Assembly (NCBI RefSeq): GCF_001305575.3
Contig: NZ_CP012373.2
Coordinates: forward strand, 992,001 to 1,056,000
DNA from: Beggiatoa leptomitoformis
GTDB taxonomy: Bacteria; Pseudomonadota; Gammaproteobacteria; Beggiatoales; Beggiatoaceae
Reading direction: 5' to 3'
Length of the DNA stretch: 64,000 nt
Part shown: one piece after another, positions 1 to 64,000 of the stretch
Position numbering within the stretch: the first letter of the stretch is position 1
Layout: each line of letters opens with the position of its first letter
Notes under the pieces: model-generated
Told to the model about the DNA's origin: nothing
The model's database searches: none
What the model saw: the letters and a program-made list of their open reading frames with translations, nothing else
Made by a program: the position numbers and the translations under genes

Positions 1-1608
1 AATGCGTTCTTCTCGGGCAGCGACTTCTTCTTGTTGAACTTGTAAGGTTTGCGTTAATTGTTGCGACTCATCAAGTAACTCTTTCATGCGTAAGCGCGAT
101 TTTGCTGAGTTCAACGCAATAGCAACATCTGGCGCAACCAGTTCAATAAATTTAATTTCTGTGCTGGTAAATGGACGAGCCGTTGCAAACTCTAACGCAC
201 CTAATAAATTATCCTCATGCAATAAAGGCACAGCAAATACATGAATAGGCAGTGATTCCCCTAAACCTGAAACAATGGAGAGGGAAACATGTTCTTTCGC
301 TAATTGGCTGAAAACAATATTTTTACGTTCTAAAGCCGCTTGTCCAATCAGACCTTCACCCACTTTAAAAGTGGTGTAATTGTGATGACGGACTTTATAG
401 CCATAACTGCTGTATAAACGAAGTTGCTCTTGTTCGGCAACATAGAATACTGAAACAGGAATTTCAACATAACCCGTTATGTAATTGATAATATTTTGTG
501 TGAGCATGAGTAAATCTTGTTCACCACGTACCACGCTCGCAAGTCCTGTTTGTCCTGTTTTTAACCAATTTTGAATGGCATTTTCATCCGTAACTTGGCG
601 CAAGGTGCGACGCATTTGCGCTAAAGCGGTGCGTAACTCGTCGCGTTCAGACACGGCAACAATTTTGTGTTCATAATTGCCTGCGGTGATACTTTGAACA
701 TATTGCACCATTTCGCGCAGGGTAAGTGTCATATCTTGTAATGCATTACCCATTTCATCATCAACAGATAATAGCTTGATTTCTCTATTACATTCTCCCG
801 CAGCAATAAAGCGGGCTTGTTGAATTGCCGATTGAATTCCTTGTTTTAACTGTTGTAAGGCGCGAGCAATATCAGCAACCTCATCAGTGCCGATATAGGG
901 GATATCATGTGCGGGTAATTTGCCTTGTTTTAATTGGTCTAAATAATCACGAATCAGGTGTAGTGGTTGGACAATTTGGCGTGCAACAAACCAATTTCCC
1001 ACACTGACAATAAGTATCCCAATTAAAATAATAATAAAGGTGATAGAAAAGAACGTGTAATAGTGCTGTTGGGCGTTTTGTTCGACAAGGACAACATCCT
1101 TTAATTTATCTGCAAGCCAAGCATTGATTTTTAAAGATAATAGTTGAAATGCATTATCACCCGATTCTTTTAGCGTGGAACGATAGGACGCATCTTGCAA
1201 TTGATTATTCTGATTATTTAATTGGCTAATAATTTCTTTATAAGATTGCCAAGCCGTACTAGCTTCTTGAAAAATAACTTTTTCTTCAATATGGAAAGTT
1301 TGCGATTGCCAAGTAAGAAAAGCATTGTCAACCATCTTAAGCGAAGAAAACAATGCAGAATGGCGTAGTTGCTGAGATTGTGGGGATTGGTCTTGTACTA
1401 AATACAGGAAATTATGATGAATTTGATAAATGGGATTAATAGCTTCTCGCTCAACTTGCGAGACAACAACCGTTGTTTGATAAACTTCATCTACATCTTT
1501 AAAAATTGAATGGGCTTGTAATAAGCTGTACAAACCTATTCCTAACACCACAAAAATGCAAACTAGGGATAAAAAAAGTAATTTAGATGAAATTCTGAAA
1601 TAGTGCAT
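1..1608 (-). CDS. Membrane sensor kinase, N-terminal part (HAMP-GAF), cut by window edge
   Basis: The frame is open from an ATG at 1608 to base 1 (536 codons) with no stop, so only the N-terminal part is present. Visible order: a TM segment at about residues 8-28, a periplasmic helical region of about 150 residues, a second TM near 183-205, a HAMP region (IVQPLHLIRDYL) with a second HAMP-like helical stretch, a GAF-like domain at about 340-490, and the start of a Gln/Glu-rich coiled coil. In this family that arrangement is normally followed by HisKA and HATPase domains, which would lie beyond the window. The coiled coil after GAF (QVQQEEVAAREER) is typical of hybrid kinases. Kinase activity is inferred, because no catalytic motif lies inside the window. 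The 167 bp upstream separate it from the next signalling gene. Confidence 0.8.
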   Translation of the reverse strand, partial: MHYFRISSKLLFLSLVCIFVVLGIGLYSLLQAHSIFKDVDEVYQTTVVVSQVEREAINPIYQIHHNFLYLVQDQSPQSQQLRHSALFSSLKMVDNAFLTWQSQTFHIEEKVIFQEASTAWQSYKEIISQLNNQNNQLQDASYRSTLKESGDNAFQLLSLKINAWLADKLKDVVLVEQNAQQHYYTFFSITFIIILIGILIVSVGNWFVARQIVQPLHLIRDYLDQLKQGKLPAHDIPYIGTDEVADIARALQQLKQGIQSAIQQARFIAAGECNREIKLLSVDDEMGNALQDMTLTLREMVQYVQSITAGNYEHKIVAVSERDELRTALAQMRRTLRQVTDENAIQNWLKTGQTGLASVVRGEQDLLMLTQNIINYITGYVEIPVSVFYVAEQEQLRLYSSYGYKVRHHNYTTFKVGEGLIGQAALERKNIVFSQLAKEHVSLSIVSGLGESLPIHVFAVPLLHEDNLLGALEFATARPFTSTEIKFIELVAPDVAIALNSAKSRLRMKELLDESQQLTQTLQVQQEEVAAREERI

Positions 1609-1775
1609 AACTTAACCCCTCAACACGACGCTTCATTAGGTAAGGCAAAGAGCGTGCCTTTATATTGCAGGGCATTATATACGGCATTGTGTGACAAACT
1701 TAAGGGAAATAATGCACCAAATGATTACAAATAAGAAAGAATGTATAAATTTAACTTTATTTACAATAGATTATA

Positions 1776-3718
1776 TTAACTATGTAAATCTGTCGGATGT
1801 GGATGTACTAACGCGCAAATTTCCTCAACTTCAAAGTTACGAGCTAATTCACAAATTCTTTCCATAAATGGAAGTAAATGGTTATCATATTTACCTAAAT
1901 CTGTTGCATATTTAATAAGATGCTGTACATCACCCAACATCGCTAAATTAAATAAAGTGTCTGCCTGTTCTGGGGTGAGTTGTTGCAATAAACTTTCTAA
2001 TGGAACTTGTAATGGTTGTACGTTGAAAGATTGCAGGGTTATTTCTGTATGTTGTTCATAAATCCAGACTAAATTAAGGTAGTGTTGTAAACAAGCTAAT
2101 AATTCTTCTAAATGTACAGGTTTGGGTAAAAACGCATTACAGCCTGCTTCTGAGCTTAAATATTGGTCGCCACTAAATACACTGGCAGACACAGCAATAA
2201 TAGGTAAAGTACGTATTTGTTGATTCTCATCTTGACGCAAACGGCGTGTAAGTTCAAAACCGTCTAATTTTGGCATGACCAAATCCGTTAGAATTAAATC
2301 AGGAATCGTTTGTTGAATTTTCTCTAATGCGATTACGCCATCTTCCGCCTCTTCAATGTTAAAACCTAAAGGGGCTAATAAGTTATGTAACACAGAACGA
2401 TTTTCACGTTTATCATCGATAATTAACAGGTGACGGGGTTCACCAACGTAGCCCGTAATCGTAGCAGGGGGAATAACGGATTGTTGAATGGCATAATCAT
2501 ATACAGCGGGTAGTGGTAATTGCACATCGAAGGTCGTGCCATAAGCTAACCGACTTTGTATTTGAATTGTACCGCCCATTAATGCAACGAGCCGTTGCGT
2601 AATCGATAAGCCGAGTCCTGTCCCCTCTGCTTTATGATGTGCATCGCTGACTTGTTGAAAAGGGTTAAAAATACGCTCAAAATCAGTTTCAGCAATGCCA
2701 ATACCCGTATCTTCTACTTGTAAGCGCAAACAACCCTGTTGATAACCCACTTTTAAACAAATTCCACCTTGTTTAGTAAATTTAATCGCATTACCTAATA
2801 AATTAATAATGATTTGTCGTAGCCGTTTTTCATCTGCTTCAATAACCAAAGGTAAGCTGGTGATAGGCTCATATAAAAAAGCGATATTTTTCTGAGCAGC
2901 ACGTAATTTAAACAAATCAGTGAGACTTTTAAAAAAGTCATGTAAATACAAGTTAGTTACATACAGTTGTATATTGCCAGATTCCGCGCTCGATAAATCC
3001 AAAATATCATTGATTAAGGTTAATAAGTATTCTCCACTTTTATGAATAATATTAATGCCTTCTTTTTGTTCCTGATTAAGGTCTTCATTATACTGGAGGA
3101 TTTGGGTATAACCTAAGATGCCATTGAGTGGTGTACGTAACTCGTGGCTGACGTTGGCTAAAAAATTGCTTTTTGTCCGATTGGCGGCTTCTGCTGCGTC
3201 ACGTGCTTGAATTAACGCTTCATTTCGCGCTTCTAGCTCGCGTTTAGATTGTTCTAGGGCTTGTTGGCTGGCAAGTAGTTTTTCTAAGGCTTGTTTTTGT
3301 TTTTCTACTTCTTTGTTGAGGGCATTAAACTGATTGAGCTTTGCCTCGGCAGGGTCATGATGTACAACGATTAAAGCAGGTAAATCGGCTTGGCGGGGTT
3401 GTAAGAGAAAACCTTCACAGACTTTTTTTTTTCGTCTTCGGCTATCTGTTTAAAACTCAATGCAAACGGCAAACTTTGTCGACTACGTGACCAACTACGG
3501 AGAAATTGTTGCACTTGAGCAGATGAGTTTTCAACAAACTCCGCTATTGTTTTGCCCTGCCATTCATGTGTTGCAAGTAGTTCATCACCTTTACGGTTGC
3601 TTGCTAAAATTTCCCCTGTATCCCCTGCGATTAATAATAACGCATCTTTATTAAATCCTTGAATTAATAAAGATAAGTGTGCAGGTGTTAAAATTGTATT
3701 AGGTGCGGAAGTATTCAT
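1776..3718 (-). pseudogene. Cytosolic hybrid sensor histidine kinase, frameshifted in a poly-A tract
   Basis: Two abutting frames form one kinase. The N-terminal part (ATG at 3718) is a PAS-like segment and runs into a tract of ten A on the coding strand (3423-3432). After it the original frame continues out of register, while the kinase frame is open from 3449 to 1776. Eleven A would join them as ...EDEKKKVCEGFLLQ... Downstream domains are a coiled coil, HisKA ([13 protein letters not shown]), HATPase_c (N-box NLLGNAIKFTK, DTGIGIAE, GTGLGLSI), a receiver (LLIIDDKRENRS, phospho-Asp in LILTDLVMPKLDG) and a C-terminal helical tail. There are no TM segments. The ATG overlaps the end of the upstream MetOD1-like gene, with GAAGG in front, so translation is probably coupled. 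It may be a true pseudogene, a sequencing error, or a gene read by slippage; all its motifs are intact. Confidence 0.75.
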
Positions 3719-4217
3719 TTCCTTCTACCTTAGTTGCAGATTCTGGCTTTAAGTAAACCACGACACGACAGCCGTCATGTCCCCGTGCGATTGTTTCCAC
3801 TAACTCGATTTTGGCATAACCTAAATTTTCTGCCGTAATTGTACCAAAAACATTAGAAGTCATCATACATAAAGAATTACGTCCTATTACTTTGTCTTCA
3901 AAAGGACAACGGTGATTACCAAATATAATTTTCTCTGCATCTTGAGAGATGATATAAAAATCTCCTTGAATACGTCGTTTCAAGTCAACTAACACTTGTG
4001 CAACCTGTTCGTGGCTTAGTTGTGATACGTTAAACGCAGTACGATATTCTTGGTTGATAACTTCACCGATATTTTGCCCAACAACACTAATAAAACCATT
4101 TGCTTGTTCTATACCGACAACTTCTTCTAGTACACCAGATAGTTCACGTATTAAACTGCGTAAGAAAACATCCCTTGCTAAAGAAATGTCTAATTGTGCT
4201 GCATTGTTGGTGTGCAT
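3699..4217 (-). CDS. MetOD1-like (methanogen output domain 1) signalling protein
   Basis: 172 residues from the ATG at 4217, preceded by GGAG. The frame is open further upstream to 4355, but that stretch contains an inverted repeat and is probably not translated. The C-terminal half has the Cys-containing signature of MetOD1 family proteins: [12 protein letters not shown], then [13 protein letters not shown], then [16 protein letters not shown]. The N-terminal 60 residues look helical. It is predicted cytosolic, with no signal peptide. Its stop overlaps the start of the hybrid kinase by 20 bp, so the two were probably co-expressed partners. MetOD1 is known as a domain of sensor proteins, but its ligand is not established. 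The conserved Cys residues (in CPF, LCM and GCR) could bind a cofactor or metal; that is inference. Confidence 0.7.
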
Positions 4218-4308
4218 TATCTTCTCCGCCAAGTGTTTTGAGTATCTTACTAAAAGATAGGGTGTCTCATCAATTAAAACAATTAAAAAGGGAAGTAAGC
4301 TATTATCC

Positions 4309-4408
4309 TCATTTTTTGGTCGTGATAATGCCACAAGGATGAGAGGGATTCCCATTTAATTATGTTCCCTACAATAAGTTTTACGGGTTTAGCACGACCA
4401 AAAAATGA
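4309..4408. repeat. Perfect 16-bp inverted repeat with 68-bp spacer
   Basis: TCATTTTTTGGTCGTG at 4309-4324 is the exact reverse complement of 4393-4408. It lies in the divergent spacer between the MetOD1-like gene (start 4217) and ilvA (start 4458). The 68-bp interior is unrelated to the arms. It could be a two-site operator or a small transposon-derived element; neither is shown. Confidence 0.6.
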
Positions 4409-4457
4409 TTATTCGTATTAAACCCAATAACAGACTTACAAGGATTTTTACGCTTTC

Positions 4458-5972
4458 ATGCTAACTCCGTACATCAAAAAAATTTTGCAATCGCGTGTTT
4501 ATGACGTAGCAGAAAAAACCCGTCTTGATGAGGCTAAAAATTTATCAAAACGCTTAAATAATCACATCTGGATTAAACGGGAAGACATGCAACCCGTGTT
4601 TTCCTTCAAAATTCGGGGAGCATATAACAAAATTGCGAATTTACCGCCTGAATTATCCGCTAAAGGTGTTATTGCCGTTTCCGCAGGCAATCATGCACAA
4701 GGCGTTGCATTATCCGCAACGCGCCTAAAAATTCCCGCCGTCATCGTCATGCCAACCACCACGCCCGATATTAAAGTTCGTTCTGTGCAGCATTATGGTG
4801 TAGAAGTGATTTTGCATGGCGCAACTTTTGACGAAGCCTATCAACATACGCAACAACTGACCGCAGAACGGCAATTAACCTTTATTCCACCTTATGATGA
4901 TGTTGATGTGATTGCAGGACAAGGCACAATAGGCATGGAAATTTTGCAACAGCATAGCAGTCCTATAGACGCGATTTTTGTGCCTGTTGGGGGAGGTGGA
5001 CTGATTGCAGGCATTGCCGCTTATGTAAAATATTGTCGTCCAGAGATTAAAATTATTGGCGTAGAACCTGAAGAATCCGCCTGCATGTATGAAGCTTTGC
5101 GGGCAGGGGAGCGTGTGACGTTGGCGCAAGTGGGGTTGTTTGCCGATGGTGTTGCGGTTAAACAAGCAGGAAAATTACCTTTTGAACTTGCTCGTCACTA
5201 TGTAGATGATGTGTTACTGGTCAGCACGGATGAAATCTGCGCTGCAATTAAAGATATTTTTGAAGATACTCGCACAGTAACTGAACCCGCTGGTGCGTTA
5301 TCCTTAGCAGGTTTAAAGCGGTATATTCAACAAGAAAATTGTACGGAAAAACAATTAATTGCTATTGCAAGCGGTGCAAATATGAATTTTGACCGTTTGG
5401 GCTACGTTACTGAGCGCACTGAGATTGGTGAAAAACGTGAAGCCTTATTAGCCGTCACTATTCCTGAACATCCCGGTAGTTTCCGTGAATTTTGTAATAC
5501 GATAGGTTTGCGTGCTATTACAGAGTTTAATTATCGCTATGCGGATGCACGTGACGCACATGTTTTTGTTGGGTTGCGTTTAAGTCAAGGACAGCAAGAA
5601 AAACAAAACTTGCTAAATACTCTTAATAGTCAAGGCTATGCTGTGGTTGATATGACTGATAATGAGATGGCGAAACTACATATTCGGCACTTGGTCGGTG
5701 GTCGCGCACAGTCTGTGGCAAATGAACGTTTATATCGTTTTGAATTTCCTGAACGTCCCAGTGCATTATTACATTTTCTGACACTCATGGGACACCGTTG
5801 GAACATCAGTTTATTTCATTATCGCAATCATGGTGCAGCAGAAGGGCGTGTTTTAGTGGGTATTCAGGTTGCAGATACTGAATTAGACGAATTTAAAGCC
5901 TTTTTACAAAAATTGGCTTATCCCTCTTGGGAAGAGGCGAATAATCCCGCATATCATCTGTTTTTAAACTAA
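4458..5972 (+). CDS. ilvA: Threonine ammonia-lyase, biosynthetic
   Basis: 504 residues, the usual length for the biosynthetic two-ACT-like-domain form. It deaminates L-threonine to 2-oxobutanoate, the first committed step of isoleucine synthesis, using PLP. The PLP lysine is K51 in SFKIRGAYNK, followed by SAGNHAQG and the phosphate-binding glycine loop VPVGGGGLIAG. The C-terminal third (from about residue 325) holds two ACT-like regulatory domains that bind isoleucine and valine in known homologues (EHPGSFREFCNTIG and ERPSALLHFL). A weak AAGGA lies about 14 bases before the ATG. The DUF2919 gene follows after 11 bp, so co-transcription is likely. Identification is secure. Confidence 0.97.
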   Translation: MLTPYIKKILQSRVYDVAEKTRLDEAKNLSKRLNNHIWIKREDMQPVFSFKIRGAYNKIANLPPELSAKGVIAVSAGNHAQGVALSATRLKIPAVIVMPTTTPDIKVRSVQHYGVEVILHGATFDEAYQHTQQLTAERQLTFIPPYDDVDVIAGQGTIGMEILQQHSSPIDAIFVPVGGGGLIAGIAAYVKYCRPEIKIIGVEPEESACMYEALRAGERVTLAQVGLFADGVAVKQAGKLPFELARHYVDDVLLVSTDEICAAIKDIFEDTRTVTEPAGALSLAGLKRYIQQENCTEKQLIAIASGANMNFDRLGYVTERTEIGEKREALLAVTIPEHPGSFREFCNTIGLRAITEFNYRYADARDAHVFVGLRLSQGQQEKQNLLNTLNSQGYAVVDMTDNEMAKLHIRHLVGGRAQSVANERLYRFEFPERPSALLHFLTLMGHRWNISLFHYRNHGAAEGRVLVGIQVADTELDEFKAFLQKLAYPSWEEANNPAYHLFLN

Positions 5973-5983
5973 CTTAGGTTTGT

Positions 5984-6499
5984 ATGGATACAAAATATTC
6001 TTTTGATGATTACAATGAGCATCAGGTTTTAAAAATTCCATTTAATCTTGTTGTAACAACTGTTTATGCACTAAAATATATTGTAGTTTTGTTTATTCTA
6101 CCGATTTTACTGAATTTTCTCCCTGCATTAACTGATGCAGGTAAACTGATTATTCCGTATATCTCCCAGTTTGCGCATAAACCTGCAAATTTAGCCTTCA
6201 TTTTGTCTTCTATCCCTGCTTTTTTAATTTTTATTCCAATGTTTAAACGTGTACCCAACACGCCAGAACAATCGTGGATACGAAGAATCTGGACAAAAGG
6301 ACGGGGTTTATTACTCAGCAGTTTTATCATTGATATGAGCTTGATGATTATTTATTTACTGCTTGGCGTTAGACAATTTGATGGGGTTATGTTGGCGGTG
6401 TTATATATAGATTCTATGTTACTGCTCTATGTTATGCGCTCTAAGCGGGTACGCAATGTTTTTGAAGAATTTCCTGCCTACGAGAAAAAAGCTAAATAA
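5984..6499 (+). CDS. DUF2919-like inner-membrane protein
   Basis: 171 residues with four predicted TM segments (about 25-47, 68-88, 106-126 and 130-150). The N-terminus YSFDDYNEHQVLKIPF matches the start pattern I recall for DUF2919 (E. coli YfeZ-like). The function of that family is unknown. The start follows TTAGG at a short distance. It begins 11 bp after ilvA and probably shares its transcript, though no functional link to isoleucine synthesis is evident. The C-terminal tail is charged (EFPAYEKKAK) and presumably cytoplasmic. Confidence 0.7.
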   Translation: MDTKYSFDDYNEHQVLKIPFNLVVTTVYALKYIVVLFILPILLNFLPALTDAGKLIIPYISQFAHKPANLAFILSSIPAFLIFIPMFKRVPNTPEQSWIRRIWTKGRGLLLSSFIIDMSLMIIYLLLGVRQFDGVMLAVLYIDSMLLLYVMRSKRVRNVFEEFPAYEKKAK

Positions 6500-6583
6500 A
6501 GCGTCACTTTCTCGTCACGATTGGGTTATATCCTATTGTATCCCGTAAAGTTCTATTTACCTATTAATCATGAAAGGATAATT

Positions 6584-7459
6584 ATGAGAAATGTTACCGT
6601 TGCCGCGACACAAATGGCTTGTACTTGGGATTTAGACAGTAATGTTGCTCGTGCAGAGCATCTGGTTCGTCAAGCATCTGCAAAAGGGGCAAACATCATT
6701 TTAATTCAAGAACTATTCGAAGCACCCTATTTTTGCAAAGACCAAGACCCTAAACATTTCAAATTAGCCCAACCCTTTAAAGATAATCCATTATTAGCGC
6801 GGATGAGTCAGTTGGCGAAAGAATTAAAGGTTGTTTTACCCGTGAGTTTTTTTGAGCGGGCGAATCGCGCCTATTTTAACTCGCTAGCCGTCATCGATGC
6901 TGATGGAACTATCATGGATTTATACCGTAAGTCACATATCCCTGATGGACATGGCTATCAAGAAAAATATTACTTTTCCCCTGGGGATACGGGTTTTAAA
7001 GTCTGGAATACACAATTTGGTGTTATTGGCGTGGGTATTTGTTGGGACCAATGGTTTCCTGAAGCCGCACGGGCAATGGCACTGATGGGGGCAGAACTGT
7101 TATTTTACCCCACCGCAATCGGTTCAGAACCTCAAGATGCAAGCATTGACTCTTCAGGACATTGGCAACGGACGATGCAAGGACATTCTGCCGCTAATTG
7201 TATTCCTGTTATCGCCTCAAACCGTATCGGTAAAGAAGACGGCGACACATGTGCGATTACTTTCTATGGTTCTTCCTTTATTACGGGGGGAGATGGTGGC
7301 ATGATTGCAACCGCAAATCGAACCGATGAAACAATTTTAACGACAACTTTTGATTTGGATAAGTTAAATGAAATTCGTACCGCATGGGGTTTGTTCCGCG
7401 ACCGTCGTCCACATTTGTACAGTGCGTTAAACACATTAGATGGACTAACCAAAGAATAA
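6584..7459 (+). CDS. aguB: N-carbamoylputrescine amidase
   Basis: 291 residues from the ATG at 6584, which has AAAGGA 6 bases upstream. An in-frame upstream start at 6521 would add 21 residues without family similarity. Nitrilase-superfamily fold with Glu-Lys-Cys triad: E43 (QELFEAPYF), K116 (YRKSHIPDG) and C153 (GICWDQWFPE). It hydrolyses N-carbamoylputrescine to putrescine, CO2 and ammonia, the last step of the agmatine route. The FEAPYFCKDQD and HIPDGHGYQEKYYF segments are characteristic of AguB within the superfamily. Its usual partner, agmatine deiminase (aguA), is not in the window. A strong terminator follows at 7498-7531. Confidence 0.93.
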   Translation: MRNVTVAATQMACTWDLDSNVARAEHLVRQASAKGANIILIQELFEAPYFCKDQDPKHFKLAQPFKDNPLLARMSQLAKELKVVLPVSFFERANRAYFNSLAVIDADGTIMDLYRKSHIPDGHGYQEKYYFSPGDTGFKVWNTQFGVIGVGICWDQWFPEAARAMALMGAELLFYPTAIGSEPQDASIDSSGHWQRTMQGHSAANCIPVIASNRIGKEDGDTCAITFYGSSFITGGDGGMIATANRTDETILTTTFDLDKLNEIRTAWGLFRDRRPHLYSALNTLDGLTKE

Positions 7460-7497
7460 GATTTTATTTTTTAAGTAAAAACGATAAGATAGGCAAT

Positions 7498-7531
7498 CCT
7501 GACAGTTTCATGGAAAAATGTCAGGTTTTTT
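7498..7531 (+). terminator. Rho-independent terminator of aguB
   Basis: CCTGACA at 7498-7504 pairs perfectly with TGTCAGG at 7519-7525 and is followed by six T. It lies between aguB and the DUF475 gene, which supports starting the latter downstream at 7566. Confidence 0.85.
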
Positions 7532-7565
7532 ATTCTTTAATTCTTTTATAGGAAAGCAATGTGCA

Positions 7566-8603
7566 ATGGATAATTTAAAATACTTTAATAGCTCGTTTTG
7601 GGTAACGGGCATTGGTTTAATCTTAGGTCTAGTGTTGGGTTATCTTTACACAAATACAATAACCGGTGCGCTTTCAACTCTCTTTATTGTTGCCATTTTA
7701 GCCGTATTGGAAGTGTCATTATCTTTTGATAATGCCGTTGTAAATGCTAAAGTTTTAAACAATATGACAGATATTTGGAGACATCGTTTTATTACATGGG
7801 GGATGTTAATTGCTGTTTTTGGAATGCGCTTAGTATTTCCCTTATTAATTGTTGGTATTACCGCCCATTTAAATCCTTTTGCAACGTTACACTTGGCTAT
7901 TTTTGACCCTGATAAATATGCAGAAATCTTAACGGCTGCCCGCATTCAAATTTCTGGTTTTGGGGGGGCATTTCTAGCAATGGTTGCCTTAAAATATTTT
8001 TTTGATAAAGAAAAAGAAATTCATTGGGTAAAAATTATTGAAGAACCACTGACCAAAGTTGGACGGATTGAAGCGGTTGAATTAGGTTTAGTGATGTTTT
8101 TAATGTATATGATTTCTACATCAATGCCCGCTCATGAGGCACACGAATTTATTGTTGCAGGTATTTTTGGCTTAATCACCTACATTCTTGTGGATGGTGT
8201 GGGTGCATTGATGGAAATTGATGAAAAAGACATAGAAAGTATGCACAAAGCCAGTGCCGCCATGTTTGTCTATCTGGAAGTGTTAGATGCAAGTTTTAGC
8301 TTTGATGGTGTTATTGGTGCATTTGCGCTGACCAATAATATCTTTGTTATCATGATAGGTTTAGGTATTGGTGCTATGTTTGTCCGTTCACTCACTATTA
8401 TGTTAGTTGAAAAAGGCACACTGGCAGAATATCGCTATTTGGAACACGGCGCATTTTATGCCATTGCCGTGCTTGCGGTTATCATGCTGACAGAAGAATT
8501 ATTTCATATTCCAGAAGTTGTTACAGGTTTAGCGGGTGCTGTTTTAATTGCCCTAGCGATTTGGTCATCTATACAGTGGAATAGAAAAAAAGCGGTGGAA
8601 TAG
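7566..8603 (+). CDS. DUF475 family polytopic membrane protein (TerC-related)
   Basis: 345 residues from the ATG at 7566, with AGGAAAG upstream. An earlier in-frame start at 7518 lies inside the aguB terminator and is rejected. About nine TM segments are visible. Two internal motifs resemble each other, EVSLSFDNAVVNAKVL near residue 57 and EVLDASFSFDGVIGAF near 250, which suggests an internal duplication with acidic residues in the membrane. TerC proteins share such S-x-D-N motifs and are linked to metal-ion export, including Mn in some bacteria. Whether this DUF475 protein transports metal is inference. It has its own spacer and a converging neighbour (scpB). Confidence 0.8.
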   Translation: MDNLKYFNSSFWVTGIGLILGLVLGYLYTNTITGALSTLFIVAILAVLEVSLSFDNAVVNAKVLNNMTDIWRHRFITWGMLIAVFGMRLVFPLLIVGITAHLNPFATLHLAIFDPDKYAEILTAARIQISGFGGAFLAMVALKYFFDKEKEIHWVKIIEEPLTKVGRIEAVELGLVMFLMYMISTSMPAHEAHEFIVAGIFGLITYILVDGVGALMEIDEKDIESMHKASAAMFVYLEVLDASFSFDGVIGAFALTNNIFVIMIGLGIGAMFVRSLTIMLVEKGTLAEYRYLEHGAFYAIAVLAVIMLTEELFHIPEVVTGLAGAVLIALAIWSSIQWNRKKAVE

Positions 8604-8626
8604 GTGGAATAGTCGGTTAGTCTATT

Positions 8627-8648
8627 AAGGGCGAATTTATTTGCCCTT
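8627..8648. terminator. Bidirectional terminator between converging genes
   Basis: AAGGGC at 8627-8632 pairs with GCCCTT at 8643-8648, with A/T-rich flanks on both sides. It lies between the DUF475 gene (plus) and scpB (minus), so it could serve both. The stem is short and the T-tracts weak. Confidence 0.5.
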
Positions 8649-8651
8649 ATT

Positions 8652-9320
8652 CTACTTCTCTTCTTCGTCTATCGGCAGAGAGCCGTTTACTTCTACATTA
8701 TCTAATAATTCTGTATATAACCCAGTTGCTACAACAGTTTCTGTCAGTGGTTCTTCTTCCTCCTCTGCAAAAATAGCATCTCCAAAATTCTCCATTAATT
8801 TCAATTCCGATAATGTCGGCAAATCGTCTAAACTTTTTAAGCCGAAATAATCCAAAAACATCTTAGTTGTCCCATATAACGCAGGTTTACCGGGTGTATC
8901 ACGATGTGCTAAAACTCGAATCCACTGATAATCGAGTAAAGTACGGATAATATATGAACTAACGCTAACCCCGCGAATATTTTCAATTTCCGCGCGAGTA
9001 ATCGGTTGACGATAAGCAATTAATGCCAATGTTTCTAATAAAGCCCGTGAATAGCGCGGCGGGCGTTTTGCCCAGAGTTTTTTAATCCAAGGCGTTAATG
9101 TTGTTTTTACCTGAAAACGATAACCACTCGCGACTTGAACTAACTCGATACCACGCTGACCACATTCTTCACGAATATCCGCCAGTGCCAGACGAATATC
9201 CCCCCGTTCTGGCTGGGCTTCTTCAGGAAACAACGCCAGCAATTGGTCAGTTGTTAAAGCCTGATTTGCCGCAAGGAGTGCAGCTTCTAAGATTTGTTTA
9301 AGTGGTGGAGAATCGTACAT
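8652..9320 (-). CDS. scpB: Segregation and condensation protein B
   Basis: 222 residues. ScpB is a winged-helix kleisin-interacting subunit of the SMC-ScpA-ScpB condensin. The N-terminal winged helix begins LKQILEAALLAANQALT. The central signature is PPRYSRALLETLALIAYRQPITRAEIENIRGVSVSS, seen here at about residues 87-123, with GKPALYGTT and FGLKSLDDLP after it. The last 35 residues are an acidic tail (EEEEEP). scpA, normally adjacent, is not downstream; it would have to lie elsewhere. No good ribosome-binding site is seen before the ATG. Confidence 0.93.
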   Translation of the reverse strand: MYDSPPLKQILEAALLAANQALTTDQLLALFPEEAQPERGDIRLALADIREECGQRGIELVQVASGYRFQVKTTLTPWIKKLWAKRPPRYSRALLETLALIAYRQPITRAEIENIRGVSVSSYIIRTLLDYQWIRVLAHRDTPGKPALYGTTKMFLDYFGLKSLDDLPTLSELKLMENFGDAIFAEEEEEPLTETVVATGLYTELLDNVEVNGSLPIDEEEK

Positions 9321-9401
9321 AAAGGGCGATTTTTAGTTATACAGGCTTATGGTGAATTGTTATTAAGTATTGTAATTTAATGACATGAAATTCAATAAGT
9401 A

Positions 9402-11333
9402 TTATGGAAGAACATTATATTCGCTAAATTTAACAACAATTTTTGCATTAAACTGTTCCATACCTTTATCAGTAGTGAGAATACGCAAACGGGCTATTCG
9501 TGCCAATGGCATATTTGAATACCATTTCATCAGGTCTTCTTCATTGAGAATCAATGGATTAATAATTACACCTGTTTCCATCATTTGTGGAATGATACGG
9601 TAGAGCATTTTGTTGTTATCGGTTGTTATTATTTCCAGATACACAGTGGATGTTTTGTAAAAAAACGAATAGAGTTCCCCTGTTATTGTTTTTGATATTT
9701 CAAGCGTTAGCAAAAGCTGTTTATTATTTAAACTTGAAATGTCAATAAACTCACCAAGATTAACTGCTTGCTGTAATAAGAAAGTTTCTCGCGCCCCTTT
9801 ATCTGGACGTGGTGCATGTTTTAATAGTAAAAAACCATTTTCTGTAAACAGTGGGTGATAATCACGCAAAATGACTTTAATCGCTTCAATGTCGTCCATT
9901 AATGGCAGACGATTATCAATTGTTTGTAATTTAAACAAAATAAATGCGGGTGCTTGGTTGCTCGCATAAAAGTTACTATTTATGGTAAGTAAGTTAGGTG
10001 TATAGGTAGAGTAACTTTGAAATACGGGACGTGGGTGCCAATTGAACTGATTGAGTAAAAGAACCCCTTGTTCATAAGAAAAGATATCAACCGTTGCATT
10101 ACCAATCGTTTGCCGTGTATTGGGCAAATCAAACATTTTTCTTAAATAAACATTTTGATTATCATAATATTTTTTGATTTCCCCAACGAGTAAAAGTCGT
10201 TGGAAATTAAGCGTGATATGTTCACCCAAACGTATCAGAATATTATTTACCTGTAAGGGTGCTATGCCTCTTTTTTCGTTAAAAGGCACTATTGCCAAAA
10301 ATAGCCCCGCTATCGCAAGTATAATCAAGGTGTAACGAAATAGATAAAATAGTACGATTAAACGAGCATGTAGTTTTTCACTATAATCAAATAGAAATGG
10401 TACGAGTGCCGCAAGACTAAAAAAAATTATGGAGTGCTGATCATGACGAACCAGCCCTAATTTAAATGCCAAAAAACTGACTAGCCCAATGGCTAAAAAT
10501 GTACATAACCGATTGATATTTAACGTTGGCAAAAACGCACTAATAATGCCTATACCAATTAGTAACCATAGAATGACAGAAGCCAAAATCGTTTCTTGTG
10601 GTGGTCCTTCAATGGACATTGCATCATCATAGTTATGAGCTACATCAAACGAGTTTGCAATAAAGTCTTTGATATTAGTGATGTCTTGCCCAAGCATCAA
10701 CCACATCATAATGCTTAGGCTAATGAATACTAATGGTATTAAGGGGGATCTTTTCCACCCATATTGTTGCCCAACAATAATAGTGATCATGATGACCGCA
10801 AAACCAGCAGCAACAAATTGTGTGAATTTTGCCGTTGCTGTAATAGCCGCAAATAATAATGTAAAACCAATTAGGCTAATATGAAGTTTATGCTTGTAAA
10901 ATAATGATGGATTTGCAATTAGGCTGGTTAATAATAATATCAAGAAAAAATAGAGTGAATCTAATACATAAATAAATAATGGAATTATTAACAATATTAT
11001 TAAATATAATATCTTATCTAAATAATTAGTAAGCTGACTTGCTCTAATAATGGAAAACCACGCGATAATTGTCGCTATTGTCAATTGCCATAACATATAT
11101 ATATGATATAAATCAGTATCATAAGAACTAGTAGGATGATAAAAATAACCAAATAGTCCATAGGTAAAGATAATATCCTTACCTTGTTGGAATCCATTTT
11201 TTAGTGCAAATCCCAATGCTTGACTCCATGAAGGGTCTAACGCCATACTGGCAGGCAAACCGCCATAATTAAGATAGGTAAGAAAGAGAAGAATGAATAA
11301 AATAAATTTACCTAGAAAGGAAATCTTTGTCAT
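9402..11333 (-). CDS. Large polytopic membrane protein with extracytoplasmic C-terminal domain, GT-C-like
   Basis: 643 residues. The first ~375 residues hold about ten TM segments, and the last ~260 form a hydrophilic domain presumably outside the cytoplasm. After the first TM comes LDPSWSQALGFALKNG, an acidic residue in the first loop as in many GT-C glycosyltransferases. I do not recognise the family with certainty. It is the last gene of an apparent four-gene minus-strand run (14108 to 9402) with a flippase-like protein, a glycosyltransferase and a methyltransferase, beginning 21 bp after the methyltransferase stop. A role in transferring a sugar to a lipid or surface glycan is inferred from context only. 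Confidence 0.6.
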   Translation of the reverse strand: MTKISFLGKFILFILLFLTYLNYGGLPASMALDPSWSQALGFALKNGFQQGKDIIFTYGLFGYFYHPTSSYDTDLYHIYMLWQLTIATIIAWFSIIRASQLTNYLDKILYLIILLIIPLFIYVLDSLYFFLILLLTSLIANPSLFYKHKLHISLIGFTLLFAAITATAKFTQFVAAGFAVIMITIIVGQQYGWKRSPLIPLVFISLSIMMWLMLGQDITNIKDFIANSFDVAHNYDDAMSIEGPPQETILASVILWLLIGIGIISAFLPTLNINRLCTFLAIGLVSFLAFKLGLVRHDQHSIIFFSLAALVPFLFDYSEKLHARLIVLFYLFRYTLIILAIAGLFLAIVPFNEKRGIAPLQVNNILIRLGEHITLNFQRLLLVGEIKKYYDNQNVYLRKMFDLPNTRQTIGNATVDIFSYEQGVLLLNQFNWHPRPVFQSYSTYTPNLLTINSNFYASNQAPAFILFKLQTIDNRLPLMDDIEAIKVILRDYHPLFTENGFLLLKHAPRPDKGARETFLLQQAVNLGEFIDISSLNNKQLLLTLEISKTITGELYSFFYKTSTVYLEIITTDNNKMLYRIIPQMMETGVIINPLILNEEDLMKWYSNMPLARIARLRILTTDKGMEQFNAKIVVKFSEYNVLP

Positions 11334-11354
11334 AAATAAGGCTTCTTAATTTGT

Positions 11355-12116
11355 TTAATTATAAAGTTGATGATGTGGTTTATCTGCGACGATGATATAC
11401 CCTTCGGCAAGGTCTAGTTGATTGAAAAGACGAGCTATCCAATTAAGAGGTAATACCGTATAAGGATTTACGAAAAGACCAATCCAATTAAAAATAGTAG
11501 GAACATGATTTATTCCACTGCATTGTGTTTGTTGATTTTTATCCCAGCTAGCTTTTACTTTTGCTTGTTTTTTGGCATATAACGCACGTAACCATCTTAA
11601 TATATTAATGAAGGGATAACCGTAAGCAATTACGGTAATATTTTCAAAACCTACTTGTTGAAAAAGTTCAATAATAGCTTGTTTTTCATAGCGTCGAAAA
11701 TGTCCTGTAATGTCGTCATGAATTGTCCAGAATTTCATGTGGGCAGGAACAGAAATTAATAGTTGCCCTTGTGGCACTAACCTTTCGTATAAAGTGGTAA
11801 GAAATTGTTTATCGTCTTCAATATGTTCCATTACTTCACAGGCAACAATGCAATCATAAGTATCTGCTACAGGTAGTTGTGCAACATCACCTTGTTCGAA
11901 AGTTAGCCGTTGACGGATTGGCAATGGCAGTGCCATATAATAAGATTCTATATTTGGTGAAAAATCAACGGCTTTTCCCGCTTGAAAATAAGCCAATAGT
12001 TCTTGAGATAAGGCTAAACCGCCCGCACCAACTTCTAAAAAACGCTTAGCTGGACGTAGATGTCTTAATATCTCGTAACGACGAAATAAATAGCGTGGCG
12101 GAAAATATTTCAACAT
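11355..12116 (-). CDS. SAM-dependent class I methyltransferase
   Basis: 253 residues. Motif I is FLEVGAGGLALSQELL (about residues 26-41), the acidic strand-2 residue is in AVDFSPN, and the motif II/III region is YDCIVACEVMEHIEDD followed by LVPQGQLLISVPAH. This is the Methyltransf_11/23 pattern. The HFRRYEK segment after motif III is common in methyltransferases of polysaccharide and O-antigen clusters. The ATG overlaps the end of the glycosyltransferase gene by 7 bp, indicating translational coupling. The substrate is unknown; a sugar or lipid-linked glycan is suggested by the neighbours. Confidence 0.85.
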   Translation of the reverse strand: MLKYFPPRYLFRRYEILRHLRPAKRFLEVGAGGLALSQELLAYFQAGKAVDFSPNIESYYMALPLPIRQRLTFEQGDVAQLPVADTYDCIVACEVMEHIEDDKQFLTTLYERLVPQGQLLISVPAHMKFWTIHDDITGHFRRYEKQAIIELFQQVGFENITVIAYGYPFINILRWLRALYAKKQAKVKASWDKNQQTQCSGINHVPTIFNWIGLFVNPYTVLPLNWIARLFNQLDLAEGYIIVADKPHHQLYN

Positions 12117-13189
12117 AGTTTTAAAACCTTTTTAAGCACTTGTGATATTTGTTTAATAGAGAGTTGCTTTTGATACAGTTGTAATCCTGCTTGACCAATA
12201 GCGGGCAGTTCTACCTGATGCTGATATGCCCACTCAATTGCTGTCACTAGTGCAAAGACATCACCTTGTTCCACTAATAAACAATTTTTTTTATCTATAA
12301 AATCAATATTTTCTTTTATTTTACCAACAATCGTGGGTTTACCCAAAGCCAAAAATTGAGAAGTTTTTCCTGTAATAACGCGTTGTGCTTGTGGTGTATT
12401 GCCAAACGCGCCACCTAAGCCTAAATCTGCATTGGGGATATATTTGTGAATGAGGGTAGAAAAATCTACCCATTCTATATGGCTAATATTATGATATAAA
12501 GAAAATTTTTCCTGTAATTTTTTGAATTCCTTTAGATTTTTTCCGTTACCACCGATAAAAACAAAATGAATAGGTTTGTCTTTCAGATGGCTTGCTGCTT
12601 CCAACATAATAGACATCCCATGTAATGGTAAAAAAGAACCGTAAAATAAGACTTCAAAATGTGTTTTTTGTATGGGGCTGATAGAGGGTAACGTTTCGTC
12701 TGCACCAACAGGAATTGCAAAAACTTTATTGGGTGGTAGACAAAATTGTTTACATAAGAAATCAACATGAAGTTGTGTGTCAGTGAGAATATAGTTTGCG
12801 TGATGCAAAATAGATTTTTCAAAATAAAAGAGAATTTTCCCTAAAAAAACACCTAAGTTGCCCTGTTTTTTATCCCCAATGAGAGCTGCTGAGGGTGACA
12901 ACAGGCTGTCAAATATTAATGGTTTTCCAACAGTTATTAGCTTGATAAACCAGAATATTTCATGTCCACGAAACCCGAGAATATAATAATCGGGGTTATG
13001 TTTCCATCGAATTTGTATCAGTTGCCATATTGTATCAATATAACGCAGGATTCCTGTTTTTCGATTGATGGCTGTGAATAAAGTAATTTCTTGAATTTGT
13101 TGTAATGCTTTTAGTAGTGAAACTGTCCTAATATAGGTTGGTTGTCGATAAGCCAGAACATAACACAGTTTTAGATGAGAGTTAGACAT
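12110..13189 (-). CDS. Glycosyltransferase, group 1 / GT4-like
   Basis: 359 residues from the ATG at 13189, which sits inside the last codons of the preceding gene (ATGTCTAA overlap). A TTG three codons earlier is less likely. It has the two-Rossmann GT-B layout: N-terminal acceptor domain (residues 1-170) and C-terminal donor domain. The donor domain shows VLFYGSFLPLHGMSIMLEA, HFVFIGGNG and, near the end, GKTSQFLALGKPTIVGK, in the place of the nucleotide-sugar binding loop. The usual EX7E motif is not clean. It is probably cytoplasmic or membrane-peripheral, adding a sugar to a lipid-linked acceptor. Overlaps on both sides tie it firmly to the flippase-like protein and the methyltransferase. 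Confidence 0.82.
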   Translation of the reverse strand: MSNSHLKLCYVLAYRQPTYIRTVSLLKALQQIQEITLFTAINRKTGILRYIDTIWQLIQIRWKHNPDYYILGFRGHEIFWFIKLITVGKPLIFDSLLSPSAALIGDKKQGNLGVFLGKILFYFEKSILHHANYILTDTQLHVDFLCKQFCLPPNKVFAIPVGADETLPSISPIQKTHFEVLFYGSFLPLHGMSIMLEAASHLKDKPIHFVFIGGNGKNLKEFKKLQEKFSLYHNISHIEWVDFSTLIHKYIPNADLGLGGAFGNTPQAQRVITGKTSQFLALGKPTIVGKIKENIDFIDKKNCLLVEQGDVFALVTAIEWAYQHQVELPAIGQAGLQLYQKQLSIKQISQVLKKVLKLC

Positions 13190-14108
13190 GCGGGACAAAC
13201 CTGTGATGGTAAAAATTCCAGCAAAATACCCATGTTATACCAAGCAGTTCTTGCAACATGAGCCATACACGAGAAACGACTGCAACGGCTGTAAGCGTGT
13301 CTAAAGTGACATCTTGTGTAATTAAATGAGCAAGATACACAAAAACCAGTTCTTTAACACCCATACCCGCAGGTATGATGAGTGAAACAGCACCAACAAC
13401 CCAACCCGCGCTGAGACAAATTATATAATATGTCGATTGTGTTAGTGAAAAATCAAAAACAGCTTGTAAGAGAAAATAATGTCCACCTAAGTAACTAAAC
13501 CAAAATAGAATATAATAACTCATTACTTTTATGTTGGATGAGTGAGGCACGCAAGAACATAACGTTAATCGTTTAGCAATAGATTGAAAGTAAAAGAGTA
13601 TATGTTTAGTTAGGGTAAAAAATAGACAGGTACGAGTTATCCAAACACAAATTAGTAAACTTAATAGAAATAGTAGTATTGCGAAAAACAGGTTATAAAT
13701 TGCAATCGTTAGTGTAAGGGCTATTGCACTACAGCAGAAAATCAATAATCCCATTAAATCTAAGTTGGCAAATACAACAGCACTGGTTGCTCCCTTAGTT
13801 TGTAAAAGTAAACTTTGGTATAACAAGCCAAATACTTTACCGGGTACATATTTGGCTATTTGCCCATAAAAAAAAATGGTGTGATTTAAACGGTGATTGA
13901 TGATAACACCATATTTCTGCAAAAGTTCTTTAAAGAGTAAACTGGTGACAATATACCAAGCCATTGTAATTAAAACAGATAAGCTAAAAAGCGTCCATTG
14001 AACAGTTATCAGCAGTCCTTTAATCTTTTCCCAACTATGCCATAATAAAATCATTAAAAAACATAAACCAAAGATAAATAGTACTGGTCTTAGATGTTTC
14101 ATAAACAC
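13182..14108 (-). CDS. LPG synthase TM-region (UPF0104/AglD-like) membrane protein
   Basis: 308 residues with about eight TM segments. Sequence features match the lysylphosphatidylglycerol_synthase_TM family: an early YGVIINHR segment, QIAKYVPGKVFGL near residue 87, and LIIPAGMGVKELV near 245. There is no soluble aminoacyl-transferase domain, so it is not a full MprF. Family members without that domain are often found beside glycosyltransferases and may flip or bind lipid carriers; that role is inferred. It is the first gene of the run ending at 9402 and has about 100 bp of AT-rich sequence upstream that should hold the promoter. Confidence 0.8.
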   Translation of the reverse strand: MFMKHLRPVLFIFGLCFLMILLWHSWEKIKGLLITVQWTLFSLSVLITMAWYIVTSLLFKELLQKYGVIINHRLNHTIFFYGQIAKYVPGKVFGLLYQSLLLQTKGATSAVVFANLDLMGLLIFCCSAIALTLTIAIYNLFFAILLFLLSLLICVWITRTCLFFTLTKHILFYFQSIAKRLTLCSCVPHSSNIKVMSYYILFWFSYLGGHYFLLQAVFDFSLTQSTYYIICLSAGWVVGAVSLIIPAGMGVKELVFVYLAHLITQDVTLDTLTAVAVVSRVWLMLQELLGITWVFCWNFYHHRFVPHV

Positions 14109-14212
14109 TCGGTGAAAAGATATCCTATTGATATTGAAGAGTAAAAATACAATAAATGCTATTCTTACTCTCTATATAAATCATGTTATTACAATCAATA
14201 TTATTGTAGGTG

Positions 14213-15019
14213 TTAACGCTTTAATTCTGGCAATAAATGTGGCTGAATTGCTTGTAAAATACCTTTAAAAATTTTAGGGTTGCCTGTAACAATGTTGCCT
14301 GTTTTAAAATAGTCAAAGCCGCCATTGAAATCGCTTAGTAATCCACCCGCTTCTTCTATGAGCAAAACACCCGCTGCAATATCCCATTCACGTAAGCCGA
14401 TTTCCCAAAAACCATCCAGTCGACCACAGGCAACATAAGCAAGGTCTAATGCCGCAGACCCTGCACGGCGCACGTCTGAAACCAGCGGGAAAAGTGCGCG
14501 AAAAGTTGCCATATAACTATCCATATATAAAGGATATTTAAAAGGAAACCCTGTGCCAACTAAGGCATCTTCTAAGGTTGTGAGTGGTGATACTCGAATA
14601 CGTCGATCATTGAGAAATGCACCTGCTCCTCGGGAGGCTGTAAAAATCTCTTGCCGTAAGGGGTCATAGACAACGCCCTGTTCTACACGTCCTTGATAGC
14701 GTAAGGCAATAGAAACCGCAAAATGCGGATAGCCATGGAGGAAATTGCTTGTTCCATCCAGTGGGTCAATAATCCATTCGTAATCACTGGTTTTGTAACC
14801 TGTTTGTAAACCACTTTCCTCCGCAAGAATGGCATGTTCTGGGTAGGCGCGGTGTAAGGTTTCTATGATGATGGCTTCAGCTTGTTTGTCTATGTTGCTG
14901 ACAAAATCACCTTTGCCTTTACGGTCAATGGTGTAGTTTGAGCCTTGTTCACGAGCGCGTACCATCAATGCACCTGCAAGACGGGCGGCTTTGATAGCGA
15001 TATTTAACATTGGGTGCAT
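14213..15019 (-). CDS. suhB: Inositol-1-monophosphatase
   Basis: 268 residues, standard length. Mg-dependent phosphatase; in enterobacteria SuhB also acts in rRNA transcription antitermination. The metal ligands are visible in AEESG (residues 66-70) and WIIDPLDGTSNF (82-93), and a third in LREWDIAAG near 213. The start MHPMLNIAIKAAR matches E. coli SuhB closely, supporting this ATG. The gene lies 24 bp downstream of the PqiC-type lipoprotein gene, so it may be read from the same transcript, though no functional link is obvious. Confidence 0.94.
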   Translation of the reverse strand: MHPMLNIAIKAARLAGALMVRAREQGSNYTIDRKGKGDFVSNIDKQAEAIIIETLHRAYPEHAILAEESGLQTGYKTSDYEWIIDPLDGTSNFLHGYPHFAVSIALRYQGRVEQGVVYDPLRQEIFTASRGAGAFLNDRRIRVSPLTTLEDALVGTGFPFKYPLYMDSYMATFRALFPLVSDVRRAGSAALDLAYVACGRLDGFWEIGLREWDIAAGVLLIEEAGGLLSDFNGGFDYFKTGNIVTGNPKIFKGILQAIQPHLLPELKR

Positions 15020-15043
15020 GACAGCAAATTTCCTTTTACAACA

Positions 15044-15643
15044 TTATTGAATGTGAGCTAGTACAAAATCGGTGAGGTCTTGCAAGACAGTTGCAACGGC
15101 ATGGTTTATGGCTTTTGCACCGCCTGCTGCATCATCACTGTCGGTAGGGGCAGTGGCTTCAAAAATACGAGTGGCAACAATTTGTTGGGCTTGCATGTCT
15201 AGGAGTTGGGCACGGAGGATAAAACGCACTTGGTTGGTTGGTGTGGTAAATTCTTGTTGTATGCGTAATATTTCTGTGTCTAGTCGGTATTCGCCCAGTA
15301 CAGATGCTGTTGTTACAGAGAGAATTGCACCGAATTTACCGGTGGATTCTAGTTGGTTGACCAGTAATGGGAGTAACATGCGGGCGGGCGTGTCTATCCA
15401 TTGGCTACGGCTGTAGGTTTCAAGTACTGAGGGGATGCGGATATAGGTTTGTTCAACACGGTCAAATCCTGATGCAGCTTGTGGCATGGAGACTAAGAGC
15501 GTTTTACCCGCTTTGTTGATGGTGGTCGCCGTAATGGGGAGGTCAAAGAAGTAGTTTTGTACAGGTAATTCTTCTTTTCTTAGGGGATTGCAAGCAGTTA
15601 GGAGTAGCAAACTAGCCAAAATAATCCCAGTTAATCGGTTCAT
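15044..15643 (-). CDS. ABC-type transport auxiliary lipoprotein (PqiC/YmbA-like)
   Basis: 199 residues with a lipoprotein signal peptide: hydrophobic IILASLLLLTAC, lipobox LLTAC, Cys18. The remainder resembles the ABC_trans_aux domain that accompanies MCE proteins, with YFFDLPI near the start and regular beta-strand pairs. It is predicted to be an outer- or inner-membrane-anchored periplasmic partner of the MlaD-type protein encoded just upstream. The ATG overlaps that gene's stop by 4 bp (ATGA), so translation is coupled. The matching ABC permease and ATPase genes are not next to the pair. Confidence 0.82.
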   Translation of the reverse strand: MNRLTGIILASLLLLTACNPLRKEELPVQNYFFDLPITATTINKAGKTLLVSMPQAASGFDRVEQTYIRIPSVLETYSRSQWIDTPARMLLPLLVNQLESTGKFGAILSVTTASVLGEYRLDTEILRIQQEFTTPTNQVRFILRAQLLDMQAQQIVATRIFEATAPTDSDDAAGGAKAINHAVATVLQDLTDFVLAHIQ

Positions 15644-16683
15644 TTTTCTCCAGGTCCTCGTGCAGATTTGGATTTACCAAATAAAATAATATTCGGGTTG
15701 CGTTCTAGTTCTCGACTGAGTCCGCGTAAACTGGCAATGAGTTCACGGAGTTCTCTTAAGGTATTATTGACTTCAGGTAGGGTTTGTTGCGTAAAGCCAT
15801 CTATGCCTTGTTTGCTTTGGTTGACGGTTGTTTCTACCCCTTGTGCCGCTTTAGCAATGGCAAGGGTTGTTTTGCTGATGTTTGTCCGACTTTCTTCAAC
15901 AATGGTATTTACGCTGTTCGAGGTTTTAGAAAAACTTTGTGCAGTTTGTTCTAGGGTTGTCAGGGTTTGTTCTAGGCGTGTTAGAAAGTGAGGAAGTTCA
16001 TGACTGATTTTCGCGCTATTTTCTAGGGTTGTCGCAACAGAAACGATACTATTATCTATAGTGGCTGAACGGTTTGCTACAGTATTGGTTAGTGTTTCTA
16101 TGTGTTGTAGTGTGTTGGAAATCAGTAAACGGTTAGCTGGAGATAATAAATCATCAACCGCTTTTGTAACTTCTTTGATGTCTAATAACATCCCATCTGT
16201 AACAGTTGATACTTTATTGATATTACTCATTAATTCTGAAATAGCACTGTCTAAACGAACCAGTAAAGAAGGCTTCGTTTTTAACTCAGGGTAGCGTTGT
16301 CCTACATCTGGTTCTTTGGATATTAACTGTCCCGCACCGCCTGTCAGCTCTATATAGGCAAGACCTGTTAAACCTTGAGAGGAGAGTGTTGCTACGGTAT
16401 CTTGGCGAATGGGCGTATTCCATTCAATTTTTAAGAGCACTTGAACTTCATCTGGGCGTTCTGCATCAAGTGCAATATTGTGGACGTAGCCAACTTCTAC
16501 CCCTTTGTATTTTACGGGAGATTTTACATTTAAGCCTGAGACAGATTCGCGAATATGAATTTGATAGGTGATATAAACTTTTTCTTCTGTTCCTATTGTC
16601 AGCCAGAGTACAGAAGCTATCATCACTATGCTGAGAATGATAACGAATAAGCCGACAAGGGCGTAGTTGGCTTTGTTGTCCAT
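15640..16683 (-). CDS. MlaD family (MCE domain) protein
   Basis: 347 residues. One N-terminal TM (about 9-31, YALVGLFVIILSIVMIASVLW), then an MCE domain (about 40-120) with GLNVKSPVKYKGVEVGYV and GLTGLAYIELTGG, then a long helical, coiled-coil-rich region to about residue 320. MCE proteins form lipid-transport channels across the periplasm. The GLTG...YIELTGG segment corresponds to the pore-lining loop region. It is followed directly by the PqiC-like lipoprotein. Unusually, the upstream neighbour is nadE rather than an ABC ATPase or permease, so the transporter core must be encoded elsewhere. Confidence 0.88.
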   Translation of the reverse strand: MDNKANYALVGLFVIILSIVMIASVLWLTIGTEEKVYITYQIHIRESVSGLNVKSPVKYKGVEVGYVHNIALDAERPDEVQVLLKIEWNTPIRQDTVATLSSQGLTGLAYIELTGGAGQLISKEPDVGQRYPELKTKPSLLVRLDSAISELMSNINKVSTVTDGMLLDIKEVTKAVDDLLSPANRLLISNTLQHIETLTNTVANRSATIDNSIVSVATTLENSAKISHELPHFLTRLEQTLTTLEQTAQSFSKTSNSVNTIVEESRTNISKTTLAIAKAAQGVETTVNQSKQGIDGFTQQTLPEVNNTLRELRELIASLRGLSRELERNPNIILFGKSKSARGPGEK

Positions 16684-16718
16684 TGTGTGCTAGGGATGGG
16701 TTAGGGAAACAGGTAGGT

Positions 16719-18704
16719 TTACTTTTTTTGTAAACGGGTTTTCATTTCAGCTAGTTCTAACTGATAGCCACCTGATAAAATCGGAAAACGACACCAGCTA
16801 CGTGGGTCAAGGTTTTCATCGTCTAAATGAAAACTGGGAGCGTAGCGTTCGCGTTTCCATTGATTCCGACTCCACAGGCTAAAAAAACGCTCTATCCATG
16901 TCAGTAATTGCGCTTCTTGATAATCAGGGAAGCGGGCATGGAGCAGGTGGTAAATTTCGTGAGGCGTTTGTCGATCTCGAATTGCGGCTTTTTCTATAAC
17001 GTTAAGCAGATTATACGGCATTAAATCGTCTTCGTCTGTTTGTTGTTTACCGTGTGTTGTAGGGCGCAGTTCTGCGGTTGGGGCTTGTTGATTAATCAAG
17101 GATAACGCGGGGATTGTGCCTAAATTCATCGAGCCTTCTTGTTCTAACCAGCGTAACCAATGACGCAGAAAATCTTTGTCTATGCCTGCTAAAGGACTTA
17201 GTCCGCCCGCCGTATCGCCATCCATAGTCGCATAGCCTAGCGCAACTTCGGAACGATTGCTGGTTGCTAGCAGTAGGGCGTTACGCAGATTAGCAATTAA
17301 CCAAACACTGGGGGCACGTGTTCGTGCTTGAATATTTTGTAGGGCTAAATCGTCTTTTTCCCAAGTTAATTTGACATTTGTCGCGCTGCTAACAATATCA
17401 ACGTAGGCTTTGACCAGTTTATTGATATTCAGTTCTAAATAGTCCGCCCCTAGGGCTTGCGCCAATGTTGTCGCTGCTTGTTGTGTTGTTTTTGTTGAAT
17501 TTTCTGTGGATTGGTAAACACAGGTTAAAAGTTGTTTTACCATGTCGCCGATGGTGGTTTGTGGTAATGTTTTAATATAAGAAAGTTTATCGCAAAAACC
17601 TTGTGTACCCAGTTCTTCTAAACCTAAGGCAACCATGAGGCGCACTAAACAGGCTATGGCGGAGGAGTCTGCACCACCACTGAGGGAGATAACAAAACCG
17701 TGTGAGCGACTTTTACGCAGGTAATCAAACAGTCCTAAACTAACGGCACGGGTAAATTCTTCTTCTTTTAATGTGGGGCTAAATTCCCACGAGGGCTGAT
17801 TGGAATGACTGGGTTGTATGGGTAAACAGTCGGGATAATCAAAGGGGATATACACTCGCGTGTCTAAATTAGGCACACTATCCCCTGTGCGAGCTTGGGA
17901 CATGCGGGTTAAATCAACGTCAACTAACGCGCTCACCACTTGATAGTTGGCAAAACTAAAGCGTTTACCTGTTGCAAGCAGTTGTCCACCAGTTGCGATT
18001 AAACAATCGCCATCATAAATAGCCCGTCCTGCTTCATTACCCAATAAGTTAGCATAAACATAGCTCACGCTAAAAGCGCGTGAACCTTCTAAAACAAAGC
18101 GTTCTCGTACGAGTCTTTTATCAAAAGCAAAGTGGCTGGCACTGGGGTTTAAAATAATATCCACCCCTTTTTGGGCTAAGCGAATACCCGGACGATTGGC
18201 TACCCATGCTTCTTCGCAAATCTCAAAACCAATACGTACACCACCACAGTTAAAATAAATATCTCCCAGCGGATAGCGTTTGCCACTGATTTCTATTTCT
18301 ACATAGGCATTAGATACCCAAGGTTTAAACCAGCGGGGTTCATAATGAATTCCATCACCTGCTAAAAATCGTTTTGCAACAAATCCACAAATTTGTTCAT
18401 TTGCCAGTAAACAAACAGCGTTATAAACACGATTTTGATAATTAATGGGCAACCCTACCGCAACAACCATCTCTTTTGTGTAGGGTAAAATCCGTTGTAG
18501 CATTCGTTGTGATTCTATGAGGGTATTGGGCGATAAAAACGCATCTTCACACCCATAACCACTGATACATAATTCAGGCAAACATAGAATACTAACTTTT
18601 TGAATTCGTGCGGTTTCAATGGCGGCTAAAATATTTTTTTGATTACCTATCCAATCTAGGGGAGTTTGATTGAGTGTTGCAGCCCCTACTTTAATATACT
18701 TCAT
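16719..18704 (-). CDS. nadE: Glutamine-dependent NAD+ synthetase
   Basis: 661 residues from the ATG at 18704, which has AAGGAT about 7 bases upstream. An in-frame TTG at 18734 adds ten residues without support. The N-terminal glutaminase (nitrilase fold) shows LPELCISGYG, a Lys in FVAKRFLAGDG, and the nucleophile Cys in IGFEICEEAWV. The C-terminal synthetase has the ATP pyrophosphatase loop SLSGGADSSAIAC and later NRSEVALGYATMDGDTAGGLSPL. It amidates deamido-NAD+ with ammonia channelled from glutamine. The length suits the large two-domain form. It stands alone, with a 238-bp spacer upstream. Confidence 0.95.
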   Translation of the reverse strand: MKYIKVGAATLNQTPLDWIGNQKNILAAIETARIQKVSILCLPELCISGYGCEDAFLSPNTLIESQRMLQRILPYTKEMVVAVGLPINYQNRVYNAVCLLANEQICGFVAKRFLAGDGIHYEPRWFKPWVSNAYVEIEISGKRYPLGDIYFNCGGVRIGFEICEEAWVANRPGIRLAQKGVDIILNPSASHFAFDKRLVRERFVLEGSRAFSVSYVYANLLGNEAGRAIYDGDCLIATGGQLLATGKRFSFANYQVVSALVDVDLTRMSQARTGDSVPNLDTRVYIPFDYPDCLPIQPSHSNQPSWEFSPTLKEEEFTRAVSLGLFDYLRKSRSHGFVISLSGGADSSAIACLVRLMVALGLEELGTQGFCDKLSYIKTLPQTTIGDMVKQLLTCVYQSTENSTKTTQQAATTLAQALGADYLELNINKLVKAYVDIVSSATNVKLTWEKDDLALQNIQARTRAPSVWLIANLRNALLLATSNRSEVALGYATMDGDTAGGLSPLAGIDKDFLRHWLRWLEQEGSMNLGTIPALSLINQQAPTAELRPTTHGKQQTDEDDLMPYNLLNVIEKAAIRDRQTPHEIYHLLHARFPDYQEAQLLTWIERFFSLWSRNQWKRERYAPSFHLDDENLDPRSWCRFPILSGGYQLELAEMKTRLQKK

Positions 18705-18943
18705 GCTGATATCCTTAAGTTTTTTAGACTCCAAAAATGAAGCGTGTTGTTGATGACAGCATAATATATTGATGGAACGGAATTTTTATAAAATTAACAA
18801 ATAGCCGTGAATTTATATTGGATTTAATTGATGAATATCAATCTATTAGATTTTATGATTTGTTTCCAACGACCCGTTAATTAACCAAGCACGCTATCAA
18901 TCTTAATAATGATTAAGGTGGATAAGCGCGCATGGTCATTTTA

Positions 18944-19798
18944 TCATTCTTTGCGGGTATATAATAACTGTGTGATTTGCTCGGAAACTAAACCAATCAG
19001 GAAAATGAGGATAGAGGTGGTAAATAAAACCGCGCCCATATTGGTGAATCGTCCATCGGTAAAGAAGGTATAAAAATAGTAAAATAGTGCAAAAATAAAA
19101 AAACCGACGCTTAAAGAACCAAATAGTTTTAGTGGTGCGTATAATGTACCGATTTTAAATATAATTAATAAAAAACGTATTCCATCCCGCAAAATTTTAA
19201 TATGACTTTTACCTATTCGCTTATGTGCAATGATTGGAATGTAGCAAACGCTATAACCCGCACGGAAAAACGCCATTGTAATCGTTGTGGGATAAGAAAA
19301 AGTATTGGGTAATAAAGATAAAAACTCTTTAAATTTGTTGGCACGTACAGCACGAAAACCTGAAGTTAAATCAGCAATGGGTTGTTCTACCATCCAACTG
19401 GCTAATTTATTATAAAAAGTGTTGGCGAATAGGCGGGCAGTACTGGCTTGAGATTCCATTCCCCGCGCCCCAACAACCATATCATGTCCCTTCTCTATCT
19501 CGGCTAATAAACGTTCAATATCGGCAGGATCATGTTGTCCATCGGCATCCATAAAGATAAGAACATCCCCTGTTGCATTGCGTGCACCTGTTTTAATTGC
19601 CGCACCATTACCTTTTCTGTAAGGATGACGAACAACAGTTGCACCCAGTTGGGTTGCTATTTCTGCTGAATTATCAGACGAGCCGTCATCAACAACAATG
19701 ATTTCAGCATGGGCATATAAGGCGGTTAATTTCTGCAACGTACCTTGTAAGGCTTGAGATTCGTTTAAGCAAGGTAAAATAATGCTAAGGCTTGTCAT
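18944..19798 (-). CDS. GT2 family polyprenyl-phosphate glycosyltransferase (DPM1-like)
   Basis: 284 residues. GT-A catalytic domain (about 1-205): SIILPCLNES, VVDDGSSDNSAE, YRKGNGAAIKTGA and the DXD-type MDADGQHDP. Two TM segments follow (about 222-242 and 252-272). This architecture belongs to the dolichol/undecaprenyl-phosphate mannose or glucose synthase group, which charges a lipid carrier for use by GT-C enzymes on the far side of the membrane. It overlaps the end of the TMTC-like gene by 14 bp, so it is the last gene of the pilin-linked run. I infer that it supplies the lipid-linked sugar donor for the two TMTC-like proteins. Confidence 0.87.
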   Translation of the reverse strand: MTSLSIILPCLNESQALQGTLQKLTALYAHAEIIVVDDGSSDNSAEIATQLGATVVRHPYRKGNGAAIKTGARNATGDVLIFMDADGQHDPADIERLLAEIEKGHDMVVGARGMESQASTARLFANTFYNKLASWMVEQPIADLTSGFRAVRANKFKEFLSLLPNTFSYPTTITMAFFRAGYSVCYIPIIAHKRIGKSHIKILRDGIRFLLIIFKIGTLYAPLKLFGSLSVGFFIFALFYYFYTFFTDGRFTNMGAVLFTTSILIFLIGLVSEQITQLLYTRKE

Positions 19799-21719
19799 CT
19801 TCTTTCCCAGTTATGTTAGGGTTTTGCACCAAAAGTGCTTTATGAGCTAATGATTCTAATATATTCAAATCTTGTATAAATAGTGCGCGATTCGCAAAAG
19901 TTAATTTATTGCGCATCAGTTGGGTTTGCGTGAGTACATCCTGATAACGTTGTGCTGTTGCTAGCCAACGAATCATATTAAGATGTAGTTGTGCATCATA
20001 TTCTAATGCCAGTGATTTATTCGCCAAGTCAACGGCTAAAGGTATATTTTTTTCAAATACCAATAAATCACTGTAAATGGCATAAATATCTTTCAAATGA
20101 ATATAGCTGTTTGGGTTATCAATCAAATTTTGTAAAATAAGATTAACTGTTGCTAACGGAACGATAGAACACTTGTTCTGTTTATGCCATCCCGCAATGG
20201 TATTAATTCCTTCTAGTGAACCATTTGTGACGCGCCCTGTGCGGGTTTTTTCTAATAGGAGTGGCATATCAGGTTCTTGTACCTGATCACTAAAACAGCG
20301 AAATGCTAACCATAACAAATAAGCCGATGTATCATCGGGATTATTGTTTATCATTTGCTGATGATAGGTTTGCGCTTTTGCAAATTCACCAAGTGTTGCT
20401 AATGCCGAGGCTGCTTGTGACTGTGCATAATAGGAATGTGGTCTTTCTTTTGCCCAAACAATGGCTTGTTTCGCAGTATTACTCCATATATCCACTTCTA
20501 CAGCCGTTTTCAGTCCCATAATGCCTATCCAAAGCAAAACTAACCCACTTATTAAGTAACGGAATAAGGGTTTTTGCACGCGCTGTACAACCCACACAAT
20601 GCCATAAACAAACCCCCATAAAATACCAACCATTGCTAAATAGTTACGATGTTCAAAATAAATAACCAGCGGAATAATACTGGACTCTAGTAAGTGACCA
20701 CTAAAAAACCAAAGTATTCCACCCGTTATAATAGTAAATCGTTTATGCAATAGAAGTGCTGTACCCAATAAACCCAGAATAAAAACAACGGTTATCAGTG
20801 TTAAGGGTGGCGTAAGCAGCGAGCGAGAAAGGGGGAAATCATCCTGAAACAACCCGAAAGGATTGGTATTGATTAGCAAAATTTTAGAAATATAATCAAC
20901 TAATACGTGGCTTTGTGTTAGCAACCGCTCGGTTAAATTAAAATCGCGTATAGCATAAATATTTAAAAAACTACCAAATTTACTGCCTATATACCCTAAA
21001 AACAGAAATATCGGCAGGTAGAGAAAAAAACTTGCCCATATTTGCCACATACGTGTACGTGGCGTAGCGGACAAAATGGTAAATTCTAAGGCTAATACGT
21101 AAAAAAGAATTAAAATCCCATTTTCCTTACTTAACAATGCAAGGATGCCACCGCCACCAATACCAATAGACATTAAAACTAAGGATTTATATTTAGCAAC
21201 AGTAAGATACTGTCTGCCATATAAGTAAACGACAAGTCCTAATACGGTAAATAACGCCGAGAGTTGCGTCATTCTTTGTACAACGTACAACGTTGTTGAA
21301 ACATTTAGGGGATGAATCAACCATAATGTACTGGTTAAGAAGGCAAATAAAAGAGATTGCTCTTCAGTCAAGCCTAAATATTTTGTAAGCTGCAATAGCA
21401 GTAAGAAAAGCAAACAACCCGTTAATAAGTGCAGCAATAGATTAACGTATTTAAATGCCCATATATCACCTGCTTGCCACGCATCAACTTGTAAGGCAAA
21501 ACTCAACAGGGAAATAGGTCGTCCTAATTCGCCCGCAATCCCTTGTCCAACAAATTTATACCAATCCTGTGCTGTTTTTATACTGTCTAAATCGCCCAGA
21601 TTACTATAATCATCAAAAATCAATCCGCCTTGCAATCCAGCCCAATATAGCCAGCCACAGCCAGCAAGTGCGGAGAAAAATAATAGGGCATAGCGAAGTT
21701 GCACTGTAGATGAGTTCAT
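19785..21719 (-). CDS. TMTC-like GT-C membrane protein with TPR tail (copy 2)
   Basis: 644 residues from the ATG at 21719. Residues 1-410 contain about ten TM segments. After TM1 comes LIFDDYSNL (acidic pair D36/D37 in the first outer loop), then GRPISLLSFALQ, HPLNVSTTLYVVQRM, LLSKENGILILFY and YFEHRNYLAMVG, a pattern of bacterial proteins related to eukaryotic TMTC O-mannosyltransferases. Residues from about 420 form helical TPR-like repeats (SYYAQSQAASALATLGEFAKAQTYHQQM). It shares long stretches with the next gene upstream, so the two are tandem paralogues. The soluble TPR domain would lie outside the cytoplasm if topology follows TMTC. Glycosyltransferase activity is inferred. Confidence 0.75.
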   Translation of the reverse strand: MNSSTVQLRYALLFFSALAGCGWLYWAGLQGGLIFDDYSNLGDLDSIKTAQDWYKFVGQGIAGELGRPISLLSFALQVDAWQAGDIWAFKYVNLLLHLLTGCLLFLLLLQLTKYLGLTEEQSLLFAFLTSTLWLIHPLNVSTTLYVVQRMTQLSALFTVLGLVVYLYGRQYLTVAKYKSLVLMSIGIGGGGILALLSKENGILILFYVLALEFTILSATPRTRMWQIWASFFLYLPIFLFLGYIGSKFGSFLNIYAIRDFNLTERLLTQSHVLVDYISKILLINTNPFGLFQDDFPLSRSLLTPPLTLITVVFILGLLGTALLLHKRFTIITGGILWFFSGHLLESSIIPLVIYFEHRNYLAMVGILWGFVYGIVWVVQRVQKPLFRYLISGLVLLWIGIMGLKTAVEVDIWSNTAKQAIVWAKERPHSYYAQSQAASALATLGEFAKAQTYHQQMINNNPDDTSAYLLWLAFRCFSDQVQEPDMPLLLEKTRTGRVTNGSLEGINTIAGWHKQNKCSIVPLATVNLILQNLIDNPNSYIHLKDIYAIYSDLLVFEKNIPLAVDLANKSLALEYDAQLHLNMIRWLATAQRYQDVLTQTQLMRNKLTFANRALFIQDLNILESLAHKALLVQNPNITGKEDDKP

Positions 21720-21756
21720 TGCCAACTATTTAGTTAATTAATAAGAATAAACCTGC

Positions 21757-23673
21757 TTATTTATGTTCAGCCAATTGTTTCTTCCAAAAGGCAATATCAT
21801 CTTTATACAGTGTTTGTTGTAATGGCGTAAATGTTTGTAAAATGGTCGTGAACACTTGTTGTGCTTCAGTAACACGATTTAATTTTAATAACCAAGCCAC
21901 TCGCCAGAAATGGAAAACAGGGGTGACATCCTTCAGTAATATTGCTTGACTAATACTATTCAACGCAGATTCATATTGTTCGTTATAGCCATAAGACAAG
22001 GCTTGTAACACATAAATATTGCGTTTCTGTTGCCCAACTCTTGGATTAGCCAATAAATATGTCAGCATGTTTTCAACAGATTGCACAGGAATTAACTCAC
22101 AGCCACCATTCGCCTGTTCAAGGATAATGCTATTTAATGCGGCAATTGTTGCTGAGTCAACCACGGCTGTTTGAAGTTTTTTATAAAGGTCTTCAAGTTC
22201 AACTTGATGTTTTCCATTGCCAAAACAACGTTTACCATAGAGCAACATCATAGGGCCTGTTTCATCAGGAAACCGCTCAATCATATTTTGATATACCTGT
22301 TCCCCTTGTTCGGAAAGACCTTGATTAAAATAGACAGAGGCCGCATGGGATTGTGCCATTGGCGAGTAAGGATGTTTTTCTGCTAATAAACCCGCCTGAT
22401 AAAGTGGGGCTGCCCAAATTGTTGCTTGTATCCAACACAAATAAACCATGAAAAATAGCCAAGCAATACTGGACGTAACAACTATCCATTGTAAATTATC
22501 TTGTTTTAAACGGTCATATAACCAGAAAAGACCATAGACCATTCCCACCCCAACCCCTACCAGCGGGAGGTAGTTGCGATGTTCAAAATATAACATCAGG
22601 GGAACAAAACTGGATTCTAATACATGTCCAGCAAAAAACCATAAAACACTAAACGCAAACAGAGGATATATTTTTCTAAACCAACAGGCTAATCCAAATA
22701 AAGCGAGAATAAATATCGTTGTAAAAAGCGTAATGGGCGGCGTTAATAACCCATGAGAAGGCAGATAATCATCATGAGCCAATCCGTATTGGTCGGGGCG
22801 TACTAATAATATTTGCCCCATATAATCAACAAGTACACGGCTTTGTGTTAATAACCGTTCAGAAACGTCAATACCCAGTGAAGCGTAGCCTGCTTGAAAT
22901 TTGCCTAGTCCCAAACTGAGAAATAAGTAACCAACAACAGCAAAACAGGGCAAGTCAATGAATAGGGTTTTCCAATATCGCCAATAAAGCGGCGTTTTTA
23001 GTTTTTGTAATAAAGTTGCTTCTAAAACAAATATATAAAATACTAGTAATACACCATTTTCCTTACTGAAGGCAGCTAAAATCCCCCCTCCAATAACCCC
23101 CGCCGTTACTAAGAAAAACCCCAATTTTAGGCGGTTCTCTGCGAGTAAATAACGTCCTTTTAAATAGAATATGATGCCTACCAAGATAAACAGGGTAGAA
23201 AGTTGTGCCATGCGTTGCACAATATAAAGCGTGGTTGAAACTTGGATGGGGTGCAATAACCAAATAGCGGTCACTAAAAAAATGAGCAGTGAACAACGAA
23301 CGGGCGTTAATGCAAAAAAACGCGAGAGTAAAACCAATACCCAAAAAACAAGACAACCATTTAACAAGTGAAGCATTAAATTAATATATTTAAAGGGTTC
23401 TACTTGTGGCCAAGAGTGATATTGCAAAGCAAAGGATAAGAGCGAAAGTGGACGACCTAACTCACCTGCAGCACCTTCAGTGATAAATTGTCCAAGTTTT
23501 AACCAAAAATTATTTTCATCAAAATCTTTCAATGTATGCAAATTTGCATAATCATCAAAAATTAAGATGCCATTCAAATAAGGGAGAAAAAGGAGGGCGC
23601 AACCAATGATGAGAGAGAAAAACAATAATCCAAAAAGTAACGCTTTAAGTGAAAACGCTTGTAGTAATTTCAT
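21757..23673 (-). CDS. TMTC-like GT-C membrane protein with TPR tail (copy 1)
   Basis: 638 residues. It has the same plan as its downstream paralogue: TM1, LIFDDYANL (D40/D41), GRPLSLLSFALQYH, FKYINLMLHLLNGC, HPIQVSTTLYIVQRM, FSKENGVLLVFYIF, SRVLVDYMGQILLV, YFEHRNYLPLVGVG, then a TPR-like helical tail from about residue 425 (SPMAQSHAASVYFNQGLSEQGEQVYQNM). The paired aspartates after TM1 are where GT-C enzymes place catalytic acids. The gene begins 81 bp after the pilin stop, beyond a strong terminator, so it is read by leak-through or from its own promoter. The two copies may add different sugars or act on different proteins. Confidence 0.75.
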   Translation of the reverse strand: MKLLQAFSLKALLFGLLFFSLIIGCALLFLPYLNGILIFDDYANLHTLKDFDENNFWLKLGQFITEGAAGELGRPLSLLSFALQYHSWPQVEPFKYINLMLHLLNGCLVFWVLVLLSRFFALTPVRCSLLIFLVTAIWLLHPIQVSTTLYIVQRMAQLSTLFILVGIIFYLKGRYLLAENRLKLGFFLVTAGVIGGGILAAFSKENGVLLVFYIFVLEATLLQKLKTPLYWRYWKTLFIDLPCFAVVGYLFLSLGLGKFQAGYASLGIDVSERLLTQSRVLVDYMGQILLVRPDQYGLAHDDYLPSHGLLTPPITLFTTIFILALFGLACWFRKIYPLFAFSVLWFFAGHVLESSFVPLMLYFEHRNYLPLVGVGVGMVYGLFWLYDRLKQDNLQWIVVTSSIAWLFFMVYLCWIQATIWAAPLYQAGLLAEKHPYSPMAQSHAASVYFNQGLSEQGEQVYQNMIERFPDETGPMMLLYGKRCFGNGKHQVELEDLYKKLQTAVVDSATIAALNSIILEQANGGCELIPVQSVENMLTYLLANPRVGQQKRNIYVLQALSYGYNEQYESALNSISQAILLKDVTPVFHFWRVAWLLKLNRVTEAQQVFTTILQTFTPLQQTLYKDDIAFWKKQLAEHK

Positions 23674-23703
23674 TGTAAATAGTTTTCTCTTAAAATTACA
23701 CAG

Positions 23704-23731
23704 AAAAAAACCCGCCTTAAGGGCGGGTTTT
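23704..23731 (-). terminator. Terminator after the pilin gene
   Basis: CCCGCC at 23711-23716 pairs with GGCGGG at 23722-23727. On the minus strand seven T follow directly. It lies between the pilin stop (23755) and the first TMTC-like gene, so it should sharply reduce transcription of the downstream genes relative to the pilin. Confidence 0.88.
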
Positions 23732-23754
23732 AACTACCAACTCAAACGATTAGA

Positions 23755-24159
23755 CTATTTGCAGTTTGTAGGGACGTATTTGTAAATGTCATTCGCTGAG
23801 CTATCAACCTTACATGTCCATGTTTGGGTAACGTTGTTGTAAGAGAATACAACGGCTCCAGTGATTTTTGTGACTGTTGCTAGGTAAACACCAACAGTAT
23901 CCGCTTGTTGTGTAAGGCTGGTAACATATTTACCACGGGTTTTAGCATTGACAGAAGCTGGTTTTGGGAAAACATTTTTACTGCTATACCATTCTTCGCT
24001 AGGAGTCTTCAAACCACCGAGTAATTGGACGGCTTCAGAGACTTGGGCTCTCTTGATGTAGTCGGTGTAAGCAGGGATAGCGATAGCAGCTAAAATACCG
24101 ATAATCGCGACAACGATCATGAGTTCGATTAAGGTAAAACCTTTTTGTGTGGTTTTCAT
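23755..24159 (-). CDS. pilA: Type IV major pilin-like protein
   Basis: 134 residues from the ATG at 24159, with TAGGAG upstream. Prepilin with short leader KTTQKG cleaved before Phe: [19 protein letters not shown], with the conserved Glu at mature position 5. The remaining ~105 residues form a small globular domain with a C-terminal Cys pair (WTCKVDSS... PTNCK) in the usual D-loop position. It is read from a putative sigma-54 promoter at 24252-24268 and has a strong terminator, both typical of major pilin genes. Two TMTC-like proteins and a GT2 follow on the same strand, suggesting the pilin is a glycosylation target. Confidence 0.9.
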
Positions 24160-24251
24160 GAGCAATTACTCCTAAAATTCTGTGGAAGTTTTTGTATTTA
24201 AACTTAAACCTTGCAGTTGCGTGCTTATATTTGCAAGTTCGCTTGTACATT

Positions 24252-24268
24252 AAGCAGGGAGTGTGCCA
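24252..24268 (-). promoter_or_regulatory. Sigma-54 promoter of the pilin gene
   Basis: On the minus strand the sequence is TGGCACACTCCCTGCTT, against consensus TGGCAC-N5-TTGC(A/T). The GG and GC pairs are separated by exactly 10 bases, as required. It lies about 95 bases before the pilin ATG, leaving an mRNA leader of about 80 bases. The rest of the 320-bp divergent spacer (24160-24479) must also hold the promoter of the CYTH-CHAD gene, which I cannot pinpoint. Confidence 0.75.
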
Positions 24269-24479
24269 TCTTTTTGCTAAATATTAACTCGTTTAATTTT
24301 ATAAAGTTATTCGTTTTTATCGATAAGCATTTTTTGGATGTGCTGAAAATCCACAGTTTTTATTGCTGAACAACAGCACTTTTTGCACAGTTATTAGGGT
24401 TTATGTTTTATTCTTCCCTATATCCCTTGTTTGCCTTTATGATGTAGCGATTTTCTCAAATTTTACGCGCGGAATAATA

Positions 24480-25994
24480 ATGTCTATTGAAACAGAATTA
24501 AAACTGCATTTTGCTCCTGATGATGCTGAATATATAAAGCAACATCCTCTCTTGTTAGCCGTTCAACAAGACGAACCTAAGCGACTATACAATACTTATT
24601 TTGATACAGTAGATTGTGCTTTATTACAACGCGGAATTGGTTTACGGGTGCGACGAATTAACGATAAACGGATTCAAACCGTTAAAACGGCAGGAACGGT
24701 TATCAATGGTTTACATCAACGACAAGAATGGGAAACGGAAATTCACGGAGATATACCCGATTTTAAGTTGATGCCAAAAAATTTATTGCCCAGCCGATTT
24801 TTACATAAAAAAAACTTAAAAAATATTCTTCCCGTTTTTACGACTGATTTTGTTCGACAAACATGGCTTATTGAATTTAATGGGAGTCGTATCGAAGTCG
24901 CGCTGGATCAAGGGGAAATCACGACACTAACAAATCGTATTCCATTACACGAAATTGAATTAGAACTAAAGGCCGGTTCTGCGGATAATTTGTATCAACT
25001 GGCACTCAATTTTCAAGAAAAAATCCCGCTTATTATTGAAAATAGAAGCAAAGCTGCACGGGGTTATGGTTTATACAATCCTTGTCCACCACAGTTTTAT
25101 AAGGCCCATGAGATAACGCTTAGCACAGAGGCGACGGCTGAAGAGGCGTTTGCACAGTTGTTATGGCATTGTTTAGCACATTTGCAGGCAAACGAAGCAA
25201 TGGTGTTGTATGGTACGCACCCCGAAGGTGTGCATCAAATGCGTGTTGCTTTACGACGGTTACGCTCTTGTTTAAGTCTGTATAAACCACTAATTCCAGC
25301 AAGTACTTACACTGAATTACAAGGTGAGTTTAAATGGTTGGGAAGTATCTTGGGTATGGCTCGTGATTGGGATGTATTCAGTTTAAATCTTCAACAGATG
25401 GAAGAACAGATTGATGATCCAAAAATCCTTGCTGATTTACAAGCCATTGCACTTGACTTTAAAACCCGTGCTTACACGCTGGTACGTCACAGTTTAACCC
25501 TCCCGCGTTATAGCCGTTTATTATTGTCGTTTAGTCATTGGATTACGAAGCGAACATGGCGCGATACCTTAACGGGAGAGGCATTGCTTGCCTTAACACA
25601 GCCTGTGAGTGATTTTGCGAGTCAAATATTAGGGCAATATGACAAGCGAATTAGTAAGCAAGGGAAAAATCTAATCCAACTCCCACCAGAAAAAAAACAC
25701 AAGCTACGAATTCTTATTAAAAAGATGGTCTATGGCACACGCTTTTTTGCCTCACTGTATTCAGGTAAAACAACCCGTGAGTTCAGCAAGTCACTCGCTA
25801 CATTGCAAGATGATTTAGGCGTGTTGAATGATGTCAATATTGCAGATGAATTGCTCACACAAGCGAGTATCGCTGCGGATGCTCCCGTTCGCCATTTTCT
25901 AAAAGGTTGGTATGCACATCAACAGATTGCACACATAACACTTTTGGCTGAACATTGGCACACATTCCAACAACAACGGGCTTTTTGGAAATAA
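24480..25994 (+). CDS. CYTH-CHAD domain protein (triphosphatase-like)
   Basis: 504 residues from the ATG at 24480. Extending to 24363 would add 39 residues with no family match. The N-terminal CYTH domain (1-200) starts with the ExExK signature ETELKL and continues with basic and acidic strand residues such as RVRRIND and EIELELK, which line the triphosphate tunnel. The C-terminal CHAD domain (about 215-500) has GVHQMRVALRRLRS, a histidine/arginine-rich polyphosphate-binding motif, and a later repeat around KKHKLRILIKKMVYGTRFF. E. coli YgiF, of the same layout, is an inorganic triphosphatase. CHAD domains also bind polyphosphate. It stands alone. Confidence 0.9.
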   Translation: MSIETELKLHFAPDDAEYIKQHPLLLAVQQDEPKRLYNTYFDTVDCALLQRGIGLRVRRINDKRIQTVKTAGTVINGLHQRQEWETEIHGDIPDFKLMPKNLLPSRFLHKKNLKNILPVFTTDFVRQTWLIEFNGSRIEVALDQGEITTLTNRIPLHEIELELKAGSADNLYQLALNFQEKIPLIIENRSKAARGYGLYNPCPPQFYKAHEITLSTEATAEEAFAQLLWHCLAHLQANEAMVLYGTHPEGVHQMRVALRRLRSCLSLYKPLIPASTYTELQGEFKWLGSILGMARDWDVFSLNLQQMEEQIDDPKILADLQAIALDFKTRAYTLVRHSLTLPRYSRLLLSFSHWITKRTWRDTLTGEALLALTQPVSDFASQILGQYDKRISKQGKNLIQLPPEKKHKLRILIKKMVYGTRFFASLYSGKTTREFSKSLATLQDDLGVLNDVNIADELLTQASIAADAPVRHFLKGWYAHQQIAHITLLAEHWHTFQQQRAFWK

Positions 25995-26095
25995 TGGTTT
26001 TCTTAAGCCAGCCTTCATATTGTTTCCTCATTAAGTTGTTATTATGTCACCGTTGTTTATTGATTCCCTTTATAACTGCTTAATTACAGGTAAAC

Positions 26096-26797
26096 ATGAT
26101 GAAAGAAGAGAATAATCCCCCGCGTTTACAAAAAATCCCTGTCTGGGATTTGCCAGTACGCTTATTTCATTGGATATTAGTTCTTTTAATCGTTGGATTA
26201 TGGGCGACAACGGAGGAAGATGTGTATTACGACATGACGCTACACACCTACTTAGGCTATAGCGTTTTAGCCCTCGTTTTATTTCGTATTTTATGGGGAT
26301 TTGTTGGAAGTAAACACGCCCGTTTCAGCGATTTTATTTATGGTATTCCTGCAACACTCGCGTATTTAAAACATTTGCCCAGTCGCCAACCCAGTGCATA
26401 CATTGGACATAATCCCGTTGGCGGATGGTCGGTTATTTTTCTCTTGTTAGCACTCTTAGTACAAACAGGAACAGGTTTATTTGCAGATGATGATATTTTT
26501 ACAACGGGCGCATTTGCTAAATTTGTTTCTTCAGATACCAGCCATTTCCTAACCGAAGTTCACGAAATCAACTTTAATATTTTGATGTTGTTAGTTGGCT
26601 TACACATAGCAGCTATTCTGTTTTACCGCTTTTACAAAAGAGTAAACCTAGTAAAACCTATGATTGTAGGAACAAAAGAAGTCAGCCCTGAACAAGCACT
26701 CACAGCGAAAAAATTTGCCAGTGCATGGTTAGCCTTGTTTTTACTAGGTCTAACGGGAAGCGGGGTCTATTTGGCTGTTTTTATCTGGGCTAAGTAA
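26096..26797 (+). CDS. Cytochrome b561-family membrane protein
   Basis: 233 residues. Two adjacent ATG codons (26096 and 26099) follow AGG. The start VWDLPVRLFHWILVLL is the classic opening of bacterial b561/HydC-type cytochromes. Four main TM segments are visible (about 23-42, 56-75, 105-125 and 155-180) plus a C-terminal one (about 205-228). Candidate heme-ligand histidines are in LFHW, TLHTYLGY, EVHEIN and GLHIAAI. These proteins pass electrons between quinones and periplasmic c-type cytochromes or dehydrogenases. The redox partner is not in the immediate neighbourhood. A large hairpin follows the gene. Confidence 0.87.
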   Translation: MMKEENNPPRLQKIPVWDLPVRLFHWILVLLIVGLWATTEEDVYYDMTLHTYLGYSVLALVLFRILWGFVGSKHARFSDFIYGIPATLAYLKHLPSRQPSAYIGHNPVGGWSVIFLLLALLVQTGTGLFADDDIFTTGAFAKFVSSDTSHFLTEVHEINFNILMLLVGLHIAAILFYRFYKRVNLVKPMIVGTKEVSPEQALTAKKFASAWLALFLLGLTGSGVYLAVFIWAK

Positions 26798-26814
26798 ATA
26801 CAATACAAAAAATC

Positions 26815-26847
26815 GCGCTAAATACAATAACTAGCTGTATTTAGCGC
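26815..26847. terminator. 12-bp perfect hairpin downstream of the cytochrome b561 gene
   Basis: GCGCTAAATACA at 26815-26826 pairs exactly with 26836-26847. On the plus strand no T-run follows, whereas on the minus strand there is a T-rich run after it. It probably ends b561 transcription but is not a canonical plus-strand terminator. Confidence 0.55.
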
Positions 26848-27207
26848 AAATCTCCATGCATTACAAACACGTTTCTAGTGGATATTAGAAGACAGAATTC
26901 GGGGAAAAGCACCGTTTTTTTCTATACATTTTGGCATAATCAGTGCTTAATTTCGCTTTAAACAACAAGACAATGACAACTATTGATTGCATCTACAGGC
27001 TTATATTTACTACAATGATAGGCTTGCCTGAATGACATGATGCCATAAAAACAAAGCGTTGAGGCTTTTTACTTAACTAACGACTTTATATCGCATTCCA
27101 TCATTCAATACTATTTTGTCGAATAGAATAGTAAAGTGTCACGATATACTCGACAAACGATTGTTTCTCAACTACCAATTGAATTATTTTCATCCTTAAA
27201 GACCCCT
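26848..27207. other. Spacer upstream of the LysR-type gene
   Basis: About 360 bases without a convincing gene. Only a short AAGCAC/GTGCTT pair around 26908-26948 and a small GC-poor hairpin near 27053 are visible. It should contain the promoter of the GcvA-like regulator, but no clear -35/-10 pair stands out. Confidence 0.5.
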
Positions 27208-28122
27208 ATGCGCCGTTTACCGCCTTTAAATTCCATTCGAGCTTTTGAAGCTGCTGCCCGTCACCTAAGCTTTAATGTCGCAGCGGATGAACTCAGCGTA
27301 ACGCCCTCAGCAATCAGTCATCAAATTCGTTTGCTGGAGGATTTTCTAGGCGTGAAATTATTTCGCCGTTTAAATCGCCAAGTTATATTAACACCTGAAG
27401 GACAAAGCTATTTACCTACGGTTAGTGCCGTATTTGAGCAATTACACACTGCAACAGACCGTATTGCCTCTAATCGCACAACAGGGCCGCTAAATATGAG
27501 CGTTACCCCTTCTTTTGCAATTCGTTGGCTAGTTCCTCGTTTAACACGCTTTCAAATTGCTTACCCTGAAATAGAGGTGCGTTTGGTCACATCCGTAGAA
27601 TTTGTTGATTTTTCTCGTTCTGATATTGACTTGATGATTCATTTTGAAAAAGGGACAGACCAAGAAAATCTTTATTGCCACCCATTAATGGCAGAGGAAT
27701 TAGTTCCCGTGTGTAATCCTGATTATCAGCAAAACTTTCCCTTGCGTCATTTAAATGATTTACAACAGGCAACCTTATTACAAGTATCTGTTAGAAGTGA
27801 TGATTGGCGATTATGGTTGAATGCGGCACAAGTGGATGTGGGTGATCCACAACGCGGGCCTAAATTTAATACGATTTCATTAGCCTTAGAAGCGGCTATT
27901 GCAGGGTTAGGCGTTGCCATTACTGACCGTAAATTAGTCACACAAGATTTAAAAGCAGGAAAGTTAGTTGTACCGTTTGAAATTCAATTGCCTAACGTTT
28001 ACTACTATTACATTGCTTATCCGAAGGAATATGAAGCCAATGTAAAAATTATGGCCTTTAGAGATTGGTTATTATCCGAAGTTGCAGCAGTAGAGGAAGA
28101 ATCTTTATTAACGATTAATTAA
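27208..28122 (+). CDS. LysR-type transcriptional regulator, GcvA-like
   Basis: 304 residues from the ATG at 27208. A GTG at 27136 in the same frame would add 24 residues, but family members begin MxRRLPPLNxLRAFEAAARH exactly as here. The N-terminal winged HTH (about 8-65) shows NVAADELSVTPSAISHQIRLLEDFLGVKLFRR. The effector domain (about 90-295) has SFAIRWLVPRLTRFQ and GLGVAITD. GcvA in enterobacteria controls glycine cleavage, but related paralogues control other genes, such as beta-lactamase. No target gene is adjacent: the downstream neighbour converges, its stop lying 2 bp away. Confidence 0.88.
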   Translation: MRRLPPLNSIRAFEAAARHLSFNVAADELSVTPSAISHQIRLLEDFLGVKLFRRLNRQVILTPEGQSYLPTVSAVFEQLHTATDRIASNRTTGPLNMSVTPSFAIRWLVPRLTRFQIAYPEIEVRLVTSVEFVDFSRSDIDLMIHFEKGTDQENLYCHPLMAEELVPVCNPDYQQNFPLRHLNDLQQATLLQVSVRSDDWRLWLNAAQVDVGDPQRGPKFNTISLALEAAIAGLGVAITDRKLVTQDLKAGKLVVPFEIQLPNVYYYYIAYPKEYEANVKIMAFRDWLLSEVAAVEEESLLTIN

Positions 28123-28123
28123 A

Positions 28124-29593
28124 TTACAACTTCTTTAAGACTAACAAGGTAATGTCATCAAAAACACGATGATTTCCTATATGTTGACGAACATCATCAA
28201 TAACAGCACGACGAATTTCAGTTGCGGAACATTGCCAACAACGGCTAATGATTTGACACAACCGCTCGACACTGTATTGTTCTTTAACCTGATTTTCTGC
28301 TTCAGTAATGCCGTCTGTATATAAAACCACAATATCCCCCGCGTGTAGAGATACCTGTGTTTGTGCAACGTAACGGGCAATATTTTCTTCTAAACCAATC
28401 GGAAAACCTAAATCCATCGTATCAATTCGTTCTACTGTTCCGCCCGCCCGCACAACTATCATCTCCTCATGCTGACCGCTTAAAAACAATTTTCCCGCTT
28501 GATAATTCACCAACGCAAGCGTTAAATTTTTATCTGAGTTCATCCGTTGAATATTATGATAAATAGTACGATTAAGCGTATCTAAAAATTTTACGGGGTC
28601 ATTTTCTTGATGATTTAATAATGTACAAACAGCCGTTTGTACCATCAACATTAACACGCTACTTTCTAATCCATGTCCTGTAACATCACCAATGGCACAA
28701 ATTACCCGTTCATTATGTTTCAACACATCATAATAATCCCCCCCAACTTCCGCCGCAGGTTCCATAAAACCCGCAATTTCTAATCCATTGACTTCGCTTA
28801 ACTCCTGTTCTTTAGGCAACAACATTTGTTGCAACTGACGGGTAATGGCTAATTCCGTTCCCATTCGTTGATTATCTGCTTGTAATAATTCGTTTAATAC
28901 AGAAATCTCACGCAAGGCTTGTTGCAAAATACGTTCTTGGTGATTAATTTTTTTAACAACAAAAACAATGATTAATATAGATAATATGATTGCGATACAG
29001 CCTAACACTAACATTTGTATTAAGGTGTAACGATAGGCAAAACGGGATTCTTGCAAGGATTTTTCTGCTTCAGCTTCTCGCGTTTTACGAATAGTTTGCA
29101 ACTCTTCCATGACGCGATCATTCATCGCCTGCGCTTGTAGAACTAATAAACGTGCGTTTTCTGCTTTTCCCAAACGTGAAAGAGAGACAACTTTATCTAA
29201 TAAGGTTTGTGCATCAGCTAAAATAACTTTTTGCGACTCTAATAATTGATGTTCATATTCAGTCAGATGTAAAGCATACAACTGCTCGCGCGCGTGAATA
29301 AAACGTCCTGCATACTCACTATAACGTTCCCATTCAGCTTCAACTGCAAAGGGGTCTGTTAGATAAGTCATGGTATGCACACTTAACATGCGCTCTCTTA
29401 CCATATCACGCATAAGTGTAATGAGTTGTGCCTTCGCGTTATTATCAGTTACTAACTCTTCAAGCTGTTGATTAAGTCTGGTTAAATTTGTTAGACCAAT
29501 TAGAGCCGCTAAACCCAACACAAACAAAATACTGATAAAGCCAAGTAAAACTAAAATAGCTTGTCTGCGAGAAAGCGCGTTGTAATGGTTCAT
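28124..29593 (-). CDS. Membrane sensor with SpoIIE/RsbU-type PP2C phosphatase
   Basis: 489 residues from the ATG at 29593; a TTG four codons earlier is possible. TM1 is at about 14-36 (ILVLLGFISILFVLGLAALIG), followed by a ~155-residue helical sensor region, TM2 near 187-211 (MLVLGCIAIILSILIIVFVV), a coiled coil, and the PP2C_SIG phosphatase domain (about 265-489). Metal-binding motifs are present: EVGGDYYDV, IGDVTGHGLESS, VLYTDGITEAEN and VFDDITLLVL. Such proteins dephosphorylate anti-sigma-factor antagonists or similar Ser/Thr targets. No STAS or anti-sigma gene is beside it, so its partner is unknown. No clear ribosome-binding site precedes either start. Confidence 0.88.
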   Translation of the reverse strand: MNHYNALSRRQAILVLLGFISILFVLGLAALIGLTNLTRLNQQLEELVTDNNAKAQLITLMRDMVRERMLSVHTMTYLTDPFAVEAEWERYSEYAGRFIHAREQLYALHLTEYEHQLLESQKVILADAQTLLDKVVSLSRLGKAENARLLVLQAQAMNDRVMEELQTIRKTREAEAEKSLQESRFAYRYTLIQMLVLGCIAIILSILIIVFVVKKINHQERILQQALREISVLNELLQADNQRMGTELAITRQLQQMLLPKEQELSEVNGLEIAGFMEPAAEVGGDYYDVLKHNERVICAIGDVTGHGLESSVLMLMVQTAVCTLLNHQENDPVKFLDTLNRTIYHNIQRMNSDKNLTLALVNYQAGKLFLSGQHEEMIVVRAGGTVERIDTMDLGFPIGLEENIARYVAQTQVSLHAGDIVVLYTDGITEAENQVKEQYSVERLCQIISRCWQCSATEIRRAVIDDVRQHIGNHRVFDDITLLVLKKL

Positions 29594-29694
29594 AGGAGGA
29601 CGCAATGGTGAGAAATATCATTTTTCGTTATTGTTTTTCTGCATTAGAAATAAGTTTATACGGTTTAAAAAAATAAGCTGTAACATGGGCGATA

Positions 29695-29715
29695 AGGCGC
29701 ATAAACAATGCGCCT
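29695..29715 (-). terminator. Hairpin after the PilU-type genes
   Basis: AGGCGCAT at 29695-29702 pairs perfectly with ATGCGCCT at 29708-29715 across a five-base loop. It lies just downstream of the minus-strand ATPase gene ending at 29733. A long T-run is lacking. Confidence 0.6.
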
Positions 29716-29732
29716 CGAGTACCAATTAATTC

Positions 29733-31220
29733 TTATCCAAAATTAATCCGTGCTTCCAAATTATTTCGTGAATCCGCATTTTTCAAGGCTTCTTCAAGGC
29801 TAATTCGGCCGTCTTTGTACAAATCATAAAGCGCGTCATCAAAGGCTTTCATTCCTTTTACACCACTTCCTAGCATCGCATCTTTTACCTCATTTAGTTG
29901 CCCTTTTAAAATCAGGCTAGCAATGTGGGGGGTATTGATTAACACCTCGATAGCTGCCGCCCGTTTACCGCGTACATCAGGAATTAGACGTTGGGAAACA
30001 ACCCCACGTAAATTCAATGATAAATCCATAAATAATTGATTATGCATTTCATGTGGAAACATATTCACCACACGGTCTAAGGCTTGGTTGGCATTATTCG
30101 AGTGCATCGTTGCCAGACATAAATGCCCTGTATTGGCTAGTTCTAGTCCAGCTTCCATAGTTTCCCTATCACGAATTTCACCAACCAGAATAACATCAGG
30201 GGCTTCACGCAATGAGGCTTTTAAAGCACGTGCATAAGAAACTGTATCCGTCCCCACTTCACGCTGGTTGACCAACGAAAGAATATTCGGATGAGAAAAT
30301 TCAACAGGGTCTTCAATGGTTAAAATATGTCCTGCATTATTTTGATTGCGATAATTAATCATCGCTGCTAACGAGGTGGATTTTCCTGAACCTGTTCCCC
30401 CAACCATAATAAGCAAGCCACGTTTTTGCATGATTAATTCTTGCAAAATTTCAGGTAAGTTAAGGTCAGCAATGGTTGGGATTTTTGACGGAATTAAGCG
30501 CATGACTAAGCCAATCGTGCGGCGTTGATAAAACGCATTAGCACGAAACCGTGCGCTGTCGTCAGGCAATGCAATGGCAAAGTCTAAATCTTTAGTTTTT
30601 TCAAACTCTTCTATTTGTTCATCCGTCATGATGCCATAAACAGCGGATTTGGTGAGTTCTGGGGTCAACATATACTCATCCATAGGCACTATTTTGCCGT
30701 ATTTCTTAAAACAAGGTGGTGAATTAGTTGTTAAGAAAAAGTCCGAACCATCCTGTTTTACCAATACATCCAAGTACGGCAGAATATCCAATCGCCCTTT
30801 AGTCGGAATCCCGCCCAATACACGAATACCTTCATCATGGGCAAAAGAAAACGTTGGTGTTTTACTATTCGTGGCAGGCGGTGCTTTTGTTGCCTCAGGT
30901 GTTTTTGACCCCGATTTTTTCAGGGGACGTAATACCAATCCCACGCCTTTTGCATTAAGCGTTATCATCACCTGATATTGACTATCCGTATTGGGTGATT
31001 TGTATTCAAATTCTATTTCTTTTGCTTGGGAAAGCTGTTTTTTTTGTGCTTCACTGAGAATATTAAAGGCGGCGGCCTTCGTCATTTCTGGCGTTAGTGG
31101 AGATTTACCAACGGGTTTTTCTTCCCCATCAATTTTCATCTTGACCACGGAGCCTGCAATGAGTACCAACTCTGAACCATTTTTTTCTGTGAGCAGTTTG
31201 AAATAAGGCACTAAATCCAT
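29733..31220 (-). CDS. PilU-type pilus ATPase with duplicated N-terminal domain
   Basis: 495 residues, over 100 more than PilT or PilU. Residues 144-495 form a complete PilT/PilU ATPase: N-terminal PAS-like domain 144-246, Walker A GGTGSGKS at 274-281, Asp box TIEDPVEFSH, Walker B ILVGEIRDRET and the His box GHLCLATMHSNNA. The C-terminal end DALYDLYKDGRISLEEALKNADSRNNLEARI is of PilU style. Residues 1-100 repeat the N-domain in weaker form: LVPYFKLLTEKNGSELVLIAG parallels ILPYLDVLVKQDGSDFFLTTN. Residues 101-143 are a Lys/Pro/Thr-rich linker. The gene follows pilU by 45 bp on the same strand. The extra domain may mediate contacts within the hexamer; that is inference. Confidence 0.88.
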   Translation of the reverse strand: MDLVPYFKLLTEKNGSELVLIAGSVVKMKIDGEEKPVGKSPLTPEMTKAAAFNILSEAQKKQLSQAKEIEFEYKSPNTDSQYQVMITLNAKGVGLVLRPLKKSGSKTPEATKAPPATNSKTPTFSFAHDEGIRVLGGIPTKGRLDILPYLDVLVKQDGSDFFLTTNSPPCFKKYGKIVPMDEYMLTPELTKSAVYGIMTDEQIEEFEKTKDLDFAIALPDDSARFRANAFYQRRTIGLVMRLIPSKIPTIADLNLPEILQELIMQKRGLLIMVGGTGSGKSTSLAAMINYRNQNNAGHILTIEDPVEFSHPNILSLVNQREVGTDTVSYARALKASLREAPDVILVGEIRDRETMEAGLELANTGHLCLATMHSNNANQALDRVVNMFPHEMHNQLFMDLSLNLRGVVSQRLIPDVRGKRAAAIEVLINTPHIASLILKGQLNEVKDAMLGSGVKGMKAFDDALYDLYKDGRISLEEALKNADSRNNLEARINFG

Positions 31221-31265
31221 AAAGGGTCACCACAAAACAAGTTGGGAATAATGTAAACGGCAAAT

Positions 31266-32414
31266 TTATTTTTCTTCGACTTCCTTAATAGATAATCCAC
31301 CAGAAGCAGCTAACGCATCCACACCCTTCGCATTTTTTCCTTCTAACTTGATTTTCAAGCGTAACTCATTAGCAGAATCCGCGTTACGCAATGCTTCTTC
31401 TAACGTAATTTTGTCCGCTTCATGTAAATCAAATAAGGCTTGGTCAAAGGTTTGCATTCCCAATTCGCGCGATTTTGACATAATGGGCTTCATTTCTGAT
31501 ACTTTACCCGTCGCGATTAATTCCTGAATTAACGGCGTATTTAACATAATTTCAATGGCTGCCGCCCGTCCACCGCTAATGGTTCGAATCAAACGTTGTG
31601 AAATAATTGCCCGTAAATTCAGTGAAATATCTTGCATCAATTTTTTCTGTTTTTCTACAGGGAAAAAACCTAATACACGGTCAATTGCTTGGTTAGAATT
31701 ATTTGCGTGCAGGGTTGCCATTGCTAAATGCCCTGTTTGTGCGAATTCCAGCCCAAAGTTCATAATTTCCGCATCCCGAATTTCTCCTAAGAGAATCACA
31801 TCAGGTGCTTGCCGTAAGGTATTATGCAAAGCGGCTTCCCAACTAAAGGTATCTACACCAACTTCCCGTTGCATGATGACGCAATTTTTATGTGGATGAA
31901 CAAATTCAATCGGGTCTTCAATCGTAATGATATGTCCATAAGTATTCGCATTGCGATGGTCAACCATCGCCGCCATCGTTGTGGATTTACCAGAACCTGT
32001 CCCGCCAACCATAATGATTAAGCCGTTTTTTGCCATAATTACTTCTTTTAAAACTTGAGGCAGACCCAGCTTATCAAAGTTTGGAATTTCAACAGGAATA
32101 ACCCGCATAATCAAACCACTATATCCCTGCTGAATAAAAGCATTGCAACGAAAACGGGTAAGTCCGGGGGGGGCAATAGCAAAATTACATTCTTTCGTTG
32201 ATTCAAATTCTTTCAATTGTTTATCATTCATGATGCACAAAGTTAGTGCGCGAGAATCTGCCGCAGATAACGGTTGTTTCATCATCGGGGTCATTTTGCC
32301 CTTGACTTTCATGGCAGGTGGAAAACCCGCTGTAATAAATAAGTCAGAACCATCTTCTTTTAACATTAATTTCAGGAGCTTAATCATTAAGCTCATGGCT
32401 TCTTCTCTTTCCAT
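31266..32414 (-). CDS. pilU: Type IV pilus retraction ATPase PilU
   Basis: 382 residues from the ATG at 32414, with AAGGA 8 bases upstream. It has a PAS-like N-domain (1-110), Walker A GGTGSGKST at 137-145, Asp box TIEDPIEFVHPH, Walker B VILLGEIRDAEI and His box GHLAMATLHANNS. The C-terminal stretch MQTFDQALFDLHEADKITLEEALRNADSANELRLKIKL is characteristic of PilU rather than PilT. PilU works with PilT to power pilus retraction at the inner membrane. No pilT is adjacent; instead a second PilU-like gene follows after 45 bp. The pilin gene lies about 7 kb away on the same strand. Confidence 0.93.
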   Translation of the reverse strand: MEREEAMSLMIKLLKLMLKEDGSDLFITAGFPPAMKVKGKMTPMMKQPLSAADSRALTLCIMNDKQLKEFESTKECNFAIAPPGLTRFRCNAFIQQGYSGLIMRVIPVEIPNFDKLGLPQVLKEVIMAKNGLIIMVGGTGSGKSTTMAAMVDHRNANTYGHIITIEDPIEFVHPHKNCVIMQREVGVDTFSWEAALHNTLRQAPDVILLGEIRDAEIMNFGLEFAQTGHLAMATLHANNSNQAIDRVLGFFPVEKQKKLMQDISLNLRAIISQRLIRTISGGRAAAIEIMLNTPLIQELIATGKVSEMKPIMSKSRELGMQTFDQALFDLHEADKITLEEALRNADSANELRLKIKLEGKNAKGVDALAASGGLSIKEVEEK

Positions 32415-32932
32415 TTTCTTATTCCTTATATCTGTAGGTTAAGTGAATATTTATGTATTATTGATAGTAAAGTTTTTATTGTGCAGTACTCATTACTTAT
32501 AGATTTAAAGACGGTCTAAGTTAGGATTTTTACTTGTTTTGATTATTCCCATTTGAAAATGCCATCCGTTTTTTTGATTCAAAGGGCTCTCTATGTATCC
32601 TAATTTATTTTTATTACTAATGAATTGTATGCGTCCTTATAACAACACAGATCATTTTACCATGAAGGCTCATTCCTAAATAATAAGTCACCATAGAGTA
32701 AAACGCACTAACAATCTGATAAAAATGAATTATCAAACGACTGACGGTAAACACAAGACTTACGTGTCTATATTGTTTTTATCATTTGATAGAGGATGAT
32801 ACTTAAGCGTTTAATCCGTCTCTGAGCAAAAGGCGTGCAAAAAATTTATTCTGCGTTTAGGGGAATACAGCGATAGGAAAGGAATTACTTTAGTTAATGC
32901 GGGAGATAACATCATAGAATACATAAATAAAA
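32415..32932. other. Long AT-rich spacer upstream of pilU
   Basis: About 520 bases with no credible coding frame in either direction. It must contain the pilU promoter. I saw no sigma-54 motif with correct spacing here, unlike the pilin gene, and no obvious structured RNA. Confidence 0.5.
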
Positions 32933-32962
32933 ACCTATCCTACTTTGTTAAATAGGATAGGT
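32933..32962 (-). terminator. Terminator of the DEDDh exonuclease gene
   Basis: ACCTATCCTA at 32933-32942 is perfectly complementary to TAGGATAGGT at 32953-32962. On the minus strand it is followed by TTTTATTTATG. It sits about 30 bp after the exonuclease stop at 32994. Confidence 0.85.
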
Positions 32963-32993
32963 CTTCGTTATCTTACCAATAATCACATAAATC

Positions 32994-33647
32994 TTATACT
33001 TTCCAAAAACTCGTCATTACTTTATATTGTAAATCAATTAATTCTGATGCAAGACTCGTATTTGACAGTAATTGTTTGGTGATACATTGGAAAATTTGTC
33101 CTGTTACAAATGCGTCACCCCATGCCGTGTGGCGAGCGGGATTTTTAATCTGGAACGACTTTGCAACCTCATCAAGACTGTAATGTCCTAAATGTCCGCT
33201 ATAGGCAACATAGAGCAACATTGTATCAATCCATAAATTGGGCAATTGCCAAACCAGTTTTTTTTGCAACGCTTTATTTAAAAAGCATAAATCAAAATTA
33301 ACATGATGTCCGACTATAATGGCATCACCAATGAACTCAATAATATCATCCATAATATCATCAAGATAGGGGCTATTTGCAACATCTTCATTCGTAATTC
33401 GGTGCAATGCGGTGGACATAATAGGAATCATACGACCGGGATTGACTAAGGTTTTATACTCACGTCCCGTAAATTCTAAACCCCGCATTTCAATAAGACT
33501 AATAGACACGACTTCATCGCCTGAATACGGCAACAACCCCGTTGTTTCTGTATCAATGACCACAAAACGGGTTTTCTCCGTGATGACCATTCGCTCCAGA
33601 TAAGTTGCGTCAATTTGTAAAGGACGCATATTGGTTGCTGAACACAC
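32994..33647 (-). CDS. DEDDh 3'-5' exonuclease (DNA polymerase III epsilon-like)
   Basis: 217 residues from a GTG at 33647, directly preceded by a strong GGAGGAG; this decides the start. Exo I is VVIDTETTGLLPYSGD, Exo II is VGHHVNFDLCFLNKAL, and Exo III is HTAWGDAFVTGQIF, giving the complete Asp-Glu-Asp-His-Asp set. The protein is too short to be DnaQ and lacks its C-terminal alpha-binding tail, so it is one of the stand-alone epsilon-like exonucleases. The substrate, DNA or RNA, is not clear from sequence. It has its own terminator and diverges from manC. Confidence 0.88.
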   Translation of the reverse strand: MCSATNMRPLQIDATYLERMVITEKTRFVVIDTETTGLLPYSGDEVVSISLIEMRGLEFTGREYKTLVNPGRMIPIMSTALHRITNEDVANSPYLDDIMDDIIEFIGDAIIVGHHVNFDLCFLNKALQKKLVWQLPNLWIDTMLLYVAYSGHLGHYSLDEVAKSFQIKNPARHTAWGDAFVTGQIFQCITKQLLSNTSLASELIDLQYKVMTSFWKV

Positions 33648-33992
33648 TTCTCCTCCTCATCTTTTTTATAACTTATAACAAATTGTAATGCACAAGCGGA
33701 TTATATCGCATAAGCTAAATGAGAATATGACAATATCGTGATATATATTATTTTTACCTTATTGCAAAAATTAAACTGTTTGTGTACGTAAGGAAAATTA
33801 ACGATTATAAACACCATAAAAAAATTTCAATAGTGAAAGCATAAAGGATTAACAAAAGCTACTGGATTAAATAAATTCAATTTATAACCCAAAAATGAAT
33901 ATAGTCTATCTTTTCAAATTTTCGAATCTACATATAGCCCGTTATAATGCTAGCTTAGCATGAACATAATGACATTAAGGTGATAACAAACA
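33648..33992. promoter_or_regulatory. Divergent promoter region between exonuclease and manC
   Basis: 345 bases, very AT-rich, no gene. A perfect -10 hexamer TATAAT lies at 33943-33948, about 45 bases before the manC ATG, with only a poor -35 match near 33920. The minus-strand promoter for the exonuclease must also be here but is not obvious. Confidence 0.4.
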
Positions 33993-35402
33993 ATGTTAAT
34001 TCCCGTTATTCTTTCAGGTGGTGTTGGAAGCCGTTTATGGCCGCTGTCACGCGAACATTACCCAAAACAACTGCTTGCCCTTGTTGGTGATAAAACATTA
34101 TTACAAAACACTATTTTACGGTTACAAGGATTAGTAGAACCACTACACCCCCTAATGGTATGCAACGAAAGCCACCGTTTTTTAGTCGCAGAACAATTAC
34201 GCACCATAGAAATATGTGCCAATAATATTTTATTAGAACCCATAGGACGCAATACCGCGCCCGCTGTTGCAGTTGCTGCACTACAAGCGATTCAACAATA
34301 TCCAGATGCTTTGTTATTAGTTTTACCCGCCGACCATTTAATCAATGCAACTGAACGTTTTTGCGAGACGTTAAAACAAGCGATTCCCTTAGCAGAAGCA
34401 AATTATTTAGTAACTTTTGGCATTGTGCCTGATTGCCCTGAAACAGGTTATGGCTATATCAAAGCCGCGCAACAAATTGCACAAACCGCAGGTTTTACTG
34501 TAGAAAAATTTGTTGAAAAACCTAATTTGGCAATAGCACAAGATTATGTTGCCTCGGGGGAATATTACTGGAATAGTGGCATGTTCCTATTTAAAGCAAA
34601 GCGTTATTTAGAAGAATTAGAAAAATTCGCCCCCGCGATTTTCACCGCCTGCCAACAAGCACTCACCCACGCTGTGCAAGATAAAGATTTTCTGCGCTTA
34701 GATGCAGAATATTTTCGTGAATGCCCGAGTGATTCTATTGATTATGCGGTGATGGAACACACAGAATCTGCCGCAATCTTACCGCTTGATGCAGGTTGGA
34801 GTGATGTAGGTGCGTGGTCAGCTTTATGGGCTGTCAGTTCACACGATGCACAAGGAAATGTTCTTTTAGGCGATGTCATTGCTGAAAATGTACAAAATAG
34901 CTACTTACGTGCAGAACATCGCCTACTTGCTGCAATTGGTTTAGATAATCACATTGTAATTGAAACAGCCGATGCTGTACTGGTTGCACACAAAGACCAT
35001 GTGCAAGATGTGAAAAAAATCGTCACTCATTTAAAAGCGAGCGCGCGTCAAGAAGCAGATTTACATCGTAAAGTACATCGTCCTTGGGGAACTTATGAGA
35101 ATATCGATGTAGAAAGCCGCTTTCAAGTAAAACGCATCATGGTGAAACCCGGTTCAAGTTTATCACTACAAATGCACCATCATCGTTCAGAACACTGGAT
35201 TGTGGTCAAAGGCACAGCAAAAGTTACCTGTGGTGAGGAAACTTTTTTACTCACGGAAAATCAATCTACCTATATTCCTTTGGGTGTAAAACATCGTCTA
35301 GAAAACACAGGGAAAATTCCCTTAGAAATTGTTGAAATTCAATCGGGTGCTTATTTAGGAGAAGATGATATTGTCCGTTTTGAAGATATTTATGGGCGAT
35401 AA
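33993..35402 (+). CDS. manC: Mannose-1-phosphate guanylyltransferase / mannose-6-phosphate isomerase
   Basis: 469 residues, standard for the bifunctional type II enzyme; AAGGTG precedes the ATG. The N-terminal nucleotidyltransferase (about 1-340) begins VILSGGVGSRLWPLSRE followed by KQLL, with IGRNTAPAVAVAAL and EKP motifs further on. The C-terminal cupin isomerase domain (about 355-469) has the metal-binding MHHHRSEHWIVVKG. It makes GDP-mannose, the donor for surface polysaccharide, and could also feed glycolipid or polyprenyl-phosphate mannose synthesis. This is relevant to the DPM1-like GT2 at 18944, but the link is only inference. It is monocistronic here; prfA follows after 97 bp. Confidence 0.95.
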   Translation: MLIPVILSGGVGSRLWPLSREHYPKQLLALVGDKTLLQNTILRLQGLVEPLHPLMVCNESHRFLVAEQLRTIEICANNILLEPIGRNTAPAVAVAALQAIQQYPDALLLVLPADHLINATERFCETLKQAIPLAEANYLVTFGIVPDCPETGYGYIKAAQQIAQTAGFTVEKFVEKPNLAIAQDYVASGEYYWNSGMFLFKAKRYLEELEKFAPAIFTACQQALTHAVQDKDFLRLDAEYFRECPSDSIDYAVMEHTESAAILPLDAGWSDVGAWSALWAVSSHDAQGNVLLGDVIAENVQNSYLRAEHRLLAAIGLDNHIVIETADAVLVAHKDHVQDVKKIVTHLKASARQEADLHRKVHRPWGTYENIDVESRFQVKRIMVKPGSSLSLQMHHHRSEHWIVVKGTAKVTCGEETFLLTENQSTYIPLGVKHRLENTGKIPLEIVEIQSGAYLGEDDIVRFEDIYGR

Positions 35403-35499
35403 CTGCCTAACACGACTTGTATGAAAGCGTTTGCTGTTCGCCCCTAAAAAATCCTAAACTACACATTTTCTGTGCAGAAACCGCCTTAATAGAGCCATA

Positions 35500-36576
35500 A
35501 TGAAACCTTCGATTCAACACAAACTTGAAAACTTATCAGACCGTTTAGATGAGCTAAACGCGCTCCTTTCAGATTCTGATACGATTTCTGATCAAAACCG
35601 CTTCCGTGATTTATCCAAAGAATTTTCTGATATTCAACCTGTTGTTGCTTGTTTTCAACAATACAAGAAAGTATTAGCTAATATAGAAGCCGCTAAAGAA
35701 ATGCTCAAAGACCCTGAGATGAAAGACTTAGCGGAAGACGAGCTTAAACAAGCTGATGCAGAACAAGAACAGCTCAACGAATCCTTACAAATTTTGTTGT
35801 TGCCAAAAGACCCTGATGACAACAGCAATACCTTTTTAGAAGTACGTGCAGGCACAGGTGGTGATGAAGCGGCGATTTTTGCAGGAGATTTAGCGCGGAT
35901 GTACACCCGCTATGCAGAAAAACGCAGGTGGCAGGTAGAAATTATCAATGAAAACGCGGGAGAACATGGCGGTTATAAAGAAGTTATTTTGCGTATTGTG
36001 GGGCAAAATGCGTATTCCGCACTAAAGTTCGAATCAGGTGGACATCGTGTGCAACGTGTACCAGAAACCGAAGCACAAGGACGGATTCATACATCAGCAT
36101 GTACTGTCGCAGTAATGCCAGAAGTGACAGAAATTAATGAATTTCAAATCAATCCTGCCGATTTAAAAGTTGATACCTATCGCTCGTCAGGGGCAGGGGG
36201 GCAACATGTTAATAAAACCGATTCTGCCATTCGAATCACCCATTTACCGACTGGAATGGTTGTCGAGTGTCAAGAAGAACGCTCACAACATAAAAATAGA
36301 GCAAAAGCAATGGCTTGGTTGCAGTCACGGCTGTTAAAAATGGAACGTGACAAACAGAATGCAGAGCAAGCGGCTACACGGCGTAGCTTAGTTGGCAGTG
36401 GCGACCGTTCAGAACGGATTCGTACTTACAATTTCCCACAAGGGCGCATTACTGACCATCGAATCAATTTAACGTTGTATCAACTGGATTATGTATTAGA
36501 AGGGGATTTAGATTTGCTAATTGCGCCATTGACACATGAGCATCAAATGGATTTACTGGCGAATTTGGTAGAGTAG
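35500..36576 (+). CDS. prfA: Peptide chain release factor 1
   Basis: 358 residues, normal length. RF1 recognises UAA and UAG and triggers peptidyl-tRNA hydrolysis. The GGQ loop is in [17 protein letters not shown] (near residue 232), and the stop-codon tripeptide position shows P-E-T in [19 protein letters not shown], the RF1 rather than the RF2 pattern. The usual partners hemA (upstream) and prmC (downstream) are both absent from this locus. The methyltransferase that modifies the GGQ glutamine must be encoded elsewhere. Confidence 0.97.
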
Positions 36577-36652
36577 GCAAGAAACACTGTGATTGCGTTG
36601 ATTATTAGGTTGAACAAACCACGATAAACCAATGAATCACAGGTTAAAATCA

Positions 36653-36913
36653 TTAGGAAATTAATGATTTAGGGTAATGCAACATCGACTTATGGGCACG
36701 TAGCCATTGACGACATTTTACTAGCTGGGCTTGCCAGCTAACGGCACCACTGCTGTCACTATTTTGACTGTCTCCAGTTGTGCTAACCGCTTCTGCGGAA
36801 AACCAAGCTGTAGCCGTAACCTGTAACACCTGACGGGCAGCAGGGGTTAAGTTGTCCCAACGAATGGCAGAAATCTGTTGCGCTGAAAAAGCAGGCTGGG
36901 GTTGCGGGGACAT
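36653..36913 (-). CDS. Small hypothetical protein, 86 residues
   Basis: No family recognised. It is supported as a gene by a strong GAGGAG about 10 bases before the ATG and by protein-like composition. Features: a Pro/Gln-rich start (SPQPQPAFSAQQ), three to four Trp residues, a Ser/Gly/Asp-rich middle (TTGDSQNSDSSGAVS) and a basic end (KCRQWLRAHKS). It has no TM segment or signal peptide. It is isolated between prfA (converging) and the TonB receptor region. Confidence 0.55.
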   Translation of the reverse strand: MSPQPQPAFSAQQISAIRWDNLTPAARQVLQVTATAWFSAEAVSTTGDSQNSDSSGAVSWQAQLVKCRQWLRAHKSMLHYPKSLIS

Positions 36914-37134
36914 AATAATACTCTCCTCAAAACGATAGATGTATTGATACTAATCGGTATTTATCTGTGGGCTAAAATGTGTTTCTCAATGGTTTTTATA
37001 GTGAAGCAGGAAATTTTTTTTGTCCACTATTAATTATGTCTTGGAACATACTCTAGCAAAGAATTTTTATTCCAAAAAAGAATAGTTTTTACTTCAAATA
37101 GAACCAAAAGTTTGGCAAGTACAGAAAAATAAAC

Positions 37135-37209
37135 TGAATCAGGATTGATAGCATTATCAATAAGTTGTTTTTATCCCTAACACTTGAAACACTTGCGAAT
37201 CCTGATTCA
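37135..37209. repeat. Inverted repeat of the GAATCAGGATT family
   Basis: TGAATCAGGATT at 37135-37146 is the exact reverse complement of 37198-37209. The same core occurs many times at 56475-56779 and, imperfectly, near 50151. It lies just downstream of the TonB receptor stop (37224) and may act as its terminator. The rest of the 36914-37223 gap shows nothing else convincing. Confidence 0.65.
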
Positions 37210-37223
37210 AAATTCAAATAACG

Positions 37224-39314
37224 CTAAAAAGTCACTTCTAAGCCTAACGAATAACTACGTCCGCGATTAATAAGCCCTTCATTAAACGCACTATTTTTAG
37301 AAGAGCTGTAATATTCCTCATCCAATAGATTGTCAACTTTTCCAATTGCCGTCATGTTTTTTGCAAATTCATAACGAACATTCATATCAGTTACCCAATA
37401 AGAATCCAACGTGATAAATTCGCCACTGGTCACTTGCTGCTCAACCTCATCATTAAAATAACTACTGATGTTAATGTTCCAATCCTCATGATGATAATTG
37501 GCAATAAACGAGAAAGTTTGTTTCGGAAAACGACGTGGATTTTCTTCTGTGTGGTTCAGCAAGGAATAAGCTGCTCGCAAGGATATACCATAAAAAACAT
37601 CGGTTGAAGCTTCTAATTCCCAACCATCTGTTGTTAGTTTATCGTCTAAATTCATAAATCTACGACTATTAGGAGCGACTAAAACAGTATCTATCTTATC
37701 TTGGGAACGACTGTGAAAATAAGTCAGTGCCGTTTGGAAACCATTATGTTGTTGCAACCAAGCTAATTCTAACGTTTTTATTTTTTCTGGTTTTAAATCA
37801 CGATTCCCCAATAGTGGCGTAGATAGTTGTCTAATTGAGGGAGCGCGAAAAGCTTCACCATACATGCCTTTTAATTTTGTTGTATCACTAAGGGAATAAA
37901 CGACAGCAAGACGTGGATTAACGGTGTTGCCAAAATCAGAATAGCGGTCATAACGAGAGCCTAAAGTAATATCTAAACTTTCTATTGGTTGGTATTTATG
38001 TTGTAGATAAATACCCAAAATATCGCGTCCATCATCTTTATTATACAGTGCATCTTCCACTATACCGTCATAATAGGTGACTGTCCCTGAAGGGGGCATA
38101 CTAAATAATGCATTGTTTAATTCTCGTAAATTGTAGTTACTCAATTGATGATATTCATCAATAACAGGGTTGTACCACTGTATACCAATAGAAGAGCCAT
38201 GTTCTTTATTCCATTGTTGTCGCCCATTAATGCCGATATTCCAAGCATGTTCTGTTGAGTCCGTTATTTTCAACACGGCAGCCTTGCCTGTAGTATTTAC
38301 TGTGCTGGACAACTCTTCCATTGTGCGTTGCGAATACGCTTCTTCGACGGTTGTCAGCCCCATTTCTGTGTAACCACCTTCTAAAGACCAACTAGATTCT
38401 TTATTATCCACAAGGTTATAACGGAAAAAGGCGGCGTTTCTATCAGATTCAAACGAGTTGTTGCCATTACCTAAGCTACTAGCCACGTAAAAATCAGTAA
38501 AGTCACGTGAACTATGCTGTAAGGTAAATTTCAAATCTTTATAATTTATAGATAAATTACCATCATCGCCTTGACGTGGGTCTTGTGTAGAAGCAACGTA
38601 TGGGTCAATTAAATGGGTATAGGTTTGTCCTGCATCTTCAAAATAACGCGCTGAAGCGGCAACATGCCAATCCTTGCCTTTTTTTGACACATTAAAATAG
38701 GCTTCCCGACTATCCATATCACCTGCACCAACAAACACTTCATTAGCATCCGTTTCGGTGATGATATTGACAACACCCGAAAACGCACCCGTGCCATATA
38801 GAGCAGAACCCGGTCCGCGAATAATTTCCACCTGTTTGACATTATATAATGATATGAGATGATTATAATCTAACGCACCACCCCCTAAATCGCCATTTAA
38901 GCGTTGACCATCCAGCATAAATAATATGTTATAAGAAGCTTGTGGTGTGGTGCTACCTCTCGCACTAACCGTATAGCCTTGCCCAAAAACCGTTTCGCGG
39001 CTGGTCGTGAATCCGGGTACAAAATTCAATAATGCTTCTACAGACTTAACGCCCATACGAGAGAGTTGTTGACGTGTAAAAACAGTAACTGACGAAGGTG
39101 CTTCTCCTAATTGTTCTTCTGTTTTAGAAGCAACAGAGACTTGCATTACCAATAAACTTTCTAATGGCACATCAAGCAAGTCGTCTTTCTCAGCAGCATA
39201 TACAACTGTATAACTGAGTGAAAAAGACAACATACATAATAGTACGAACTTTAAACGGTATAAAACAACAACAAAGTAAGATGTGATATACCTCATTATT
39301 AGGTCGTTATACAT
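37224..39314 (-). CDS. TonB-dependent outer-membrane receptor
   Basis: 696 residues from the ATG at 39314, preceded by GGGAGG. An internal ATG six codons later is possible. The signal peptide ends near VVYAAEKDD. The plug domain (about 60-165) shows APSSVTVFTRQQLSRMGV, ALLNFVPGF, MLDGQRLNG, VEIIRGPGSALYGTGAFSGVVNIIT. The remainder is a 22-strand-type barrel ending in ...YSLGLEVTF with the terminal Phe. The closest general pattern is the vitamin B12/colicin-receptor group, but the substrate cannot be read. No ExbB, ExbD or ABC genes are adjacent. The upstream spacer lacks a recognisable cobalamin riboswitch, so I do not call it btuB. Confidence 0.9.
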   Translation of the reverse strand: MYNDLIMRYITSYFVVVLYRLKFVLLCMLSFSLSYTVVYAAEKDDLLDVPLESLLVMQVSVASKTEEQLGEAPSSVTVFTRQQLSRMGVKSVEALLNFVPGFTTSRETVFGQGYTVSARGSTTPQASYNILFMLDGQRLNGDLGGGALDYNHLISLYNVKQVEIIRGPGSALYGTGAFSGVVNIITETDANEVFVGAGDMDSREAYFNVSKKGKDWHVAASARYFEDAGQTYTHLIDPYVASTQDPRQGDDGNLSINYKDLKFTLQHSSRDFTDFYVASSLGNGNNSFESDRNAAFFRYNLVDNKESSWSLEGGYTEMGLTTVEEAYSQRTMEELSSTVNTTGKAAVLKITDSTEHAWNIGINGRQQWNKEHGSSIGIQWYNPVIDEYHQLSNYNLRELNNALFSMPPSGTVTYYDGIVEDALYNKDDGRDILGIYLQHKYQPIESLDITLGSRYDRYSDFGNTVNPRLAVVYSLSDTTKLKGMYGEAFRAPSIRQLSTPLLGNRDLKPEKIKTLELAWLQQHNGFQTALTYFHSRSQDKIDTVLVAPNSRRFMNLDDKLTTDGWELEASTDVFYGISLRAAYSLLNHTEENPRRFPKQTFSFIANYHHEDWNINISSYFNDEVEQQVTSGEFITLDSYWVTDMNVRYEFAKNMTAIGKVDNLLDEEYYSSSKNSAFNEGLINRGRSYSLGLEVTF

Positions 39315-40063
39315 GTGCGATGCCCTCCCGTTGACAGGCTATCGGCTTCTTATCAAAGATATTTTGCATCACTGTTTAAATCTCCTTATATTAAATGGCT
39401 TATGAATAAAAGACGTTAAACTCAACATAATAAATAGTTTGAATAGTTCTTATGCCTATTTTGTTCACAAATAACTTTCCTACTTTAAGTATAAAAAAGC
39501 AGGTAGTTACATATTTTTATCATGGCTATTATTATGTTAAGACAAACATCATTACAACTAAGAGATAGCGACAAGTTTGGCTAAACTTCTTTATCATGTT
39601 GAACTAGTTTGTTCTGCTTTCTTTTATTTACATAAATATAAAAAACAATAAATTATTCATATAAATTTTTTATAGTTAAAACAATATATTATGAAAATTT
39701 TTTATTGAATGGATTCAGAATAATACAAAAACACATTCTAAAGTTTTGTTAAAAAACTATTTCTGCTATATAAGTGATTACTTGCCTTTCCAGTAAATTC
39801 TATGTGGTTTTAAATCGTTTCTATAAAATAAAACAAGTGTGACATTTTATAAGAAATGAACCCCAAATAGATAAAGTGCTGAATAATAGTAATATGGTTC
39901 TATTTTGAAAAAATAGAATAATCTATCATTCTTAAATTAAAGAAGATTTAGATAACATGTATCAACCGTCGTTTAATGAATTTCTCAACTTTATCACTGT
40001 TTAATAATAGCACTCGAAATAACCCTTCATTTTTCACGCCACACTTATCAGGAATATTTTTGC
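39315..40063. other. Long AT-rich divergent spacer
   Basis: 749 bases with no credible gene. It should contain promoters for the TonB receptor (minus) and the fructosamine-kinase-family gene (plus). I looked for a cobalamin riboswitch and Fur-box-like palindromes and saw no convincing match. Confidence 0.5.
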
Positions 40064-40969
40064 ATGGTACATAACACGATAGATTGGCAAGCAATTTCGA
40101 CTCACATCAGCAATACCACAGGACAATATTTTGAAGTACAAACGCATTATCCCATTGCAGGAGGCAATATTAATTATGCTTACCGTATTGAAGGTGCGGG
40201 ACAAAACTACTTTGTAAAATTAAATACCTTTGATAAATTTGATATGTTTGTTGCAGAAGCTATGGGACTTGCTGAACTTGGACAACCTGCGGTCATTAAA
40301 GTGCCTGTTCCCATTTGTTGGGGGAAAACGGCAGAACACGCCTATCTCGTTTTAGAATACTTACCACTGCGCCGCGACAATTTACAACAAACCAGCTCCA
40401 AATTTGGGCAACAATTGGCCGTTATGCACCGTGTTTCTTGCGCGCCCGCTCCTTTTGGTTGGTATCGCAATAACTACATAGGCACTACCCCACAAACAAA
40501 TACATTGGCATACGATTGGGTAGATTTTTGGTGCAAAAATCGACTGGGTTATCAATTACAACTCGCCCATGACAATGGCTATATAGGGGAAATACAAGAA
40601 TTAGGCGCGCGATTGCTAACAGAGGTAGCCTTATTTTTTACCACATATAAACCCTATAATTCACTACTACACGGCGATTTATGGTCAGGCAACTATGATA
40701 TTGATATTCATGGAGAACCCGTTATTTTTGACCCTGCCATGTACTATGGTGATAGAGAAGCCGACATTGCGACCACCGAATTATTTGGTGGATTTCACAC
40801 CAGCTTTTACGATGCGTATCAAGCGACATGGGCATTAGATGAAGGCTATACGGTACGGAAAAATTTATATAACCTATATCACGTTTTAAACCATCTCAAC
40901 TTGTTTGGTGGCAGTTATTTGGCACAAGCAGAACGAATTATGCACCAGTTGTTAAGTGAACTGCATTAA
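40064..40969 (+). CDS. Fructosamine kinase family protein
   Basis: 301 residues, AGGA upstream. Protein-kinase-like (APH-type) fold: GGNINYAYRIEG nucleotide loop, YFVKLN with the ATP lysine, LVLEYLPL hinge, catalytic HGDLWSGNYDID and metal-binding VIFDPAMYYGDREADIA. This is the FN3K/ketosamine-3-kinase pattern (bacterial YniA-like), which phosphorylates sugar amines attached to proteins so that they become unstable and detach. It is cytosolic. The 3' neighbour is a lipoprotein gene 90 bp away on the same strand, with no obvious link. Confidence 0.9.
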   Translation: MVHNTIDWQAISTHISNTTGQYFEVQTHYPIAGGNINYAYRIEGAGQNYFVKLNTFDKFDMFVAEAMGLAELGQPAVIKVPVPICWGKTAEHAYLVLEYLPLRRDNLQQTSSKFGQQLAVMHRVSCAPAPFGWYRNNYIGTTPQTNTLAYDWVDFWCKNRLGYQLQLAHDNGYIGEIQELGARLLTEVALFFTTYKPYNSLLHGDLWSGNYDIDIHGEPVIFDPAMYYGDREADIATTELFGGFHTSFYDAYQATWALDEGYTVRKNLYNLYHVLNHLNLFGGSYLAQAERIMHQLLSELH

Positions 40970-41059
40970 TCGCTGATGGCGCGTGGTAGTGGGCTTCCTG
41001 TAGGAGAGGGAGAGTTACTGCATTGTTAAACAGCATCTATTTAAACGATGGGAACTTAC

Positions 41060-42442
41060 ATGAACAAAAATTATTACAGCCTTTCCCTCTTGGCTTTTCT
41101 AACATTATTAACGGGATGTGACGGATTACCTTCCGTAAATGATAAACCCATGATTGCCCTTGTGCCATCCAAATCCCCCGCCTACGCAATGGCAAGCACT
41201 GGATTTACTGCACAATCTACATATACACGCACCCTCAACACAACCACTGACTGGCAAGAAGAACAAACGATTCAAGCCCTATTCAGACAAAACGACATTG
41301 ATGCACTTACTCGCTACTTAGAACGCAATGTGAACAACAGCGATAAATATGCGTATGTACAACGGGTTTGGACAGAACGCGATACCCGCTGCAAAAAAAT
41401 TGCACAAACCTACACCAACTCACCTAAAAACGAAACCATTTTAAACAGCCTAGAAAATCGCTATCAATACTCCTGTCCACAAGTTGTTGCAGACTTTGCA
41501 GCAATGACGCACACCGCATTTGTGATGCAACCCGCAAGCCCTAATAGCGAAAAAACCACGTTACCATCACCCGTTATCGTTGCTACAGCACCCACCGTCA
41601 TAACACACAAACCCCAGCAACCCACCCGAATTACACCACTACCCGCCCCGATGCCTGCAAAAGCCATAGAAGTACAACCCCATGTTGTAACCCCAGCGCA
41701 ACCCCTGCCAACCATTGCAAGCACGCCTTCCACAACCCCTGTTACAACAGAAACAAGCACTCCCGTTACCAGCACGCTAGAGACAAGCCCCGTTAAAATA
41801 GTCGATAAAGAACTAACACCAACACCAATTACACCACCAACCACAGAATCAACACCCGCACCCGTTGCACCGACAACCACTGTTGCAAGTGCAGAAAAAA
41901 CTACTGAACCCACTAAAACGACAGAATCAACACCACCACAAACAACAATAACCGCCAACACAGAAAAAACAGAAAACACAGAAAAAGCAACACCCGTTGT
42001 ACCGACAACCCCCATTGTAAATGCAGAGAAAACCACCGAATCAACTAAAACCACAGAACCAACCCCTACGCAGGCAATAACGGCAGATAGCGCTAAAGAA
42101 ACAGTCGCCTCCAACGATACAGCAAGTTCTGTAGAACCGCCTAAAGAACCCCGTCCCGCCAGTGATAAAGTAACTACGGTTAAAGACAGTAGCCTACCCA
42201 AACACAAAATTACGACAGAACACTATCGGACAGGTTGGAAAGTTCAAATTGATGTCAACAATAAAGACATTACTCGTGAACAATGCCTCGCATTATTAAA
42301 TGCGTATCGTGACCAAGCAGGCTCAGAAGGGCAAGTCGTTGTCCGTAAACCCAGCACGCTATTTGGTGACCCTGTACAACAACCGTGGTGTATTGATATG
42401 CTAGATGGACAAAACGTTGTATTTAATGATTATTTCTTTTGA
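41060..42442 (+). CDS. Pro/Thr-rich lipoprotein of unknown function
   Basis: 460 residues from the ATG at 41060, which has GGGAA in front. The ATG at 41048 lacks a ribosome site. Lipoprotein signal: SLSLLAFLTLLTGC, Cys at about 20. Residues 50-150 are a helical domain with Cys residues (RCKKIAQ, YSCPQ). Residues ~155-385 are an extended Pro/Thr/Glu-rich linker with repeats such as EKTTEPTKTTES. Residues ~390-460 are a small C-terminal domain (TGWKVQIDVNNKDITREQC, QPWCIDML). It probably spans the periplasm or extends from the outer membrane. The antisense frame over the linker is a composition artefact. Confidence 0.75.
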   Translation: MNKNYYSLSLLAFLTLLTGCDGLPSVNDKPMIALVPSKSPAYAMASTGFTAQSTYTRTLNTTTDWQEEQTIQALFRQNDIDALTRYLERNVNNSDKYAYVQRVWTERDTRCKKIAQTYTNSPKNETILNSLENRYQYSCPQVVADFAAMTHTAFVMQPASPNSEKTTLPSPVIVATAPTVITHKPQQPTRITPLPAPMPAKAIEVQPHVVTPAQPLPTIASTPSTTPVTTETSTPVTSTLETSPVKIVDKELTPTPITPPTTESTPAPVAPTTTVASAEKTTEPTKTTESTPPQTTITANTEKTENTEKATPVVPTTPIVNAEKTTESTKTTEPTPTQAITADSAKETVASNDTASSVEPPKEPRPASDKVTTVKDSSLPKHKITTEHYRTGWKVQIDVNNKDITREQCLALLNAYRDQAGSEGQVVVRKPSTLFGDPVQQPWCIDMLDGQNVVFNDYFF

Positions 42443-42541
42443 AACTGATGGATAATGCCAACACCATAGAAATATTACTAGATACAAAGCATTTTCTAAA
42501 CAAGTAGGGGTTATTCTAGGAAATATGATTAAATAAGACGA

Positions 42542-42580
42542 TTGATAAATTGCCTAACATTTAGGCGTTTGACATATCAA
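42542..42580. repeat. Nested hairpin downstream of the lipoprotein gene
   Basis: TTGATA at 42542-42547 pairs with TATCAA at 42575-42580. Nested inside, GCCTAA at 42552-42557 pairs with TTAGGC at 42561-42566. It lies in the 356-bp gap between the lipoprotein gene and the converging kinase. Its core TGCCTAAC resembles the hairpin at 50230-50263. Confidence 0.45.
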
Positions 42581-42602
42581 CGATGGATGATATTGACCTA
42601 TT

Positions 42603-42632
42603 TTCCCTCTTTAAATAAAGGGGGAATCTTTT
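42603..42632 (+). terminator. Terminator between converging genes
   Basis: TTCCCTCTTT at 42603-42612 pairs (one G-U) with AAAGGGGGAA at 42617-42626 around AAAT, followed by TCTTTT. It is oriented to end the plus-strand lipoprotein transcript. Confidence 0.75.
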
Positions 42633-42798
42633 GCTACTGCTGTTTACCATACCCCAACATTTATGCATCTTGTCATCCCATTCATGTTAATTATCTGCAA
42701 ATTCTAATAAAAAAGTAAAAAAAGTCTGTCAGAATCAAAAATTACAGAACTAATAGCCTTTTTAGAATTACTGCGGATAAATCAGGCAAACAAGATGC

Positions 42799-44670
42799 TT
42801 AAATACTAACAATTTCATCCATATTATTCTCAACTTTAGGTAACATTACAGGGATAAATAAAGTAAACGTACTGCCTTTGCCTTTTTCACTGATAACATT
42901 GACATCTCCACCCAATAAGCGGGCAAAATGCCGAGTAAGCGCAAGTCCTAACCCTGTTCCGCCATAACGGCGCGTACTAGAACTATCCATCTGTGTAAAA
43001 GCACCAAATAATTTATTAATTTGTTCGGTGGTCATACCAATACCCGTATCCATTACCCGAAACGTTATCCAACTTTCATTATTATGATCAACAATCCGTT
43101 TTACTTCCAAAGTGATTTGCCCTTGTTGGGTAAATTTTGCCGCATTACTTAATAAATTTAAAACACATTGGCGTAATTTAACCAAATCTGTCTGCATTTC
43201 GCCTAATATGGTCAAATAGCTCACCGTTAAAGTGTTTTTATTATGCTTAACCAATGGGTCAACCATTGTACGAATTTCATTAAGCATATCACCCACCTCA
43301 AAACGGTCTAAATGTAGCTCCATTTTTCCTGCTTCAATTTTTGATATATCTAAAACATCATTGATAATTGTTAATAAATGTTCTCCCGAACTGAGAATAT
43401 TTTGCGTGTACTCCACAAAAGTTTCCTCCGACTTTTCTTCTGCATCCATTTGTAAAATTTCAGCATAACCAATAATCGCGTTTAAAGGTGTACGTAACTC
43501 ATGGCTCATATTGGCTAAAAATTCGCTTTTCGCCTGTGTTGCTGCCTCCGCTGCATTTTTTGCAGTCTCCAAAACAACTATTTGCTTTTCTAGTGCTTTA
43601 TCCCGTTCTTTAATAAAGTTGACCATCAAACGAAAACTTTCGCTTAAACTGGCAACTTCCTGAACATAAATCAATTGTTGCATAGAAAGGGCTTCATGAT
43701 ACTGTCCTTGAGCAACAAGATTGGCTCTTTCTGCAAGCGTAGAAAGTGGTTCAATAATTTGCCTACGATGATGACGTTGAATTAAAAAGAAAATAACAAG
43801 ATTGACAACAAAAATAATCAGGGCAACACACAACGTAACAATCAACGGACGCGCGCCTAATAACAACGGTTGAGTAGTAATGACTACCCAACCGTTTGCC
43901 ATCAACATAACACTACCCATCATCCATGTATCATTTTGATTAAAAACTTGAAACCCTGAAGCACCTGCACGTCCTTGCTTAACCAATAACCAATCACCAA
44001 AATTTTGCCGTTCTTGTACCCATTGACGATTAGGATGAGCAAGTAATGTTCCTTGACGGTCGACAATAAAAGAAACAACTTGATTATCCAATTGAAACTG
44101 CTCTAACGTATTTTGTAATAAGTTGACATCTAACTCCCCCACCAAAATGCCCCTTAATTTGTCATGGAGCATGACGGGAATTGCAATAGTAATCGCAGTG
44201 CGCCCACTGACTAAGGAAATAAAAGGGTCGGAAAAATAGGTTTTATTGGAAGTTTTAGCCTGTTGATAGTAAGCCGTATTCATTAAGTCTAAGCCTAACA
44301 TACTGATGCTAGAGGCAGTCGATTCAACTTGCACATACCCTTTAGCATCAAGCAGGTATAAACTAGCAAATCGCGGGTACGCTGTACGAATTTGGGTGAG
44401 CAATCGGGTTTGATAAGAAACAGTTGACGCGGTCAGTTCATAGGCTAAACTACGCATAACTTCTTCAGTTTCAGATAAATAGCGATTACTTTGTGTAACT
44501 AACGCATTTACCAATAAACTTTGTCTTTCAATAATACCGCTTTGGATAAAATGAACACTGACAAATAAAATAGCAATGCCCACTAATAAAATTTGTATGG
44601 CAAAGATTATCAACATTCTTGAAAAAAAACGTTGTAGCGAATAGGTTTTTGTGACAGGCATACGACGCAT
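42799..44670 (-). CDS. Membrane sensor histidine kinase (dCache-HAMP-HisKA-HATPase)
   Basis: 623 residues. TM1 is near 17-40 ([21 protein letters not shown]), then a ~240-residue double-Cache-like periplasmic domain ([27 protein letters not shown]), TM2 near 278-300, HAMP ([20 protein letters not shown]), a coiled coil, HisKA ([22 protein letters not shown]), and HATPase_c ([29 protein letters not shown]). It has no receiver domain. It starts 5 bp after the stop of a periplasmic binding-protein gene, so the pair probably forms one sensor in which the binding protein presents ligand to the Cache domain. ATG at 44661 is an alternative start. Confidence 0.9.
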
Positions 44671-44675
44671 CTCTA

Positions 44676-45827
44676 TTATGGATTAGTAATTACTTTGTCA
44701 AGTATTTCTATTTTTCCATTACGAATAGTGGCAATGTAAATATTACGTACTACATCACCATATTTATTTATTGAAACAGTATCTTGTAGTAGAGGAAAGT
44801 TTTCAATTTGTAATAAAGCTTCTTCTAACCCTTGCATTTCTCCATTGGTTCGGCGAAGCCCCTCAGCAAGAATTAAAATGGATTCATAAGCATAAATTGA
44901 ACCAAAGCTTGGATTCTTTTGGAAGCGCGTATAAAAGTCATGTGTGAATTGTGTAAAGGCTGGTGCAGTACTATAAGGATTATAATATAAGGTTAATTTT
45001 AAATTTTCGGTAACACGCCCTCCTTTTCTCAACAAATCATGGCTATCAACCCAACCCGACGCGAAAAACTGTGCCTGTATGTTTTGCTGGTGCATATATT
45101 GTAATAATAGAGCAGTATCTGTAGCAGAGGCTAATATAAAAACCACATCATTATTATCAATGTTTAGTGACGTGTTACTAATAAGTCCGACTAAATCTGT
45201 TTTACCTGATGTAAATGATAACGTCTGTTTAATCTCACCACCTAACTGTTTAAATTCTGTCTGAATAGTTTCCCATACCGATTCAGTATAAATACTATTA
45301 TTGACATCAATAATACCCACCGCGGACCGTCCACCCATTTTTTGATAAGCGTAACGAGCCATTGCAATACCCTCATCTAAACCGCTTGACATTAAACGAA
45401 TTAAATTATCTTCTTTCTTGACTAACAAACGACTTGAAGCAGCAGGACTAATCAACAGAGTCTGCTGTAGGGTGACACTTTCAAGGGCTGCAAGGGTTGT
45501 TGTACTGGTCATTGTACCAACAATTGCTACGACTTTACTTTTTATCAATTGCTCACAAGCCTGCTGCGTTTTTGCAGGTATGCCTTGATCATCCTCAACC
45601 AACAGTTTTAGTGGACGACCTTGAATCCCCCCTTGTGTATTTAACATCTCTATCGCGAACTGTGCGCCATCACGTGCTTCCACCCCTAAATCTGAATGAA
45701 CGCCCGTCAACTCTACGATAAATCCAACAGGAATCTGATTATCAACCTGCTGACACCCCAATAAGCTGATTAACCAACCACTCATCAGTGAATAATACAT
45801 AAACCGTTTTTTTATGCGTGAATGCAT
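44676..45827 (-). CDS. Periplasmic ligand-binding protein (Leu/Ile/Val-type), lipoprotein
   Basis: 383 residues, GGAGAT upstream of the ATG. Lipoprotein signal [14 protein letters not shown]. Peripla_BP_6 fold: [60 protein letters not shown] and [10 protein letters not shown]. Such proteins bind amino acids, amides or small acids. No ABC transporter genes follow; instead a sensor kinase begins 5 bp downstream, pointing to a sensing rather than an uptake role. Proteins of this fold are also found near PQQ alcohol dehydrogenases, and one is encoded 2.4 kb away, so a short alcohol or its product is a possible ligand. That is inference. Confidence 0.88.
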
Positions 45828-45982
45828 TATGTAATCTCCACTTAAATTAAATTACGCTTGACCATTACAAACCAACTTATTGATTTTAAATATTATAATA
45901 ATACAACCTTTATTGCATCAGAAAACACGTTATTCTGTAATAACGCATTTTGCGAAGTTTAAGAATAAGGAAACATCCATAA

Positions 45983-46636
45983 ATGTCACCAGTAAACTAT
46001 CCTATCCGTATTTTACTCGTTGATGACCACATCGTGGTTAGAGCGGGTTATCGACGCTTGATAGAACGTCAATCACACCTACAAATTGTGGCAGAAGCCA
46101 GCAATGGCGAGATTGGTTATCAACTTTATATACAACATCAACCCGATGTCATTGTGATGGATTTATCCATGCCCGGTAGAGGTGGCATTACAACCATTCA
46201 ACGCTTATCCTCACGAACCAATAAAGCCCGCGTGTTAGTTTTTTCTATGCACGAAGAACCCATTTTTGCAGAACACGCGCTATTAGCAGGGGCATCGGGT
46301 TATATTACTAAAAGTAGCGCACCTGAAGTATTAGTAGAAGCGATAGAGCGGGTTGCACAAGGTGAAATGTATCTGGGAAACGATATTGCGCAAAAACTGG
46401 CTTTACACAGTGTACTGAACAACGCAAGCGCAGGCATAAAAAATTTATCTACCCGCGAATTTGAAGTATTTCGCTTGTTAGCTGAAGGATTATCAACAAC
46501 AGATATTGCTGCACAACTCGCAGTTAGCCACAAAACAATTGCCAACTACTACAGCCAAATCCGCCAAAAACTAAACGTCAACAACACCGCAGAATTAATT
46601 CGATTAGCAATTCGTCACGGTATTGTAAAAATCTAA
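45983..46636 (+). CDS. NarL/UhpA-family response regulator
   Basis: 217 residues. Receiver domain (1-125): acidic pair VDDH, phospho-acceptor Asp in DVIVMDLSMPGRGG, Thr/Ser switch in VLVFSMHEE, Lys in GYITKSSAPE. LuxR-type HTH (about 150-215): LSTREFEVFRLLAEGLSTTDIAAQL and VSHKTIANYYSQIRQKLNV. It is followed by a HisKA_3 kinase after 9 bp, a classical NarXL-type pair. It is divergent from the binding-protein/kinase pair and upstream of the PQQ dehydrogenase gene, like NarL-type regulators of exa/ped clusters. It is the best candidate to bind the dyads at 48037-48074. Confidence 0.93.
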   Translation: MSPVNYPIRILLVDDHIVVRAGYRRLIERQSHLQIVAEASNGEIGYQLYIQHQPDVIVMDLSMPGRGGITTIQRLSSRTNKARVLVFSMHEEPIFAEHALLAGASGYITKSSAPEVLVEAIERVAQGEMYLGNDIAQKLALHSVLNNASAGIKNLSTREFEVFRLLAEGLSTTDIAAQLAVSHKTIANYYSQIRQKLNVNNTAELIRLAIRHGIVKI

Positions 46637-46645
46637 AGAGTTATA

Positions 46646-47968
46646 ATGAGTTTACGCCTAAAAATTAGCTTATTTATCAGTGGTGGCACACTACTTGTTC
46701 TATTATTTGCCATCCTCCTTGTCGTGATGAATGCACGCAGTGCTGTAGAAGAAGAAGTCAACTCAACAGCGCAACTAACCCTTGATTTACTTGAAACCAT
46801 TTTAAGTGACTTACCAAATGACAGCGCGCATTACCAAACCATTATTCAGCATCTTAAAAATATGGAAAAACGTCGTCATCTCACCATTCATCTACAAAAT
46901 GCGAACAACACAGAAATCCTGCATGACAACCCTGTTATGCAAACCATACCCACTGTACCCCGCTGGTTTACTGCACTAGTTGCACCACAAACCCATCTTT
47001 TCCAACGCACGCTTACCTCAACGGCTTTAACCCAAACTACCCATATTCTGTTACAAACTGACCCAAGCGATGAAATAAAAGAAGCGTGGCAAGAATCATC
47101 CGATTTATTAATGCTGATTTTAGGGTTTGCTGTCAGCCTTATTATTTTACTTTACATTGGATTAGGGCTTGCATTACGTCCACTCAGCCAATTACAACAA
47201 GCCTTAGATGCCATTGAACATCGCCAATACCAAACCCGTTTACCCCAATTTAAACTATCTGAATTTAATAAATTAGCGCAACAATTCAATGGAATGGCGC
47301 AAGAACTACAACGCATCCAACAAGAAAACCAACGCCTGCTCCAATACTCACTCACCCTACAAGAAGAAGAACGGCGCACCATTGCACGAGAACTCCATGA
47401 CGAATTAGGACAATGTTTAAACGCGATTAAAGCCGATGCGTTTTTTATCATGGGTGATAACCAACAGCCCGCTATTCATGACAGTGCGCAAGCAATTGCC
47501 GATACAGCCAGTTACGTTTACAACCTAGTTAAAGACATGATTCGTCGCTTACGCCCTGCGGCTTTAGACGAATTAGGTTTAATTGCCGCCTTACAACAAA
47601 CCCTCAGTGATTGGCAAACCCGCTACCCACAAACCCAAGTCGACTTCCAAACCACAGGCGATTTTTCCCACCTAGATGCAACAACGAATATTCATCTTTA
47701 TCGCATTGTACAAGAAGGCTTAACCAACGTTGCAAAACACGCAAATGCAACGGTATTACAAATTAATTTGGTCTATCACACAGAAAAAAACACAATCCAA
47801 TTAATAATTAACGACAATGGGAATGGTTTTGACACACAAATTTATCATGCAGGATTAGGCTTAATTGGAATACGTGAACGGGTTGAAGCACTCGCAGGAC
47901 AATTAAATATTGATAGTGACAAAGGACAGGGGATGCGTTTAAGCCTCATGTTACCGTTACAAAACTGA
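46646..47968 (+). CDS. NarX/UhpB-type sensor histidine kinase
   Basis: 440 residues. TM1 about 7-29, a ~125-residue periplasmic sensor region, TM2 about 155-177 (LLMLILGFAVSLIILLYIGLGL), HAMP (LRPLSQLQQALDAIEHRQY), HisKA_3 (LQEEERRTIARELHDELGQCLNAIKAD, phospho-His in RELHDELGQ), and HATPase_c (VQEGLTNVAKHANAT, INDNGNGFD, GLGLIGIRERVEALAG). It pairs with the NarL-type regulator encoded 9 bp upstream. The phospho-His and ATP motifs are intact, so it should be active. Confidence 0.92.
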   Translation: MSLRLKISLFISGGTLLVLLFAILLVVMNARSAVEEEVNSTAQLTLDLLETILSDLPNDSAHYQTIIQHLKNMEKRRHLTIHLQNANNTEILHDNPVMQTIPTVPRWFTALVAPQTHLFQRTLTSTALTQTTHILLQTDPSDEIKEAWQESSDLLMLILGFAVSLIILLYIGLGLALRPLSQLQQALDAIEHRQYQTRLPQFKLSEFNKLAQQFNGMAQELQRIQQENQRLLQYSLTLQEEERRTIARELHDELGQCLNAIKADAFFIMGDNQQPAIHDSAQAIADTASYVYNLVKDMIRRLRPAALDELGLIAALQQTLSDWQTRYPQTQVDFQTTGDFSHLDATTNIHLYRIVQEGLTNVAKHANATVLQINLVYHTEKNTIQLIINDNGNGFDTQIYHAGLGLIGIRERVEALAGQLNIDSDKGQGMRLSLMLPLQN

Positions 47969-48036
47969 AACACTCTGTATCAAAAAATATAGAATTGTCT
48001 TAAAATAAAGACAAATCGTTATAAACCCCATTTTTT

Positions 48037-48074
48037 AGGTAAATTTCCTGCTAAAAATCGGGAAATTTTCCCGA
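48037..48074. promoter_or_regulatory. Tandem dyads upstream of the PQQ dehydrogenase gene
   Basis: AGGTAAATTTCCT at 48037-48049 (imperfect dyad) and TCGGGAAATTTTCCCGA at 48058-48074 (perfect 8-bp arms around one T), centres 23 bp apart, or about two helical turns. A half-site ATTTTCCC follows at 48088-48095. They lie about 190 bp before the dehydrogenase ATG and just after the kinase stop. No T-run follows the palindrome, so an operator is more likely than a terminator. Confidence 0.5.
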
Positions 48075-48264
48075 AAAAATGCCTGTTATTTTCCCTTCTC
48101 TCTTTATCTCCTCACTCGCTATACTGCCAACTATTATTTAAGATTGATAAAGCCTTAGCAATATATTGCAAAGTAATTATCTTATTCTAAATAAACAACG
48201 GCGCGTCATAATTATTAAAAATAATGTTCTTTCTGTAAAAAAACTATCAAGGGAGATAAACAAG

Positions 48265-50142
48265 ATGTTATCTGCATTAACCCGTCATCCACTGAGCATT
48301 GCACTCAGTGCCGCATTATTGACTTGCAATCTCAATTTGGCACATGCCGATACAAAACCCGTTACTTGGGAAGATATTTTAAACGACGCGGATACGCCAG
48401 AAGACGTGCTGATGTATGGCATGGGTGTGAAAGCGCAACGCTGGAGCGCGTTAAAAGAAATTAATACCGATAGCGTAAAAATGTTACAACCCGCATGGAG
48501 CTTCTCTTTTGGTGATGAAAAACAACGCGGACAAGAAACCCAAGCAATTCTGCAAGATGGCGTGTTATACGTCACCGCCTCCTACTCCCGTATTTTTGCC
48601 CTAGATGCACGCACAGGGAAACGACTATGGGAATATTCCCACCGTTTACCCGACGATATTCGCCCATGTTGCGACGTGATTAATCGTGGCGCGGCGATTT
48701 ATGGCGATAAAGTCTTTTTTGGCACACTAGACGCGAGTATTGTCGCCCTGAATAAAAACACAGGAAAAGTGGTTTGGAAAGAAAAGTTTGAAGACCACAA
48801 AGTTGGCTACACCATGACAGGCGCACCCACGATTATCAAAGACCAAAAAACAGGGCGCGTTATGCTCATTCATGGCTCTTCAGGTGATGAATTTGGCGTG
48901 GTTGGAAAACTGTTCGCACGTGACCCTGATACAGGGAAAGAAATTTGGATGCGTCCTCTCGTTGAAGGACATATAGGCAGATTAGACGGCAAAGAAAGCA
49001 CGCCAACAGGCAATCCACAAGCCCCTTCTTGGCCACGTGATAAAGAAGGCAAACTGGTAGAAGCATGGAATCATGGCGGTGGCGCACCTTGGCAAAGTGC
49101 CTCGTTTGATGTGGAATCCAACACAATTATTATCGGCGCGGGCAATCCTGCCCCATGGAATGCGTGGGTACGTCATCCGGGGGATAGTTTATTTACCTCT
49201 GGTCAAGCCTATATTGACCCAACCACAGGCGATTTAGTCGGCTTCTACCAACACACCCCCAGCGATACATGGGATTTTTCAGGAAATAACGAAATTGTTT
49301 TGTTTGAATATCAAGATGAAAATGGTAAGCAAATCAAAGCAGGCGCACATGCAGACCGCAACGGTTTTTTCTACATTACCGACCGTACCAAATTGGCAGA
49401 ACGGGGCGTAGCTGAACCAAATAAACCCACTGCATTAATTAACGCCTTCCCTTTTATCGAAGGTGTTAATTGGGCAAGTCATATCGATTTAAAAACAGGA
49501 CGACCTGTAGAAGTAGAAGGACATCGTCCGCCGTTGCCTGAAGGCGATGAAAAGCGTGGCAAAGCCGTTGAAGTTTCCCCCCCATTTTTAGGCGGTAAAA
49601 ACTGGAATCCAATGGCATATAGCCAAGATACAGGCTGGTTTTACTTAGGCGCGAACCAATGGAAAGAAAGCTATTGGACAGAAAATTGTACTTATCGTGC
49701 GGGTTCTGCATTCCTCTGCATGGGTTTCCGTATTGCCCGCATGTTTGATGACCATGTTGGCACACTGCGCGCGATTAACCCCAAAACGGGCAAAGTAGAA
49801 TGGGAACATAAAGAAAAAATGCCCTTATGGTCAGGGGTACTAGCCACTGCGGGTAATCTCATTTTTACAGGGACAGGAGAAGGTTATGTTAAAGCCTTTA
49901 ACGCCAAAACGGGCGAAGAATTATGGCAATTTCAAACAGGTTCAGGGGTAATTTCTAGCCCGATTACATGGGAAATGGACGGCGAACAATACATCGGTCT
50001 TGCCTCTGGTTACGGCGGAGCAGTGCCATTATGGGGCGGAGACATGGCAGAACTAACCAAACCGATTAAACAAGGCGGTTCATTCTGGGTATTTAAAATA
50101 CCTACATGGGCAAAATCACTGGTAAAAGAAGCCAACAAATAA
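48265..50142 (+). CDS. PQQ-dependent alcohol dehydrogenase, ExaA/PedE-like (Ca2+ type)
   Basis: 625 residues from the ATG at 48265, with GGGAG 9 bases upstream. The in-frame start at 48166 would bury the signal peptide. The signal peptide ends at LNLAHA-DTKP, so the enzyme is periplasmic. It is an eight-bladed quinoprotein with the vicinal disulfide C135-C136 in RPCCDVINRGAA, metal ligands E209 (GSSGDEF) and N294 (GAGNPAPWN), and catalytic Asp D337 in SDTWDFSG. The position two residues on is S339. Lanthanide enzymes (XoxF, PedH) have Asp there, so this is predicted to use Ca2+. KTGRPVEVEGHRPP and GSGVISSPITWEMDGEQY resemble ethanol dehydrogenases more than MxaF. No cytochrome c or pqq genes are adjacent. 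Confidence 0.92.
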   Translation: MLSALTRHPLSIALSAALLTCNLNLAHADTKPVTWEDILNDADTPEDVLMYGMGVKAQRWSALKEINTDSVKMLQPAWSFSFGDEKQRGQETQAILQDGVLYVTASYSRIFALDARTGKRLWEYSHRLPDDIRPCCDVINRGAAIYGDKVFFGTLDASIVALNKNTGKVVWKEKFEDHKVGYTMTGAPTIIKDQKTGRVMLIHGSSGDEFGVVGKLFARDPDTGKEIWMRPLVEGHIGRLDGKESTPTGNPQAPSWPRDKEGKLVEAWNHGGGAPWQSASFDVESNTIIIGAGNPAPWNAWVRHPGDSLFTSGQAYIDPTTGDLVGFYQHTPSDTWDFSGNNEIVLFEYQDENGKQIKAGAHADRNGFFYITDRTKLAERGVAEPNKPTALINAFPFIEGVNWASHIDLKTGRPVEVEGHRPPLPEGDEKRGKAVEVSPPFLGGKNWNPMAYSQDTGWFYLGANQWKESYWTENCTYRAGSAFLCMGFRIARMFDDHVGTLRAINPKTGKVEWEHKEKMPLWSGVLATAGNLIFTGTGEGYVKAFNAKTGEELWQFQTGSGVISSPITWEMDGEQYIGLASGYGGAVPLWGGDMAELTKPIKQGGSFWVFKIPTWAKSLVKEANK

Positions 50143-50229
50143 CACAAACATTACCTGAATCAGAATGCTCAGAATACATTGAATTAAATATCAATAATGC
50201 TGAAAATACTGATACAAACTGTTAATTAA

Positions 50230-50263
50230 AAGAATGCCTAACGTTTACTCGTTTGGCATTCTT
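50230..50263 (+). terminator. Hairpin after the PQQ dehydrogenase gene
   Basis: AAGAATGCC at 50230-50238 pairs exactly with GGCATTCTT at 50255-50263, and the stem extends inward with one mismatch (13 of 14). There is no T-run after it, so termination strength is uncertain. Confidence 0.55.
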
Positions 50264-50290
50264 AAAACAAGCCCATAAGGATGTTATTTG

Positions 50291-50890
50291 ATGCGTTCAT
50301 TTTCCGCCCTATTTTTCCTCTCCATTCTACTTATAACTAATAGCTATGCAGACGACACAACGGACAACTCAGAACCCCTGCTGGTTATCAATGGTTGCGT
50401 GATTCAGCCGAAAACCATTTGCCAAAAAGCAGACTTGCGCAATGCAGACTTACGACACGCACAACTGATGCAAGCAGATTTAAGCGGTGCAAACCTACAA
50501 GGTGCAAATTTAGCACGAGCAGATTTACGACATATCAACTTAACAGGGGCGAATCTACAAGATGCTAATTTACTAGCCGTAGATGCTTGGGCGGGATTTT
50601 TACAAGGGGCAAACTTACAAAATGCGTCATTAATTGGAGCAAACCTAGAATTTGCCCGTTTAAGTGCGACAAACCTAGAAAATGCCAACTTAGAAGGTGC
50701 GGATTTAGAAATGGCCATGTTACCAAAAGCAAAACTCATCAACGCCAATTTACGCAACACCAACCTACAAGAAACCAAATTTTATAATACCGACCTTTAT
50801 GGCGCGGATTTAACAGGGGCAAAAATACGTTACACCATTTTCCAAGATGCACAAATGGAAAAATGCACCGCTTGCCCTGTCAATTGGTAA
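50291..50890 (+). CDS. Exported pentapeptide-repeat protein
   Basis: 199 residues from the ATG at 50291. The signal peptide is RSFSALFFLSILLITNSYA, so it is exported. From about residue 45 there are roughly 27 pentapeptides of the A(D/N)Lxx form (ADLSGANLQGANLARADL and so on), which build a right-handed quadrilateral beta-helix. One irregular turn (VDAWAGFLQG) occurs in the middle. Cys residues lie before the repeats (NGCVIQPKTIC) and after them (EKCTACPVNW), possibly forming disulfide caps. The role of exported members is unknown. Downstream co-transcription with the dehydrogenase is unlikely because of the hairpin at 50230. Confidence 0.85.
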   Translation: MRSFSALFFLSILLITNSYADDTTDNSEPLLVINGCVIQPKTICQKADLRNADLRHAQLMQADLSGANLQGANLARADLRHINLTGANLQDANLLAVDAWAGFLQGANLQNASLIGANLEFARLSATNLENANLEGADLEMAMLPKAKLINANLRNTNLQETKFYNTDLYGADLTGAKIRYTIFQDAQMEKCTACPVNW

Positions 50891-50974
50891 AGAGTAAAGA
50901 CAACATTTAACCTCTCTCTAACCCTCTCCACCAACAGAGAGAGGATAAAACCGCAACCCTAAACACACACAAAA

Positions 50975-51946
50975 CTACACAACTAACAATCCTTGTTTAT
51001 CAGCTACCTGAACTGTTGCTTGTGTTCCTGCATTAAACTCTAAAAAATCACTTTCTATTCCATCGCTAAAAATGATGCCATTCTCAGCCATTTGCGACAC
51101 AATAACCAAAGGGTTTGAAGAAGTGACCTTACCAAAAACACAATTTGCTGAAGAAATCGCACTCACAAAAGGTTCACGAACAGTAAAGCGCAAATAATCA
51201 GCATCCCATCCGAAACCGCTTTCTGGTTTAGACGCGCCGACTGACGTGGCGATTTTTTTCTCCGCTTTCTTTTCTGATTCTGACAACGCTTGTGAAATCG
51301 CCGTTGCACCCATCAACAAACTTTTTAACCAACCAGTTGACCCCAAGCCCGTAGAAACAATCACACCACTAGAAGACTGATTTTCATTAAAATGACCTGA
51401 TGCGATTTGATAACGCGCTGAACTATGCGACCGTGTACCGATAAACAAATCATTAACCGCATACAACTGTAACCCATTATTTAACAAGGCTTGTGCCATT
51501 GTCACCGTTTTTAAAGGGCGACGATGTGTAAATACCTCAGGCACAATCATTTTTAAATCTTTAACCGTAAAGGGCAATAAAACCCCATCATAACGACGTG
51601 AATCTGGATTAACGCCAATAACCGCCTGTCCATCAAGATACTTTAACGTATTTGCAACCAAACCATCTTGACCTAACACAACAACCGTATCCTCAGCCGC
51701 AAAAATAAAATTCGACAAATAACGACGGTCTAATAACTGCACACGTCCTAACTGATTTAATAATAAAACAGCTTGCTCAATCGCCTGTTGATAAGTTTCA
51801 TGCTCTTCCAAATACTCAGAGAAATCCGCACCAAATTGTTCTACATAAAATTTCGCTTGAGAACGGGTATTAAACCGCGCTTTCAACTCATCTAAACGAG
51901 TATGGCGAGTGACCAAAATAATTTTATTTTCAGTTGTGCGAAACAT
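50975..51946 (-). CDS. NAD kinase-like protein (diverged)
   Basis: 323 residues. The layout follows ATP-NAD kinases: N-terminal Rossmann-like part with VVVLGQDGLVANTLKYL in place of the GGDG loop (here GQDG), VIGVNPDSRRYDGVLLPF, then VNDLFIGTRSHSSARYQI (normally a conserved NE/ND motif), and STGLGSTGWLKSLL in place of the glycine-rich STPTGSTA loop. An insert of about 30 residues (SESEKKAEKKIATSVG) interrupts the C-terminal domain. The Asp of the catalytic loop is kept, so kinase activity is possible, but the substrate may differ. It is monocistronic on the minus strand. Confidence 0.75.
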   Translation of the reverse strand: MFRTTENKIILVTRHTRLDELKARFNTRSQAKFYVEQFGADFSEYLEEHETYQQAIEQAVLLLNQLGRVQLLDRRYLSNFIFAAEDTVVVLGQDGLVANTLKYLDGQAVIGVNPDSRRYDGVLLPFTVKDLKMIVPEVFTHRRPLKTVTMAQALLNNGLQLYAVNDLFIGTRSHSSARYQIASGHFNENQSSSGVIVSTGLGSTGWLKSLLMGATAISQALSESEKKAEKKIATSVGASKPESGFGWDADYLRFTVREPFVSAISSANCVFGKVTSSNPLVIVSQMAENGIIFSDGIESDFLEFNAGTQATVQVADKQGLLVV

Positions 51947-52150
51947 TACTTTATCACCTCAATAATTATTTTAAGCAAAATGAGGTTAATGAAGGGCGAG
52001 AATTGCGTGGAAAACAACACAAGGCAGAAAACACCTGTAGCACCAAATAAACCAAAATAATCAACCAACTAATCGGTTTTAATACGATAAGTTCTGATTT
52101 ATTTGGCACTAACCTAAGCGGGTTATATTTATAATGCGTATTCAGCACAT

Positions 52151-52714
52151 TTAGCGATTTAAATACTCGATGGCGTGCCAATCTTTCTGATAAACAAACT
52201 TATGCACAGACCCATAATCTACTTTAAAACAAAACGATTTCTGTAGCGGAATTTCTAATAATAAAGCAATCAAGGCACGAATCACGCCCGCGTGAGTCAC
52301 AATAGAAACCTGTTGATAGTCCTGTTGAATTAACTCATTCCAAAAATCCTGACAACGCGCAGAAAGCGTTTGATAACTCTCTCCTCTTGGCGGAGCGATA
52401 CGCACAAAATCGTCCGTCCACTTTTGCAACTGCTCTGGATTAATGTCGTTAAAATTCTTCATTTCCCACTCACCAAAATTTAGCTCCATAATCCGCGAAT
52501 CGCTTATTACATTTCCTCCTAAGTTTTCAGCAAGTTGAATACAACGTCCTGACGGACTGCTAATAATAACACCGTCCTTGTCTAGTTCCGTTAATTTCTT
52601 TTTAACCAACATCACGTCTTCTGCGAAACTATCGGCAAGTGCAATGTCTGATTGCCCATAGCAAACGCCACTCAAGACGGCTGGTGTAGTATGTCGAATG
52701 AGATAGATGTCCAA
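52151..52714 (-). CDS. cobC: Alpha-ribazole phosphatase-like histidine phosphatase
   Basis: About 187 residues if begun at the TTG at 52714, giving the expected N-terminus (L/M)DIYLIRHTTPAV; a longer frame reaches 52777. The phosphohistidine motif is LIRHTTP, the second His is in SIVTHAGVIRALIALLLE, and NFGEWEMKNFNDI matches the phosphoglycerate-mutase-like family. It removes phosphate from alpha-ribazole-5'-phosphate (or adenosylcobalamin-phosphate) in lower-ligand assembly of B12. It overlaps the end of cobS by 43 bp on the same strand, which supports the pairing. No ATG or clear ribosome-binding site is available, so the exact start is uncertain. Confidence 0.85.
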   Translation of the reverse strand: MDIYLIRHTTPAVLSGVCYGQSDIALADSFAEDVMLVKKKLTELDKDGVIISSPSGRCIQLAENLGGNVISDSRIMELNFGEWEMKNFNDINPEQLQKWTDDFVRIAPPRGESYQTLSARCQDFWNELIQQDYQQVSIVTHAGVIRALIALLLEIPLQKSFCFKVDYGSVHKFVYQKDWHAIEYLNR

Positions 52715-53472
52715 AATTCTGTCGTTATCGTGAGGTAGAAAAGCAATTCTGTCAGTTGTTGGGTCGCGCCCAAGCAATCACCGGTATATCCCCCAATCTG
52801 TTTATTAAAATAGTGTCTCAGATAAAAGGTGAGGAAAAAAACGGGAACGATTGCCAATAAACAGCCGTAACTTGGCAGAAGCATAAACGGTGCGACACCC
52901 AATAAACCCGCAATAATCAGCGCGGTTAATGACGTTCCCTTAGCAATTGGTTTAGCTTTGCTATCATCATTTTCCCGCACGTAAGTTGCTGTGGCAATTA
53001 TCGTGTTGGTGGCGAAACGGCTTATACTATGTCCTGCGATTAATGCATAGGGAATTAATTCAGGCGACATTGCCGTCAATGCGGAAAATTTTAACAATAA
53101 TGTTAAATTCATGCCAATAGTACCATAAGACCCGACCCTCGAATCCTTCATAATTTCTAAGATACGTATTTTTGTCCAACCTCCGCCAAAACCGTCGCAT
53201 ACATCAGCTAACCCATCTTCATGAAATGCGCCAGTAAGTAAAATAGACGCAATCATGCTCAGTAACACCGCAATATTTAAGCTAAATAATAAATCTGCTA
53301 AGAGAAAAATTAAAGCGGCAAATCCACCGACTATCCAACCCATTAGCGGGAAATATTTTGTTGCCTGACTTAAATACGCATCAGAATAACCAACCCATGC
53401 AGGACACGGTAAACGGGTATAAAACATTAACGCAATGAAAAATAGTTGTAATTCTTTTTTAAAGAAGGACAT
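52672..53472 (-). CDS. cobS: Adenosylcobinamide-GDP ribazoletransferase
   Basis: 266 residues. CobS joins adenosylcobinamide-GDP with alpha-ribazole at the inner membrane. The start SFFKKELQLFFIALMFYTRLP is characteristic, followed by YFPLMGWIVGG, then GAFHEDGLADVCDGFGGGW with the metal-binding acidic residues, and KDSRVGSYG. About six TM segments are visible. A later IGGYTGDCLGATQQLTELL is also typical. It overlaps cobC. The remaining nucleotide-loop genes (cobU, cobT) are not nearby and no cobalamin riboswitch was seen upstream. Confidence 0.95.
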   Translation of the reverse strand: MSFFKKELQLFFIALMFYTRLPCPAWVGYSDAYLSQATKYFPLMGWIVGGFAALIFLLADLLFSLNIAVLLSMIASILLTGAFHEDGLADVCDGFGGGWTKIRILEIMKDSRVGSYGTIGMNLTLLLKFSALTAMSPELIPYALIAGHSISRFATNTIIATATYVRENDDSKAKPIAKGTSLTALIIAGLLGVAPFMLLPSYGCLLAIVPVFFLTFYLRHYFNKQIGGYTGDCLGATQQLTELLFYLTITTEFWTSISFDILHQPS

Positions 53473-53761
53473 GAGGAGAACTTAGGGTTTTTGGGCATGA
53501 GACCAAATGTCTACATGAAAAGCGCATGTTAAGTGGTATTAATGCTTATTACAAGGTGTTAAAAAATAAATAAATTGTCATCTCGTCTAAGGATTTTTTT
53601 CTTATTTATATTAGACCGTTTACAACAATCAATGCTTAAGTGCGAGAAAGTTTTTAACTATTCAGCCACTCGCTTTTTTAAAAAGAAGAGCGGAGGGGAA
53701 TTTATTAAAAAAGCATAAACCCCCCTCAACAAAGAAAGGCATAAGAAAGGACTAAGACAAC

Positions 53762-54328
53762 CTAATTAGAACGAAAAAACCTATCTCCACCATTCGGCAA
53801 ATAATGTCTTACATAACGACTATTTAAAGTAACCGTACTCTGTAACTCACCAAAAGCAGAAGTGGGCGCGCCATTTTTCGCAAAACCCGTTGCGACAAAA
53901 ATATCAGGAACAGAGACATGAAAGAAATTAACATCAACCCGTCCACTTCTATCAATCCATACCTTCAAATAAACATCAGGGTTATTAAAACTTCCCCAAC
54001 TAACATCTTCAGGATTAGCATAAAAAAACCCCCAAATAACCCTATCTCCGCCACTGGTTTGCTCTTCCCCACCTTTACGCCATACTGTTCGTATTTCACG
54101 CGATTGTGTTTCGCCTTCAACAGTGCGTATGGTTGCAACAGCAAATAACTCCTGCCCACTGTTATCAAAAAAAGTAAAGCCATCGGCTGAGTTTTGTAAG
54201 GTAGATAGCTGATTATTTTCCCCCACATCTAACAACGTATTTTGTACAATTTGCCGTAATGTATCGGGTTCTGCTGCCGTTACCGAGTACGAAGCTAACC
54301 CCAGTAAAAACAATATAATATATCGCAT
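53762..54328 (-). CDS. Exported hypothetical protein, 188 residues
   Basis: No family recognised. The signal peptide RYIILFLLGLASYSVTAA-EPD predicts export to the periplasm. The mature part (~170 residues) is mostly beta-rich with alternating hydrophobic patterns (DGFTFFDNSGQELFAVATI, VDVNFFHVSVPDIFVATGF) and no Cys. A Gly/Asp-Arg motif occurs twice (SGGDRVIWGFF and NGGDRFFRSN). It lies 46 bp downstream of the LprI-like gene on the same strand, so the two small exported proteins may share a transcript. Confidence 0.65.
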   Translation of the reverse strand: MRYIILFLLGLASYSVTAAEPDTLRQIVQNTLLDVGENNQLSTLQNSADGFTFFDNSGQELFAVATIRTVEGETQSREIRTVWRKGGEEQTSGGDRVIWGFFYANPEDVSWGSFNNPDVYLKVWIDRSGRVDVNFFHVSVPDIFVATGFAKNGAPTSAFGELQSTVTLNSRYVRHYLPNGGDRFFRSN

Positions 54329-54374
54329 AATATCTCTCTATAAAGAAAATACGCCCATACACTAAAATAACCCA

Positions 54375-54752
54375 TTATTCAGGGGCATCTAAAATAGCAT
54401 TTAACTCGGCTGTTCTTTCCAGCGTTATATCACGTAAACAACCACTTAAAAAAGCAGCAAATCCAGTACCGCCACGCGCGTTATAAGTCGCAAACTCACA
54501 ATGATCATCCCGAAATTTAATCCATGACTTTTGCGCTGTGACGAGTAACGCTTTTTGTTCTGCGGTAAGGTCGTTTTTCATTACTTTTTTGTAAGTCGTG
54601 TTCAAATCATCATCAGCCGCTTTATACGACAACTCGACACAATAGTTTTCCTCATAAGTGCCTTGCGGGTTTTCACAGTCAACATCAGGCGTATCTTTGG
54701 CAAAAGCACTAATAGAACAGACAATAAAACCAAACAATATTAATGAACGCAT
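54375..54752 (-). CDS. LprI/DUF1311 family exported protein
   Basis: 125 residues. Signal peptide RSLILFGFIVCSISAFA-KDTP. The mature part shows the DUF1311 pattern: DCENPQGTYEENYCVELSYKAADDDLNTTYKKVM, then LLVTAQKSWIKFRDDHCEF and SGCLRDITLERTAEL, with four Cys residues expected to form disulfides. Some family members inhibit lysozyme; others have unknown roles. It is followed by the 188-residue exported protein and diverges from amiC, with about 130 bp between. Confidence 0.85.
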   Translation of the reverse strand: MRSLILFGFIVCSISAFAKDTPDVDCENPQGTYEENYCVELSYKAADDDLNTTYKKVMKNDLTAEQKALLVTAQKSWIKFRDDHCEFATYNARGGTGFAAFLSGCLRDITLERTAELNAILDAPE

Positions 54753-54884
54753 AATTTTTACCTATGATGAATAAAGAGTGTTTCCGTGCGATACAAGATA
54801 GAGGAGAGGTTGTTATTTGACAACTAGCTAGATACTCTTATGCACAGTTTATGCATTCTCAATATTTTTTATTCGAGCAAAACA

Positions 54885-56207
54885 ATGTGGAATTTACATA
54901 AAGCACCCATTTTTTTATTTTTTTTACTGTTATCGCCCATTTTTACCATACAAGCAGAAAGCAACCAGCTTTTAGGAATGCGCCTTAGTGCTGAAAATAG
55001 TAATAATGCCCAAGTATCGCTAGACCTTAACAGCCCTGTCCGTTACACCCTCTTTACCCTATCAAACCCAGAACGACTAGTTATTGACCTAGAAAACACC
55101 ACCCTTGCAACCACCCTTGCAGGCATTTCAAAAAATAGCGCAATTATTCAAGGTGTTCGTAGCGCACCACGTAATGCAAACGACCTGCGGGTTGTCTTTG
55201 ATTTACGAATGCCCGTCCGCACCAAAAGTTTTTTACTAAAACCTGCGGGCATGATTGGGCATCGCCTAACAATTGATATTTACAACGCAAATGCAAGCGT
55301 GAATGCAACACCCATTTCTCCCACACCGAACCGCAATTTGTCACAAGCGGCGGTTATTACGCCAACACAACCCTCCACCCTTGCCAGTCAATCTACCCGC
55401 AAAACAACCGCCACCCGCACAACGCCTATTCCACAAACCAATACCCGCCCGCTCCCAATCTCGCCACTGCCAACCCGCGACGGCAAAGGACGAGAAATTA
55501 TTGTTGCAATTGATGCAGGACATGGCGGTATAGACCCCGGTGCAATTGGTAATCAAGGCACTTATGAAAAAAATGTCGTATTAGCAATTGCGCGTCAACT
55601 AGCCCTATTAGTTGATAAAGAATATGGTATGCGCCCCATCTTAATCCGAGATGGCGATTACTTCTTAAAACTACGAGAACGAATTGATTTAGCCCGTCAA
55701 TATCAAGCCGATTTATTTATTTCTATTCACGCCGATGCAGTCGCCGAAGGAAATAACAATGCACGGGGTTCATCGGTTTACATGCTCTCGCAACGTGGGG
55801 CAAGCAGTGAAGCCGCGTTATGGCTGGCAGAAAAAGAAAACGCCGTAGATTTATTAGGTGGTGTAAGCCTAAACGACAAAGATGAATTATTAGCCTCCGT
55901 TTTACTAGATTTATCCCAAACAGGCACACTAGAAGCCAGCGCACATGCAGCGGAACAAATATTAAACGGCTTGCGTCAAATTAATAAAACCCATCTATCT
56001 AAAGTACAACGTGCAGGCTTTTTAGTGCTGCGTTCCCCTGATATTCCTTCGGTATTAATAGAAACCGCGTTTATTTCTAACCTTGAAGAAGAACGCAAAT
56101 TAAACGACCCCAATTATCAACGCCAACTAGCCCAAGCCATTTTACAAGGCATACGGGGTTATTTTGCAAAATACGCCCCCCCTGGTACTTTGCTAGTACA
56201 ACGGTAG
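54885..56207 (+). CDS. amiC: N-acetylmuramoyl-L-alanine amidase (AmiC-like)
   Basis: 440 residues from the ATG at 54885. The ATG at 54840 adds 15 residues before the signal peptide. The signal peptide ends near TIQAES. The N-terminal AMIN domain (about 30-135) is LGMRLSAENSNNAQVSLDLNS, RLVIDLENT; a Pro/Thr/Ala-rich linker follows (about 140-205), then the Amidase_3 domain with Zn-binding AIDAGHGGIDPGAIG, Glu in TYEKNVVLAIA, ISIHADAV and catalytic IETAFISNLEEE. It cleaves septal peptidoglycan during cell separation. AMIN directs it to the division site. mutL, a frequent neighbour, is absent. The region after it is a repeat and relic zone. Confidence 0.93.
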   Translation: MWNLHKAPIFLFFLLLSPIFTIQAESNQLLGMRLSAENSNNAQVSLDLNSPVRYTLFTLSNPERLVIDLENTTLATTLAGISKNSAIIQGVRSAPRNANDLRVVFDLRMPVRTKSFLLKPAGMIGHRLTIDIYNANASVNATPISPTPNRNLSQAAVITPTQPSTLASQSTRKTTATRTTPIPQTNTRPLPISPLPTRDGKGREIIVAIDAGHGGIDPGAIGNQGTYEKNVVLAIARQLALLVDKEYGMRPILIRDGDYFLKLRERIDLARQYQADLFISIHADAVAEGNNNARGSSVYMLSQRGASSEAALWLAEKENAVDLLGGVSLNDKDELLASVLLDLSQTGTLEASAHAAEQILNGLRQINKTHLSKVQRAGFLVLRSPDIPSVLIETAFISNLEEERKLNDPNYQRQLAQAILQGIRGYFAKYAPPGTLLVQR

Positions 56208-56264
56208 AAGATAAAAACTACCCAACTTCCCGCTGAAAATCCCGATTCAGACCACACACCGCCT

Positions 56265-56290
56265 ACCGATATCAGAACCATGCTTGATAT
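56265..56290 (+). pseudogene. Relic of a second copy of the restriction-gene start
   Basis: 26 bases matching 23 of 26 bases at 56792-56817, the leader and first codons of the restriction-modification gene. The relic ATG is at 56280 (ATGCTTGATAT versus ATGCTCAATAT). It is cut at a TA by an IS630-type end that begins at 56290. Confidence 0.55.
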
Positions 56291-56355
56291 AGTAACCATA
56301 TTTTAAAAAGAGAATAAGAAATGACCTATTCAACAGATTTCCGTAAAAAAGTATT
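56290..56355 (+). mobile_element. Truncated end of an IS630-type element
   Basis: 66 bases that match, with 3 mismatches, the orfA-side end of the complete element at 59403-60278. They include the terminal TAGTAACC, the leader and the first codons of transposase orfA (ATG at 56321). The match stops abruptly at a palindrome. A TA precedes the end, as expected for this family. Confidence 0.75.
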
Positions 56356-56386
56356 GCTCGTTACCAAGCTCTGCTTGGTAACGAGC
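56356..56386. repeat. Perfect 14-bp-arm palindrome
   Basis: GCTCGTTACCAAGC at 56356-56369 pairs exactly with 56373-56386 around the loop TCT. It abuts the truncated IS end. It has the look of a dispersed REP/MITE-type palindrome, but only one copy is in this window. Confidence 0.65.
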
Positions 56387-56390
56387 ATCA

Positions 56391-56468
56391 GGCGAACTGG
56401 GCGATTACCGCTGGGGCGTAACCCGAAAACAAGCCATGTTGGCATGGGAAAAAGATAAAATTGCTTGA
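56391..56468 (+). pseudogene. C-terminal gene fragment
   Basis: 25 codons ending in TGA, reading GELGDYRWGVTRKQ then AMLAWEKDKIA. The amino-acid pattern is protein-like but has no start and no ribosome site. It follows the palindrome directly and is not the C-terminus of the neighbouring restriction gene. Parent family not recognised. Confidence 0.35.
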
Positions 56469-56474
56469 ATATCG

Positions 56475-56779
56475 GTCTGAATCAGGATTAAAAGACTGTC
56501 TGAATCAGGATTTTCAGGATTAAAAGATTGTCTGAATCAGAATTAACAGAATTTCCAGAATTAGCAGAATTAAAAACAATTAAAAACAATTAAAAACATA
56601 ATTTTTTTTATTCTTTTAATTTTCTTGTCTTTTTAATTCTGGAAATTTTGTTAATTCTGTTAATCCTGATTCAGACAATCTTTATCTTTAATTGTTTTTA
56701 ATTCTGGAAATTCTGGAAATTCTGAAAATTCTGATTCAGACAATCTTTTAATCCTGATTCAGACAATCTTTTAATCTTA
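56475..56779. repeat. Dense inverted-repeat field of the GATTCAGACA family
   Basis: The left part contains three GTCTGAATCAG copies in direct order (56475, near 56498 and near 56530); the right part contains three CTGATTCAGACA copies inverted (near 56666, 56731 and 56754). Between them is an AT-rich core with TTCTGGAAATTCTG-like units. The two halves can pair over much of their length. Related cores occur at 37135-37209. Confidence 0.7.
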
Positions 56780-56806
56780 ACCCCACCACCAACCGACATC
56801 AGAACC

Positions 56807-59402
56807 ATGCTCAATATTTCCAATTTACGACACGCTATACAGCATTTTGATTTTCCTCAGCTCTTTATCAGTGAATTAGGCTGGAATCGACCTGAGAAAC
56901 GTAAAGCCTTTACTTTGTCGGTCGCAGAAGTTGATTACGACTGTTTACCGTTTGCAACGTTGGGAAAAGTCTTGGTGTTTCTGATTTCTGCCGATACATT
57001 TCCACAGGCGAAACAACGACAAGCCGTCGCGCAAGCGATAACGGCAGAATATAGCGTCGAGAATTTATTGATTTTTACCGATAAATCAACGCAAGCGGTT
57101 TTTTTCTGGGCAAAACGGGATGGCAATAAAACCCTACCGCGTGAACATGCTTATTTTCGCGGGCAGTCGGGCGATGCGTTAATCAGTAAATTAGCCGCTT
57201 TGTCGGTGGATTTTTCCGAATTGGATGATTCAGGCGATTTGGCACTGGTTGAAGTGTTGCAACGGTTGAAAAAAGCCTTAGATATTGAACCGATTACCAA
57301 AAAGTTTTATGCCGAGTTTTCAGGGTTTTTAGAGTCTTTTGTGTTAGAAATTCATGGCATTCCTGATGAACGTTCGCGGCGGTGGTACGCATCAGTGCTG
57401 TTGAATCGCATCATGTTTATTTGGTTTTTGCAGAAAAAAGGCTTTTTGGATAAGGGCAATCGAGATTATTTAACCCATAAGTTAGCAGAAAGCCAAACAC
57501 GTCAGGCAAATAGTTTTTATAAAGATTTTTTGCAAGTTTTGTTTTTTGAAGGTTTCGCTAAACCAGTGCATGAACGACAAAATAGCGCGCTGTTGGGTGA
57601 TATTCCTTATTTAAACGGCGGGCTGTTTTTAGAGCATAAGTTAGAAGTGCAGTATCGGGCGCAATTGACAATTGCCGATAAAGCTTTTGAACAGTTGTTT
57701 TTGCTTTTTCAGGGTTATTCATGGAGTTTGGACGATTCGCCAACGGGTAACGACCGCGAAATTAATCCTGATGTTTTAGGCTACATTTTTGAAAAATATA
57801 TTAATCAAAAGGCTTTTGGTGCGTATTACACCCGTAAAGAAATTACTGAATATTTATGTGAACGCACGATTCATCGTTTGATTTTGGATAAAGTGCAGTT
57901 GCCTGATATTACAGGGGTTTGTGAAGCGCGGCGTTTTGACAGTTTAACCGAATTATTAAGCCAATTAGATGAACAGCTCACGCATACCTTATTAAATACG
58001 ATTTTGCCCTCGTTAAAATTGTTAGACCCCGCTTGTGGTTCAGGGGCGTTTTTAGTCGCGGCGATGAAAACCTTGTTAGATATTTATCAGGCAATTAGTG
58101 CTAAATCAGCGACACCACATGGTTTGTATGAGATTAAAAAAAATATCATCACGCATAATTTATTTGGCGTGGATATTATGGAAGAAGCCACTGAAATTGC
58201 TAAGTTACGCCTGTTTTTGGCCTTAGTTGCGTCAGTGGAAAAAGCGGCGGATTTAGAACCTTTACCGAATATTGATTTTAACGTCATGGCGGGGAATTCA
58301 CTGGTCGGTTTATTAACGGTGGATGCCACTAAGTTTGAACAGTTTGATTTGTTTAAGAAAGAAAAATCCGTGCGTTATCATACTTTGTTAGCGGATAAAA
58401 ACCGCATGATTAGCAATTATCGAGAAGCAACGGCTTATAGTAAAGATTTGCGTGGTTTACGTGAAGCGATTGAACAAGCGCGGAAAGAAGCACAATTGGT
58501 GCTGAACCAGTTGTTATTAGAAGAGTTTCACCGCTTAAAAATTCAGTTTGAACAAATAACGTGGGACGAGGTGAAAAATAAAGAAGGTAAACCGCTAAAA
58601 CGGGCGTTGACGATTGCGGATATAGAACGGTTACAGCCATTTCATTGGGGTTATGAGTTTGATGAGGTGTTAGCGCGCGGGGGATTTGATGCGATTATTG
58701 CTAATCCGCCTTGGGATACGTTTAAACCGAACAGTAAAGAGTTTTTTCTCGACTATTCCGCTATTGTCAGCAAAAACAAAATGACGATTAAAGAATTTGA
58801 AAAAGAACAAGAAAAATTATTAACCGAACCTGAAATACAAACCGCATGGCTTGATTATTTAAGCCAATTTCCGCATGTGAGCCAGTTTTTACGGTCTGCG
58901 CCCCAATTTAAACATCAATCCGCTGTTGTCAATGGCAAAAAAACGGGCAGTGATGTTAATCTTTATAAACTATTTACCGAACAAAGTTTTAACCTGCTGC
59001 AACAAAACGGACTGTGTGGCATCGTGATTCCCAGCGGGATTTATACCGATTTAGGCGCGACGGGTTTACGGGATTTGTTGTTTTTAAAGACAGAAATCAC
59101 GGGATTATTTTGTTTTGAGAACCGCAAAGCTATTTTTGAAGGCGTGGATAGTCGTTTTAAATTTGTCGTATTGAGTTTTGAAAAAGGACGGACAACGGAT
59201 AAATTCCCCACCGCGTTTATGCGTCATGACTTGCAAGAATTAGAAACGTTTCCCGCACAAGGCGCGTTATGGTTATCGACGGATTTAATTAAAAAACTCT
59301 CGCCAGATTCACGTTCAGTGATGGAGTTTAAAAACGCATTAGATGTGCAAATTGCAGAGAAAATGTTGCAATTTCCGCTGTTAGGCGAACAATTAGAAAA
59401 TA
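56807..59402 (+). pseudogene. Type IIG-like restriction-modification enzyme, 5' part (interrupted by IS)
   Basis: Codons 1-865 of a gene whose 3' part resumes at 60281. Recognisable parts: an N-terminal ~400-residue region (with RSRRWYASVLLNRIMFIWFLQKKGFL and FGAYYTRKEITEYL), SAM-binding motif I LDPACGSGAFLVAA at about 406-419, VDIMEEATEIAKLRL, and the N6-adenine methyltransferase motif NPPW at 633-636. This is the Eco57I-like arrangement in which cleavage and methylation share one chain. I cannot point to a sure nuclease motif. Reading continues five codons into the IS and stops at 59419. The truncated product keeps the methylase motifs but loses the C-terminal specificity region. Confidence 0.88.
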
Positions 59403-59424
59403 TAGCAACAGTACTATAAAAAGA

Positions 59425-59895
59425 TTAAATAGAATTCAGTAAAAAGAGCTCATCAATAGAACAATGTTGTTGTTTACGGAGAGTCTTAGCCTGAGCCCAT
59501 TTATGCTCAATAGGATTTAAATCAGGCGAATAAGGCGGTAAATATTCCAAGAGATGCCCAGCGTCTAAAATAGCCTGCTGAATGTCACTACGTTTATGAA
59601 AAGTGGCGTTATCCATCACAATCACAGAATTCTGAGGGAGTTTAGGAAGTAAGTCTTGGGTTATCCAAGCGAAAAAGACATCGGAATTAATCGCCCCAGA
59701 AACTAAAGAGATGGTTAATAAACAAAAATTGAGCAAAGCCCCGATGACATTAGTACGTCCCTTTGCATTCCAATCTTGCGTGCCAAAGCAACGTTCGCCG
59801 ATAGGTGCATAACCAAAACGGCGTGGCATATCATGAGCAAAACCACTTTCATCGATGAAAACAATTTGCCTATCAGATTGTTTATAACGGTTCAT
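59425..59895 (-). CDS. IS630-type transposase, C-terminal DDE part (orfB)
   Basis: 156 residues from the first Met; the frame is open about 20 codons further upstream. It contains the catalytic acidic residues: IVFIDESGFAHDMPR (first Asp), VIVMDNATFHK (second Asp) and YLPPYSPDLNPIEHKW (Glu), the DDE signature of the family. It lies in a different frame from orfA. The two join as ...GISRKK then TLKHPKANPE through an A8 tract at 59949-59956. A fusion protein would need one A fewer (or two more), or a +1 shift. Confidence 0.9.
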   Translation of the reverse strand: MNRYKQSDRQIVFIDESGFAHDMPRRFGYAPIGERCFGTQDWNAKGRTNVIGALLNFCLLTISLVSGAINSDVFFAWITQDLLPKLPQNSVIVMDNATFHKRSDIQQAILDAGHLLEYLPPYSPDLNPIEHKWAQAKTLRKQQHCSIDELFLLNSI

Positions 59896-60247
59896 ATTGT
59901 CTTGGAAGATTTGCCGTGCTTCGGGGTTGGCTTTGGGGTGTTTGAGTGTTTTTTTTACGGCTAATCCCTAGACGTTTTAACGCATGGCGAATCCCGCCTT
60001 CCGTAATCCCAAAACGGGCTGCGCGTTCATAATGGTAAGCATCGGGATATAACGCCACATCTTGTCTTAAGGCTTCCATATCTATTTTAGTTGGTCTGTT
60101 ACGTGTCCCTTTGGCTTCCAATACTTTGCTCCACCTGACGACGCTTGCGATGGCTATTTGAAAGCGTTTCGCTACCGCTGCTAGGGTGAGATTTTCTTCT
60201 TGTTTCACTTTTAATACTTTTTTACGGAAATCTATTGAATAGGTCAT
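59882..60247 (-). CDS. IS630-type transposase, N-terminal helix-turn-helix part (orfA)
   Basis: 121 residues. The start TYSIDFRKKVLKVKQEENLT and ATG just inside the right IS end are typical. HTH: LAAVAKRFQIAIASVVRWSK, followed by a second helix-turn-helix (ERAARFGITEGGIRHALKRLGISRKK) that binds the inverted repeats. After the A8 tract the frame leaves the family sequence, so the last 24 residues are out of register. GAGGATAAGAA provides a ribosome-binding site. Confidence 0.88.
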   Translation of the reverse strand: MTYSIDFRKKVLKVKQEENLTLAAVAKRFQIAIASVVRWSKVLEAKGTRNRPTKIDMEALRQDVALYPDAYHYERAARFGITEGGIRHALKRLGISRKKNTQTPQSQPRSTANLPRQYEPL

Positions 60248-60280
60248 TTCTTATCCTCTTTTTAAAATACGGTTACTATA

Positions 60281-61044
60281 CGTGGAATTTAAAATTAAGT
60301 CGTGAATTTGACATGACTAACGACAGTCATTTGTTTAAAACCGAAGCGGGTGCGGGGCGGTTGCCCTTATTTACGGGCAAAATGTTTCATCAGTTTAGTT
60401 TAACAACAGAACATTCAGGTTATTGGATAGATGAATCTGATGGTAGAAAAAAATTTTTAGGAAAACAAGTGGATAATGGGAAAAAACTAGATTATCAAGG
60501 CTATCGTTGGTTACATAGAAGAATTGCAGGTAATACGAATGAGAGAACTTTCATTTCTACAATAACACCAAAAAACGTATTTACAGAAGTAAATAGCACC
60601 ACGTTAAAAGTTGCTGAAACAGGTATTAGTCATCAAGAAATGTTATTTTTTTGTGCTGTGTCTAACAGTTTTGTTTTAGATTATTTTCTACGACAAAAAG
60701 TTACAACAACTTTAAACATGTTTTACATTTATCAACTTCCCGTTTCCCGCCTAACCGCAACCGACCCGATATTTAACGAAATAGTCCAACGCGCTGCGCA
60801 ACTTATCTGCACCACGCCCGACTATGACGACTTACGCGATGAATTAAACCAATCAGGTTTTAAAATCCTCACAGGCGAAACCGACCCCAAACAACGCGCC
60901 CAACTCCGCGCCGAACTAGACGCACTCATCGCCCATTTATACGGCCTAACCCCAACAGAATTTGAACACGTATTAAATTCATTTCCATTGGTGACAGATG
61001 AAATAAAACAATTGGTTATGCGAGAGTTTCAAAAAATAAAATAA
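60281..61044 (+). pseudogene. Type IIG-like restriction-modification enzyme, 3' part
   Basis: Codons 866-1119 of the interrupted gene, with no start of its own. It begins with TWNLKLSREFDMTNDSH, a junction seen in Eco57I-like enzymes between the methylase and the target-recognition region. YWIDESDGRKKFLG, QGYRWLHRRIAGNTNERTFISTITP and FYIYQLPVSRL, with AHLYGLTPTEFEHVL near the end, are typical of the C-terminal specificity part. The joined gene is 3360 bp (1119 residues). An independent short product from an internal Met is possible but unsupported. Confidence 0.88.
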
Positions 61045-61082
61045 CTACCGCTATTTTATGGTTTTCTAATCTCCAATAGCTG

Positions 61083-61126
61083 AAGCGATTGAACGCCTGC
61101 AATCAGTCACAGGAGTCTAATCGCTT
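61083..61126. repeat. Conserved spacer hairpin 1
   Basis: AAGCGATT at 61083-61090 pairs with AATCGCTT at 61119-61126, enclosing CCTGC...ACAGG. It lies just after the first Rpn-like gene on the minus strand. The same element recurs between the other copies, and it may terminate each gene. Confidence 0.6.
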
Positions 61127-61132
61127 CTTAAT

Positions 61133-62140
61133 CTAATTTTTTAACTGTTGAATTTCTTCCGCATTTAGTCCTGTGGCTTGTTCAATGGCTGCGGTATCTA
61201 AACCCAGTGAGATTAATTTTTTCGCAATCTCTATTCGTCCTTGCATTAAGCCCTTCTCCATGCCTTTCTCGATGCCTTGTTCGATGCCTTTCTCAATACC
61301 TTGTTCGATGCCTTTCTCGATACCCTTCGCCATACCCTGTTCTATACCCTGTTCTATACCCTTCTCGATGCCTTGTTCGATGCCTTTCTCGATGCCCTTC
61401 TCAATACCTTGTTCGATGCCTTTCTCGATACCTTTCGCCATGCCCTCCTTAATCGCTTGTTCCCGCATTTCGCGTTTGGCTTTTTCGTCGTTGTACTCTT
61501 CAATCATCCAATAGCGTTCTTCTGGGGATATATCATCTTTTTCAATGCGGTGGACTATTTTCTGAATTTCTGGGCGGTCATATTGGGATTCGTCAATTTC
61601 GCCGTCTAGGCTGTCATCTATGACTTGTAACCATTCACGGTATAGTGTGGGTGTATCGTCGTTAAGGTATTTAGGGCAGAGGTAAACGATTTTATGGGGA
61701 ATTTCTCCCAGTGGTTCGCCACGCCAGTTTTTGGGGTCAAAGTCTATGACTGATAGTGGGGATTTATGTTTGTCGCCTGAGGTTAAAACAACGATGGTAT
61801 AAACCGCTAAGTTAGGTCGGTAATCATAAGAATTTTTGATTTGTTCTAGGAGTGCCGCACAGTGGTAGTGTAAAAAGCGGTCATAGTGGTCATGGTCACG
61901 ACGATGTTGGATGTCGACGATAATGCGTTTTTTCTTGTCTTCGGCGTAGAGGTCAAAGCGGGGTTTGACATTGCCTATGATTGTGTCAAATTCTTTTTCG
62001 GTTTCAACAATTTCACAGTGAAAGTCTATACCCAGTATGTCATGCACAAAGCTGTTGAAAATTTCAACATCGCAAAAGGCTTTTTTAAATATCACGCCGT
62101 AACGTAGTGGGGCGACTTGTTTTATGTTGGTTTTGCTCAT
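61133..62140 (-). CDS. Rpn/PD-(D/E)XK nuclease-family protein, copy 1 (long repeat)
   Basis: 335 residues. N-terminal PD-(D/E)XK nuclease domain (PDDEXK_2 / Rpn type, about 1-220): PLRYGVIFKKAFCD, PRFDLYAEDKKKRIIVDIQHRRD (catalytic D...DxQ form), PKNWRGEPLGEIPHKIVYLCPKYL. Then a coiled linker (EEYNDEKAKREMREQ), 17 units of a 4-residue repeat ((I/M)(E/A)(K/Q)G), and the C-terminal helix SLGLDTAAIEQATGLNAEEIQQLK common to this family. Relatives promote RecA-independent recombination in E. coli. Residues 1-232 are almost identical to copies 2 and 3. Confidence 0.9.
   Translation of the reverse strand: MSKTNIKQVAPLRYGVIFKKAFCDVEIFNSFVHDILGIDFHCEIVETEKEFDTIIGNVKPRFDLYAEDKKKRIIVDIQHRRDHDHYDRFLHYHCAALLEQIKNSYDYRPNLAVYTIVVLTSGDKHKSPLSVIDFDPKNWRGEPLGEIPHKIVYLCPKYLNDDTPTLYREWLQVIDDSLDGEIDESQYDRPEIQKIVHRIEKDDISPEERYWMIEEYNDEKAKREMREQAIKEGMAKGIEKGIEQGIEKGIEKGIEQGIEKGIEQGIEQGMAKGIEKGIEQGIEKGIEQGIEKGMEKGLMQGRIEIAKKLISLGLDTAAIEQATGLNAEEIQQLKN
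61238..61441 (-). repeat. Coding minisatellite, 17 x 12 bp
   Basis: 204 bp encoding 17 tetrapeptide units of the form MAKG, IEKG, IEQG, MEKG and LMQG. The period-12 array is near perfect at DNA level. The matching array has 5 units at 62341-62400 and 7 units at 63300-63383. Confidence 0.9.
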
Positions 62141-62173
62141 GATTAACCTGTTAAATGTTTCTGATGTTCAATA

Positions 62174-62217
62174 AAGCGATTGAACGCCTGTAATCAGTCA
62201 CAGGAGTCTAATCGCTT
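62174..62217. repeat. Conserved spacer hairpin 2
   Basis: AAGCGATT at 62174-62181 pairs with AATCGCTT at 62210-62217. It is nearly identical to the elements at 61083 and 63133, including the inner CCTGT/ACAGG pair, and is placed identically between Rpn copies 1 and 2. Confidence 0.65.
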
Positions 62218-62223
62218 CTTAAT

Positions 62224-63099
62224 CTAATTTTTTAACTGTTGAATTTCTTCCGCATTTAGCCCCGTTGCTTGTTCAATGGCTGCGGTATCTAAACCCAGTG
62301 AGATTAATTTTTTTGCAATCTCTGTTTGTGTACTGGTTCGTCCTTGCATTAAGCCTTTCTCCATGCCTTTCTCAATGCCTTTCTCGATACCCTTCTCCAT
62401 GCCCTCTTTAACCGCTTGTTCCCGCATTTCGCGTTTGGCTTTTTCGTCGTTGTATTCTTCAATCATCCAATAGCGTTCTTCTGGGGATATATCATCTTTT
62501 TCAATGCGGTGGACTATTTTCTGAATTTCTGGGCGGTCATATTGGGATTCGTCAATTTCGCCGTCTAGGCTGTCATCTATGACTTGTAACCATTCACGGT
62601 ATAGCGTGGGTGTATCGTCGTTAAGGTATTTAGGGCAGAGGTAAACAATTTTATGGGGAATTTCTCCCAGTGGTTCGCCACGCCAGTTTTTGGGGTCGAA
62701 GTCTATGACGGATAATGGGGATTTATGTTTGTCGCCTGAGGTTAAAACAACGATGGTATAAACCGCTAAGTTAGGTCGGTAATCATAAGAATTTTTGATT
62801 TGTTCTAGGAGTGCCGCGCAGTGGTAGTGTAAAAAACGGTCATAGTGGTCATGGTCTCTGCGGTGTTGGATGTCGACGATAATGCGTTTTTTCTTGTCTT
62901 CAGCGTAGAGGTCAAAGCGGGGTTTGACATTGCCTATGATTGTGTCAAATTCTTTTTCGGTTTCAACAATTTCACAGTGAAAGTCTATACCCAGTATGTC
63001 ATGCACAAAGCTGTTGAAAATTTCAACATCGCAGAAGGCTTTTTTAAATATCACGCCGTAACGTAGTGGGACGACTTGTTTTATGTTGGTTTTGCTCAT
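62224..63099 (-). CDS. Rpn/PD-(D/E)XK nuclease-family protein, copy 2
   Basis: 291 residues, identical to copy 1 over almost the whole nuclease domain (one difference seen near the start: QVVPLRYG versus QVAPLRYG). The repeat has only 5 tetrapeptide units, followed by RTSTQTEIAKK, whereas copy 1 has RIEIAKK. The catalytic FDLYAED and IIVDIQH are intact. About 84 bp separate it from each neighbour, each spacer carrying the same hairpin, so the genes arose by tandem duplication of a gene-plus-spacer unit. Confidence 0.9.
   Translation of the reverse strand: MSKTNIKQVVPLRYGVIFKKAFCDVEIFNSFVHDILGIDFHCEIVETEKEFDTIIGNVKPRFDLYAEDKKKRIIVDIQHRRDHDHYDRFLHYHCAALLEQIKNSYDYRPNLAVYTIVVLTSGDKHKSPLSVIDFDPKNWRGEPLGEIPHKIVYLCPKYLNDDTPTLYREWLQVIDDSLDGEIDESQYDRPEIQKIVHRIEKDDISPEERYWMIEEYNDEKAKREMREQAVKEGMEKGIEKGIEKGMEKGLMQGRTSTQTEIAKKLISLGLDTAAIEQATGLNAEEIQQLKN
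62341..62400 (-). repeat. Coding minisatellite, 5 x 12 bp
   Basis: Five tetrapeptide units (MEKG, IEKG, IEKG, MEKG, LMQG) at the same protein position as the 17-unit array of copy 1. The downstream sequence of the gene is otherwise unchanged. Confidence 0.88.
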
Positions 63100-63132
63100 G
63101 ATTGACCTGTTAAATGTTTCTGATGTCCAATA

Positions 63133-63176
63133 AAGCGATTGAACGCCTGCAATCAGTCACAGGAGTCTAATCGCTT
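63133..63176. repeat. Conserved spacer hairpin 3
   Basis: AAGCGATT at 63133-63140 pairs with AATCGCTT at 63169-63176. It has the same layout as the other two spacers and lies about 35 bp upstream of the start of copy 2 on the minus strand. Confidence 0.65.
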
Positions 63177-63182
63177 CTTGAT

Positions 63183-64000
63183 CTAATTTTTTAACTGTTG
63201 AATTTCTTCCGCATTTAGCCCTGTGGCTTGTTCAATGGCGGCGGTATCTAAACCCAGTGAGATTAATTTTTTCGCAATTTCTGTTTGTGTACTGGTTCGT
63301 CCTTCCATTAAGCCCTTCTCAATGCCTTTCTCGATGCCTTTCTCGATACCCTTCGCCATACCCTGTTCTATACCCTTCTCCATGCCCTCCTTAATCGCTT
63401 GTTCCCGCATTTCGCGTTTGGCTTTTTCGTCGTTGTATTCTTCAATCATCCAATAGCGTTCTTCTGGGGATATATCATCTTTTTCAATGCGGTGGACTAT
63501 TTTCTGAATTTCTGGGCGGTCATATTGGGATTCGTCAATTTCGCCGTCTAGGCTGTCATCTATGACTTGTAACCATTCACGGTATAGTGTGGGTGTATCG
63601 TCGTTTAAGTATTTAGGGCAGAGGTAAACAATTTTATGGGGAATTTCTCCCAGTGGTTCGCCACGCCAGTTTTTGGGGTCGAAGTCTATGACTGATAGTG
63701 GGGATTTATGTTTGTCGCCTGAGGTTAAAACAACGATGGTATAAACCGCTAAGTTAGGTCGGTAATCATAAGAATTTTTGATTTGTTCTAGGAGTGCCGC
63801 GCAGTGGTAGTGTAAAAAACGGTCATAGTGGTCATGGTCTCTGCGGTGTTGGATGTCGACGATAATGCGTTTTTTCTTGTCTTCAGCGTAGAGGTCAAAG
63901 CGGGGTTTGACATTGCCTATGATTGTGTCAAATTCTTTTTCGGTTTCAACAATTTCACAGTGAAAGTCTATACCCAGTATGTCATGCACAAAGCTGTTGA
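63183..64000 (-). CDS. Rpn/PD-(D/E)XK nuclease-family protein, copy 3, cut by window edge
   Basis: The C-terminal 271 residues are visible; the frame is open to the window edge and would need about 20 more residues, judging by copies 1 and 2. Sequence is again identical to copies 1 and 2 across the nuclease domain (FDLYAED, IIVDIQH). The repeat has 7 units (MEKG, IEQG, MAKG, IEKG, IEKG, IEKG, LMEG) followed by RTSTQTEIAKK as in copy 2. Copies 2 and 3 are therefore closer to each other in this part than to copy 1. More copies may lie beyond the window. Confidence 0.88.
   Translation of the reverse strand, partial: NSFVHDILGIDFHCEIVETEKEFDTIIGNVKPRFDLYAEDKKKRIIVDIQHRRDHDHYDRFLHYHCAALLEQIKNSYDYRPNLAVYTIVVLTSGDKHKSPLSVIDFDPKNWRGEPLGEIPHKIVYLCPKYLNDDTPTLYREWLQVIDDSLDGEIDESQYDRPEIQKIVHRIEKDDISPEERYWMIEEYNDEKAKREMREQAIKEGMEKGIEQGMAKGIEKGIEKGIEKGLMEGRTSTQTEIAKKLISLGLDTAAIEQATGLNAEEIQQLKN
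63300..63383 (-). repeat. Coding minisatellite, 7 x 12 bp
   Basis: Seven tetrapeptide units in copy 3 at the same position as the arrays in copies 1 and 2. Unit order differs, so the arrays changed independently after duplication. Confidence 0.88.

Follow-up and report, generated by a model that had tools for sequence, protein, structure and literature searches.

The end of the window (the whole 64,000-nucleotide stretch of the Beggiatoa leptomitoformis genome analyzed here) raises the question of why a bacterium would keep, side by side, three Rpn-type nuclease genes that are almost the same except for the number of twelve-base units in each. The three tandem ORFs are all on the minus strand, full-length and open, and are transcribed in the order copy 3, copy 2, copy 1. 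Copy 1 (61133..62140) encodes 335 aa with 17 four-residue units and has a 12-bp deletion 3' of the repeats, copy 2 (62224..63099) encodes 291 aa with 5 units, and copy 3 (63183..64082, of which 63183..64000 is inside the window) encodes 299 aa from MSKTNI with 7 units. The ORFs and tract counts thus confirm the near-identical tandem Rpn genes with 17, 5, and 7 units described in the first-pass annotation. The start codon of copy 3 (genome position 1056082, window position 64082) is 82 bases beyond the window. Because a FadL-like gene sits upstream of this copy, the search for further copies past position 64,000 ends with copy 3 and the array contains exactly three. The spacers between the copies are 83 bp. 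Across the first 672 coding bases, pairwise identity among the copies is 97.8–99.1%, with 15 differing positions between copies 1 and 2, 15 between copies 1 and 3, and six between copies 2 and 3, nearly all of them synonymous (13 synonymous and one or two non-synonymous changes in the nuclease half for copies 1 and 2). Since these substitutions are scattered between the copies and the host genome is a single contig of 4,265,317 bases, the earlier concern that the copies could be an assembly artefact of one gene is argued against. In the closest relative compared, from the same genus, another gene adjoins the FadL-like gene and no rpn gene lies beside it, indicating that the array is not fixed in the genus.

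The repeat tracts of copies 1, 2, and 3 (61238..61441, 62341..62400, and 63300..63383, respectively; all minus strand) contain 17, 5, and 7 units of 12 bp when the closing LMQG/LMEG unit is included, and 16, 4, and 6 without it. They are not chance sequences, given Tandem Repeats Finder scores of 152/225, 74, and 68. Besides the repeats, copy 1 lacks 12 bp directly 3' of them (RIEIAKK vs. RTSTQTEIAKK), a deletion that was overlooked in the first reading. The protein lengths therefore differ between the copies by 44, 36, and 8 aa, all multiples of four residues, and the earlier claim that repeat number changes in frame holds. An exact 36-bp block is common to the copy 1 and copy 3 tracts, and a four-unit block recurs within the copy 1 tract with two mismatches. 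Exact repetition in copy 1 never extends past a block of two units (shuffle test, P 0.38), so block duplication is suggested by near-identical blocks only. Slippage and unequal crossing over are, judging from these tracts, a plausible source of the changes in unit number.

All three copies match PF12784 (PDDEXK_2) at 31–32 bits (cut-off 27.4). By profile, they also belong to the same family as TIGR01784 (Rpn family recombination-promoting nuclease/putative transposase), although they score just under its curated cut-off (49.1 bits for copy 2, the best of the three, vs. 52.1), which many other host paralogues pass. The active-site signature D...(D/E)xQ, including the unusual glutamine of the family, is present as D63, D76, and Q78. 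The predicted active-site segment of copy 1 (D63...D76-x-Q78) is at 61907..61954 on the minus strand. D63 and Q78 are conserved in at least 90% of 62 relatives, and D63 is invariant among 53. The active-site residues of Escherichia coli RpnA are D63, E82, and Q84, and its D11 is also essential in E. coli (PMC5350276). In the subfamily of the window copies, the equivalent of D11 is a glycine (G15). Because of this difference, and because a profile search of the window copies with PF04754 (Transposase_31) gave no match, the copies are not placed in the RpnA subfamily of E. coli. The nearest solved folds in a Foldseek search are PD-(D/E)XK nucleases (McrC, BspD6I, and Bax1), with weak similarity (best E 5.3e-3). 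By these sequence criteria, the first 224 aa or so, the N-terminal half, form a PD-(D/E)XK-like DNA nuclease, probably an active one. Membership of the Rpn nuclease family, as first annotated, is borne out by the PF12784 match, the D...(D/E)xQ signature, and an RpnA-type C-terminal domain. A transposase reading was rejected on published grounds (PMC10327210); rpn genes are reported to have neither terminal inverted repeats nor target-site duplications (PMC10327210).

The C-terminal half is, on profile evidence, homologous to the RpnS antitoxin/dimerization domain of E. coli RpnA. When a profile of the 62 relatives was compared with the PDB, the best match was the solved antitoxin domain of E. 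coli RpnA (7TH0), which covers the C-terminal domain with E = 2.2e-5, and the second-best match had an E value of 0.021. A direct phmmer search of the PDB with copy 2 gave no match. In an hhalign comparison, the relatives' profile could be aligned over almost its whole length with that of E. coli RpnA/B/C/E (probability 97.6, E 2.7e-12, 256 columns); around the (D/E)xQ motif, the register of this automatic alignment is shifted by two residues, and that part was read by eye. The tail of copy 1 (61133..61237, minus strand) comprises the last part of a long helix plus two short ones, with homology to RpnA-S (PDB 7TH0). The tail of copy 2 (62224..62340, minus strand) is the same RpnA-S-like domain, and the amino acids that follow the repeats in copy 3 (63183..63299, minus strand) are identical to those of copy 2. 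The AlphaFold model of copy 2 (pLDDT 92.6) has a mixed alpha/beta nuclease part, an unbroken helix at residues 206–267 that runs through the repeats, and short helices at 272–279 and 283–290. The model of copy 1 has a longer helix (206–264 and 266–311) that is less confident in its middle. The copies thus contain an RpnS-type domain of three helices, the first of which carries the variable four-residue repeats. The repeats had been described as a linker between the nuclease and a helix, a description that does not survive the models of copies 1 and 2, in which they are predicted to form the long helix itself.

This architecture is known from E. coli. As Zhong et al. found (PMC10327210), the toxic nuclease of an Rpn gene (RpnL) comes with a small C-terminal antitoxin (RpnS), whose translation starts either within the same gene or at a separate one. 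The dimer interface of RpnS is a helix with four-residue repeats, the number of which varies between strains in several species, and Rpn arrays appear to be formed by tandem duplication (PMC10327210). Pairing of RpnL with RpnS is specific to the same gene and the same repeat number; in RpnC, one added repeat abolishes inhibition unless both partners carry it (PMC10327210). The window copies share with E. coli RpnA–RpnE (PF04754/COG5464; PMC10327210, PMC5350276) a nuclease joined to an RpnA-S-like helical domain, a first helix with four-residue repeats, arrays formed by tandem duplication, and the D and (D/E)xQ signature. They differ in having a PDDEXK_2 (PF12784) rather than a PF04754 nuclease, a glycine at the D11 position, no clear AAGGAG-N6-ATG internal start, up to 17 units, and a host with very many copies. 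Because variable four-residue repeats in the dimerizing helix were already reported in PMC10327210, the "length-tuned nuclease" proposed in the first-pass annotation is essentially a known model. Its core stands, and partner recognition fits better than tuning. The basic phenomenon is therefore published, and the window array is a clear further example of it. A defence role also continues to be plausible, as RpnP2 protects E. coli from some T-even phages (PMC10327210). By analogy with these systems, the window copies may act as nucleases, may recognize their partners by helix length, and may take part in phage defence.

A separately made short antitoxin is a candidate product of the window copies. 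Candidate internal starts are found in copy 1 (61439..61451, minus strand), where TAAGGAGGGC is followed by the ATG that opens the first unit at a spacing of only 2 nt, and in copy 3 (63381..63393, minus strand), where TAAGGAGGGC precedes the ATG at the first unit, also by 2 nt. Copy 2 carries TAAAGAGGGC where copies 1 and 3 have TAAGGAGGGC. In E. coli rpn genes, a strong ribosome site is located shortly 5' of the internal ATG. Compared with synonymous-codon shuffles, the internal ribosome-site score has P values of 0.03 (copy 1), 0.64 (copy 2), and 0.02 (copy 3) in a test of low power, weak because five E. coli rpn positive controls reach only 0.07–0.34. No conserved internal ribosome-binding site emerges, as it is strong at poor spacing in copies 1 and 3 and absent in copy 2, and only five of 99 relatives have P ≤0.05, which is no excess. 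Elsewhere in the host genome, a free-standing C-terminal Rpn gene of 116 aa (1452303-1452653) begins 61 bp after its full-length parent, an arrangement that resembles rpnE-ypaA of E. coli. By a simple count, it has nine units and the parent 16, a pair that would be mismatched under the published rule. A 65-aa C-terminal ORF (genome 3584608) was rejected as another free-standing antitoxin, because it turned out to be the 3' remainder of an rpn copy that an IS630-type element has cut in two.

The host carries about 40–50 Rpn-like genes. TIGR01784 matches 53 stretches, from which about 48 ORFs were recovered, many of them in tandem; the paralogues were collected region by region. Among them, 41 ORFs have a full nuclease part and at least two xxxG units (2 to 18 units, median 7, by a simple count that adds one leading unit and gives 18, 6, and 8 for window copies 1, 2, and 3). 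In the 12 adjacent full-length pairs, the nuclease part has dS of 0.04–0.16 and dN of 0–0.011 (161.5 synonymous and 19.5 non-synonymous changes in total) and is under strong purifying selection in every array, whereas the tails sum to 92 synonymous and 177 non-synonymous changes. The C-terminal part diverges in every array. None of these 12 pairs has a common repeat tract, and the tails of the two pairs with equal unit number are only 47–50% identical. Among all host pairs with nuclease parts at least 90% identical, three of 35 share the tract, and two of those three differ in the tail. In other genomes, all eight adjacent pairs with nuclease identity of at least 94% differ in the repeat tract (one includes a partial gene). 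Several other host arrays exhibit exchange of whole tails (nuclease dS about 0.1, tail dN 0.39–0.91). For example, two adjacent genes at genome 3351380-3353306 have nuclease halves that are 98% identical but wholly different C-terminal domains (tails 34% identical), pointing to domain exchange at the repeats. A search for module exchange between paralogue lineages found no host pair that combines near-identical tails with dissimilar nucleases, and hence no donor of the swapped tails. The window array has no tail swap and is the purest case, with unit number essentially the sole difference. This regular C-terminal divergence suggests that the arrays may be sets of mutually insulated toxin-antitoxin pairs.

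By standard helix geometry, every four residues turn an alpha helix by about 400 degrees and lengthen it by 6 angstroms, and a glycine at every fourth position suits close helix packing. Each 12-bp unit would extend the long helix by four residues (h-x-x-G), and whatever follows an added unit would be displaced and rotated with respect to a partner of different unit number. Such a displacement could account both for the failure of unequal partners in E. coli and for insulation among the three window copies. By analogy with E. coli RpnC, unit number would set which long and short partners pair, and 17, 5, and 7 units on the same nuclease are therefore expected to yield separate, poorly cross-reacting sets. 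The gene copies may have arisen by tandem duplication of the gene with its spacer, and units may have been gained or lost, always in frame, by slippage or unequal recombination. Taking these elements together, we consider it reasonably probable that the array consists of tandem Rpn-type toxin-antitoxin and anti-phage nuclease paralogues, with unit number setting the partners of poorly cross-reacting sets that were formed by duplication and by slippage or recombination. More speculatively, helix length and tail type might form an address code, by which each copy is silenced by its own short partner only and identical nucleases are held ready to be released independently; we regard this extension as possible but doubtful.

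The main alternative is neutral slippage, in which these are ordinary Rpn nucleases, unit number drifts within a tolerated range, and the differences between copies are functionally meaningless. Repeats of twelve bases mutate readily and never disturb the frame, unit number ranges from 2 to 18 in dispersed as well as tandem paralogues, and the tract is unchanged between the members of one dispersed host pair. The repeat numbers are explicable by neutral slippage, and the counts alone cannot reject it. However, one added unit in E. coli RpnC abolishes cognate inhibition (PMC10327210), and slippage cannot yield the whole-tail swaps of other arrays, a feature that the window array does not have. 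On balance, drift without function appears rather unlikely.

Much less probable is that the array is one expanded set forming mixed oligomers, in which helices of different lengths would give assemblies of different geometry, for example in the spacing of cut sites, as with TAEL in EcoR124I. The EcoR124I/II precedent is cited in PMC10327210, all copies have the same nuclease half, and the 83-bp spacers make co-transcription possible. The likeness to the HsdS subunits of EcoR124I and EcoR124II, which have two or three TAEL repeats, is a four-residue repeat whose number alters function. It is an analogy only, as HsdS is a type I restriction specificity subunit and no domains common with the Rpn copies were found. 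Moreover, PMC5350276 describes RpnA as a non-specific endonuclease, RpnL–RpnS pairing in E. coli is specific for gene and repeat number (PMC10327210), and strong hairpins lie between the genes. Least probable of all, and very improbable in our judgment, is that the copies are remnants or inactive relatives duplicated by chance and devoid of nuclease activity. The loss of the D11 equivalent and a related array with a copy broken by an IS630-type element would fit such decay, but the nuclease half is under strong purifying selection in every array and each window copy is an uninterrupted full-length frame. The window array is a clean natural test case for the published proposal that Rpn partners are matched by repeat number, as the nuclease halves are identical or one residue apart and the C-terminal halves differ essentially in length only. 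The additions made here are the host-wide count of Rpn genes and the pattern of constant nucleases with different tracts in 12 host pairs and eight pairs elsewhere. If functional, the combination of a constant nuclease with differing recognition domains within arrays would account for the dozens of Rpn genes retained by some bacteria.

Each Rpn copy is followed by a 44-nt hairpin, identified by fold energy and a genome search (61083..61126 for copy 1; 62174..62217 for copy 2, in the spacer before copy 1; and 63133..63176 for copy 3, in the spacer before copy 2; all minus strand). Its folding energy is about −23 kcal/mol (z −3.4 to −5.2), it is confined to these three sites genome-wide, and it has no run of Ts such as a standard terminator carries. 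Neither intrinsic terminators nor sigma-70 promoters exceed chance expectation, and an Rfam search returned no family. Beside the array is a type IIG restriction-methylation gene (window 56807-61044), which an IS630-type element (59425-60247, likewise broken into two frames) divides into an 870-aa part (56807-59419) and a C-terminal part (60235-61044). A nearly identical element splits one copy of another rpn array (genome 3584608-3586259), so this IS630-type element has hit two defence-type loci. Finally, short AT-rich tandem and inverted repeats with periods of 9, 10, 23, and 32 bp (AATTCTGA-like) are present upstream of the restriction gene (window 56482-56776).
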